Shown one piece after another: positions 1 to 36,791 of a stretch of DNA of 36,791 nt (position 1 is its first letter; each line of letters starts with the position of its first letter). A program made the position numbers and the translations under genes. This stretch comes from a virus. The stretch spans positions 1 through 36,791 of IMG/VR virus record IMGVR_UViG_3300042934_000459, one strand, 5' to 3'. The notes below the pieces were generated by a model. That model was not told the DNA's origin, ran no database searches, and saw only the letters and a program-made list of their open reading frames with translations.

Positions 1-143
1 CCGGTGTTGTCGTACGTCATGCCGCAGACGGCGTTGATCGCTCCGTGCACGTCCTCGACGGTCAGGTCGGTGTCGATCTGGCGGACGATCTGGTCGTGCA
101 GTTCGATGGCGCGGAAGTCGGGCGCCCAGAGGGTGTCGGTCAT
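1..143 (-). CDS. Small early protein, 3' end beyond window (partial)
   Basis: The reading frame starts at ATG 143-141 and runs off the left edge after 47 codons (begins MTDTLWAPDFRAIELHDQIV). The start overlaps the stop of the upstream gene as ATGA, which indicates translational coupling in the leftward early operon. The visible part is soluble and rich in Asp, Ile and Val, with no motif I recognise. Function unknown. The start is well supported; the length is not known. Confidence 0.6.
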   Translation of the reverse strand, partial: MTDTLWAPDFRAIELHDQIVRQIDTDLTVEDVHGAINAVCGMTYDNT

Positions 144-337
144 CTGTACAGCACCCCCGCGGCGAACAGGAGGCCGACGGGGACGGCGGCCGCGAACGGG
201 AAGACGCGCTTGCACGCGGCGTCGATGCGGTCCCGCAGGGAGAGCTTCCCCATGGGGAGGTCGACGGGGTGGACCGGCTGCGCGAGGACAGCCTCGAACT
301 CCTCCGCGGCGGTGAGGGTGTGCGGCGTGATGTTCAC
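140..337 (-). CDS. Small protein with C-terminal membrane segment
   Basis: A 65-residue protein starting at GTG, which overlaps the preceding gene's TGA as GTGA. Residues 1-40 are hydrophilic. Residues about 46-63 (FPFAAAVPVGLLFAAGVLY) form one hydrophobic segment ending in a short basic tail, so it is probably a tail-anchored or single-pass membrane protein. It lies in the early operon downstream of the Cro-like and AlpA-like genes. I do not recognise a family. Its tight packing between coupled neighbours is the main reason to accept it. Confidence 0.55.
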   Translation of the reverse strand: MNITPHTLTAAEEFEAVLAQPVHPVDLPMGKLSLRDRIDAACKRVFPFAAAVPVGLLFAAGVLYR

Positions 338-459
338 AGCGATGCACGCACCTCTCCGAGCAGATCGAGCGCGTGGTCGAGTTCGCGCTGCGCTTTGCGG
401 GGGCTGCCGGACTGGTTCCAGAGCCTCGCGAGTTCCAGTGATGTGACAGCTGCAGTCAT
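334..459 (-). CDS. Small hypothetical early protein
   Basis: I chose ATG 459 (MTAAVTSLELARLWNQSG, 41 residues), with AGG about five bases upstream. An in-frame ATG at 582 would give 82 residues. That extension is Pro/Thr/Gln-rich, uses codons unlike its neighbours (including TTA), overlaps the AlpA-like gene by 28 bases and contains an imperfect inverted repeat (518-526/535-543), so I doubt it, although GAGG also lies before that start. The 41-residue form is predicted helical and charged at its C-terminus. Function unknown. Confidence 0.45.
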   Translation of the reverse strand: MTAAVTSLELARLWNQSGSPRKAQRELDHALDLLGEVRASL

Positions 460-554
460 CTGCACCTGCGGTAAAGTCGTCGGAGAGGGCAATTGCCTGT
501 CCCTTTCTGCTTGTGAGACGCCGTCCGTTGCCGCGGGCGGCGTTTCTGATGGGG

Positions 555-746
555 TCAGTCGGTCGAGAGGGTCGACAGCCATCTCTCGGCCTCGGCTCGG
601 AGGATGATCGGCTTCGTGCCGAACATCGACTTCACGAGCTCCTCGTTCTTGATCGCCTTGTAGATCGAGTCCTTCGACAGGCCGGTCGCCTCCGCGAGTT
701 CCGGGATCGAGTACGCGAGCTTGTGGGGTGGGGCAGTGCTGGTCAT
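555..746 (-). CDS. AlpA/excisionase-like MerR-type HTH protein
   Basis: A 63-residue DNA-binding protein. Residues about 9-33 (SIPELAEATGLSKDSIYKAI) are a winged-helix/MerR-type helix-turn-helix of the kind found in phage excisionases and AlpA regulators. The wing region reads IILRAEAERWL near the C-terminus, which is typical of the excisionase/DUF-HTH_17 group. ATG 746 is preceded by GGAGG at good spacing. It is the second gene of the leftward early operon, next to the immunity region and near the attachment site. It is therefore the best candidate for the recombination directionality factor of the 2290 integrase; an early regulator is the alternative. Confidence 0.7.
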   Translation of the reverse strand: MTSTAPPHKLAYSIPELAEATGLSKDSIYKAIKNEELVKSMFGTKPIILRAEAERWLSTLSTD

Positions 747-749
747 GGG

Positions 750-965
750 TTACGCCTCCAGTAGCTGGGTCACGGGCACACGCAAAAAGCCGCCGACACC
801 ACGCAACACGTCGACCTCGAACTCGACGCGCCCGTCAAGGCGATCGATGAGGTCAGTGCTGGTGATGTCGGCGGCTTCTGCGACGGTGTGGACGGAGACG
901 CCCGCGGCGTCGATTGCCGAGCGCACGTTGCCGGCGATGCGAGAGGTGACTCTTCTCCTGTCCAT
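750..965 (-). CDS. Cro-like XRE-family HTH regulator
   Basis: A 71-residue helix-turn-helix protein: SAIDAAGVSVHTVAEAADI spans helices 1 to 3, followed by a dimerisation-like segment. It is divergent from the 1057 repressor and is the first gene leftward, which is the position of Cro in lambdoid immunity regions. It probably binds the CTGTCG-type sites between the two genes. A candidate -10 (TAGGCT, 977-972) lies six bases before the ATG, so the mRNA may be leaderless; there is no room for a normal ribosome-binding site after it. Function is inferred from position and fold. Confidence 0.65.
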   Translation of the reverse strand: MDRRRVTSRIAGNVRSAIDAAGVSVHTVAEAADITSTDLIDRLDGRVEFEVDVLRGVGGFLRVPVTQLLEA

Positions 966-1056
966 ATCGACAGCCTACCTGTCGGTAACGACAGATGGAA
1001 GACGTTGAGACAGATTTCCTTTCGATTTCGACAGGTGAGCCGTCCTACACTGAGAT
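966..1056. promoter_or_regulatory. Divergent immunity promoters with CTGTCG operators
   Basis: The half-site CGACAG/CTGTCG recurs: CGACAG 968-973, CTGTCG 979-984, CGACAG 989-994 and CGACAG 1029-1034, plus a degenerate AGACAG at 1008-1013. The first three form two overlapping inverted repeats with 5-bp and 4-bp spacers. A rightward -10 TACACT (1046-1051) precedes the repressor GTG by five bases. A leftward -10 TAGGCT (977-972) precedes the Cro-like ATG by six. The operators overlap or sit next to both -10 boxes, as expected for mutual repression. The -35 elements are weak, so promoter calls are tentative; the repeats are plain in the sequence. Confidence 0.6.
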
Positions 1057-1452
1057 GTGCCTGCCGAACAGACCCCCATCAGCCGTGCGATCAGCGACGT
1101 CCTCACGGGGTACTACGGACGGAAACGGCTGACCCAGGAACAGGTCGCGGAACGCGCGGACATGTCGGTCGTCACGCTGCAGAAGAAGCTCAAGGCGAAG
1201 GCGCCCATCACGGCCACCGATCTCGTCGTGCTGTCGAACGCGATCGGCGTCGACCCAGAGAAGGTGTTGCGCGAAGCGATCGAGGAAGTCGACGCCGCAG
1301 GGGAGCCCGTGTCGGAAGCTCCACTTAGCCTCGACGACACGCGCCGGCGGAAGCAGGAAGAGGCCGCGCGCATGTCCCCGCAGGAGCTAGAAGAGCAGGA
1401 ACGCCGCGCAGCGATCACCGATGACGAACTGGAATCCGACGAACCGTCGTAG
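1057..1452 (+). CDS. XRE-family phage repressor (immunity repressor)
   Basis: A 131-residue protein starting at GTG 1057. Residues about 14-60 form an XRE/Cro-cI helix-turn-helix: KRLTQEQVAERADMSVVTLQ, then a third helix and LVVLSNAIGVDPEKVL. The C-terminal half is highly charged and predicted to be coiled or disordered (EEAARMSPQELEEQERRAAI). There is no S24 peptidase domain, so SOS self-cleavage is unlikely; the neighbouring ImmA-like protein suggests a partner-dependent switch as in ICEBs1 and phi105-like systems. The -10 TACACT lies five bases upstream, so translation is probably leaderless. An operator half-site lies between the -10 and the expected -35 region, consistent with autoregulation. 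Confidence 0.75.
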   Translation: MPAEQTPISRAISDVLTGYYGRKRLTQEQVAERADMSVVTLQKKLKAKAPITATDLVVLSNAIGVDPEKVLREAIEEVDAAGEPVSEAPLSLDDTRRRKQEEAARMSPQELEEQERRAAITDDELESDEPS

Positions 1453-1852
1453 AGGCCGTGCCTACGACCCGTGGGAGCACGCGGACGAGCTAGGGCTGCA
1501 GGTCATCGTGCGGCCACTCCGCACCGCACACGAGCTCTGGCTGCCGGAGTACCGCACGCTCGTCGTGCACTCAAAGCTCCGCGCCGTCCATCAGCGGAAC
1601 GCGCTCGCGCACGGCGTCGGGCACGCGGCGCTCGAGCATGAAGACGACCGGCCGAAGCATGAGCACCAGGCGGACCGCTTCGCTGCGCACCACCTGATCG
1701 ACCCGGCTGAGCTCGAGGATCTGTACCGCTGGTGCCCTGACGAGGGCCGGCTGGTGTCCGAGCTCGGCGTCACCACGCGGCTGTTTCGCGCCTACGTTCT
1801 GGATGCCAAGAGATCGGGTACACCATCGGATACACCGCGGCTTTTCGGGTAG
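1421..1852 (+). CDS. ImmA/IrrE-family protein, catalytic Glu absent
   Basis: A 143-residue protein with the ImmA/IrrE metallopeptidase layout: a short N-terminal strand region, then LAHGVGHAALEHE at 62-74, then a downstream EHQADRFAAHHLIDP segment. His64, His68 and Glu81 fit the three zinc ligands. The HExxH general-base glutamate is Gly65 (HGVGH), so classical proteolysis looks impaired. The start ATG 1421 lies inside the repressor gene (32-bp overlap), suggesting coupled expression. In known systems ImmA cleaves or inactivates the adjacent ImmR-type repressor. Here it may instead bind the repressor without cutting it. The last codons overlap the left arm repeat of the attachment site. Confidence 0.7.
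   Translation: MTNWNPTNRRRGRAYDPWEHADELGLQVIVRPLRTAHELWLPEYRTLVVHSKLRAVHQRNALAHGVGHAALEHEDDRPKHEHQADRFAAHHLIDPAELEDLYRWCPDEGRLVSELGVTTRLFRAYVLDAKRSGTPSDTPRLFG
1818..1836 (+). repeat. Left arm-type repeat of the attachment site
   Basis: An 18-bp sequence, tacaccatcggatacacc (1819-1836), occurs again exactly at 2048-2065. Each copy is itself two TACACC units 12 bp apart (here preceded by GG and GGA). The copies lie in the same orientation on either side of the tRNA-Phe core. This is the expected layout of arm-binding sites for the N-terminal domain of a lambda/L5-type integrase. The left copy is inside the last codons of the ImmA-like gene. Confidence 0.65.
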
Positions 1853-1865
1853 CCCTCGGAGGGCA

Positions 1866-1905
1866 TTAAAAAGGCCCCTTCCCAGTAGAAGCCTAGGAAA
1901 GGGCC
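1866..1905 (-). terminator. Rho-independent terminator following the tRNA-Phe fragment
   Basis: Arms 1873-1882 and 1896-1905 form a 10-bp stem with one mismatch and a 13-base loop. On the minus strand it is followed by TTTTT then AAT. It lies immediately 3' of the tRNA-Phe fragment, in the tRNA's own direction. It therefore looks like a tRNA terminator carried by the phage along with the att core, or one that restores termination after integration. It lacks a T-tract on the plus strand, so it should not stop the repressor transcript efficiently. Confidence 0.7.
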
Positions 1906-1907
1906 AG

Positions 1908-1953
1908 TGGCTCCGACGGGCGTCGATCCCGTGACCTCACGATTTTCAGTCGT
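1908..1953 (-). other. attP: attP core: 3' part of a tRNA-Phe(GAA) gene
   Basis: Read on the minus strand, this is the 3' 46 bases of a tRNA-Phe: anticodon loop CTGAAAA with stem remnant ACGA/TCGT, a five-base variable region, T-stem ACGGG/CCCGT, acceptor strand CGGAGCC and discriminator A. No CCA is encoded. The 5' half (D-arm, 5' acceptor strand) is absent beyond 1953, so it is not a working tRNA. Restoring the 3' end of a host tRNA is the usual design for tyrosine integrases, and the integrase starts 337 bp away. Phage-type genes lie on both sides, so this looks like attP rather than attL or attR. Confidence 0.75.
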
Positions 1954-1976
1954 AAGTTCCTGTCCGGTGAGACTTG

Positions 1977-2032
1977 CTCAGCGTCGCTGAGGACTGCTAG
2001 CCTGTCCAAACAGACGTCAGCGGTTGTCAGCG
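1977..2032. repeat. Inverted and phased repeats inside the att region
   Basis: CTCAGCG T CGCTGAG (1977-1991) is a perfect inverted repeat. GTCAGCG occurs at 2016-2022 and again at 2026-2032, exactly 10 bp apart, so both copies face the same side of the helix. They lie between the tRNA core and the right arm repeat. This is where directionality-factor or DNA-bending protein sites are found in other integrase systems. Assignment as excisionase sites is an inference. Confidence 0.45.
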
Positions 2033-2045
2033 ACAGTCCGCGATG

Positions 2046-2065
2046 GATACACCATCGGATACACC
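2046..2065 (+). repeat. Right arm-type repeat of the attachment site
   Basis: A second exact copy of the 18-bp sequence at 1819-1836, again made of two TACACC units 12 bp apart, here at 2048-2065 with GGATACACC for both units. It is about 95 bp from the tRNA core, against about 70 bp for the left copy. The pair brackets the core symmetrically and in direct orientation. Confidence 0.65.
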
Positions 2066-2251
2066 CCATCCAGGCCGGAAGGAACAGCGGTGACCAGGTT
2101 CGTGCGCAAAAGAAGAGGGCCCGCGGTCAACGACGCCCGCGACACCACCCGAGACCAGCACCAGTGAACGGCTCCGGAATGACCCTCAGAAGACCCGCCA
2201 CCCCGTCATAGGGGAGAGCACCACACCCGACCCAGCAGAAGGACACAGCAG

Positions 2252-2293
2252 ATGACCACCGCCCCCACCGCCAGCACGGGAAACCGCCTGTGA
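2252..2293 (+). CDS. Possible leader peptide overlapping the integrase start
   Basis: A 13-codon frame, ATG 2252 to TGA 2293 (MTTAPTASTGNRL), is preceded by AGAAGGA at suitable spacing. Its TGA overlaps the integrase GTG start (GTGA-type overlap). The integrase start itself has no convincing ribosome-binding site. Translation of the leader could therefore deliver ribosomes to the integrase by termination-reinitiation. The frame is too short to judge by coding statistics, so this rests only on the site geometry. The rest of 1853-2251 holds the att site and no other gene that I can support. Confidence 0.4.
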   Translation: MTTAPTASTGNRL

Positions 2294-3516
2294 GGGGAAA
2301 GGGCGAAGGCGCACTGTTCCGGGTGCCAGCCGATCGGACGCAGCCCCTCAAGTACTGGCAGGCGTACGTCGAACTCCCGAACCCGACAGGACTCGCAAAG
2401 GACCGCCGGCGGAAGACCATCCGGTCCCGCGACAAGACGACCCTGCTAACCCGGCTCGCTGAGGTGAAGGAAGACCTGCGCCGCAGCGGAGACCTTGCGA
2501 CGTCCTCACCTACGGTCGAGCAGTGGCTCGAGTACTGGCTCGACCACATCGCCATCCACGACGTCGCGCCCGGCACCCTCGCCGGCTACCGGTCCATGGT
2601 AAAGACGCACATCTCCCCGGGCCTCGGCGCGAAGACGAAGCTCGAAAAGCTGAACGCCGCCTCCATCCGGCGGATGCACGACCGCATGACCGGGTTGGGC
2701 CTGTCGTCCACCTACGCGCTCAACGCGCACCGGATCCTGTCGAGCGCCCTCACCGCGGCCATGCGGGAGGGGAAGATCCCGCGGAACCCGACACAACTCG
2801 TGAAGGCACCGCGCAAGGCAGCCGTGAAACTCGACGTCCTCACGCCCGAGGAGTCGCTGCAGCTGCTGCAGGTGTGCGCCGGCCGAGCAGACGGCACCCG
2901 GCGCGCGACGAGCCTCCTCACTGGGGCGCGCCGCGGCGAAGTCATCGGCCTCGAGCTCGACCGCGTCACCGACACCCTCGATCTGTCGTGGCAGCTGCGC
3001 CGCCTCCCGTGGGAACACGGCTGCGGCGGCGGGTGCGGGATGGTCAAGGGCGGATACTGCCCCGACCGGATCCTCCGCACACGCAGCGACTTCGAGTACC
3101 GCCGCATCGAAGGCGGCCTGTACTGGACCCGCCCGAAGTCCCTCGCGGGCTGGCGCATCATCCCACTCGTCGACCCCCTCCGTACGCTGCTCGAGCGGCA
3201 CATCAGCACCCTCGAACCCGGGCCCCACGGGCTCGTGTTCACGCGGGACGGCGGGCGCCCGATCGACCCCGACCAGGACACCGCCGAATGGGGCAATCTC
3301 ATGCGGTCCGTGTTCGGCGAGAACCGCAGCGTCCGCCTGCACGACCTCCGGCACACAGCGGTAGACCTGCTCTACCTTGCCGGCGTCCCGGAAGACATTC
3401 TCCAGGAGATCGTCGGACACTCCACAAGGTCCATGACCCGCGGTTACAAGACCAAGGGCAACCAGGACCGGATGCGCGGCGCGATGATGCAACTCACCGC
3501 TTACCTAGAGCAGTAG
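2290..3516 (+). CDS. int: Tyrosine integrase (site-specific recombinase)
   Basis: A 408-residue phage integrase. It has an N-terminal arm-binding-type region (1-65), a SAM-like core-binding domain (about 72-165) and a catalytic domain (180-400). Catalytic residues are Arg214 (TGARRGE), Lys283 region (RPKS), His351-x-x-Arg354-His355 (HDLRH), His377 and Tyr386. All are present. An insertion after the Arg motif holds Cys245, Cys249 and Cys257, the small Cys-rich loop seen in many actinophage integrases. It lies next to the tRNA-Phe att site with matching arm repeats, so it should integrate the phage at a host tRNA-Phe gene. The start GTG 2290 is probably coupled to the leader peptide. Confidence 0.93.
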   Translation: MRGKGEGALFRVPADRTQPLKYWQAYVELPNPTGLAKDRRRKTIRSRDKTTLLTRLAEVKEDLRRSGDLATSSPTVEQWLEYWLDHIAIHDVAPGTLAGYRSMVKTHISPGLGAKTKLEKLNAASIRRMHDRMTGLGLSSTYALNAHRILSSALTAAMREGKIPRNPTQLVKAPRKAAVKLDVLTPEESLQLLQVCAGRADGTRRATSLLTGARRGEVIGLELDRVTDTLDLSWQLRRLPWEHGCGGGCGMVKGGYCPDRILRTRSDFEYRRIEGGLYWTRPKSLAGWRIIPLVDPLRTLLERHISTLEPGPHGLVFTRDGGRPIDPDQDTAEWGNLMRSVFGENRSVRLHDLRHTAVDLLYLAGVPEDILQEIVGHSTRSMTRGYKTKGNQDRMRGAMMQLTAYLEQ

Positions 3517-3568
3517 TGCTCCCCCGGTTGCTCGGTACACTCACCAGAGCATCACACCGGGGGAACAC

Positions 3569-4084
3569 ATGAGCACCGAAGCCACACCAGCACCGCAGCC
3601 CACGCCCGAGGAGCCGCGCCACAAGCGCCTCATCTGGCCCTGGGTAGTCGCGGTGATCGCCGTCGTCGTGATCGTCGCAGCTGTCGCCATCCCGCTCAGC
3701 ATCTCCGCAGCACAGCAGGAGGCCGAGAAGCAGGCCGCCGCCACCGCCGCTGAGGAAGCCGCGGAGGCTGAGGAGAAGCGTCTCGACACCTTCCGGGCCG
3801 CGCTGTCCCGCTGCGGAGTCGACGAATCACCGGACGCCCACGTCGACATCCTCGACGGGGGCGAATCGGTCGAACTACTGCGCGTCACGAAGTACGACGG
3901 CATCCCGTACAACACCCTCGAGTGCATCCTCACGCACCTCGAAGCGCCCGAGTCGATCAGCGCACAGATCGGACAGACTCGTGCGCTCGACGGGCGGCAG
4001 AGCGAGTCATGGGACGGATACGAGGCCGACTGGACCTACCACCCGGACGACGGTGCGAGCGTCCTGATCACCCACGCCGACTAG
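3569..4084 (+). CDS. Membrane-anchored exported protein, possible lysogenic gene
   Basis: A 171-residue protein with a Pro-rich cytoplasmic N-terminus, one strong membrane segment (about 22-47, WPWVVAVIAVVVIVAAVAI), an Ala/Glu coiled-coil stretch (about 50-70) and an extracytoplasmic C-terminal domain with two cysteines (CGVDES, LECILTH) that could form a disulphide. RBS GGGGG precedes ATG 3569. A -10-like TACACT (3536-3541), the same hexamer as the repressor's, lies upstream, so it could be expressed from the prophage. Genes in this position are often superinfection-exclusion or lysogenic-conversion proteins. That role is inferred, and I do not recognise the family. Confidence 0.7.
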   Translation: MSTEATPAPQPTPEEPRHKRLIWPWVVAVIAVVVIVAAVAIPLSISAAQQEAEKQAAATAAEEAAEAEEKRLDTFRAALSRCGVDESPDAHVDILDGGESVELLRVTKYDGIPYNTLECILTHLEAPESISAQIGQTRALDGRQSESWDGYEADWTYHPDDGASVLITHAD

Positions 4085-4289
4085 CGCGCGCGGCGGTCCG
4101 CCGGTCCTGCAGCCGGTGAACGAGGATCGGCTGCAGCGCAAGCGCCTCCTCGCTGTCGATGACGCGATCCAGTAGCTGGTAGTAGCGAGCCGGCGCGATA
4201 TCGAGCTCCCGGCGGATGGCCTCTTCCTTCCATCCCGAGTGCTTGCCCCACTTCTGCTCGAAGTCGAGGAGCGCGGTGGCCGACAGCAT
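4068..4289 (-). CDS. DUF3263-like HTH protein
   Basis: A 73-residue protein resembling the actinobacterial DUF3263 family: LLDFEQKWGKHSGWKEEAIR, then a helix-turn-helix-like PARYYQLLDRVIDSEEALAL and a basic tail (HRLQDRRTAARASRRG). Members are small and probably DNA-binding; their function is unknown. It follows the tyrosine recombinase (39-bp gap), so the two may be one unit, with this protein as regulator or accessory factor. Its 3' end overlaps the convergent membrane-protein gene by 17 bp. Confidence 0.6.
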   Translation of the reverse strand: MLSATALLDFEQKWGKHSGWKEEAIRRELDIAPARYYQLLDRVIDSEEALALQPILVHRLQDRRTAARASRRG

Positions 4290-4328
4290 GTCCCCATCAT
4301 GCGGTCGGCCACCGACATCGCTCGGATT

Positions 4329-5234
4329 CTAGACCGCAGATGCGAACACGCGCGCGGCGACGTGTGCAGCGTGACGGTCGAGGTTCCCGGCACGACGGTA
4401 GTAGTGGACCGTCATACCGGGGTCAGCGTGCCGCGCGAACTCCTGGGCTTCGCGGAGATCTGCGCCCGAGTCGATCACTGCGGTCACGGCCGCGTGCCGG
4501 AGAGAGTGCGGGTGCGTGTCCTCAGGCAGGCCAGCCTTGCGAGCGAGGATCTTCACCCACGCGTATGCGCCGTTGCGGTCCTGCGCGCGGCCGTCGCGGC
4601 GGAGGATGAGCGGCCCCGAGGTGCGGTCGCCGCGCGCAGTCTCGAGGATCCGGAGCAGCGGTACCGGAACGGGCATGGCTGCGGGCTTCCCGCCCTTCCC
4701 GATCAGGCGCAGGACGCGGTACCCGAGCTTGTCGGCGGCGAAGTCCTCAATCTGCACGTTGCACGCCTCGGACACCCGGAGCCCGAGCATGACCATCAGG
4801 GCGATCAACGCGTGATGCGCGGGCGACTCGGCCTCTGCTGCGCGGAGGAGCGCGCCGACCTGGAACCGGTCGAGCCAGAGCGGCTCCTTCAGGGCCCGGT
4901 TCTCGGGCAGGCGGAGCATGAGGGTGGGGTCGCGGTCGATGTACTCGTCGGCGACAGCGAGGCGGTAGAAGGTGCGGAGGGTCTGCAGGCGCCGGCGGAC
5001 GGATCTAGGACTGTTGCCGCGGTCGTCTTCGAGGTGTCGGCGGAACTCTTCGAGGTGGTACCGCTTGACCTGCAGCGGGTCAATGTCCTGGCGTCGGCAC
5101 CAGGCGTAGAAGATGCGAAGGTCGCCTGAGTAAAGGGTGACGGTTTCGCCGCGGTAGCGGGCGAGGAACCCGGATGCTGCGATGTCGGCGAGGGTGGTGT
5201 CGGGCGCGGGCGTGCGCGCAGTATCGTTCTGCAT
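4329..5234 (-). CDS. Second tyrosine recombinase, XerC/D-like
   Basis: A 301-residue recombinase. It has a SAM-like N-terminal domain (about 14-110) and a catalytic domain with Arg153 (GLRVSEA), Lys180 region, His243-x-x-Arg246-His247, His269 and Tyr278, so it appears active. It lacks the arm-binding extension of the 2290 integrase and has Xer-like size. ATG 5234 has GGAG six bases upstream; the in-frame TTG at 5246 would put the start inside that site. Sequence context (own structured leader, DUF3263-like partner, opposite strand to int) suggests a job separate from integration, such as dimer resolution, inversion or movement of this segment. Confidence 0.88.
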   Translation of the reverse strand: MQNDTARTPAPDTTLADIAASGFLARYRGETVTLYSGDLRIFYAWCRRQDIDPLQVKRYHLEEFRRHLEDDRGNSPRSVRRRLQTLRTFYRLAVADEYIDRDPTLMLRLPENRALKEPLWLDRFQVGALLRAAEAESPAHHALIALMVMLGLRVSEACNVQIEDFAADKLGYRVLRLIGKGGKPAAMPVPVPLLRILETARGDRTSGPLILRRDGRAQDRNGAYAWVKILARKAGLPEDTHPHSLRHAAVTAVIDSGADLREAQEFARHADPGMTVHYYRRAGNLDRHAAHVAARVFASAV

Positions 5235-5246
5235 GGCGATCTCCAA

Positions 5247-5366
5247 CTGAGACTTGGTGTCGTCAGCCCCGGCCGGTGTTACAGCACCTGTCGGGGCGCT
5301 CCCATCTTCGGGAGACGATGAGACTACTCCGCCGTTCGGACTTCCAGTCCAGTCGTTACCGGATTC
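5247..5366 (-). promoter_or_regulatory. Structured leader upstream of the XerC/D-like gene
   Basis: Three inverted repeats are packed in the 120 bp before the gene: GGACT/AGTCC (5338-5342/5346-5350), CTCCC/GGGAG (5299-5303/5310-5314), and a compound stem GCCCCG/CGGGGC (5266-5271/5292-5297) enclosing GGTG/CACC (5275-5278/5285-5288). None has a T-tract, so they are not ordinary terminators. They could regulate the recombinase mRNA or include its recombination site. No function is established. Confidence 0.4.
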
Positions 5367-5639
5367 TCACGGTGCACGCTGACCGGTGGACGGCCATTCC
5401 GGGCGCGCCGCCCGGTGAGGTGCCATCGACCGGAGGAACACGTCGTGCACGCGCCCGCAGGCTTGGCGGAGCGAGGTGCCCCAGCCGATGAGCTCGCCGA
5501 GCGCTTCGGCGCGGTAGCGGATGCCGTCCGGGGTGCGGCGGATCTCGATGCGCCCGTACTCCTGCCCGAGCGGGTCGACCATGATCCACACGCCGGGTTC
5601 GCGTTCCTCGGCGGCCATGATGGGGTGCCAGTCGGGCAT
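5367..5639 (-). CDS. Small conserved-looking hypothetical protein
   Basis: A 90-residue protein (MPDWHPIMAAEEREPGVWIM then VDPLGQEYG, IEIRR, ELIGWGTSLRQACGRVHDVF). Alternating strands followed by a helix suggest a small alpha/beta fold. It resembles short proteins of unknown function that I associate with Microbacterium and its phages, but I cannot confirm this. I chose ATG 5639 over an upstream in-frame start at 5774, because the extension would cross the terminator hairpin at 5679-5713. The start lacks a clear ribosome-binding site. Confidence 0.6.
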   Translation of the reverse strand: MPDWHPIMAAEEREPGVWIMVDPLGQEYGRIEIRRTPDGIRYRAEALGELIGWGTSLRQACGRVHDVFLRSMAPHRAARPEWPSTGQRAP

Positions 5640-5671
5640 GCCGGGATGATCGCATGCACTCCGGACATGAC

Positions 5672-5713
5672 GAAAGAACCCCTCGAGCCCGCCGTGGTGG
5701 CGAGCCCGAGGGG
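5672..5713 (-). terminator. Terminator at the end of the late operon
   Basis: Arms 5679-5693 and 5699-5713 make a 15-bp stem with two mismatches and a five-base loop. On the minus strand it is followed by TTCTTTCG. It lies downstream of the last late gene (stop at 6005) in the direction of late transcription, with only the antisense of a small plus-strand gene between. It should end the leftward late transcript. Confidence 0.7.
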
Positions 5714-5761
5714 CTGAGAGTATTTCGTGCATTGCTGGGACCCGCGCGGTACTATCCGGTC

Positions 5762-6001
5762 GTGTCCATCTCACGCACCCGCAACGCTCCCCCCGCGCCG
5801 ATCACGCTTGGCGAGGGGCAACCGGAGTGCGTCGAGTGTCACCACACGAACGGCGAGGTGCGACGCGGCGACGGTCGGCGCCTGATGCGCGCACTAGGGT
5901 TTCGCCTGCAGCCCCGCTTGATCGTCTGTGGTGACACTCATTGGCACGAGGACGACGAGCTGCGGGCATGCTCCTGCAAGAACCCGGTGCACTCCGCCTG
6001 A
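5762..6001 (+). CDS. Small Cys/His-rich protein, probably leaderless
   Basis: A 79-residue protein starting at GTG. TACTAT (5750-5755), a good actinobacterial -10, lies six bases upstream, which leaves no leader; no matching -35 is visible. It has CVECHH near residue 25, then Cys and His residues (CGDTHWHEDDELRACSC), suggesting a zinc-binding fold. The plus orientation, own promoter and position convergent with the late operon suggest expression apart from lytic genes, for example in the prophage. I do not recognise the family. An upstream in-frame ATG at 5654 lies across the terminator and is unlikely. Confidence 0.5.
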   Translation: MSISRTRNAPPAPITLGEGQPECVECHHTNGEVRRGDGRRLMRALGFRLQPRLIVCGDTHWHEDDELRACSCKNPVHSA

Positions 6002-6004
6002 CGG

Positions 6005-7489
6005 CTACCCGGAGACGTGCGAGAAGTCGTCGAACAGCGCGCCCGCTCCCGTGCCACCGCACCAGACTCCGTGCCGAGTTCCGATGTAGTCGGAGTTCGT
6101 CACAGTGAACTGAGCGGCACCGTTGATCGCCACCGAGATGCTGCTGCCGCTCAGCGTGACCGTCAGCACGTCGCCCACAGTCGGCGTCACACCCGTTGTC
6201 GATTGCAGGGCCGAGTAGGCGTTCGGCCCCGTGCGTCGAGCCAAGGTGTACTGCGAGCCCCCCGAGCGGTAGAGCAGGTACCCGTTGTTCCCCGTGCTCC
6301 GGAACACGAGACCCTGCGCCAGAGTCGAACCCATCTTGACCGAGATGATGCCGTCGACCTGGCCGTCATCGACGTACACGTCGTTGTCGGTGCCGGAGGT
6401 GGCGGTGAGGATCTTGAGCTGGTTGCCCACGATGCCTGCTGTCGCAGAGGGCGCGACGTTCCATGCCTTGTTCCCGGTTGGCGTCGAGCCCAGTGCTCCG
6501 TCTGCTCGGTTGAAGTTGTCCGCCGCGTACGTGGTCGTCGCGCCGAGACCCGTAAGGGGCGGCTGCGCTGCAATCGCGTACGCGATGACCTGCGCCCAGA
6601 GGTTCGCTCCGGCGTTGTTCGGGTGGAGACCGTCTGACGTGTAGGTCGTCGGGAAGTCGGGCGCCTGCGCGAACGCTGCATCCAGGTCCGCGAGGTCGAC
6701 GCGGAGCTCGGCCGCGAGTGCCACAACGGCTGCGACCTGCGTGATGCGCTTGGCGGCGCTGGTCGCGTCGTAGTTGGCTGATCCGAAGCGGACGTAGTCG
6801 TACGGCGTGTTCGTGAGCAGGATCGGCCGTGCTCCCGCGAGGCGGCACAGTGCGATCATCTTCCGAAGGTTCGCGACCGTCTCGCCGTTGGTGCCGGTGT
6901 TGTTGATCCGGTTGTCGTTGACGGTTGCGGACAGCGTGACGATTTTCGGCTTGTGCTGCGTCAAAAGGGCGGGCAGACGAGCGAGCATCTGCCCGGTTGT
7001 GTTGCCCTGGATACCCGCGTTGATAAGCGTGTACGTGCCGCCGAGGATCGACTGCAGCCATGCCGCGGTGCGCGGCACGACACCGTTCGTCGAAGCCGGG
7101 GACGTCCCCTGCCCGAAGATGATGCTGTCGCCGAGCATGAGGACGGGTACGCCGTCCGTCGCACTGCTGCCGAGAGCCTGCCAATCGGCCGGCGCGAACG
7201 TAGACCGTGCGGGAACCGCGGCAAGCGCGACGTACGCGGAACCGGCATTGATCACGATCGTGTTCTTCGGGTACGCGGTGTCCGCAACCCAGGCGACTGG
7301 AGCCCCAGCAAATGCCGTACTTAGCGACTCCTCGGACAGGCGCCCGTCGACCTGGCTCTTCGCGTAGTCCGCGTCCTGGGATGCCGCGAGCACACCCTGC
7401 TCGATGTGGTCCATCGCCGAACCGGAGATCGGCGTCGACTTGTCCGGCTTGTTCTTCCACCCGCCGGGGCGGAACAGCGAGTAGACCAT
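6005..7489 (-). CDS. SGNH/GDSL hydrolase tail protein
   Basis: A 494-residue virion-type protein. Residues 1-45 (YSLFRPGGWKNKPDKSTPIS) resemble the N-terminal attachment segment of actinophage tail proteins. Residues 62-107 look like a CBM5/12-type carbohydrate-binding repeat (VADTAYPKNTIVINAG). Residues 113-310 are an SGNH hydrolase: GDS at 120-122 (Ser122 nucleophile), Gly159, Asn191 (TVNDN), and DGLH with Asp286 and His289. Residues 325-494 look like a lectin/ConA-type beta sandwich. It probably deacetylates or de-esterifies a host surface glycan during adsorption. Start ATG 7489 shares one base with the preceding stop (TGATG). Confidence 0.85.
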   Translation of the reverse strand: MVYSLFRPGGWKNKPDKSTPISGSAMDHIEQGVLAASQDADYAKSQVDGRLSEESLSTAFAGAPVAWVADTAYPKNTIVINAGSAYVALAAVPARSTFAPADWQALGSSATDGVPVLMLGDSIIFGQGTSPASTNGVVPRTAAWLQSILGGTYTLINAGIQGNTTGQMLARLPALLTQHKPKIVTLSATVNDNRINNTGTNGETVANLRKMIALCRLAGARPILLTNTPYDYVRFGSANYDATSAAKRITQVAAVVALAAELRVDLADLDAAFAQAPDFPTTYTSDGLHPNNAGANLWAQVIAYAIAAQPPLTGLGATTTYAADNFNRADGALGSTPTGNKAWNVAPSATAGIVGNQLKILTATSGTDNDVYVDDGQVDGIISVKMGSTLAQGLVFRSTGNNGYLLYRSGGSQYTLARRTGPNAYSALQSTTGVTPTVGDVLTVTLSGSSISVAINGAAQFTVTNSDYIGTRHGVWCGGTGAGALFDDFSHVSG

Positions 7490-7938
7490 CAGCCCTCCAC
7501 GTTGTGAGCGCCGAGCGTGGTGATCCGCGGGACACCAGGTGCGTCGCGCGCGTCGATGACGGTCTGCACGTTCACGACCGCCACGAACGACGACACCACC
7601 GTCAGGCCGAGCGAGATCAGGCCAGCCCAGTGCGTCACCACGTCGGGAGTCCACCAGGAGAACGCGACACCGAAGGCGCCCGCTGCGGCCGCGAATCCGT
7701 AGACGAGGCCGCGGCCGACGGTGTCGAACCACACGGCCGCTTCGGACGGACGCAGCAGCGACAGTCCGAGCAGCGCCTGCACGAGCACCAGCACGGAACC
7801 AGCGAGCCCGACGACCGCAGTCTGCTGGGTGTCGTTCACGTAGCCGGCGGCGACGAGCAGTGCGGCGAGGGAACCGACCGCGGCGTGCAGTGCCTTGCGG
7901 CGCTGGTCAGTGAGCCAGGAACGGACGTTGGAGAGCAT
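7489..7938 (-). CDS. Four-TM membrane protein, probable holin
   Basis: A 149-residue protein with about four hydrophobic segments (residues about 18-34, 40-62, 75-93 and 100-122), a charged N-terminus (SNVRSWLTDQRRKALH) and a polar C-terminus. It is downstream of the endolysin and among other membrane proteins, the usual lysis-cassette arrangement. Size and topology fit a holin or a holin partner. With three membrane proteins in a row, which one triggers lysis cannot be told from sequence. Confidence 0.65.
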   Translation of the reverse strand: MLSNVRSWLTDQRRKALHAAVGSLAALLVAAGYVNDTQQTAVVGLAGSVLVLVQALLGLSLLRPSEAAVWFDTVGRGLVYGFAAAAGAFGVAFSWWTPDVVTHWAGLISLGLTVVSSFVAVVNVQTVIDARDAPGVPRITTLGAHNVEG

Positions 7939-7948
7939 TGGTTCCTCC

Positions 7949-8428
7949 TCAGGAACGTGAGAAGCCGCCCTGAGGCGGCTCCGGTCGGATGGTGTCTTCG
8001 TCTAGTTCGTTCGGTGGCTGCATGCGCCGGCGAAACTCGTCGATGGGGATGGTTCGGTCCAGGGCAGTGTCGGCCCACGTGATGACCTCGTGCACCGTCA
8101 CGCTCCCTTGAGCGCGTGCGATCGCTACGAGGTAGTCGATCGCCATCTGCATGCGGTCGCGGAGGTCCACGGCGGCTGCGAGATTCTCGGCGAGGTCAGC
8201 GCGGAGCTTCGTGTTCTCGGCGCTGGCGTTGTCGTACGCGACCTGCCACTTCCCGACCTCGGTGTTCGCGTGGGTGACGAGCTTGAGGATCAGGTCGTTG
8301 GCGACGGTGTCCTGCTGCCGGTCGCCCTGGTCATCCGTGCGGCGCCCGCGTACGAGCGTGACGATCGCCCCGAAGATCGTCCCCGCGAGCGCCAGGCACG
8401 CGAGCACGACGGCGACGATGTTGTCCAT
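7949..8428 (-). CDS. Membrane protein with coiled coil, lysis cassette
   Basis: A 159-residue protein: one N-terminal membrane segment (3-25, IVAVVLACLALAGTIFGAIV), a basic stretch RGRR, then a long coiled coil (about 40-105) and an acidic, Pro-rich tail. The layout resembles the mycobacteriophage DUF2746 membrane proteins linked to lysis and also spanin-like or Rz-like proteins. It is the third gene of the cassette. ATG 8428 overlaps the preceding stop as TGATG. Holin regulator, holin or envelope-spanning factor are all possible. Confidence 0.65.
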   Translation of the reverse strand: MDNIVAVVLACLALAGTIFGAIVTLVRGRRTDDQGDRQQDTVANDLILKLVTHANTEVGKWQVAYDNASAENTKLRADLAENLAAAVDLRDRMQMAIDYLVAIARAQGSVTVHEVITWADTALDRTIPIDEFRRRMQPPNELDEDTIRPEPPQGGFSRS

Positions 8429-8874
8429 CAGGCGGCTCCGGTGATTCGGGACCAGGGGCGCCGCACCTCGACAATCCGGACGCTGATCACGGCGAGCATG
8501 AACACCGACTGCATCATCGGCCCGAACCGGGTCGTACCTTCGCCGCCGACCATGATCACGAACATGGTCACGGCATGAGCGAACGGGCCACTGAGCATCA
8601 CCCAGAGACCGGAGAGCTCGATCGTCAGCCCGCGGCGCGGAGCACCGGGTGTCGGGCTGTGCGAGATGACCATGCCGACGATCGACACGACGCCCGCAGC
8701 GGCCGCGATCGGGAGCAGCGCCCAGAGAAACCACCCGAGGATGGCGAACGTCTGCGGGGGCGCGGTGAAGACGTAGGAGAGCATCCATACGATCGCGATG
8801 AGCTTCGCGATCGCCCATGCCACGTGCCGAGCGGGTAGCCGCCCGAACGGCGACGCCCGCCAGCGCGCGCGCAT
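8428..8874 (-). CDS. Multi-pass membrane protein, lysis cassette
   Basis: A 148-residue protein starting at ATG 8874 (TGATG with the endolysin stop). Hydrophobic segments lie at about 17-35, 43-70, 84-105 and 112-127; the N-terminus is basic (RARWRASPFGRLPARH). It sits immediately after the endolysin. It may be a holin, an antiholin or an unrelated membrane protein; no conserved motif distinguishes these. Confidence 0.65.
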   Translation of the reverse strand: MRARWRASPFGRLPARHVAWAIAKLIAIVWMLSYVFTAPPQTFAILGWFLWALLPIAAAAGVVSIVGMVISHSPTPGAPRRGLTIELSGLWVMLSGPFAHAVTMFVIMVGGEGTTRFGPMMQSVFMLAVISVRIVEVRRPWSRITGAA

Positions 8875-9617
8875 CAGCCGTGTTCCGGTGCGATGATCGT
8901 TTTGCGCGTGGCGTCCGCGACTTCCTGGACGCTCTCGGCCGTGAGGTTCACGTCGGCCCGGAAGCGCTCGGCGGTGTTGAACGCCGTCCACTGCTCGCGT
9001 ACGGCCGTGCCGTAGCGCCAGTCGGGGAGGTCTTTGATCGTGAGGCCGTACGTCGAAGCCTCGGTCTCGAAAACCTGCGCGGGCAGCGCGTAGGGCGGGA
9101 CGCCCGGCCGGATGATGACGCCCGAATCAGGCTGACCGATCTGTCGGATTGCGTACATGTCGTGACTCTCTTCCTTGTCAGGCAAGGGCTTGGTGGCAGC
9201 GGGCGCCGGCACGGGCTCGCCGTAGTGCTGATCGCGCCACCACTGGTACTCGAGGTGGTGGCGCTCGGTCGGATCGTTCGGCAGGATCTGGATCCACCCG
9301 TGCTCCGCCATGTGGGCGAGGAACCCGGGAATGCCGATGTCGGGAGTGTCGAGGGCGAGACCCATGACGTGCTTCGAGTCCTCGGGCTTCGCCGGCCGCG
9401 AGTGGTTCGGCTTCGGACCGCGGCGTTCCGTCCAAGCGGTCCACGCCTGATACATCGACAGCTGCAGCCCGTAGTCGCGGAACGACGAGTTGCACCCGAT
9501 CCGCGCTCGGCCGGTCTTCTCCTCCCACCCGGCTTCTGCCCGCCGGAACGACGACGCGGCCGAGTGGACGAATCCGACGCCGGCCCGGATGGTCTCGATG
9601 ACCGGTGCACCACCCAT
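8874..9617 (-). CDS. Endolysin, M15-type peptidase (D-Ala-D-Ala carboxypeptidase-like)
   Basis: A 247-residue protein. Residues 15-125 match the M15 (VanY/DD-peptidase) layout: SKHVMGLALD supplies the SxHxxGxAxD motif with zinc ligands His83 and Asp90, and ERHHLEY supplies Glu118 as base and His121 as third ligand. Residues 150-247 form a separate domain that may bind the cell wall. It should cut a peptide bond in peptidoglycan to release progeny. It is the first gene of the lysis cassette, directly after a tail gene, with TGATG overlap. Confidence 0.8.
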   Translation of the reverse strand: MGGAPVIETIRAGVGFVHSAASSFRRAEAGWEEKTGRARIGCNSSFRDYGLQLSMYQAWTAWTERRGPKPNHSRPAKPEDSKHVMGLALDTPDIGIPGFLAHMAEHGWIQILPNDPTERHHLEYQWWRDQHYGEPVPAPAATKPLPDKEESHDMYAIRQIGQPDSGVIIRPGVPPYALPAQVFETEASTYGLTIKDLPDWRYGTAVREQWTAFNTAERFRADVNLTAESVQEVADATRKTIIAPEHG

Positions 9618-10258
9618 CAGATGCCCCCGATGCGCGCGATGCTGAGCGTTCCCGCGCCGTTCGAGGACCCGCCAGTCTGCTTCTGGATCTCGACGATCAG
9701 GCCCTCGGACCCGTCGGCGCGGAACAGCGCTGAGACGTACATCACGGGGTCAGCGCTGATCGCCGGCCCCTTGCGGTCCAGGACGCCCTGCGACGTGCCG
9801 CGCAGCTGCAGGAACGACGTGCCCGTGTTCACGCTGCCCGGGTGGCCCTTCGCGTGCAGCAGATACACGCCCGCCTCGAGCGTCACTCGACCGTCCGTGT
9901 TGCTGTACGTGTACGTGAACGCCGGTTCCGTATCCTGTCCGGTGTCCTCCACGGGCACCTGGAAGAACGGGGTCCCGTCTGTCATGCCGCCGCGCGCGGT
10001 CGTGAAGAACCGGGCAGACACGTCCCGACGCCACGTGTCACCCCGGTAGGTGACGGCGCACCCGCGGGTGGTGTCGTACCCGGCGAGCCCGTCGCGCTTG
10101 AACGCGTAGTTCTCGAGGTAGGCGGTGGTTCCGACGATGCGGTTGCCGACCTCGGCGGCGTAGTCCGCGACCTGCTGCGGATCAAGCTTGATGTCGGGCG
10201 AATCTGTGTCGCGGAACAAGGGACGTCCGTCGACCGGGTTGGTGCCGTACTTCGCCAT
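9617..10258 (-). CDS. Minor tail protein (beta-rich)
   Basis: A 213-residue protein with a helical N-terminus (LDPQQVADYAAEVGNRIVGT) and a beta-rich C-terminal domain with regular Gly/aromatic spacing (FTYTYSNTDGRVTLEAGVYL). The C-terminal part resembles a TNF/C1q-like jelly roll of the kind used for trimer formation or receptor binding. A good AGGAAGG site precedes ATG 10258. Placed between other minor tail genes and the endolysin, it is probably a tail-tip component. Family not recognised with certainty. Confidence 0.65.
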   Translation of the reverse strand: MAKYGTNPVDGRPLFRDTDSPDIKLDPQQVADYAAEVGNRIVGTTAYLENYAFKRDGLAGYDTTRGCAVTYRGDTWRRDVSARFFTTARGGMTDGTPFFQVPVEDTGQDTEPAFTYTYSNTDGRVTLEAGVYLLHAKGHPGSVNTGTSFLQLRGTSQGVLDRKGPAISADPVMYVSALFRADGSEGLIVEIQKQTGGSSNGAGTLSIARIGGI

Positions 10259-10270
10259 GCGTGAGCCTTC

Positions 10271-11140
10271 CTATCGGTTGCCCGCGAATCGCAGAGCACC
10301 AGACCATGAATCGAGAGCCGTACCGGTCCACCGCGTGTACCCGCCACCGCCGGGCGCGAGGACGCCGATACCGCCGGTGTTGTCCCGCAGCCAGTTCCCC
10401 CACCACGACGGCAGGGCAACCCAGCCCGAACGGACTGGGAGGTCGACGAGATCGGTGATCGTGGGTGCACCGGGGGGGATGACGTGGTTCGGGGAGAGGC
10501 CGATCTGCGCGTTCCCGACCTCGCTTTGTAGGGGGAGGAAGATCTCGACCTTGGTGACGTCAGCGCCGGCGAGGGCGTCGCGTGTGCGCCACCCGTACGT
10601 CCAGAGGCCGTCGTTGTTCGAGCTTGCCCAGACGTCGTTCTTCCACCACCGGGACTGGTAGCTGCCGGAGTTCTCGGCGAGCACGGGAAGGTCGGTGAAC
10701 TGTGCCGCCGCGACGCCGCCTGTGTCGGGCTCTTCGGGGGTGTCGACCCCGGTGATGGCGCCCTCGATGATGCCGGTCTGCCAGTTCACGGTGACCATGT
10801 CACCGAGGACCGCCTCGTACCCCTGGCGCGTGTACAGCAGGTACTCGATGCCGTCTACGAGGACGGTGGCTTTCGGTGTTCCTGGTGCGGAGATCGTGCC
10901 GATGGGGCTTAGGGAGCGCGCGGGGCCGGTGACGACCGGGTGGCCGTCACGCCATTCGACCTGCACGGTCATGCCCGCCACCGGCGGATACCAGCCGACG
11001 CACGGGACCTTGATCGCGGATTGCGGGCCCACGTTCACGATCGCGAAGACACCCTCCATCCGCACGAAAACGGACGTCTCGGAACGAACCGTGGGGATGC
11101 GGGCTACCTGGTCGAGAAGACGGTCAACAGCATCGACCAC
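10271..11140 (-). CDS. Minor tail protein
   Basis: A 289-residue protein. Residues 1-25 are helical; 27-120 look like an OB-like beta domain (VNVGPQSAIKVPCVGWYPPV, then MTVQVEWRDGHPVVTG), as in many siphovirus tail-tip proteins. Residues 150-289 are Trp- and Asn-rich with repeated WxxG patterns, suggesting a carbohydrate-contacting beta domain. Start GTG 11140 has GAGGTG upstream. It is probably part of the tail tip. Confidence 0.65.
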   Translation of the reverse strand: MVDAVDRLLDQVARIPTVRSETSVFVRMEGVFAIVNVGPQSAIKVPCVGWYPPVAGMTVQVEWRDGHPVVTGPARSLSPIGTISAPGTPKATVLVDGIEYLLYTRQGYEAVLGDMVTVNWQTGIIEGAITGVDTPEEPDTGGVAAAQFTDLPVLAENSGSYQSRWWKNDVWASSNNDGLWTYGWRTRDALAGADVTKVEIFLPLQSEVGNAQIGLSPNHVIPPGAPTITDLVDLPVRSGWVALPSWWGNWLRDNTGGIGVLAPGGGGYTRWTGTALDSWSGALRFAGNR

Positions 11141-11148
11141 GGTTCACC

Positions 11149-12255
11149 TCACAGGCTTCGGGGAACGCGGAGCGTGACGTTCATCAGGGCGCTGTCCGAC
11201 AGGGCAACCCGCACGACCCGGCCGGTGAGGTCGCGGGTCCAGCCGAGTAGCGCCGTGACGTCGCCGAGTTCGATGAGCGGATTGACGTGGCACTGGATGG
11301 GGACGTCGTACTCCTGCGCGCCCGTGGAGAGGGCGAGGATCGCCTTCACGGCGCTGTCCGCCTGCTCCTGTGTCGTGACCTTGTCTGACGCGTAGTAGCG
11401 GGTGTTCTCGCCGTAGTCTCCGCCGACCGCGAGGGGGCCGGTAGTGACTTCCGCGACGGAGTAGATCGGGTTGCGGAGGTTGTCTTCGAAGATCCCGACG
11501 ACACAGTTGTAGATCGTGTCGGTGTCGATCTCGTTGCCGACGTCGGTGACGGTGCCGTTCTTTCCGAGGTGGAGTTCCGCGACGGGTTCGCCGATCTCGT
11601 CGGGGATGATCACCCACGCGCCGGCGCTGTTCACGATGGGGACACCGCCGAGTTCGTCGGCGAGCATCCCGACCGCGTTGAGGCGCCCTTCCTGCTTCGC
11701 CTCGTACGTGATCGGCGGGGCGGCGACATCGTCGACTGTCTCCTGCACCGGCATGTCGGTCAGGCGCCGGATCTCGCTGAAACAGGACGCGCCCGTGGGC
11801 GGCTGCTCCGGGAACCGCATTCCGCGGCGGCGCACGTTCTCCTCGAGAGAGTGGAAGGTCACCTCGACGCGGGACGCGGTGGTGACCACGTCGCCGTTCA
11901 CGATCGCGTTTGTGTCCTTCGAGCGGGGGACGGCCGTCGCTCGGAACATGCCAAGGCTGACTCGTTCGCGGAAGTCGGCGGCGGTGATCTCCATGACGAG
12001 CTCGAGCCGCATCCGAAACGGTGACAGGATGCCTGCGGTGCCGATCGGGCTGAGCGACTTGCCGTCCTTCGTGGTGCAGACGATCGCGCCCGCCCCCCAG
12101 TACTTCACCTTCGCGTCGATGTCGCCGGTGAGGGACCAGGACTCGAACGGGACATCCTCGAGCACGCGGTTCGTGCCGTGGAACACGTTCGCGAACAGGC
12201 GGCGGGTGAACGACCCGGTGAGGACGGGGAGGAGTTCGGGGGTGTGCTGGCGCAC
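11149..12255 (-). CDS. Minor tail protein, DUF5047-like
   Basis: A 368-residue protein starting at GTG 12255 after a strong AGGAGGTC. Beta-rich blocks repeat through the protein, including SPIGTAGILSPFRMRLELVM and later DLTGRVVRVALSDSALMNVT at the C-terminus. The layout resembles the actinophage DUF5047 minor tail family. It follows the distal-tail-like gene and probably belongs to the tail hub or tip. Confidence 0.65.
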   Translation of the reverse strand: MRQHTPELLPVLTGSFTRRLFANVFHGTNRVLEDVPFESWSLTGDIDAKVKYWGAGAIVCTTKDGKSLSPIGTAGILSPFRMRLELVMEITAADFRERVSLGMFRATAVPRSKDTNAIVNGDVVTTASRVEVTFHSLEENVRRRGMRFPEQPPTGASCFSEIRRLTDMPVQETVDDVAAPPITYEAKQEGRLNAVGMLADELGGVPIVNSAGAWVIIPDEIGEPVAELHLGKNGTVTDVGNEIDTDTIYNCVVGIFEDNLRNPIYSVAEVTTGPLAVGGDYGENTRYYASDKVTTQEQADSAVKAILALSTGAQEYDVPIQCHVNPLIELGDVTALLGWTRDLTGRVVRVALSDSALMNVTLRVPRSL

Positions 12256-12264
12256 GCTGACCTC

Positions 12265-13191
12265 CTAGGCCGTCGCGTAGCCGGCGAGGTCGTACCGCCG
12301 GTTGATCGTGTAGGCCGCCAGCGCGGACGCGTTCACGTCTGCGGCGGTCTGGAAGTAGGCGTTGATGTCCGCCGCGGTCAGGAGCGGGATGAACAGGCCC
12401 GGTGTGGGTGGTTCGACCTCGTCGCCCACCATCTGCGTGAGCAGCGTCTCTCCACCGAACTGCACCGTGAGGTCTACCTCGACGGGGTCGAAGACGGACA
12501 TGTGGAAGGGCTGCGGGATGCGGAGCCGCTGGTCGACGCCGCCGAGACGGACGCAGACGACAGGGACCGTCGTGTTCGCGTCGGATCCGACGAGCGCCTG
12601 GAGCTTGTCGGCGGACTCGAGGTCGTACGTGTAGACGTCGAACTGCAGCCCCTGTACGCCTCCGCGGGGCTCGGCCAGCACCACACCTAGGCGCCGGCCG
12701 AGCGGGCGGGAGATGGTGGCCGGGACGGGCCGGGAGAGGACGTTCCCTGTCGTTGCGGCGAGTTGCACGCGCACTCCGCCGCGCGGATCGAGGGGGTTGT
12801 GGAGCCATGTCTCGTCGGACATGAGTCCGGCCCCTGCAACGAACTCGTCGGGGAACGTATCCTCCCCGGGGTACGTGTCGTCCCCGGGGAGGAGCCCGTC
12901 GAACGAAGCCCCCAAGGTGGAGGCGTCGGTGAATCCGAGGTCAGTGCCGGCGACGTCGAACATCTGCGCGCGGTACGTCAGGGGGACGTTGAACGGGGCC
13001 CCGAAGTCCAGTCGTGTCAGCGACCCGGCCGTTGGTGCGCGCAGAGCGCCCTGGACTTCCGCCTCACGCCCGTTCACCATCCGATAGACCGTGACGGTGT
13101 CCGTGCCCGGAGCGAACTCCTCGAAGAACACCTCCACCCGAGGCATCGGGTCAGCGTCAACATAGGGGGTGAGGAGTGGCCCAGCGGTCAT
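12265..13191 (-). CDS. Distal tail-like / minor tail protein
   Basis: A 308-residue protein following the tape measure gene (ATGA overlap), where the distal tail (Dit) gene is usual. The N-terminal half has strand-rich segments (VEVFFEEFAPGTDTVTVYR); a loop is rich in Asp/Pro/Gly (LLPGDDTYPGEDTFPDE) and may bind a cation. The C-terminal region (LTAADINAYFQTAADVNASA) is helical. Dit-like function is inferred from position. Confidence 0.6.
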   Translation of the reverse strand: MTAGPLLTPYVDADPMPRVEVFFEEFAPGTDTVTVYRMVNGREAEVQGALRAPTAGSLTRLDFGAPFNVPLTYRAQMFDVAGTDLGFTDASTLGASFDGLLPGDDTYPGEDTFPDEFVAGAGLMSDETWLHNPLDPRGGVRVQLAATTGNVLSRPVPATISRPLGRRLGVVLAEPRGGVQGLQFDVYTYDLESADKLQALVGSDANTTVPVVCVRLGGVDQRLRIPQPFHMSVFDPVEVDLTVQFGGETLLTQMVGDEVEPPTPGLFIPLLTAADINAYFQTAADVNASALAAYTINRRYDLAGYATA

Positions 13192-16055
13192 CCGCGCACC
13201 TGCCTTCCGCCACGCAGCTTCCCGGCGTTCGCGGTGTCCGCAGCCTGAATCCGCCCGTCGATGAGTCGCACGAACCCGTCCCCAATCTCGAACGTGCCCG
13301 TGATCACCGCACTGTCGAGCGTCGCGCTCTGAGCACCGGCCATCCCGCCCGCCGCGAACTGTGACGCGCCTGAGGGGATGTAGACGCCGCCGAGGATCGC
13401 TGCGGTCTCCGTCATCAGCGCTTCCGACCGCGCCCGCTTGGACGGCGCGTGAGGGATATACGACTCGCCACCGGTCTCCGGCTCCGCCCACAGCCGATAG
13501 GAGCCCGCGCGAGCCATCTGAGCGACGTGGTTCTCACGCATCCCGCCGCTCGCGAACGCCTCGACGACGCCACCGTTTGCGAAGGTACCCATCCGGCCGG
13601 AACCCGAAACTGCACCGTTCAGGTCCGGCAGGTTCGACCGGTAGTTGATCGTCCCCGACAGGGTGCCGTACTTGTTGATGAAGTCCTGGATGGTCCATGC
13701 CGCCCGCGACGTATCCGCGATCAGCTTCCACTCGGTATCGGACGGGATCCGGAAGATCTGGTCTGCAAGTTCCTGAGCCTGAGTCGCGTTGTACCCGAGA
13801 TCCTCGGCCCGCTGGATCAGCGCCTGCCGGCCGGCCTCGAGGCTGCTGCGATACGTCTGCGTGTTGCCGTCGAGCGCGAACTGCGCCTCCGCCGCCTCCT
13901 GCGACTTGCCGGCGAGGTCGTTCAGCATCCCGAGGTTGTCGCGTCCTGCCTCGGTGTTCTGCTCCAGACCGAGCGAGTACCCTTCGGCGCCCTCTTTCGC
14001 GAGGCGGATCTGCTCGTCGACTTTGAACAGGGCTTCCTGGAAGTCGATGTTCGCGGAGACCGCGTCCTGCCCGACGCCGTTCGACTCAGCAATGGTGTCG
14101 ATGAGTTCCTGCAGCGTCGAGTTCAGCCCCGCAGCCTCGTCGGCGGCCTGCACGTACGCGTCAGCAGCGGACTCGGTCGACGCAGCGTTCTCGTCCGTGG
14201 CCGCCTTGAGGTCCTGGTGCTTGACCTCGGCGTCCTCAAGTTGGACGCCCATCTCGCGGACGGAGTTGATCGAGTTTCCGACGACCGCGTTGAACGGGTT
14301 CTCGTTGTTGTACGCGTTCATCTTCGCGAGCACGTCGTCGAGGGCGCTGCCGCCTTCGTAGAGCGCCTCGGTGAGTTCCTTCTGCGAGATCCCGGCCTGG
14401 CGGGCGCCTTCGAATGCGCCCTGATCGGCGAGCTTCTTCGCGATGAGCGCGCGCGTGTTCTCCGTTGCCGCGCCGGTGACCTCGTCGAGGGTGTCGGCGA
14501 ACTCCGAAGCGCCGGCGTTCATCTCGGCCTGCTTCTGCGCGAGGATCGACAGCACCGTCACGACGCCGGTGAGCGCGAGACCGGCAGCGGCACCGACGAG
14601 AGCGGTCTTCCCCATGCTCGTGTTCGTGGCGTCCATCTGAGCCTTGAGTTCCATGAACCGGACCCGTAGCCCGACAGCGGAGCCCGCGAGGAGCAGCACG
14701 GCCGCCGTGGCGACGCCGACGACGAGCGCGGTGGCCTGGATCGGGGCGGGGAGTTCGCCGTACCAGTCGACGAGTGCGGTGACGGACTGCACCATCTCCC
14801 GCAGCACTTCGTTCGCGCCGGACCCGGTGCGGATGAGGGCGGTGTCGAACGCTCCGCCGAGCTTCTCGACGTCGCCGGCGAGGTTGTCCTGCCGCATCGC
14901 GGCCTGTTCCGCGGCGTACCCGGAGTCGTTGACCTTGTCGGTCCACTCCTCGACAGCGGCGGCACCGCCCGAGTAGAGGATGCGGGCGGTCGTGATCTGC
15001 TCGTTGCCGAAGATCCGGCCGAGCGCCTGCGACCGTTCCGCCTCCGTGAGGCTGCCGAACGCGTCCTGCAGTTCCTGGGCGACCTGGGCGCCGGACTTCA
15101 TCTCACCGTTGGCGTTGAAGATCTCGATGCCGTACTGCTTCATCGTGTCCGCGGCGATCTTCGACGGGGACGTGAGCGACGACAGTACGCCGCGGAGGGA
15201 CGTGCCCGCCTGCTCACCGATGATGCCCTGTTCCGCGAACAGCGCCAGGATGCCCGTGGTCTCCTCGAGCGAGATCCCGAGTCCGGCGGCGACGGGGCCG
15301 ACGAACTTGAGCGCGTTCGCGAGGTCGTCAACGGAGCCCTGCGCTTTGCCGGAACCGGCGGCGAGGAGGTCGGAGACGTGCGCGGCGTCCTCGGCGGGCA
15401 GCTTGTACTGCTTGAGGGTCGTCGCCATGATCTCCGCGGACCGGGCGACCTGCAGCTGCCCGGCGGCCGCGAGAGCCAGGGCACCGTTCAGGGACCCGCC
15501 GACGATCTCGGAGACCTGCAGGCCCGCCTTCGCGAGTTCCTCCTCGGCCGCTGCGGCTTCGGATGCGGAGTAGGCAGTGTCAGCGCCAGCGTCGAGAGCG
15601 GCCTCGCCGAGCGCGCGCTGCTCTTCCGCGGACGCCATGGTCGCGGCGGACGTGTTCGACATCTGCTTGTCGAACTCGACGAACTTCGCGACCGACAGCC
15701 CGACGAGCGCGGACACCGCCACACCGGCGACGAGCATCGCGGCGGAGAGCTTCTTGGCGGCCTCGGCCTGCTGCTCCGTGGTGGCCTTCTGCTTGTCCTG
15801 CTTGTCGGAGGCGGTCGCGGACTCGTCGCCGACCTTCTTCGTCGAGGACGCCTGCTCGTCGAGGGGCTTCTTCGCGTCGCGGGCCTTCTTCGACGCACGG
15901 TCGGTGGCGTTGCCGGACTCGTCGACCTTCCGGCCCGTGTCCTCGGCGGCCTTCCCGGTCTTGTCGAACGCGTCCTTCGCGTCAGCCTGGTCCTTCTTGA
16001 AGATCGCCTGACCGACGGATTGGATTCGGAAGACTAGAGCGCCGGCTTCGAACAC
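13188..16055 (-). CDS. Tape measure protein
   Basis: A 955-residue protein, the longest gene. Residues about 30-100 are a charged, Lys/Asp/Ala-rich coil; a membrane-like segment follows at about 97-125; residues 125-420 match the TIGR01760-type tape measure core (EFDKQMSNTSAATMASAEEQ, LKFVGPVAAGLGISLEETTG). Further hydrophobic segments lie at about 445-475 and 490-515, with coiled coils after. It sets tail length and is ejected during infection. At roughly 0.15 nm per residue the tail would be near 140 nm. GTG 16055 lies inside the end of the GT frame. Confidence 0.9.
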   Translation of the reverse strand: MFEAGALVFRIQSVGQAIFKKDQADAKDAFDKTGKAAEDTGRKVDESGNATDRASKKARDAKKPLDEQASSTKKVGDESATASDKQDKQKATTEQQAEAAKKLSAAMLVAGVAVSALVGLSVAKFVEFDKQMSNTSAATMASAEEQRALGEAALDAGADTAYSASEAAAAEEELAKAGLQVSEIVGGSLNGALALAAAGQLQVARSAEIMATTLKQYKLPAEDAAHVSDLLAAGSGKAQGSVDDLANALKFVGPVAAGLGISLEETTGILALFAEQGIIGEQAGTSLRGVLSSLTSPSKIAADTMKQYGIEIFNANGEMKSGAQVAQELQDAFGSLTEAERSQALGRIFGNEQITTARILYSGGAAAVEEWTDKVNDSGYAAEQAAMRQDNLAGDVEKLGGAFDTALIRTGSGANEVLREMVQSVTALVDWYGELPAPIQATALVVGVATAAVLLLAGSAVGLRVRFMELKAQMDATNTSMGKTALVGAAAGLALTGVVTVLSILAQKQAEMNAGASEFADTLDEVTGAATENTRALIAKKLADQGAFEGARQAGISQKELTEALYEGGSALDDVLAKMNAYNNENPFNAVVGNSINSVREMGVQLEDAEVKHQDLKAATDENAASTESAADAYVQAADEAAGLNSTLQELIDTIAESNGVGQDAVSANIDFQEALFKVDEQIRLAKEGAEGYSLGLEQNTEAGRDNLGMLNDLAGKSQEAAEAQFALDGNTQTYRSSLEAGRQALIQRAEDLGYNATQAQELADQIFRIPSDTEWKLIADTSRAAWTIQDFINKYGTLSGTINYRSNLPDLNGAVSGSGRMGTFANGGVVEAFASGGMRENHVAQMARAGSYRLWAEPETGGESYIPHAPSKRARSEALMTETAAILGGVYIPSGASQFAAGGMAGAQSATLDSAVITGTFEIGDGFVRLIDGRIQAADTANAGKLRGGRQVRG

Positions 16056-16835
16056 GCGCAGTCACCGCCTTCCGTACCCAGGTGCCATCCACGTCGGGGA
16101 GGCGTTCGATGGCTGCTCGGGTGAAGTGCCAGGGGCGGGTGTCGAGGGCGTGCTCGAGGTTGGGGATGAGGCCGGTGACGGCGAGGTCGAGTTCGACCTG
16201 GTCGTACAGTTCGGGCCACACCAGCCGCCACAGTTCGTTCGCGGTGAGCGACCGGTCGACGGCGTCGTGCTGATCCGACTGGGTGGCGGCGCGTTCCCGC
16301 TGCGCCCGCCATTCGGGTGTGTACACGACCTCCGCGTACACACCGTTTGCGTCGGGCCGGCCGACGCCGATGATCAGTCCGTCGCGGATTCCCTGGGCGA
16401 TGTCCGCGGGGCCAAGCGACCCAAACGCGCGGCCAACGCCCCCGCCGCTTTTAGGGTGCCGGCGAGACCCTCACCGCCCTCGATGTACTGCTTCACACCG
16501 TCGAGTCCGAGGATCGTCTGCCAGAACAATGCCGGCATGATGACGTCGTTGCCCTCCTCCTGGGAGAGCTCGAGGCCGATGCGGTTCATGTTGATCTGCT
16601 CGGCTTCGGGGAGGGGTTCCCACAGGCCGGTGATCGCGTTCTGTCGGGCACCGTCGACCGCCATCGTGAGGGCGGACAACATGTCGACGGTCGTGTCGCC
16701 GCCGGAGTACGTGAGGTATGTGTCGGTTACCTGGATGCCTGCACGGCCCGGGAGGGGCCGGATCACAAACGGATCCGGCACCCCCTCGAGCGTGATGTGG
16801 AGGTTGCGGCCGACCTTGTCAGCGGTGATCGTCAT
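15982..16835 (-). CDS. Tail assembly chaperone GT (made by -1 frameshift)
   Basis: Protein GT shares residues 1 to about 128 with G, then shifts to the -1 frame, which is open from the slip region to 15982. The shifted frame encodes sensible protein at once (FGSLGPADIAQGIRDGLIIG, then a Trp-rich helical tail), which the zero-frame end of G does not. Total length is about 284 residues. G/GT pairs before the tape measure are conserved in long-tailed phages and chaperone the tape measure. The distal frame has an internal ATG at 16341 without a clear ribosome-binding site. Confidence 0.8.
16374..16835 (-). CDS. Tail assembly chaperone G
   Basis: A 153-residue protein: a beta-rich start (ADKVGRNLHITLEGVPDPFV), then helices (LSALTMAVDGARQNAITGLW) and a C-terminal Ala/Arg-rich tail (AALARLGRLAP-like) that exists only in the unshifted product. 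It is the major, unshifted form of the pair, between the major tail and tape measure genes. Confidence 0.8.
   Translation of the reverse strand: MTITADKVGRNLHITLEGVPDPFVIRPLPGRAGIQVTDTYLTYSGGDTTVDMLSALTMAVDGARQNAITGLWEPLPEAEQINMNRIGLELSQEEGNDVIMPALFWQTILGLDGVKQYIEGGEGLAGTLKAAGALAARLGRLAPRTSPRESATD
16437..16456 (-). promoter_or_regulatory. Candidate -1 frameshift region of G/GT
   Basis: Both frames are open here. The zero frame reads CTA AAA GCG GCG GGG GCG. AAA (16451-16449) can re-pair fully one base back, and GGG (16442-16440) can as well. Neither gives a perfect X-XXY-YYZ heptamer such as GGGAAAG. The shift itself is well supported by the protein sequence; the exact slip codon is not. Confidence 0.5.
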
Positions 16836-16854
16836 GGTCCCTGCACCAGTCCGA

Positions 16855-17607
16855 TCAGACCGCGGCGTACGGGAGCGCCGTGGACGCGCCCTTGTCGTTC
16901 GTGACGACGATCGGGGCGGAGCCCGACACGGTCGCGGGGATCAGGAGGACGACCGCGTGGTCGTCGACCTTCCGGAACTCGAGGACGTTCGCACCGTCGA
17001 TCGTCGCGGACACGAACGAGTCCAGGTTGTAGCCGCGGACGACGATCAGGTCGCCGGGCGCCTGACCCGCGGGGGTGGCGGACTCGAGGATCGGGACGCC
17101 GGTCCCGGCGAGCGGCGAGGCGACCTCGGGGACGACACCGTTGCTGGTGAGCGTGAAGGTGAAGATCGCCTTGTCCGCGAATCCGGTGTTCGCCTCGGCG
17201 ACGGACACGGAGAAGATGCCCTGGAACACCGGCATCCGCTCGTCGAGCGCGTCGGTGAACAGCTGGAACTCACGCTTGTTGTCGGAGCCCTTCGCGAAGG
17301 ACGCCTTGTACAGGTCGATGAACCAGTCCTGCGCCTGCGCGATCTGCTTCGTGACCGGGTCGCGGACGACCTCGACCTGGAACGACGGCGCGAAGTTGTG
17401 CGCGATCGTGTCGGCGGAGGTGCTGCCCTTCGTGCCGTACACCTCGCGGGCGACGGTCACCGGGGTCGGGTTCAGCGCCAGGTTGTTGACGTCGCCGGTG
17501 ATGTTCCGGAACACGCCCTGCAGCTTGACGCGGATGAGCTTCTGGTGGGCGAGCGCGAGGGACCCTGCGGAGGGCGCCGTCGTGTCGTAGAGAGTCGTGT
17601 CGGACAT
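16855..17607 (-). CDS. Major tail protein
   Basis: A 250-residue protein starting at ATG 17607 after AGAAGGAGG. Residues 1-165 form the tail-tube-like domain (LALNPTPVTVAREVYGTKGS; FQVEVVRDPV). Residues about 172-250 look like an Ig/IPT-type domain (ATPAGQAPGDLIVVRGYN), a common decoration on major tail proteins. It is immediately upstream of G/GT and downstream of the tail terminator, the standard order. Confidence 0.85.
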   Translation of the reverse strand: MSDTTLYDTTAPSAGSLALAHQKLIRVKLQGVFRNITGDVNNLALNPTPVTVAREVYGTKGSTSADTIAHNFAPSFQVEVVRDPVTKQIAQAQDWFIDLYKASFAKGSDNKREFQLFTDALDERMPVFQGIFSVSVAEANTGFADKAIFTFTLTSNGVVPEVASPLAGTGVPILESATPAGQAPGDLIVVRGYNLDSFVSATIDGANVLEFRKVDDHAVVLLIPATVSGSAPIVVTNDKGASTALPYAAV

Positions 17608-17654
17608 GCGTCCGCCTCCTTCTGGGTGGGTGGTTGCCGGCGCTTCCGGCGGTC

Positions 17655-18068
17655 CTACGGCCGGCGGCCGCGGAAGTAGTAGGTGCAGGCGACGGCCGAG
17701 CGTCCCTGCGAGTCGGGTTCGAAGTCGGTGGCGGAGAACTCGTACGCCCACGAGATCCCGAGGACGTTGAGCGGGTACTCCTGCTGGTCGAGGAGCTCGC
17801 GCAGGTCCGACGCCCACTGTCGAGCGACGAGGAGCGAGCCGACGCGGCGGGTGTAGATCTGCGTCCGGTACTCCATGTCCGAGCGCCCGTCGGGGACGGG
17901 GCGGAGGGGAGTGAGGAGGGTGAACTCGTTGACCGTGGTCGGCATGACCCCGTCGAGGCGGATGCCCTTGTTCGGGATGGGGCCGGTCGGCGCGTAGACC
18001 GCGAGGCCTTCGGACTGGAGCAGGACGGCGATCGCGCGGTTCAGGACGATCTCGGGAGCGTCAGCCAC
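17655..18068 (-). CDS. Tail terminator-like protein
   Basis: A 137-residue protein (GTG 18068, AAGGAGG upstream). Mixed alpha/beta: an N-terminal helix (EIVLNRAIAVLLQSEGLAVY), then strands and a helix (ARQWASDLRELLDQQ), with a strand-rich end. Size, fold pattern and place just before the major tail gene fit a gpU/DUF3168-like tail terminator, which caps the tube and joins it to the head. Confidence 0.7.
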   Translation of the reverse strand: MADAPEIVLNRAIAVLLQSEGLAVYAPTGPIPNKGIRLDGVMPTTVNEFTLLTPLRPVPDGRSDMEYRTQIYTRRVGSLLVARQWASDLRELLDQQEYPLNVLGISWAYEFSATDFEPDSQGRSAVACTYYFRGRRP

Positions 18069-18414
18069 CGCGCGCCTCCTTGCGGATGATGTCGCCGAGC
18101 TCCTTGCGGTTCTGCACTGCGGGCTCCTCGACGTACTTCCCCTGCCGGCCGCCCTGGAAGTTGAACTCCGGGTGCTCGTGGAGGCGTGCGGCGTACGGGG
18201 TGTCGTAGACGACCGCGGAGCCCTCTTCGGCGTCCGTAGCGGGTTCGACCTGCCCGGACCCGACGAGCGTTCCGATGTCGAACGGGGCGACCGCGGCAGA
18301 CAGCGTGAGGAGACGTTCGGCGGCGAGGGTTTCGCCCCGCACGAGACCCTCGAGGATCTCGCCTGTGGAGCGGTCGACGTTGTTGCTCATGGAGACGGTC
18401 GCGCGAACACCCAC
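18061..18414 (-). CDS. HK97 gp10-like head-tail / tail completion protein
   Basis: A 117-residue protein starting at GTG 18414. It has a helix (LVRGETLAAERLLTLSAAV) followed by PFDIGTLVGSG, then a strand/loop with YDTPYAARLHEHPEF and a basic end. The pattern of helix, 'P..TG.L..S' and 'Y..Y..' is typical of HK97 gp10 family neck/tail-completion proteins. It overlaps the tail terminator gene by eight bases. Confidence 0.7.
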   Translation of the reverse strand: MGVRATVSMSNNVDRSTGEILEGLVRGETLAAERLLTLSAAVAPFDIGTLVGSGQVEPATDAEEGSAVVYDTPYAARLHEHPEFNFQGGRQGKYVEEPAVQNRKELGDIIRKEARGG

Positions 18415-18423
18415 GGTGGCCTC

Positions 18424-18768
18424 CTACTCGAGGTAGAGCTCGACGTGGGACGGGGTGCCCTTGTACTCGAAGTACGCGGAGTCGATCACCTCGGACGTGC
18501 GTGCCCGGGACGTTCCCTTCCAAACCGTCACCCGGGAGCGTGGGAGGGTGTCATCCTCGGGCAGCAGCACCACGAACGACCGCGCGGTGACCTCCTGGCC
18601 GAACGTGGGGGAGGTGGAGCGGCGGTCGACGACGAGGCGGGACTTCTGCTCAACGTACGCCGGCCGATCGGCGCGGACGTTGTCCCAGATGTCGCCCTCT
18701 GCGCCTTCACCCTTGAGGGGCTGGATGTCGACCCGGTGCTGCAGGTGCTTCGCGCGGAGGCGGGCCAC
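18424..18768 (-). CDS. Head-tail stopper-like protein
   Basis: A 114-residue protein starting at GTG 18768 after GGAGG. It is beta-rich (HRVDIQPLKGEGAEGDIWDN, RSFVVLLPEDDTLPRSRVTV) and of the size of SPP1 gp16/HK97-type stoppers. Order in the operon (after the adaptor, before the gp10-like gene) supports this. Confidence 0.65.
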   Translation of the reverse strand: MARLRAKHLQHRVDIQPLKGEGAEGDIWDNVRADRPAYVEQKSRLVVDRRSTSPTFGQEVTARSFVVLLPEDDTLPRSRVTVWKGTSRARTSEVIDSAYFEYKGTPSHVELYLE

Positions 18769-18776
18769 GGTTCCTC

Positions 18777-19196
18777 CTACGTGTGGGAGACGCTGTAGCC
18801 GATGAAGCCGGCGTTCGTGAGGATGTCGATCGCCTTCTCGCCGATGCGGCGGGCGAGCTTCTCGCGGGCGGACGAGTTGTCCGCACCGGATGAAGTGGTA
18901 CCGAGGGACACGGACCCGATCTTCACGGCGCCCTGCGTGGCCTCGACGCCGTACGGGTCGTCGGTGAACTGCCAGTACTCCACGACCGCGCACGTCGCCT
19001 CAGCGAACACGTCGCCGGTGTCGGCGTCGAGCGGGTACCCGTCGTCGTCGGTGGCGTACACGGCGGTGCGGAGGAGCTTCTCGACCTCGATGGATGCGGC
19101 CCGGAGACGCTTCTCGAGGAGTTCGGGTGTTCCGCCCCAGGGTTCCTCTGCGAACTCGTCGTACTGGCCGGCGGTGGCGTAGACGCGCTGTGGCAT
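18777..19196 (-). CDS. Head-tail adaptor-like protein
   Basis: A 139-residue, mostly helical protein: ELLEKRLRAASIEVEKLLRT, a strand region with DDDGYPLDADTG, a helix (FAEATCAVVEYWQF) and a C-terminal helix (AREKLARRIGEKAIDILTNA). This resembles the gp6/gp15-type adaptor ring proteins that dock below the portal. ATG 19196 shares a base with the preceding stop. Confidence 0.7.
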   Translation of the reverse strand: MPQRVYATAGQYDEFAEEPWGGTPELLEKRLRAASIEVEKLLRTAVYATDDDGYPLDADTGDVFAEATCAVVEYWQFTDDPYGVEATQGAVKIGSVSLGTTSSGADNSSAREKLARRIGEKAIDILTNAGFIGYSVSHT

Positions 19197-19720
19197 CAGG
19201 ACTCCGACGCGGGCGGTTCGGCGGCCATGTCGGCGACGATCGCGGCGTTGCGGGCGGAGATCTCGTCGCTGGTCGGGACGTAAGCCTCGCCGACCGCGTC
19301 CGGCTCGGCGAACGCGGCCACGTCGCCGAGGACGAGGCCCCCGGGCGCGATGTTGTCCGTGGCGGTGCCGATGAACACGCCCTGCCCGATCTCGATGCTG
19401 CCGGGGATCGGTTCGGCGGGCTGCCGGGACACGGCGTCGATCAGGTCGGCCTTGCTCGCCCGGGCGGAGATGTCGGCGTCCTCGGGGAGCATGTCGCGCA
19501 GCTGCGTCTTCGTGAGCGCCGCGAGATCGACGATCGGCTCGCCGAGATCCTCCTGGAACGGTGCCTCCACACCCAGATCCGCCTCGATGGCGAAGCCGTG
19601 CTGACGGAACGCGAGCTCACGTTCGGGGTGCAGCGAGTCGACGTTCGCGACACCGTCGATGAAGTCGACGTCGAACATGGTCTGACGGCCCAGTTCGGGA
19701 CGCGGGTGGATGATGCGCAT
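19196..19720 (-). CDS. Head-region protein with SAP/HeH-like motif
   Basis: A 174-residue protein. Residues about 68-98 (LTKTQLRDMLPEDADISARA...KADLIDAVSR) resemble a SAP/HeH helix-extended-loop-helix motif often found in phage head-completion and connector genes. The C-terminus is Ala/Glu/Asp-rich. Between the capsid and adaptor genes it is probably a head-tail connector or accessory protein. Function not recognised. Confidence 0.55.
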   Translation of the reverse strand: MRIIHPRPELGRQTMFDVDFIDGVANVDSLHPERELAFRQHGFAIEADLGVEAPFQEDLGEPIVDLAALTKTQLRDMLPEDADISARASKADLIDAVSRQPAEPIPGSIEIGQGVFIGTATDNIAPGGLVLGDVAAFAEPDAVGEAYVPTSDEISARNAAIVADMAAEPPASES

Positions 19721-19740
19721 GATGCCTCCTGGGGGTCGTT

Positions 19741-19813
19741 GCTGCCGCGGCTGGGGTCGAACCAGCGCGCTCCCGATTAACAGTCGGGCGCTCTGCCTGC
19801 TGAGCTACGCGGC
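19741..19813 (-). tRNA. tRNA-Asn(GTT)
   Basis: A full cloverleaf on the minus strand: acceptor TGCCGCG/CGCGGCA, D-stem GCTC/GAGC, anticodon stem CCCGA/TCGGG with loop CTGTTAA (anticodon GTT), a five-base variable region, T-stem GCTGG/CCAGC with loop TTCGACC, discriminator G. All stems pair perfectly; CCA is not encoded. It lies inside the late structural operon between the capsid region and the connector genes, so it would be cut out of the late transcript. Confidence 0.93.
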
Positions 19814-19862
19814 ATTGGTGCAGCCCCGCCAGACGATTGCTCAGCCTGGCGGGGCCACTGGG

Positions 19863-20015
19863 TTACTCCTTGGGCGCCGGGGTCCCCGGCTTCGGGAAGG
19901 ACTGCTCCTTGCCCTCCGTGGACGGCCCGTTGTCGACCGGAGGGAACTTGCCCTCCGACGACGACGGTGCGTCCTTCGCGGTACGCGACGTCTTCGCCTT
20001 CGACTTCACAGCCAC
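19863..20015 (-). CDS. Small Lys/Pro/Ser-rich protein after the capsid gene
   Basis: A 50-residue protein from GTG 20015, two bases after the capsid stop. It begins with a basic stretch (KSKAKTSRTAK) and continues Ser/Pro/Glu-rich and probably disordered. Small basic proteins here are common in actinophages; a head decoration or DNA-contact role is possible but not shown. Confidence 0.5.
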   Translation of the reverse strand: MAVKSKAKTSRTAKDAPSSSEGKFPPVDNGPSTEGKEQSFPKPGTPAPKE

Positions 20016-20017
20016 GA

Positions 20018-20935
20018 TCAGGCCTTGTTCGCGCCCTTGATGAGCACGGCCCGGTTCGGGTCGAGCGTCTTCACGCCGTACAGCGTGTCGAGGGAGACGA
20101 CGGTCTGCTTGTACTTGATGTCGTAGTCGTAGACCACGCGGATCGAGATGCCGCGGTACGAGACCACCGCACCGTTCGAGCCGGGGCTGACCGCGAGGGG
20201 AGCCGACGCGTAGGCGAAGGCGCTCTTGTGGAACGCCATGCCGACCTCGGTGGTGGGCTGACCGGTCGCCGGGTTGGCGGCGGGACCCTCGATCAGGTTC
20301 GACTTGAACGTCTCGAAGCCGAACACGTCGCGGCCGACGGACCCCTGACGGAGCGCCGCGGTGGAACCGGACTTGTCGGCCTGCTTGATGAGCTCGTTCT
20401 TGAGCCACGCGTTGTACATGCGCGGTCCGATGATCGCGGCGCGATCCTGGAGCGGCACGTCGTGCGTGTCGAGGATCATGCCGGCGTCGGCGAGGACCTC
20501 GGGGGTGTCCCAGCCGGCCTTGCCGGTGCCAGCGACACCGACGGACTGGGTGATGTCGCCGCGCAGCGACAGGGCTGCGACGTTGACGTGCTTCGCGAGG
20601 GCCTGCGTGGCCGGGGTGATCAGCTGCTCGTCGAACGCGCCGATCTCGAGCGTGAGGTCCTCGGCGGTGACCGCGAACGAGACATCCGCGATCTTGTCGA
20701 GCTTCACCGGGATCGTGTCTTCCTCGACGTCCTGCAGCTCGATCCCGTTCGCACGGTTAAAGATCTTCGCCTCGAACGTCGCGGGCTTGCGCACGTTGAT
20801 GGTGTCGCCGACCTTCTGGGAGGTGAACTCCTGTGTGAGGTCGGTGTGGTACAGCGGCATGACGTCCAGCTGGTCGTACAGCGCTGCGAGGGCACGACGC
20901 GCGATGACGTCGGGCGTGATGAATGCGTTGACCAT
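20018..20935 (-). CDS. Major capsid protein, P22-coat-like (HK97 fold)
   Basis: A 305-residue protein with the P22-coat/gp5-like pattern: an N-terminal helix (PDVIARRALAALYDQLDVMP), the strand GDTINVRKPATFEA, the helical spine EQLITPATQALAKHVNVAAL, and the C-terminal domain with YRGISIRVVYDYD and TLYGVKTLDPNRAVLIKG. It directly follows a scaffold gene. It forms the icosahedral shell. No protease gene is visible nearby. Confidence 0.88.
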   Translation of the reverse strand: MVNAFITPDVIARRALAALYDQLDVMPLYHTDLTQEFTSQKVGDTINVRKPATFEAKIFNRANGIELQDVEEDTIPVKLDKIADVSFAVTAEDLTLEIGAFDEQLITPATQALAKHVNVAALSLRGDITQSVGVAGTGKAGWDTPEVLADAGMILDTHDVPLQDRAAIIGPRMYNAWLKNELIKQADKSGSTAALRQGSVGRDVFGFETFKSNLIEGPAANPATGQPTTEVGMAFHKSAFAYASAPLAVSPGSNGAVVSYRGISIRVVYDYDIKYKQTVVSLDTLYGVKTLDPNRAVLIKGANKA

Positions 20936-20953
20936 GGTGGCCTCTCTGCGCCC

Positions 20954-21586
20954 TTACGAGCGCTTCTCTTCGGCGCGCTTCTTGCGGATCGCGTCGATGT
21001 CTTCGGGGTCGCCGGACGGCGTACCTCCACTGGGGGGTGTTGCTCCGCCGCTCCGGGAGGCCACCTGGGTCTTGCGGAAGCGGGGGTTCTTGTCGACGGC
21101 GTCCTTGACGAGGGACTCCACCTGGGAGTCGTAGTCGGTGGCGCTGGTGTCGAGGGCCAGAAGCTTCCGCTGGAAGCTGCTGGAGTCGGTGAGTTCGTCG
21201 ATGCTCGCGTTGAGCTTGTCGGCGAAGCGGAGGACCGCGTTCGTTGCGGTGAGCTCCTGGATCTGGGTGGCCTGCGCGGCGATCGTGTCGTCCTTCTCGC
21301 GGATCGACGCGGTCAGTTCTTCGGCGCTGGCGGGTGCGTCGTCGGCGACGAGGCCGAGGGACTTGCCGACGGTCTTCGCGAGGTCGGCCTGCGCGTTCCG
21401 CACGGCTGCGGCGACAGCGTCTTTCTCACGCTGATCGGCGGTGGCCTTGTCGGCCCGGAGGTTCTCGATCAAGCGAGCGGCGGTGTCGGGGTCGTACTTC
21501 GACGGATCGTTGCCCCACGGCGGCGTACCAGCGGGTGCGGGCGGTGCGGGCGTGGGATCGACGGGCGGGTCGATGGGGTCGGTCAT
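20954..21586 (-). CDS. Capsid scaffolding protein
   Basis: A 210-residue protein: a Pro-rich start (DPPVDPTPAPPAPAGTPP), a long coiled coil (about 38-135, e.g. IREKDDTIAAQATQIQELTA) and a basic C-terminus (AIRKKRAEEKRS). This is the usual scaffold layout, with the basic end contacting the coat. It immediately precedes the capsid gene. Confidence 0.8.
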   Translation of the reverse strand: MTDPIDPPVDPTPAPPAPAGTPPWGNDPSKYDPDTAARLIENLRADKATADQREKDAVAAAVRNAQADLAKTVGKSLGLVADDAPASAEELTASIREKDDTIAAQATQIQELTATNAVLRFADKLNASIDELTDSSSFQRKLLALDTSATDYDSQVESLVKDAVDKNPRFRKTQVASRSGGATPPSGGTPSGDPEDIDAIRKKRAEEKRS

Positions 21587-21656
21587 GGTGGAGCCTCCTG
21601 GGTTCCTGAGGGTGACGCGCCTGGCGTCCGTCCAGCCCTGCGCTGGAACGTGGGGG

Positions 21657-21694
21657 CCTCGCCGCGGTGACGTGCAGGGCCGGCCGCGGCGAGG
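21657..21694 (-). other. Strong hairpin between minor head and scaffold genes
   Basis: Arms 21657-21667 and 21684-21694 (CCTCGCCGCGG/CCGCGGCGAGG) form a perfect 11-bp stem with a 16-base loop, in a 142-bp gap. There is no T-tract on the minus strand. It could partly stop or protect the late mRNA and so raise scaffold and capsid output relative to upstream genes. Role inferred. Confidence 0.45.
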
Positions 21695-21728
21695 GGCTTA
21701 TATCGGCGAGAGATCAGCCGTGGGCTTA

Positions 21729-22973
21729 TCAGCCGTCGGCGAACCGCAGCTGTTCGCGTGCGTAGTCGCGGCGTCGGCCGGTGTCGCGGGTGAACTCGCG
21801 GAGCTCGGCTTGTGCGTCACGGACCGCGCCTGCTGCTTTCCGGCGGTCGGTGTCGTTCATCGCGGACACTTCGCGGCGGCGGGCGGCGCGCAGTTCGCGT
21901 TCGAGGCGGCGCTGTTCGGCGCGTTGCTTCTCGGCCCGCTCGTTGTACTCGAAGTCGGCCTGCGGGATCGCGAGGCCGGGAGCGTACGAGACGACCTTGC
22001 ACCGGTCGTTCGGGTGACCCCAGCCCGCAGCGCGCGCCTCGTCGAGTGTTCCTTCGACATGCACGGTGACCGACTGGTTGAGGGTCGCGTGCGGGACGGT
22101 GGCGTCGCCGGCGGGTGTGCCGTCGAGGGACACGATCTTCCCGATCCACGGTGCGCAGCGTTTGCAGGCGTCGAGGGATCCGGTGATTGTGCCGAGGTTG
22201 AGGCCCGACTGCCGCATTCGCCATACGCCGGCGTCGTTGTACGCCCGTGCGACTGATGTGCGGCCTGCCATCTCGGCGTACGCGCCGATCGTCCACCGTC
22301 GGCTCGCCTGGTCCACGAACCCGGTGATGCCCTCAGCGAGGAACCGTTGCACGGCCCGCGCCTGCATCTCCCGCGACGTCGTGATGCCGAGGAGCGTGTT
22401 CGGGGAGTAGAGGGAAACGATGCGCTGGTAGGCGTCCTGCGGGTACCGGGTGATGCGCTGCTGCAGCACCTCGAGCCGAGACTGCAGGTTCAGGACCAGG
22501 GCTGCGACCGCTTGCGTGGCCGTGCCGGTAAGCGTGGTCGACGACACCGACGCCGCACCACCGATGAGCGGGATGCCGACGTTGCCGACGGGCGGGCGCC
22601 GGGCGAACCCGAGCCGTGCCGCCGCCGACGCTTCACCCTCCGCTGCGGCCGCGTGGACTAGCCGGGCGGCTTCTTCCTGCGGGCGCAGCTTCGACGCGAT
22701 CTGCACGGCGAGCGTGGTGAGTTCCCGAGTCGCACGCGCACGGTGCGCGGCGAGCTCGGCGAGGACCCGGTTCTGTCGGCGCAGCTGCTCGAGCGTGAGC
22801 ACGTCGCCCGCAGTGGGGAGTTCGTTCGACAGCGCCATGTCACGGACGGCGCGGATCGCGACCTGACGGATCAGTTCGTCTTCCGCTTCCCGGTACCGGT
22901 CTGCGAGTTCCGCGGCGAGGTCTTCGACGAGGTCCTCGATGGTGCGTTCAGGGTCCGGGACGTATAGCGCCAC
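21729..22973 (-). CDS. Minor head protein (MuF/phage_min_cap2-like)
   Basis: A 414-residue protein. The N-terminal half is helical (IEDLVEDLAAELADRYREAE). The second half has the capsid minor protein 2/MuF-like core: YAEMAGRTSVARAYNDAGVW, then CKRCAPWIGKIVSLDG (a CxxC pair) and GWGHPNDRCKVVSYAPG, whose Cys/His residues suggest a metal site. A charged coiled coil ends the protein. It follows the portal and is probably a few-copy head protein. No toxin domain is fused. Confidence 0.8.
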   Translation of the reverse strand: MALYVPDPERTIEDLVEDLAAELADRYREAEDELIRQVAIRAVRDMALSNELPTAGDVLTLEQLRRQNRVLAELAAHRARATRELTTLAVQIASKLRPQEEAARLVHAAAAEGEASAAARLGFARRPPVGNVGIPLIGGAASVSSTTLTGTATQAVAALVLNLQSRLEVLQQRITRYPQDAYQRIVSLYSPNTLLGITTSREMQARAVQRFLAEGITGFVDQASRRWTIGAYAEMAGRTSVARAYNDAGVWRMRQSGLNLGTITGSLDACKRCAPWIGKIVSLDGTPAGDATVPHATLNQSVTVHVEGTLDEARAAGWGHPNDRCKVVSYAPGLAIPQADFEYNERAEKQRAEQRRLERELRAARRREVSAMNDTDRRKAAGAVRDAQAELREFTRDTGRRRDYAREQLRFADG

Positions 22974-22987
22974 GGGTCACCCCCTGC

Positions 22988-23107
22988 TCAGCTGGGCACG
23001 AACGTATGCCGGACACCGCATGAGCAGACGGTCACACCGACACGACGGATCCAGAGGAGCTTCCCGCACCATTCGCAGTGGACCTCGATGATGTCGGTGT
23101 CACTCAT
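22988..23107 (-). CDS. 39-residue zinc-ribbon microprotein
   Basis: The frame starts at ATG 23107, overlapping the portal end by eight bases. It encodes CEWCGKLLWIRR ... CSCGVRHTFVP: two Cys pairs 15 or so residues apart, a minimal zinc ribbon. Its place between portal and minor head genes is constant with late expression. It may be a virion component or a regulator. Too short for family assignment. Confidence 0.55.
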   Translation of the reverse strand: MSDTDIIEVHCEWCGKLLWIRRVGVTVCSCGVRHTFVPS

Positions 23108-24692
23108 CGGCGTCCGCGGCGGGAACGGGTTCTGCCGGCGCTGGGGCCTCTCCGGTGAACGTGGTGGGTTCAGGAGCCGGGATGCCCTGCTCACGTTCGA
23201 TGTCCGTGACCTCGTCGCCGATCTGCTTCTCAGCCCAGTCGGGGTGAGCCATCCGCACCTTCACCGCCGTGGAGACCGCGCGGGCGGCGTCCAACATCTG
23301 GATCGTGCGAGCGTTCTTCTCCGGGTCGATCTGCGACACGTCAGCGAACACGACCTCCGGGAGAGCGTCGATCGTCGCGCCACCCTTGCCGGGGAACAGC
23401 AGGCCGTCGATCGCGAGAGCGGTCCGAGCGAGCCGCGACAGGGCAGGCCGAACGTACAGGGCCTTCTTGTCGCGGGTGCGTTCCGAGTCGGCCTTGTCGT
23501 CCGTGACCTCGGTGGCCGTGCGGGTGATCTGGTCGTGGATACCGAAGTGCGACACCGAGTAGCCGGCGGACTGAGCGACCTGACGTTTCACGGCCTCGAT
23601 GCCCTTGATGTGCTCCTCGACGCGGATCGCGAACTGCACCTGATCGATCGGCTTCGACTCGCCCTTGTCGAGCGCGCCGGTCGCGGCGAACACCTGACGG
23701 AACATGTCGAACTCGGCGCCCTTACCGGGGCCGCTGACCGTCAGGTACGACTCGGGGACGACGAGGCGGCCCTGACCGTTGACGAAATCGCGGATCAGCG
23801 AGGACCAGAGGAAGTCAGCGGTCTCGAACAGTTCCTCGATGCCGTAGTAGTCGGAGCGTCCGAGGTTCGCGAGCGTGCCGGCCCGGTCCCACATGGGGTT
23901 CGGGAGCATGTTCGGGTAGTACTCGCACGTCAGCCACTCGACACCGGTCGGGGTGACGATGTCCAGCTGCGCAGCTTCGGGGAGGCGTTCGGCGTCGATC
24001 TTCGGGCTGATGTCCGCGTAATGCGCCGTGTCGGGGAGATCGGTGACGGGGACCTGCTCGCCCTTCTCCTTCTCCGAGCCGCGCCACAGCGAGTACGTGA
24101 TGGACCCGGGCTTGTGGCGCTCGAGCAGCCGGAACACCTTGTCGCCGACCTCGTACTCGGTCCACACGGTGACGGCGAACAGCATCCCGTACCGGAACTC
24201 GGGGATCGCGCAGTCGGCACGGTAGGACCGGAACCAGACGTGGTCGCGGACTTCCGAGTCCCACGCGACAGCGAGGTACGTGCCACCGTGCGCGGCCGCG
24301 TACTCACCGGAGCGGAGGAGTTCGGCGTGGCCCTCGTCGGACGCGACGATGAGCTCGAGGCGTTCCTGAGCCTGCTTGTTCGTCTTCTCCCAGTCGGGCA
24401 GCAGGATCTTCGGGGCCTCTGCGAACAGAAGCTCCGACGACAGCTGTGCGAGGTCGCCCGCGATCGGGATGTGCACGTCCGTGCGGTTCTCACCAGGGAC
24501 GACGGGGCGACCGAACACGCTGCGCTGCACGGCACCGACGAGCCCGCCAGTGTGCGGGACACCGTTGTGCACGTGCGTCGCCGCAGCGGACACACCCGGC
24601 GCCCGGCCGATACCGGAGTACAGGCCATCCCACGTCTCGAACTGAGCCAGGGCGACATCGTGCGGTGCGGGAGGCCAGGGCGTCGAGGGCAT
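23100..24692 (-). CDS. Portal protein
   Basis: A 530-residue protein, SPP1 gp6-like in layout. The N-terminal region (VHIPIAGDLAQLSSELLF) is typical of portals. Central strands (GTYLAVAWDSEVRDHVWFRS) are followed by the helical stem region (FETADFLWSSLIRDFVNGQG) and a C-terminal helical crown ending in an Ala/Pro/Glu-rich tail. It forms the 12-mer at one capsid vertex through which DNA passes. It directly follows the large terminase. Confidence 0.85.
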   Translation of the reverse strand: MPSTPWPPAPHDVALAQFETWDGLYSGIGRAPGVSAAATHVHNGVPHTGGLVGAVQRSVFGRPVVPGENRTDVHIPIAGDLAQLSSELLFAEAPKILLPDWEKTNKQAQERLELIVASDEGHAELLRSGEYAAAHGGTYLAVAWDSEVRDHVWFRSYRADCAIPEFRYGMLFAVTVWTEYEVGDKVFRLLERHKPGSITYSLWRGSEKEKGEQVPVTDLPDTAHYADISPKIDAERLPEAAQLDIVTPTGVEWLTCEYYPNMLPNPMWDRAGTLANLGRSDYYGIEELFETADFLWSSLIRDFVNGQGRLVVPESYLTVSGPGKGAEFDMFRQVFAATGALDKGESKPIDQVQFAIRVEEHIKGIEAVKRQVAQSAGYSVSHFGIHDQITRTATEVTDDKADSERTRDKKALYVRPALSRLARTALAIDGLLFPGKGGATIDALPEVVFADVSQIDPEKNARTIQMLDAARAVSTAVKVRMAHPDWAEKQIGDEVTDIEREQGIPAPEPTTFTGEAPAPAEPVPAADADE

Positions 24693-24705
24693 GTGATGTG
24701 TCCTC

Positions 24706-26031
24706 TCAGGCCGCCAGCTTCACGTGGTGACGCCAGATCGATTCGGTGGTCACGACCGCGTACCGGAACGCGTCCGTCGCGTGGTCGTTGACCTTCATGG
24801 GCTTGTCTTCGCCACGGAGTGTGGCTTTCGGGTCCCACGAGTAACCGGGGAGTTCGCGGATTAGGTTCGGGCAACGGTCGGTGATGACCACACGGTTCCC
24901 GGCGACGAGTGACGACAGGGTCCGGATGCCGTACAGGACCTCGTTGTCGGCGTTCGTGGAGTTCATGCCCTGCTGCGCCATCTCGACGCGCAGGCCGGTC
25001 GCTGACGGGTCGAGGATCAGGTACCGGGGTGTGAGCTTCGGTGCACCAGGCGGGAGGTGGGGTTCAGCGAGCCACGTCTTCAACTCGTGCGCGAGCTCCG
25101 ACGGTGCGAGCTTCCGCTGTTCGATCTTCGAGTCGAAGAAGTACTCGTCGATGACAGCGAGACGCGGCGTCAGGTTCCCGTACTCGTCGTACTCCTCCGT
25201 CATGCCGAGGAGGAGACCAGCGGTGGGGTTCGTGACGCCGTAGTCGATGCCGACCGCGATGAGTTCCGTGATCGGGGGGAGATCGGCCCAGGCGATGACG
25301 TGAGCGCCGCCGGGCTTCGGGTCGAACGTGTCGAAGATGGACCCCTCAGCGGCAACCCACTCGCCGAGCACGTTGCGCCGGTAGTACAGGCCCGTGTTCT
25401 CGCGACGGATCGCGGCTTTCCGTTCCTCCGACAGCATGGGGTTGTCGTCGAGGAGGAACTTCCACACCCGCCAGTCGGGGAGGAACTGTCGGTGTCCGGG
25501 TTCGCAGCGGTCGAGGAACTTCCGGAACCAGTGACCGGGGGAGTCGGGGTTCGTGGTCCCGAACAGCTGCGCGCCCTCCCAGAGGCGGTTGAGCAGCTGC
25601 GTGAAGAAGTCCTCCTTGAGGAGGGTGATCTCGTCCACGTACGCGCCGGCACAGGTGAGACCACGGAGGACGTTCTCCGACCGCACATCCGACGACCCGA
25701 GGACCCACACGCGGCGGCCGAGGATCGTCCCGTACGCGGCACCAGAGGTGTACTGCACGTAGCGGGAGATGTTCCCGAACAGGGAAGGGTCCATCAGTGG
25801 GGCGAACACGTTGCGGGCCGCAGAGTCACGGGTGCGGGACACCACGACGAGTTCCCCACGGACAGTGTTCGTCGCGACGTACACGAGCCACCGCATCAGC
25901 GACGCGATCGTCTTCCCGGAGCGGACCGACCCTTCCCAGATGTTGACGCGCGCCGTCGACTCACGCAGCGAACACAGCTGCTTGTCCGACATCGGCGCGC
26001 GGAACGAATCACCCGGCAGGTGACCCGTCAC
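24706..26031 (-). CDS. terL: Terminase large subunit
   Basis: A 441-residue packaging motor of the PBSX/Terminase_3 type. Walker A GSVRSGKT (34-41), Walker B AYVDEIT (Asp133, Glu134) and coupling TTN (159-161) form the ATPase. The nuclease domain begins at VGIDYG (Asp263) with ILDPSA and HATDAFRYAV (Asp near residue 420) completing the acidic cluster. It cuts and translocates DNA into proheads with the small subunit, whose stop it overlaps by four bases. Confidence 0.93.
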   Translation of the reverse strand: MTGHLPGDSFRAPMSDKQLCSLRESTARVNIWEGSVRSGKTIASLMRWLVYVATNTVRGELVVVSRTRDSAARNVFAPLMDPSLFGNISRYVQYTSGAAYGTILGRRVWVLGSSDVRSENVLRGLTCAGAYVDEITLLKEDFFTQLLNRLWEGAQLFGTTNPDSPGHWFRKFLDRCEPGHRQFLPDWRVWKFLLDDNPMLSEERKAAIRRENTGLYYRRNVLGEWVAAEGSIFDTFDPKPGGAHVIAWADLPPITELIAVGIDYGVTNPTAGLLLGMTEEYDEYGNLTPRLAVIDEYFFDSKIEQRKLAPSELAHELKTWLAEPHLPPGAPKLTPRYLILDPSATGLRVEMAQQGMNSTNADNEVLYGIRTLSSLVAGNRVVITDRCPNLIRELPGYSWDPKATLRGEDKPMKVNDHATDAFRYAVVTTESIWRHHVKLAA

Positions 26032-26504
26032 GACACACCCAGGAACGTCCCGAGTTCAGCCAGCATGCTCCGCGCCGATTCCTCACCGGCATCACCATCG
26101 ACGAGCTCGAGGCGGGAAGCCTTGTCGACGTAGATCCCGATCGCCGACGCAAGGTTCTTCTCGTCGATCGCCGGCGGGTTGTCGTCCTCGACACGCTCCA
26201 TGCCCTCACCAGGGACCGCGATGTAGTACACGTACACGTCGGCCTCAAGCCGGTCCAGGATCGCCTGAGAACGCTTGTACAACCGGTCGATGATGTCCGC
26301 ACGTGCAGCAGCCCGATCGATGCGGTGCGCAGTGACAGCCTTCGCCGTCTGCGCACGCTCGAACGAGAGACCCTCACGCTTCGCCCAGTTGCTGATCGTG
26401 GACGGCGCGACGTCGAGTTCCTTCGCGATGGCGTTGCACGACTTCCCCTGGTCGAACAGTTCGCGTGCGCGTTCGCCCTGATCGAATGTTTTCCCTCGTG
26501 TCAC
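26028..26504 (-). CDS. terS: Terminase small subunit
   Basis: A 158-residue protein. The N-terminal resolvase-type helix-turn-helix (ARELFDQGKSCNAIAKELDV, APSTISNWAKREG) binds DNA; helices follow (AARADIIDRLYKRSQAILDR), then a C-terminal segment for the large subunit. I chose GTG 26504, which has GAGGTG at proper spacing; an ORF extension to 26657 crosses two hairpins. It should recognise the packaging site, probably in or near this gene or the leader at 26505-26699. Confidence 0.82.
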   Translation of the reverse strand: MTRGKTFDQGERARELFDQGKSCNAIAKELDVAPSTISNWAKREGLSFERAQTAKAVTAHRIDRAAARADIIDRLYKRSQAILDRLEADVYVYYIAVPGEGMERVEDDNPPAIDEKNLASAIGIYVDKASRLELVDGDAGEESARSMLAELGTFLGVS

Positions 26505-26576
26505 GGGGATCACCTCATCAGTGCGTCGCCTGTACGCGTTCAGCTGGGCGCCTGGCCTCTTGCTGGGGGAATGGGG

Positions 26577-26647
26577 AGAGCCCCGCACGTGGTGGTGTGC
26601 GGGGCTCTGGAAGCAGAAGAGGTCGCTACCCGTGGTGGGCGCGACCT
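26577..26647 (-). other. Two hairpins in the late-operon leader
   Basis: Arms 26577-26588/26597-26608 (AGAGCCCCGCAC/GTGCGGGGCTCT) form a perfect 12-bp stem with an eight-base loop. AGGTCGC/GCGACCT (26620-26626/26641-26647) form a 7-bp stem. Neither has a T-tract. They lie between the candidate late promoter and the small terminase gene, so they would form in the 5' end of the late mRNA or act as DNA in packaging. Confidence 0.5.
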
Positions 26648-26656
26648 GACACGACA

Positions 26657-26688
26657 ATCATACACAGATCGCGCAGGTCCCGCGTCAA
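26657..26688 (-). promoter_or_regulatory. Candidate late promoter before the terminase genes
   Basis: On the minus strand, TTGACG (26688-26683) and TATGAT (26662-26657) are close to consensus boxes, but the spacer is 20 bp, longer than the usual 16-18. It lies just after the GIY-YIG-type gene, at the head of the 20-kb structural operon. A -10-driven or activator-dependent promoter is likely. Confidence 0.45.
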
Positions 26689-26699
26689 GCAAGGTCGCC

Positions 26700-27176
26700 C
26701 TAACCTGGCGTGTTGGCTTTCACCTGCTCCCACACGCGCATCGGTTCCCCGTGGGTACGGCGGACGGACGCGATGTGCTCTCGGAGTTCAGGGCTACTTG
26801 CGAACCACTCACCGGTCTTGCGGTGCTTCGCGAACTGGAGGTGGCGGTTGTGCTCTACTGCGTTGCCGCCGGGCTCGACCGCCAGTACCTCGTCGTGGGG
26901 TAGAGCGAGGAGACGCGTCGGGAGGTTCGTCGATGTGCCGATCTTGATGCGGTTCCCGAGGCGCAGGTAGTAGACGACCTGCGGGCGTCCCAGCTTCGGG
27001 CGTCCGACCGGAGTCTTCCGTGCGGCTTCCTTCCGCGCCCGCTGCATGTCGACGATGTATTGCGCCGCGAGGACGAGGTGGATGCGGCAGAGAGATACGG
27101 GCGACCCTACGTCGAGGGGGCGGTGGCAATCCTCGCCCTGCTCGTTGACGTTCGTGCACTCAGTAGCATGGTTCAT
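26700..27176 (-). CDS. GIY-YIG-type nuclease (MUG113/T5orf172-like)
   Basis: A 158-residue protein. Residues 1-35 carry Cys7, Cys17, Cys30 and His33, a likely zinc knuckle. Residues about 67-135 match the MUG113-type GIY-YIG fold: VVYYLRLGNRIKIGTSTN with the paired tyrosines at 69-70 and KIG at 78-80, Arg88, and Glu108 in the metal position. ATG 27176 has GGAAGGGG upstream. Located immediately before the terminase, where many HK97-type phages carry an HNH nuclease needed for packaging; it may be that helper or a free-standing homing-type nuclease. Confidence 0.7.
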   Translation of the reverse strand: MNHATECTNVNEQGEDCHRPLDVGSPVSLCRIHLVLAAQYIVDMQRARKEAARKTPVGRPKLGRPQVVYYLRLGNRIKIGTSTNLPTRLLALPHDEVLAVEPGGNAVEHNRHLQFAKHRKTGEWFASSPELREHIASVRRTHGEPMRVWEQVKANTPG

Positions 27177-27218
27177 ATCGACCCCTTCCGGTCGGTCATG
27201 CCCCCGGCCTGTTACCAG

Positions 27219-27263
27219 CAGGTGCGGGGGTCTCTCAATTCTATCGAGGCGCCCCCGCACCTG
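27219..27263 (-). other. 12-bp hairpin between the third recombinase and GIY-YIG gene
   Basis: CAGGTGCGGGGG (27219-27230) and CCCCCGCACCTG (27252-27263) form a perfect 12-bp stem around a 21-base loop. It shares the GTGCGGGG core with the hairpin at 26577-26608 on the other side of the GIY-YIG gene. The loop contains TAGAAT on the minus strand, a possible -10. No T-tract. Confidence 0.5.
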
Positions 27264-27284
27264 TGGCTGGAAACACGATCCAGG

Positions 27285-28100
27285 TCAGGCGGCGTCGGAC
27301 ATGGCTTGGACGGCGGCTCGCATGGTTCCCCGGTCGAAGGCGACGTACCGCTGCGTTGTCCCCACTGAGGCGTGACCGAGCATCGCTTGGACGAGCAGGA
27401 TGTCCTGGGTGCGGGCGTAGAGCTTGGTCGCGAACATGTGCCGCAGCTGGTGGCAGGTGTAGACGCCGGGGAGTAGGTCTCGGACGAGGACGCCGACTGT
27501 GCGTGCTGCGAGGTGTCCCTGTTCGTCGCCGGGGAAGACGTAGCCGCGGGGCTTGTCTCCCAGTGCCGAGCCGAGGTCGTTCGGGACGGGCACCACACGG
27601 TCCTTGTTCCCCTTCCCGTGCACGACGAGAGTCCAGCCGTCCGGATCATGCATGAGGTCGTCCGTGTGGATCTGGGCGATCTCGGCTCGCCTGAGTCCGA
27701 CGTCGCCGGCGAGGCGCAGCATGATCTGTTCGCGGGCGTCGGCGCGGGCCAGGGCGGTGCGGTACACGGGCTCGGGGCAGGGCCGGGCGACTGCGGCCTG
27801 CATCCGCACTTTCGGGAGCGCCAGGGCGGGGTTCTCGTCGGTGTGCCCTTGCGCGATCGCCCACTCGTAGAACCGGACCAGCGTCGTGCGGCGTCCGCGC
27901 CGGGTGTCCTGTCCCCACGGCTGCTCGGCCGTGTACTCGAGCAGGTCGTCGGACGTGAGCTCGTATGGGCCGAGGTCTGTCCGTCTCGCGAGATGCTGCA
28001 GGTGGTACCGGCGAGCGGTCACGGTCGTCTCAGGCTTGCCGCCGGCTCTCTCGGTGCGGAGGAATCCGCGGATGGCGGTGTGCCACTCGTCGTTCAGCAC
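27285..28100 (-). CDS. Third tyrosine recombinase, XerD-like
   Basis: A 271-residue recombinase. N-terminal SAM-like domain (about 3-95) and catalytic domain with Arg137 (DVGLRRAE), Lys163/166 (HGKGNKDR), His217-x-x-Arg220-His221 (HQLRH), His243 (LGHASVGTTQRY) and Tyr252. All catalytic residues are present. GTG 28100 lies inside the previous gene's end. At this place, the end of the replication module and next to the packaging genes, a job in multimer resolution or at a second site is more likely than integration at tRNA-Phe. Confidence 0.87.
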   Translation of the reverse strand: MLNDEWHTAIRGFLRTERAGGKPETTVTARRYHLQHLARRTDLGPYELTSDDLLEYTAEQPWGQDTRRGRRTTLVRFYEWAIAQGHTDENPALALPKVRMQAAVARPCPEPVYRTALARADAREQIMLRLAGDVGLRRAEIAQIHTDDLMHDPDGWTLVVHGKGNKDRVVPVPNDLGSALGDKPRGYVFPGDEQGHLAARTVGVLVRDLLPGVYTCHQLRHMFATKLYARTQDILLVQAMLGHASVGTTQRYVAFDRGTMRAAVQAMSDAA

Positions 28101-28318
28101 TGGGGTGTCACGTCCTTCGGCTCGTCGATGTTCCTCTGGGGCCGGCCGCGCCTGCGCTGGCTGGTGATGTGCCAGGTGCCACAGAACGGGCACATGTAGG
28201 CGCGGCTCGGGGTGCGACCGGGGCGCTTCTTCCAGGCGTAGTGCCAGGACCACGCGATGATCGTCTTGATGGCTTCGTGGTGAGTGGCGTAGCGGGTCTT
28301 CCCCTCGTCGCAGCGCAT
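28094..28318 (-). CDS. Small zinc-finger protein
   Basis: A 74-residue basic protein starting at ATG 28318 (TGATG with the preceding stop). A helix (HHEAIKTIIAWSWHYAWKKR) is followed by MCPFCGTWHITSQRRRGRP, giving a Cys-x2-Cys with nearby His. A second Cys near the start (RCDEGK) and the last residue could complete a zinc site. Small CPFC-x2-WH proteins are common in actinophages. Probably binds nucleic acid. Function unknown. Confidence 0.65.
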   Translation of the reverse strand: MRCDEGKTRYATHHEAIKTIIAWSWHYAWKKRPGRTPSRAYMCPFCGTWHITSQRRRGRPQRNIDEPKDVTPQC

Positions 28319-28695
28319 CACCCGCCTCCCGGATCGGTCGAATGGTGACGAGCGAGCAGTGCCAGGCATAGCTTGCATGTCACCTCGGTCGCATCTCGCG
28401 AGGTGTGACGGAACGACGATGCGCCGTTGCCGTGCAGGCTGGTGGGCGCGTCGCCGATCCAGTGGACCGCACCTTGTCCGTGGCCGGTGTAGGTGCGGGT
28501 GAAGGTCTGCGCGAGCCCTCCGGTCAACTGCAGGATCTCGCTGTGTCCGAAGCCGCCGCGCTCGGCGATGCGCTCGGCGCTCTGATCGTTGCGGTAGCGC
28601 TCGTGATAGGCCTTCCACACGCGCACGTGCTCGTCCCAAGCGATCGTTCCGGCGGGCCCTAGCGGTCCCGGCTGTACTGGTGCGCGTTCAGGCAT
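28318..28695 (-). CDS. Hypothetical protein, possible Cys-x2-Cys end
   Basis: A 125-residue protein. It starts at ATG 28695 with GAGGAG upstream, in the repeated junction described at 28693-28720. Helical middle (YHERYRNDQSAERIAERGGF), then GGLAQTFTRTYTGHGQGAVH and a C-terminal CKLCLALLARHH with Cys-x2-Cys and His-His. I do not recognise a family. Confidence 0.6.
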   Translation of the reverse strand: MPERAPVQPGPLGPAGTIAWDEHVRVWKAYHERYRNDQSAERIAERGGFGHSEILQLTGGLAQTFTRTYTGHGQGAVHWIGDAPTSLHGNGASSFRHTSRDATEVTCKLCLALLARHHSTDPGGG

Positions 28696-28870
28696 GGTTC
28701 TCCTCCCCGGTCGGCTCGGGGGGATCAAGGTCGCGCAGATGGAAACCGGCGGCGAGCACTGCGTCGGCGGTCGACTCGATGGTCATCTCGTTGCCGGTCG
28801 CGTAGAAGTGATCGCGGATGACGGTCGCGAGCGCGCGTCGTTCGTTCTCCAGCAAGATCGGATCAGACAT
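28688..28870 (-). CDS. Small hypothetical protein
   Basis: A 60-residue protein from ATG 28870 after GGAGG. It is helical (LENERRALATVIRDHFYATG; ADAVLAAGFHLRDL) and ends PEPTGEENHA, nearly the same end as the next upstream gene. The 'ADAVLAAGF' pattern recurs in the 29404 gene, as in many actinophage small proteins of unknown role. Confidence 0.6.
   Translation of the reverse strand: MSDPILLENERRALATVIRDHFYATGNEMTIESTADAVLAAGFHLRDLDPPEPTGEENHA
28693..28720 (-). repeat. 28-bp direct repeat, copy 1 (gene-junction cassette)
   Basis: These 28 bases recur exactly at 28868-28895. Each copy encodes the last residues of one gene (PEPTGEEN), then contains the GAGGAG ribosome-binding site and ATG of the next. 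Duplication of the whole junction suggests gene insertion or duplication by recombination at it. Confidence 0.8.
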
Positions 28871-29108
28871 GGTTCTCCTCCCCGGTCGGCTCGGGCGCTA
28901 CTGCCTGAACTGTGATCGCGCCGTTCGAGTGGCGGACCACCCATTCACCCGGCTCGACCTGGATGTCGCCGTGCTCGCTGCCGAACATGAGCGACCAGCC
29001 GGGGCCGTAGCCGTAGCCGAACGTCTTCCCCTCGGGCGTCGCGAGCAGGCGCATGACCTCGCTGGGAACGATGTCCATCGGGTTCTTGGCGAGCTGCACT
29101 GCCTTCAT
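28863..29108 (-). CDS. Small hypothetical protein
   Basis: An 81-residue protein starting at ATG 29108 (ATGA overlap). Helical start (VQLAKNPMDIVPSEVMRLLA), a Gly/Tyr-rich loop (KTFGYGYGPGWSLMFG) and a beta-rich end (VEPGEWVVRHSNGAITVQAV), then the shared PEPTGEENH tail. The C-terminal part looks like a small barrel. Function unknown. Confidence 0.6.
   Translation of the reverse strand: MKAVQLAKNPMDIVPSEVMRLLATPEGKTFGYGYGPGWSLMFGSEHGDIQVEPGEWVVRHSNGAITVQAVAPEPTGEENHV
28868..28895 (-). repeat. 28-bp direct repeat, copy 2 (gene-junction cassette)
   Basis: Second exact copy, 175 bp from the first. The unit between the starts of the copies is exactly one small gene (28688-28870), so this gene could be lost or gained by a single homologous exchange. 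Confidence 0.8.
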
Positions 29109-29407
29109 CGCGTACTCCCATTCGTGTGATCTGGGGCCTGCTTCTCGGCTTCGGCGGTCAGCCACGAACTCGCCATGCGGGCTTCTTCGCGCTCGATCCA
29201 GCCGGATTCCACAAGCCCAGCTGCTGCTTCTCGGAGCGCGTCGGCGCGGACCTGCGCGTCGTGCTCTGCCAGCCATCGATCGAACTCTTCCCGCGCTTCT
29301 CGGTCCACGCGTTCGCCGACCCAGCCGCCGGGCCATCCACGTGATGTGAGAGCGTGCTGGGCGTACTTGTCGCGCAGTTGCTCGGTCGTGGGCGTGTAGT
29401 CGCTCAT
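29105..29407 (-). CDS. Hypothetical helical protein
   Basis: A 100-residue charged protein (DKYAQHALTSRG; EEFDRWLAEHDAQVRADALR; AAAGLVESGWIEREEARMAS) with a sequence typical of small actinophage proteins that repeat Trp, Ala and Glu around helices. ATG 29407 overlaps the upstream stop as ATGA. No recognised domain. Confidence 0.6.
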   Translation of the reverse strand: MSDYTPTTEQLRDKYAQHALTSRGWPGGWVGERVDREAREEFDRWLAEHDAQVRADALREAAAGLVESGWIEREEARMASSWLTAEAEKQAPDHTNGSTR

Positions 29408-29802
29408 GCCGCACCCCCAACCCGAGCAGCAGCCGCGAACGCTTCCTGCGCCTGCTCGTAGCAGCGCAGTGCTTCGTCCGGCCAGTCGTCGGCCGGCGAG
29501 AACACATCGTCGACCACCTGACGCGCCCAGCCCGCGACATCCTGCTGAGCGACCCACAGCGCCTTCGCCGCCGCCTCAAGCTGCTTGTCGGTGGGTGGGG
29601 ACGGGCGCCGGAAACCCGCAGCGAGGATCGCGTCTGCCAGCTTCTCGTTCAGGGGACGCATGTTCTGCCCGAGAAGCCGGGCCTGCGCTCGTTCCGGGAA
29701 GTTCGAGACATTGAACAGCACGGACCCGATCGCTCGGTCGAGTGCCGCGTAGTCCTCGACGGTCTTGCCCGCTTCGTCGAGTGCTTCGTCTGCGGTGCTC
29801 AT
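29404..29802 (-). CDS. Hypothetical helical protein
   Basis: A 132-residue protein, almost all helix (DEALDEAGKTVEDYAALDRA; ALDRAIGSVLFNVSNFPERA; LADAILAAGFRRPSP; ALRCYEQAQEAFAAAARVGG). The 'ADAILAAGF' pattern matches the 28688 product (ADAVLAAGF), indicating related modules. ATGA overlap upstream. Role unknown. Confidence 0.6.
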   Translation of the reverse strand: MSTADEALDEAGKTVEDYAALDRAIGSVLFNVSNFPERAQARLLGQNMRPLNEKLADAILAAGFRRPSPPTDKQLEAAAKALWVAQQDVAGWARQVVDDVFSPADDWPDEALRCYEQAQEAFAAAARVGGAA

Positions 29803-30044
29803 GTTGTGCCTCCCTGTGCACTGGACTCGTAGCCCTCCGACTGCCATGCGCCGATGACGATTCCGCCCTCGCTCGCGGGCTTGTCGAGGATGCGGAGGTT
29901 GGGTTCGTGGTGCTCGTGGGAGCGCGCGAACCCATTGATGAGCGTGTTTCCCCACCCGATCGCGCGCGCCTTGTTCGAGTCGCGGTAGATTCCGACCCAA
30001 GTCAGCCGCCCGCCCTCGATGGTCTGGATTTCGATGACTGCCAT
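29799..30044 (-). CDS. Hypothetical small alpha/beta protein
   Basis: An 81-residue protein after an AGGAG site. It begins with strands (VIEIQTIEGGRLTWVGIYRD) and has a helix-strand finish (HEPNLRILDKPASEGGIVIG). The pattern fits a small ferredoxin- or barrel-like fold. No family recognised. Confidence 0.55.
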   Translation of the reverse strand: MAVIEIQTIEGGRLTWVGIYRDSNKARAIGWGNTLINGFARSHEHHEPNLRILDKPASEGGIVIGAWQSEGYESSAQGGTT

Positions 30045-30046
30045 GA

Positions 30047-30214
30047 CTAACTCCTGTTCTCCTGATTCGGGCTATGGGGGCCCCACCCGGCGTTGATGAG
30101 CGCCTGCACGCCGGACTGGACTCGGTGACCGACAAGACCTGCCTGGTCCGCCGCTTCCCAAGCGGCCTTGAACGTCTGAACTGCGGCATCGAAATCACGG
30201 ATGGATACGGTCAT
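30047..30214 (-). CDS. Hypothetical small helical protein
   Basis: A 55-residue protein (VSIRDFDAAVQTFKAAWEAA; GVQALINAGWGPHSP). Start ATG 30214 overlaps the methyltransferase stop as ATGA. Nothing else can be said from sequence. Confidence 0.55.
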   Translation of the reverse strand: MTVSIRDFDAAVQTFKAAWEAADQAGLVGHRVQSGVQALINAGWGPHSPNQENRS

Positions 30215-31536
30215 GCTGTTTGCTCCTCTCGGATAGCGGGTACGCCCGGGCGGGCGAGAAGAATGCGCAGCGCGGCGGCAGCCTGCTGCGGGACGACGCC
30301 GTTCCCGGCGGCCTTGAGCTGCTCGGCGCGGGTCAAACCGATCGCCATGTCGGTCACCCAGCCTGCGGGCCAGCCCATCATCCACTCGGGCAGCTCGGGG
30401 TTCAGGCGGGGCTTCCCACCCTTCCCGTCGTTGCGAACGGGCGAAGGAGCCGAGCGTCCGGTCCCGACCTCCCAGCGCTTCACCGCAGCCGCGTAGGGTC
30501 CCCAGTCGGTGCCGGGAACGACGACACCCTGTGGGCGTTCGTCGTCGGACCGTTCTCCGCCCATCGCGTACGCCATCTCGGTCGCCGACCCGCCCCGCGT
30601 GGCCCGTGGGGTGGGCATGAGGGTCACCGCGTCGGTCAGCGTTGTGCCGCTGTGATGCTCTGATCCTTCGCGCCGGCCGGAGGTGGCGTTTCTGGCGCCC
30701 TTCGCGTCAGTGACGACTGGGGTCGGCAGCAAGCGTCCGCCCGTGCGGATCAGGTCGTTCTCGGCGATGATGGCGAGATCCGTCACCACCTCCCGGCCCG
30801 GCTTCTTGCGGAGGTGATCCTCAGGGGTGTTCCCCGACGGTTGCGCGACAGGCGTCGGCAGCAGCGTCAGAGCGCGAGACTCACCGCCACTCCCGGCAGA
30901 AGTAGTTCGTTCGATCTGCTCCCGGATCGGCTCGCGTGCCCACCCGTTGCGTCCGCCACCTGGGGAGTCGGGAAGAGTGCGCTCGTTCGGCCAGGCGAGG
31001 ATGAAGAATCGGAATCGTCCGTGAGGGGCACCGATGTCTGCTGCTCGAAGGCCAGTCCACTCCGCATCGAACCCGAGACGGGAAAGGTCGGCGAGTACGG
31101 CATCGAGTGCCCGCAGATGATACTCATCGTCTCCGTCTCCCACACACCACGGGCAGGGTTCCACCTCGCTATCGGCTCGGGCACTGATCAGTCCTCTCAC
31201 GTTCTCGATGACGACCCAGTCCGGTCGGACCTCGTCGATGATGCGGGCGTACTCGGACCAGAGTCCGGAGCGGGTGCCGTCTTTCATGCCGCGGCGTGCG
31301 CCGGCGAGGGACACGTCCTGGCAGGGGAAACCGCCGGCGAGGATGTCGACCTTCGGGGCGTCGCGCAGCTGCGTCACGTCGCCGAAGTTGGGGACGTGCG
31401 GGTAGCGGTGCGCGAGCACCTTGGACGGTGCTGCGTCGAACTCGGCGAACCAAGCGGGTTCGGATCCGAAGACCTCGTCGACCGCCATTCCAAGGCCACC
31501 GACGCCGGCGAAGAGCTCACCACTGCGGAGGCTCAT
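30211..31536 (-). CDS. DNA (cytosine-5) methyltransferase
   Basis: A 441-residue C5-methyltransferase. Motif I is ELFAGVGGLGMA (SAM binding), motif IV GGFPCQDVSLAG with nucleophile Cys72, motif VI IENVRG (Glu111), motif VIII-like GAPHGRFRFFIL, and motif X AGNGVVPQQAAA at the end. The target-recognition region (about 195-380) is long and has repeated LLPTP/LMPTP motifs. It methylates a specific sequence in phage DNA, most likely to evade host restriction. No endonuclease partner is adjacent. Start ATG 31536 overlaps the upstream stop as ATGA. Confidence 0.9.
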   Translation of the reverse strand: MSLRSGELFAGVGGLGMAVDEVFGSEPAWFAEFDAAPSKVLAHRYPHVPNFGDVTQLRDAPKVDILAGGFPCQDVSLAGARRGMKDGTRSGLWSEYARIIDEVRPDWVVIENVRGLISARADSEVEPCPWCVGDGDDEYHLRALDAVLADLSRLGFDAEWTGLRAADIGAPHGRFRFFILAWPNERTLPDSPGGGRNGWAREPIREQIERTTSAGSGGESRALTLLPTPVAQPSGNTPEDHLRKKPGREVVTDLAIIAENDLIRTGGRLLPTPVVTDAKGARNATSGRREGSEHHSGTTLTDAVTLMPTPRATRGGSATEMAYAMGGERSDDERPQGVVVPGTDWGPYAAAVKRWEVGTGRSAPSPVRNDGKGGKPRLNPELPEWMMGWPAGWVTDMAIGLTRAEQLKAAGNGVVPQQAAAALRILLARPGVPAIREEQTA

Positions 31537-31706
31537 GGCGTAGTCCCATCCTGTTGTTCCGGGGTATGAGCGTCCGTGCACCGCGGGCGCTCGTAGTGCT
31601 CGACGATCCGGGCGACGTCCTCGTAGATGCCTCCGACCGAGGCCAGTGAGCGGACCTTGTTGTCGAGCTCAGCGTTGGTGAGGCGGGCGCCCGCAGTACC
31701 GGTCAT
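31533..31706 (-). CDS. Small hypothetical protein
   Basis: A 57-residue protein; ATG 31706 overlaps the upstream stop as ATGA. A helix pair (LTNAELDNKVRSLASVGGIY, EDVARIVEHYERP) is followed by a polar tail. Size and coupling support a real gene. Function unknown. Confidence 0.55.
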   Translation of the reverse strand: MTGTAGARLTNAELDNKVRSLASVGGIYEDVARIVEHYERPRCTDAHTPEQQDGTTP

Positions 31707-32473
31707 GCCGTGGCTCCGATCCCGAACTTCTTCGCGAGGTGTGCCGCGACCCGGTTCGTCTTCTTCTGGCCCTTCGCCTGCTGCTGGAAGACGAGGATGA
31801 GGTGCTCGTACTCCTCCTCCGGGAACCAGTGGCCAGCGGTGCAGACAATGCGGCGGGTGTCGCCAGCGAACGCGGGCGGGTAGACCGCGATGCGTCGCTT
31901 GCAGTCCTCGATCGGGCAGGGCATCGACGAGTAGTCGGCGCGCTCCACTCGAGGCCAACGGGCGTTCATCTTCCAGAACTCGCCGACGGTCTCGGTGAGG
32001 GCTTCGATGTCGTCTCTGTGCGCCGAGTCGAGGATGTCGTCGAGGCGGACCCGGATCCACGTCGCCAGGGCCGCCACGACGTTCCCTGCAGCCTTCGGGG
32101 TGAGCCCGGTGGGGAGTCCGACGGCCGTTCCTCGTTCGTTGCGCCAGGCGTCGATCTGCGGCGCCTGCTGTCCCAGGTTCACGGCCCAGACGGCGACGGT
32201 GTGGACGATGCCCGCGTAGAGCTCGTTCGCGTCGTCGAACGCGGCCTGGTTGAACGGGACGGGTGCGTCCTTGGACGTGTCGACCCGGTCGTCGGTGCTG
32301 CCGCTGCTGCTGAGCGCGTTGCCGAGGAGGTGGTGGGTGAGTTCGCCGGCGATGCCGAGGGGGATGTCGATGCGTCCCCAGCAGCGGTTGCAGTAGCGGC
32401 CGTGGCGGGCGGCGTACGGGGCGCCGTCGGCGCGCGCGCATCCGTTCGCGCAGGGCATGAGTGTTTCGAGCAT
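31703..32473 (-). CDS. Zinc-finger protein of the replication module
   Basis: A 256-residue protein from ATG 32473 with GAGGG upstream. N-terminal zinc-binding site: Cys8 and Cys12 (MPCANGCARADG) with CNRC at about 28-31. A helical middle (AFDDANELYAGIVHTVAVWA) follows, and a second site near residues 185-215 (CPIEDCKRRIAVYP ... CTAGHWF). The C-terminus is basic (AKGQKKTNRVAAHLAKKFG). Two zinc sites around a helical core suggest a nucleic-acid protein, perhaps a replication or transcription helper; similar actinophage genes have no known role. Confidence 0.6.
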   Translation of the reverse strand: MLETLMPCANGCARADGAPYAARHGRYCNRCWGRIDIPLGIAGELTHHLLGNALSSSGSTDDRVDTSKDAPVPFNQAAFDDANELYAGIVHTVAVWAVNLGQQAPQIDAWRNERGTAVGLPTGLTPKAAGNVVAALATWIRVRLDDILDSAHRDDIEALTETVGEFWKMNARWPRVERADYSSMPCPIEDCKRRIAVYPPAFAGDTRRIVCTAGHWFPEEEYEHLILVFQQQAKGQKKTNRVAAHLAKKFGIGATA

Positions 32474-32498
32474 GGTGTTCCCTCGGGGGGTGGAGTGG

Positions 32499-33002
32499 TC
32501 AGAACGGGGTGTCGTCTCCATAGGTCCCGCCTCCGTTCCAGGTGTCGTTCGCGCTCGTGCTCGCGGTGGCGCCCGGGGTGGCCCAGGGCTCGTCCGCGGT
32601 GGTCTGAGCCGTGGGAGCGGACGTTCCACCGGTGCCGCCGGCGGCGCGGGTGACCTGCGCGGTGGCGTAGCGGAGGCTCGGGCCGATCTCGTCGACCTCG
32701 AGCTCGATGGCAGTCCGGTTCTGCCCTTCGCGGTCCTGGTAGGTGCGCTGCTTGAGGCGACCGGTCGCGATGACGCGGGACCCCTTCGTCAGCGACCCGG
32801 CCACGTGCTCGGCGAACTCACGCCACACGGACGCCCGGAGGAAGAGAGCGTCGCCATCCTTGTACTCCCCGGAGGCCTTGTCGAAGTTCCGCGGGGTTGA
32901 CGCGATGGTGAAGTTCGCGACGGGCAGTCCGTTCTGCGTGTACCGCAACTCGGGGTCGGCCGTGAGGTTCCCCACGACGGTGATGATCGTTTCGCCAGCC
33001 AT
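32499..33002 (-). CDS. ssb: Single-stranded DNA-binding protein
   Basis: A 167-residue SSB. The OB fold spans 1-112 ([40 protein letters not shown]). A disordered Gly/Thr/Ala linker follows, and an acidic tip DDTPF ends it, the usual partner-binding end of bacterial SSBs. It coats ssDNA during replication and RecT-mediated annealing. Confidence 0.93.
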
Positions 33003-33004
33003 AG

Positions 33005-33136
33005 TCAGGCCGCCTTTCGTTTGACGGGTCGGTGGTCGGGTCGCTCGTTCTCGAGCGTCCGCCGGTAGGAGGGTTGCTTCACGTATCGCTGGCAGCAGCG
33101 GTCGAGGAACTCGGCGAAGGCCATGGCCGGAGTCAT
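33005..33136 (-). CDS. Small basic hypothetical protein
   Basis: A 43-residue protein ([35 protein letters not shown]) between ssb and the initiator gene; ATG 33136 overlaps the initiator stop as ATGA. The basic end and a Cys-Cys pair stand out. No function assigned. Confidence 0.5.
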
Positions 33137-33825
33137 GCCGCCTCGCTTTCGTTCTCGCACCGATGGCACGGCAGCGGATACCCGGAATGGATGTCGCACA
33201 TGCCAGAGGTGTCAGTGATGCGAGCGGGGATCGGGGTCGTCTTCTTCGGCTGGGTGGCTTCCCAGTCCTGCCGCGCCTTCTTGCACGCTGCGCAGGGGGA
33301 GTCGGTGCCGTCCGGGTGTCTTCGGCATGTGGGGGTGGGGGGCGACGTTTCGTCGCGTGACCCCCCCTGTTCCTCTGTTCCTCTGTTCCCCTGTTCCCCT
33401 GTTACAGGCGCGAGGGTTCGCGAGGCTTCGCGAGGACTCCCGTTCGACTCGCGAATGACCGAGTCCTTGTAGTTCATAGTCCCGTCTGGCCTGGGGTTTC
33501 TTCCGGGCTGAGGCTTATCGACTCGCTGCACGGTCTCCCAGAAGGAGATGAAGAGCAGCCGCTTGCCGTTCGCGCCGTATCGCCACATCAATCCGGTCGT
33601 TTCGAGCTCGGAAATCGCTTCGGACACCCTCGCGAGGGTTCGCGAGGGCTCGCGAATGAGGTCGTGGAGGAAGCAGTCGCCGACGATGACGTTGACGTCG
33701 TCCTCACCCACGCCGTTGTCATCGACGTAGGACTCGAGCGCTTTCAGCACGAGCCGCGCGTCCCAGGAGACCGACGCGATGCGCTTCGATCGCCAGAACT
33801 CCGGCTTCGTTCCTCGAATACGCAT
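33133..33825 (-). CDS. Replication initiator-like winged-helix protein
   Basis: A 230-residue protein. Residues 1-100 match the actinophage and prophage initiator type ([38 protein letters not shown]; the winged-helix part [20 protein letters not shown]). Residues 101-165 are Pro/Arg/Glu-rich. The end has two Cys clusters (CRRHPDG ... [18 protein letters not shown]), likely zinc sites. The gene holds two arrays of TCGCGAG repeats, as lambda O holds its origin iterons, so it probably binds its own gene as origin. ATG 33825 shares one base with the HNH stop. Confidence 0.75.
33367..33406. repeat. 8-bp tandem repeat (CTGTTCCY), 4.5 copies
   Basis: Units at 33367, 33375, 33383, 33391 and a partial at 33399: CTGTTCCT twice, CTGTTCCC twice, CTGTTACA. 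The 8-bp period is not a multiple of three, so DNA structure rather than protein repetition explains it. The strands are strongly pyrimidine and purine biased. It lies right beside iteron array A. Confidence 0.8.
33408..33455. repeat. Iteron array A: TCGCGAG every 10 bp
   Basis: TCGCGAG at 33418-33424 and 33428-33434, with a degenerate GCGCGAG at 33408-33414 exactly 10 bp earlier, and TCGCGAA at 33449-33455. The 10-bp phase puts copies on one helix face. Inside the initiator gene. Confidence 0.7.
33630..33656. repeat. Iteron array B: TCGCGAG every 10 bp
   Basis: TCGCGAG at 33630-33636 and 33640-33646 and TCGCGAA at 33650-33656, exactly 10 bp apart, about 200 bp from array A in the same gene. 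Both arrays end TCGCGAATGA. On the coding strand both give the peptide SRTLA, so the DNA may have been duplicated. Confidence 0.75.
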
Positions 33826-34262
33826 CAGGTCCCCCGCTCGTAGAGGACGCGGGCGCGGAGGGTGTCGTCGGCTTCGGCTCGCCACCCGAGGTACTGCTCC
33901 CCGTAGACGGCGTGCATCATGTCCCACGCGACGACCGCGGTCACGACGTGGCGGAAGATGCCCTCGAACCGGTACCAGGTGAACGACGGGGCGTGGAACG
34001 CCGGCACCATCAGCGGGTCGGCCCACTTGCGGACCTTCCACCCGTACCCGAGCGCGATCGTCTGCAGGTCGGTCTCGTACCGGCCGTTGCAGATGACGCA
34101 GGCGGTCACACCGTCCGGCACGCCGGGCTGTATCTTCGAGCCCCCCATGCCGTCCGCGCGTCGGTGCTGGAAGGAGAGGCCGTCGACCGCTCCGCAGGTG
34201 TAGCACTGCCCATTGTCGCGGACGTACATGTCGCGGCGCACAGCCGCCGTCGGCGCGGCCAT
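33825..34262 (-). CDS. HNH endonuclease-like protein
   Basis: A 145-residue protein. Cys20/Cys23 and Cys55/Cys58 frame the HNH zinc core; His33 (FQHRRADGMGGSKI) and Asn59 (CNGRYETD) fit the first His and the Asn of HNH. The last His of the motif is not obvious, so activity is uncertain. The C-terminus (YRFEGIFRHVVTAVVAW) is a separate helical part. Placed between WhiB and the initiator gene, not at the terminase. TGATG start overlap. Confidence 0.75.
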   Translation of the reverse strand: MAAPTAAVRRDMYVRDNGQCYTCGAVDGLSFQHRRADGMGGSKIQPGVPDGVTACVICNGRYETDLQTIALGYGWKVRKWADPLMVPAFHAPSFTWYRFEGIFRHVVTAVVAWDMMHAVYGEQYLGWRAEADDTLRARVLYERGT

Positions 34263-34552
34263 CAGCCGTTCCTCCGCACGGCGATGGACTGTCCGCCCCA
34301 GACGCCGTGACGCTGATTCGTGCGCAGCGCGTACTCGAGGCACTGCTCGACGACGTTGCACCGTGCGCAGACGGCCTTCGCCCGCTTCGTCGTCTCGGTA
34401 TCGCCCTTGTCGGGGAAGAACGTGTTCGGGTCCACCTGAGCGCAGAGTGCGTCCTGCGCCCACGGCTCGGGCGTGATGAGGGGCATGGTGCCCGTCCACT
34501 CGGGGGCGGGGCTGTTCGGTTCGGGGCTGAACAGGGGCGATGAGATCTTCAC
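34262..34552 (-). CDS. WhiB-family transcription factor
   Basis: A 96-residue protein with the four WhiB iron-sulphur cysteines: Cys37 (DALCAQVDP), Cys62 and Cys65 (AVCARC) and Cys71 (EQCLEYAL), followed by the turn GVWGGQS (83-89) and a short basic end. Phage-encoded WhiB proteins (for example TM4 WhiBTM4) repress the host counterparts and can cause superinfection exclusion. Here it sits in the lytic early operon, after a winged-helix-like gene; GTG 34552 overlaps that gene's stop. An alternative start is ATG 34484. Confidence 0.9.
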   Translation of the reverse strand: MKISSPLFSPEPNSPAPEWTGTMPLITPEPWAQDALCAQVDPNTFFPDKGDTETTKRAKAVCARCNVVEQCLEYALRTNQRHGVWGGQSIAVRRNG

Positions 34553-34854
34553 GCGTCCACCAGCTTCCACAGCTGCCGGCGGCGGGAGTCTCCGGGGCGC
34601 CGGACGAGCTCGGCGACGAACGTCAGACCCTCTTCCTTCATCTCGGCAGGCGCGGACCTGATGCGCGACTCCGAGTGCTTCCACCCGTACTGGAAGATCG
34701 CGGCCTGCTCGAGTTCCTTCGCGGTCATGCCGTCCGGGTGGTCGCGGAGGATGCGTTCCACGAGACGGTGTGAGGGCCACAGCAGATGCGATGCCGCGTC
34801 GGCCGCTTCGTGGGAGGTGACCGGGTCGGAGTTTCTGGCGTGTGCTTCGCTCAT
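34549..34854 (-). CDS. Winged-helix-like small protein
   Basis: A 101-residue protein: SDPVTSHEAADAASHLLWPS, a helix pair with LVERILRDHPDGMTAKELEQ (helix-turn-helix-like) and a basic wing (RPGDSRRRQLWKLVDA). The fold suggests DNA binding. Similar proteins next to WhiB and RecT in actinophages are unassigned. ATGA overlap with RecT. Confidence 0.65.
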   Translation of the reverse strand: MSEAHARNSDPVTSHEAADAASHLLWPSHRLVERILRDHPDGMTAKELEQAAIFQYGWKHSESRIRSAPAEMKEEGLTFVAELVRRPGDSRRRQLWKLVDA

Positions 34855-35630
34855 GACTGGGCCCCCGTGTTCTCCTCGACCGTGATCGTCTCCGGCTCGT
34901 CGATGCGGGTGACCTGCACCTCGTCGACTCCGCGGAGGGTCTGCACCTTCGCTTCGTCGGCCTCGAGCGCGCGCCCCAGATCCGTCGACTTCGGCAAGAA
35001 CTTCGCGAGTGCCCGGACGGCGGTCTTCTTGACCATCTCGTCCTCGTTCGTCTTCCACGGCGTCGACTGCCAGTACGACGGGCGCCGATCGAGAACCTGG
35101 GTGCGGGTGAGGTAGACCCACGTCGTCCCGCCGGCGCGCATCTTCGCGGTGGCGACGACGCCGATCCAGTCGCGGGTTTCCTCGAAGTCCTGCGGGACCC
35201 AGTCGTAGAACATGCCTCGCTCAGCGTTCGCGCCGTACGAGAACTGGTCGCCCTTCCGAACGAGGAACGCCTGCACGTTCGACACGAACTCGGAGCGCAA
35301 CGCGAGCTTGATGAAGCCCTGGTATCCGATGATCGGCAGGCAGATCTGACGCCCGCGCTCCTTGCGCGGGGTGAGGTAGAACTCTCCGAGCCCGGAACCG
35401 ATCTCGAGGCGCAGCTGAGCGGCGAGCATCACGCCGCCGAGCAGGGTCTTCGGGTCCGCGGCCATCAGGTCCGGGGACTTTCCGATCTCGGAAAGGATCG
35501 CTCTGACGAACGCATCCGAGTTCATCGCGCCGCCGAGCTGCCGCTCGATCGCCGGCATCTGGGCTTCGACGAGTTCCTTCATCGTCGGGTCCTTCTTCGC
35601 GGCGACGGCCGCTTGAGTGAGGTCGCTCAT
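34851..35630 (-). CDS. recT: RecT-like single-strand annealing protein
   Basis: A 259-residue RecT. The N-terminal helix (TMKELVEAQMPAIERQLGGA), LLGGVMLAAQLRLEIGSGLG, the core GRQICLPIIGYQGFIKLALR and the C-terminal KKTAVRALAKFLPKSTDLG all match the family. It anneals ssDNA and works with the adjacent exonuclease in recombination and replication of concatemers. Confidence 0.92.
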   Translation of the reverse strand: MSDLTQAAVAAKKDPTMKELVEAQMPAIERQLGGAMNSDAFVRAILSEIGKSPDLMAADPKTLLGGVMLAAQLRLEIGSGLGEFYLTPRKERGRQICLPIIGYQGFIKLALRSEFVSNVQAFLVRKGDQFSYGANAERGMFYDWVPQDFEETRDWIGVVATAKMRAGGTTWVYLTRTQVLDRRPSYWQSTPWKTNEDEMVKKTAVRALAKFLPKSTDLGRALEADEAKVQTLRGVDEVQVTRIDEPETITVEENTGAQS

Positions 35631-36559
35631 GAGTTCTCCTTGGTCTTGGTGCGGCGAAGCACACGGAACGGGGCGCCAACGGTTGTGAAAGCGGCGAGGA
35701 GGTCGGGGTGCTCGGCGGCGAACCCGGCCTTGTCGAACCCGACGCGCCCCTTCTGGGAGCGCCAGGTGGCGACCTTCCGGCCCCGGTGGAGGAGGGTGTC
35801 GGCCGGCCCGACGTACTGGGCGAGGGCGACCTTCTTCGCGTCCCGCTCTTCGGTCATCGACTGGATGTCGCTATTAAGGACCGTGATCTCTTCGAGCAGG
35901 TCGAATGCGGTATCCGAGAGGTCGACTGGTCTCTGGTCGGTGAGGACCTCGTTCACCTCACGCATGGTGGACGGATCCGGCGCGACGCCGGCGAGGACGT
36001 TGCCGTGCCAGAACGCGTGCAGCTGCGGGATCAGGTACTCGTCGATGAACCGGTCGTCGCGGGCTTCCCAGAAGTACCGGAACTCCCGCCCGCCGATCCA
36101 GACGACGACGAGCTCTCTCGGGTCGCCAGAGACGGCCATCTCCGCCTGAACCTGAACACGGATGTCGGTCGGGATTCCGTCGTCCCAGTGGTGGCCGGTG
36201 TAGTGATGCGCGGTCTTCATCTGGATCTTGAGGCCGCTCGTGGTGCACCGGTCGAACGTGGCGTGCAGGAACGGGTGCTCGACGGATCTCGCCATGAACC
36301 CAGGGAGGAGCGTCAGCCCCAGGCCGGAGAAGTCCTCCACCCAGGCGTGCATGATCGGCTCGGACTGGTGTCCGATCCATGCGAGCAGCGGGTCGAACGC
36401 GCGGTCGATGCCGTGTTTCTGTCGGTAGATGTCCAGGGCCGTGTTCCCGTACGAGGACATCCCCATGACGGCGGCGGCTTCGGAAGCGCCGACGCTGCGA
36501 CGACGTTCCTCTTCCCACTCGAGGGTGTCGGGCGTGACTTCGACGATGGTGAAGGTCAT
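35627..36559 (-). CDS. YqaJ-like viral recombinase exonuclease
   Basis: A 310-residue protein of the YqaJ/lambda-exonuclease type: RSVGASEAAAVMGMSSYGNT at the start, ARSVEHPFLHATFDRCTTSG with Asp103, and KIQMKTAHHY with Lys115. The usual Glu of the D-(D/E)xK motif is Gln113. The C-terminal half is helical and charged. Partner gene recT follows with ATGA overlap, so it should make 3' single strands for RecT. Catalysis with Gln113 needs checking. Confidence 0.85.
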   Translation of the reverse strand: MTFTIVEVTPDTLEWEEERRRSVGASEAAAVMGMSSYGNTALDIYRQKHGIDRAFDPLLAWIGHQSEPIMHAWVEDFSGLGLTLLPGFMARSVEHPFLHATFDRCTTSGLKIQMKTAHHYTGHHWDDGIPTDIRVQVQAEMAVSGDPRELVVVWIGGREFRYFWEARDDRFIDEYLIPQLHAFWHGNVLAGVAPDPSTMREVNEVLTDQRPVDLSDTAFDLLEEITVLNSDIQSMTEERDAKKVALAQYVGPADTLLHRGRKVATWRSQKGRVGFDKAGFAAEHPDLLAAFTTVGAPFRVLRRTKTKENS

Positions 36560-36720
36560 CTCAGCGCGTCCGTCCCGGCGGTGGCCCAGTGGATGATGAG
36601 CCCGAGAACGACGAACGTGATGCCGATGAAGCCGACGACGGTCCACCCGGACTCGGTGAGCGCGGCGCCCATGAGAAGAACCGCGCCGAAGATCAGCAGG
36701 AACAGGGCCATGGAGTTCAC
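36556..36720 (-). CDS. Small two-TM membrane protein
   Basis: A 54-residue protein, GTG 36720 (overlapping the previous stop as GTGA) to TGA 36558-36556, which overlaps the exonuclease ATG as ATGA. Two hydrophobic segments: about 4-20 (ALFLLIFGAVLLM) and 26-43 (WTVVGFIGITFVVLGLII), ending IHWATAGTDALR. Membrane microproteins of this size are common at the start of actinophage early operons. Function unknown. Confidence 0.65.
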   Translation of the reverse strand: MNSMALFLLIFGAVLLMGAALTESGWTVVGFIGITFVVLGLIIHWATAGTDALR

Positions 36721-36791
36721 CGGGCACCTGCTTTCGGTGCGCCGGCCAGTTCCATGACGACGATGAACAGGCCGATGAGGGCGGCGATGAC
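36717..36791 (-). CDS. C-terminus of a small membrane protein (partial)
   Basis: The frame ends at TGA 36719-36717 and its start is outside the window. The visible 24 residues begin with VIAALIGLFIVVMELAG, a membrane segment, then a basic tail. It belongs to the same leftward early operon, upstream of the 36556 gene. It is not the gene cut at position 1, because the frames do not join. Confidence 0.5.
   Translation of the reverse strand, partial: VIAALIGLFIVVMELAGAPKAGAR

Follow-up and report, generated by a model that had tools for sequence, protein, structure and literature searches.

The window analysed here, a prophage-like virus record of 36,791 nucleotides with integrase, tail, capsid and terminase genes, carries on its minus strand a gene (33825..33133; P0001) that encodes a 230 aa product and lies within a replication module. 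The same module comprises genes for a single-strand DNA-binding protein (32499..33002, minus strand; phrog_44, E=7e-46), a RecT-like annealing protein (34851..35630, minus strand) and a RecE-like exonuclease (within 35627-36727), and WhiB and HNH genes are also found near P0001. A gene for a DNA (probably cytosine) methyltransferase (30211-31581) adjoins the module, and the record contains two distinct integrase-family genes (2290-3516 and 27285-28253). The window ORFs scanned include no recognisable DnaB-type helicase or loader, so that the helicase of the host is presumably used. GC skew across the window shows no turning point at the initiator gene.

An earlier note on this DNA took P0001 for a replication initiator, an assignment borne out by PHROG profiles, since phrog_2149 (E=1.1e-68, residues 1-197) and phrog_1408 (8.7e-43) are both annotated as replication initiation protein. 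The phrog_2149 match spans the N-terminal domain and the linker and thereby places the protein in the PHROG 2149/1408 family. Pfam profiles yielded nothing usable, the sole listed match being GATA (E=0.82); NCBIfam profiles gave no usable family, and a sequence search of the PDB returned no solved relative. P0001 consists of a winged-helix N-terminal domain (residues 1-120), a disordered linker (approximately 124-160) and, at the C-terminus, a short Cys/His-rich part. AlphaFold2 modelled the winged helix with confidence (pLDDT mostly above 90), placing helices at residues 21-33, 44-51, 53-58 and 60-76 and a wing at 80-93, and rendered the linker disordered. With other winged helices as a model, helix 60-76 is the predicted recognition helix. 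A fold search of the PDB produced generic winged-helix matches alone (best E 0.027, Z below 8), among them the plasmid-initiator N-terminal domains 4pql, 4pt7, 4pta and 5kbj, whose scores (Z 6.0-7.0) were not above those of unrelated winged helices; lambda O does not appear in the matches listed, which bears on the comparison in neither direction.

Repeat arrays within the initiator gene

The initiator gene contains two arrays of the palindrome TCGCGA and a tandem 8-bp repeat, all described here on the minus strand by window position and, where useful, by gene coordinate (1 is the A of the ATG; window position equals 33826 minus the gene coordinate). Array B (33630..33655) has units at 33630, 33640 and 33650, with starts at gene coordinates 171, 181 and 191; it codes for residues 57-66, and its codons reach into the first half of the predicted recognition helix. 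Beyond a spacer (33455..33629), array A (33408..33454) has units at 33418, 33428 and 33449 (gene coordinates 372, 393 and 403), a degenerate unit near 33439 and a half-site GCGCGA at 33408-33413 (gene coordinate 413) that adjoins the 8-mers, and it codes for the disordered linker. The 8-bp repeat (33364..33405; from about gene coordinate 421) reads GGGGAACA/GAGGAACA on the coding strand and CTGTTCCC on the plus strand, where it is a pyrimidine repeat (33364-33403); TRF reports a period of 8, 5.0 copies and 93% matches.

These positions, including that of the degenerate GCGCGA, agree with those of the earlier note. Its claim that the units are spaced by one helical turn holds for array B, which has a 10-bp pitch, but not for array A, where the pitch is 10 and then 21 bp; across the family it is 10 or 11 bp. 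The SRTLA repeat that it saw in the protein is real (EPSRTLARV and EASRTLAPV), and at the DNA level array A of the window is an in-frame duplicate of array B with a shift of 222 bp.

Over the whole window TCGCGA occurs 41 times against 36 expected, which is no genome-wide enrichment, and the six sites in the gene are the only ones spaced at 10, 20 or 21 bp. We used as a null model the shuffling of synonymous codons within the gene, which preserves the protein and its codon usage. Shuffled genes had a mean of 0.79 TCGCGA, with six or more in 1 of 20,000; the five phased pairs observed in the window gene were reached in none of 20,000 shuffles, and its four copies of GGAACAG in 9 of 20,000. A chance origin of the repeats is ruled out by these shuffles.

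Conservation of the arrays among homologues

From IMG/VR and GTDB genomes we collected 104 non-redundant homologous genes by protein patterns only, so that the DNA motif did not bias their choice. TCGCGA occurs 522 times in this set, compared with 82 expected from synonymous shuffling, and GGAACAG 409 times compared with 38. Ranked by over-representation, TCGCGA comes first of the 64 palindromic hexamers (z about 49), followed by TCATGA (z 4.1). The earlier note had held that a lack of TCGCGA enrichment in relatives would speak against an origin here, and the outcome was the opposite, with at least two TCGCGA in each array in 80 of the 104 homologues. The 8-bp repeat is conserved as well as the TCGCGA arrays are (at least three 8-mers in 100/104), and the arrangement, in which GGGGAACA-type repeats come after array A, is family-wide. 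Arrays fall into two main registers (171/181/191 and 159/170/180/191), and the spacing between TCGCGA units is 11 bp in 139 instances and 10 bp in 137 (best period about 10.6), while the 8-mers are spaced at 8 bp (296 instances). The gap that separates the final complete TCGCGA from the 8-mers clusters at 18-19 bp or is approximately one helical turn longer, and the last turn before the 8-mers often holds a degenerate TCGCGC.

The in-frame peptide repeat in the window and the strong conservation of EQGNRG could indicate that the DNA repeats arise secondarily from functional repeats in the protein. However, TCGCGA units occupy all three reading frames (RE, SR and LAR), synonymous shuffling fails to yield them, and they fall partly in a linker predicted to be disordered. 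Variants of the 8-mers, moreover, change the peptide (EKGRRGEGEK, EQGNKGTREQ, GTGNREQGTG) and keep the purine pattern of the DNA. An origin in protein repeats is thus largely refuted and, in our judgement, extremely improbable. The converse suggestion of the earlier note, that the DNA repeats shaped the coding sequence, is strongly supported by the three frames, the excess over synonymous shuffles and the concerted motif switches described below.

The association with the initiator family also holds when the search is by DNA motif alone. A search of 2.9 million viral contigs of IMG/VR for four exact 8-mers yielded 71 stretches; 70 had a readable frame, 69 of them in the initiator family, and the remaining one was cut at the sequence end, immediately downstream of TCGCGA units. 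Triplets of TCGCGA spaced at 10 bp were located in the initiator family in 106 of 119 cases among the matches listed, and one of the 13 listed matches outside it (L148) is apparently a truncated relative. The phased TCGCGA triples of L170, L176, L221 and L251 (for example TCGCGACAACTCGCGACAGATCGCGACAAA) lie outside the family and possibly belong to other initiators with similar arrays. The initiator gene itself is present in 315 phage records, including those of named M. smegmatis phages such as Che8 and BigNuz. On these comparative grounds, the arrays and the 8-mer tract are evidently under selection at the DNA level that is linked to the replication initiator family.

Alternatively, the arrays could be operators by which the initiator, or some other regulator of the phage, controls its own expression from within the gene, the origin being located elsewhere. 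Palindrome-binding repressors are common among winged-helix proteins, and repressors are numerous among the PDB folds closest to P0001. Operators are usually situated near promoters, however, and not 150-450 nt into a gene, array A is tied to 8-mers in 100 of the 104 genes, as is typical of origins, and the protein family is that of a replication initiator. We therefore consider operators unlikely.

Concerted motif switches and codon 65

Sixteen of the 104 homologues contain at most one TCGCGA in their array region, and many of these carry a substitute phased motif in both arrays. The substitutes are TCACTGA/TCAGTGA/TCATGA (L116, L117, L122, L127, L134, L136, L139 and others), TCCGGA-like motifs (L069, L074), TACGGA/TACGTA (L083, L089, L129) and TCAAGA/TCTTGA (L121); TCASTGA alone is found 32 times in the 16 TCGCGA-poor genes, compared with 2.9 expected. 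Within a gene, arrays A and B have on average 12.4 hexamers in common, whereas those of different genes have 8.0, and array A shares 2.2-3.0 with other regions of its own gene. In the 16 TCGCGA-poor genes the corresponding values are 12.8 and 5.4, a difference reached in 0 of 20,000 permutations that ignore kinship. Since the two arrays encode different parts of the protein, array A the linker predicted to be disordered and array B a piece of the DNA-binding domain, protein constraint poorly explains the match between them. A common DNA-binding partner would explain it, and so the arrays appear to follow one DNA-binding specificity and not the protein sequence.

In the iteron at 33630, the two bases at the centre double as the first two positions of codon 65, which lies in the predicted recognition helix. 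Codon 65 varies with the motif because the same bases encode both, being GCG (Ala) in TC-GC-GA, ATG (Met) in TC-AT-GA, AAG (Lys) in TC-AA-GA and CGG (Arg) in TA-CG-GA; the rule is broken in L120, L133 and L138, which have Glu at this position and keep TCGCGA elsewhere. We hypothesise that the middle of the iteron is recognised by residue 65. It is possible, and we suggest this tentatively, that the specificity of the initiator is self-encoded, such that one mutation alters the reader together with one copy of its target. If true, this would explain the repeated motif switching in the family, with array A following in step.

A candidate origin inside the initiator gene

The two arrays are approximately 200 bp apart and lie near one helical face in most homologues. 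Inter-array distances are best fitted by a period of 10.65 bp (R=0.85, phase near zero), and R is 0.67 (p about 0.005) when each of the 12 spacer-length classes is given one vote; L133 and L138 do not follow the phasing. Predicted duplex stability in the averaged gene is lowest at the 8-mer tract (-1.42 kcal/mol per step, compared with about -1.5 to -1.6), which is 87% purine on the coding strand and has a mean GC content of 54-58%. Such a tract is compatible with an unwinding element in genomes rich in GC, although it is only mildly unstable, unlike the classic AT-rich element. A G-quadruplex role for the 8-mers was rejected, as the motif fits only 27 of 102 arrays.

We propose, with a probability of about 0.8, that the arrays and the 8-mers form a phage replication origin inside its own initiator gene. 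What the sequence itself shows is the arrays and their phasing, selection on the DNA, the motif switches in concert, the weak predicted duplex of the 8-mers and the identity of the initiator family, and from these features iteron binding, 8-mer unwinding, helicase loading and origin activity are inferred. The N-terminal winged helix would bind the phased TCGCGA iterons of array B (33630-33655) and array A (33408-33454), and with the arrays near one face of the DNA, the bound initiators could form a compact, possibly looped nucleoprotein complex. This complex would then open the neighbouring purine-rich tract (33364-33405), which we propose to be an unwinding or ssDNA-loading element. The exposed strand would be held at the 8-mers, and host DnaB helicase would be loaded via a phage or host loader. 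In Che8, the gene after the homologue (gp78) is annotated as a helicase loader. The occurrence of the same arrangement on episomal plasmids and the SSB, RecT and RecE neighbours of the initiator gene also favour an origin. Points against it are the mild instability of the 8-mer tract, the absence of a GC-skew turn at the gene, the exceptions to inter-array phasing, a Legionella relative described below and the lack of a recognised helicase or loader gene among the window ORFs scanned.

By analogy, the candidate origin is best read as working like those of lambda O, SPP1 gene 38 and pSK41 rep. In lambda, iterons and a neighbouring melting region lie midway along the initiator gene (PMC7466680), an arrangement resembling that of the window with its adjoining candidate melting region. 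However, ori-lambda has one array and an AT-rich tract, whereas here two arrays, made of 6-bp palindromes with a pitch of 10-11 bp, accompany a purine 8-bp repeat and one array lies within codons of the DNA-binding domain; the Pfam profile of the lambda O family (Phage_rep_O) does not match P0001. In SPP1, gp38 binds direct repeats in its own gene beside a DUE (oriL), after which a loader delivers the helicase (PMC6316719), but this DUE is AT-rich and the phage encodes its own loader and helicase. The N-terminal domain of the RepA_N initiator of pSK41 binds Rep boxes in the centre of the rep gene (PMC5703833), which form one central set in contrast to the two phased arrays described here, and the Pfam RepA_N profile found no match in P0001. 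The closest work found on actinophages concerns the cluster A mycobacteriophage RepA prophages Miko and Jeeves, which are presumed to have a cis-acting ori in or beside repA, similar to the window, but for which the authors report no repeated motifs (PMC7157519).

What appears unusual in the present family is the array within the codons of the predicted recognition helix, the helical phasing over approximately 200 bp and the concerted switching of motifs. We found no description of a TCGCGA/8-mer origin in actinophages in the open-access literature covered by the search. Very many actinobacteriophages have been sequenced and few of their origins have been mapped. The arrays provide a precise and testable origin candidate for phages with mostly unmapped origins, and for plasmids. 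They also offer a natural series of initiator/target pairs with shared bases, which is useful for studying the evolution of initiator specificity and replicon compatibility, with a possible use in compatible actinobacterial vectors.

Exchange of the cassette between phages and plasmids

DNA similarity to Gordonia phages begins at the start codon and stops precisely where the 8-mer tract ends, at 33364-33365, and the C-terminal parts encoded past it are unrelated between relatives. We conclude from this that the DNA-binding domain and the candidate origin behave as one exchangeable cassette. The C-terminal type changes immediately after the 8-mer tract (33133-33364 in the window), being Cys/His-rich in the window protein and L004 and of a W..WPKK..K type in L005, L006 and others. 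Directly beyond the tract, at 33337-33366, lies a long inverted repeat (GGGGGG-CGACG-TTT-CGTCG-...-CCCCCC); a similar one is found in L004, which has its C-terminal part in common with the window protein, and the feature is not general in the family.

The coincidence of the similarity boundary with the tract end, and the unrelated C-termini, are also what would be expected if the conserved block were itself a recombination boundary, a short homology for swapping C-terminal domains and downstream genes. Such a boundary leaves unexplained the helical phasing, the presence of two arrays and the motif switches shared by A and B, which makes it a very unlikely primary explanation, and it may instead be a consequence of an embedded origin.

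The cassette is also carried by plasmids, namely the B. breve megaplasmid pMP7017 (seven TCGCGA and five tandem 8-mers) and a Rhodococcus plasmid. With arrays and 8-mers present, the genes at L325 3001-4062 (pMP7017) and L326 3001-3624, annotated as hypothetical protein, belong fully to the family and are thus candidate replication initiators of their plasmids. That some relatives are plasmids would suit a centromere-like partition site (parS) of an episomal prophage, and in RedRock-type parS loci an 8-bp motif is repeated directly eight times (PMC7157519). However, neither ParA nor ParB, whose linked genes mark a ParABS system, was found among the neighbouring ORFs scanned, integrases are present and the arrays in relatives are tied to the initiator gene; a partition site accordingly seems most improbable.

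Distant relatives in Corynebacterium, Enterobacter and Azospirillum have TCACTGA or TCGCCGA units at 11 bp followed by purine-rich repeats, and purine repeats beside an 11-bp array are thereby present in distant proteobacterial relatives too; a relative in Legionella has no clear array. An actinophage-type initiator with TCGCGA arrays is further encoded on a Rugamonas rubra contig (L133) of a betaproteobacterial assembly, which reflects either a host jump or contamination.
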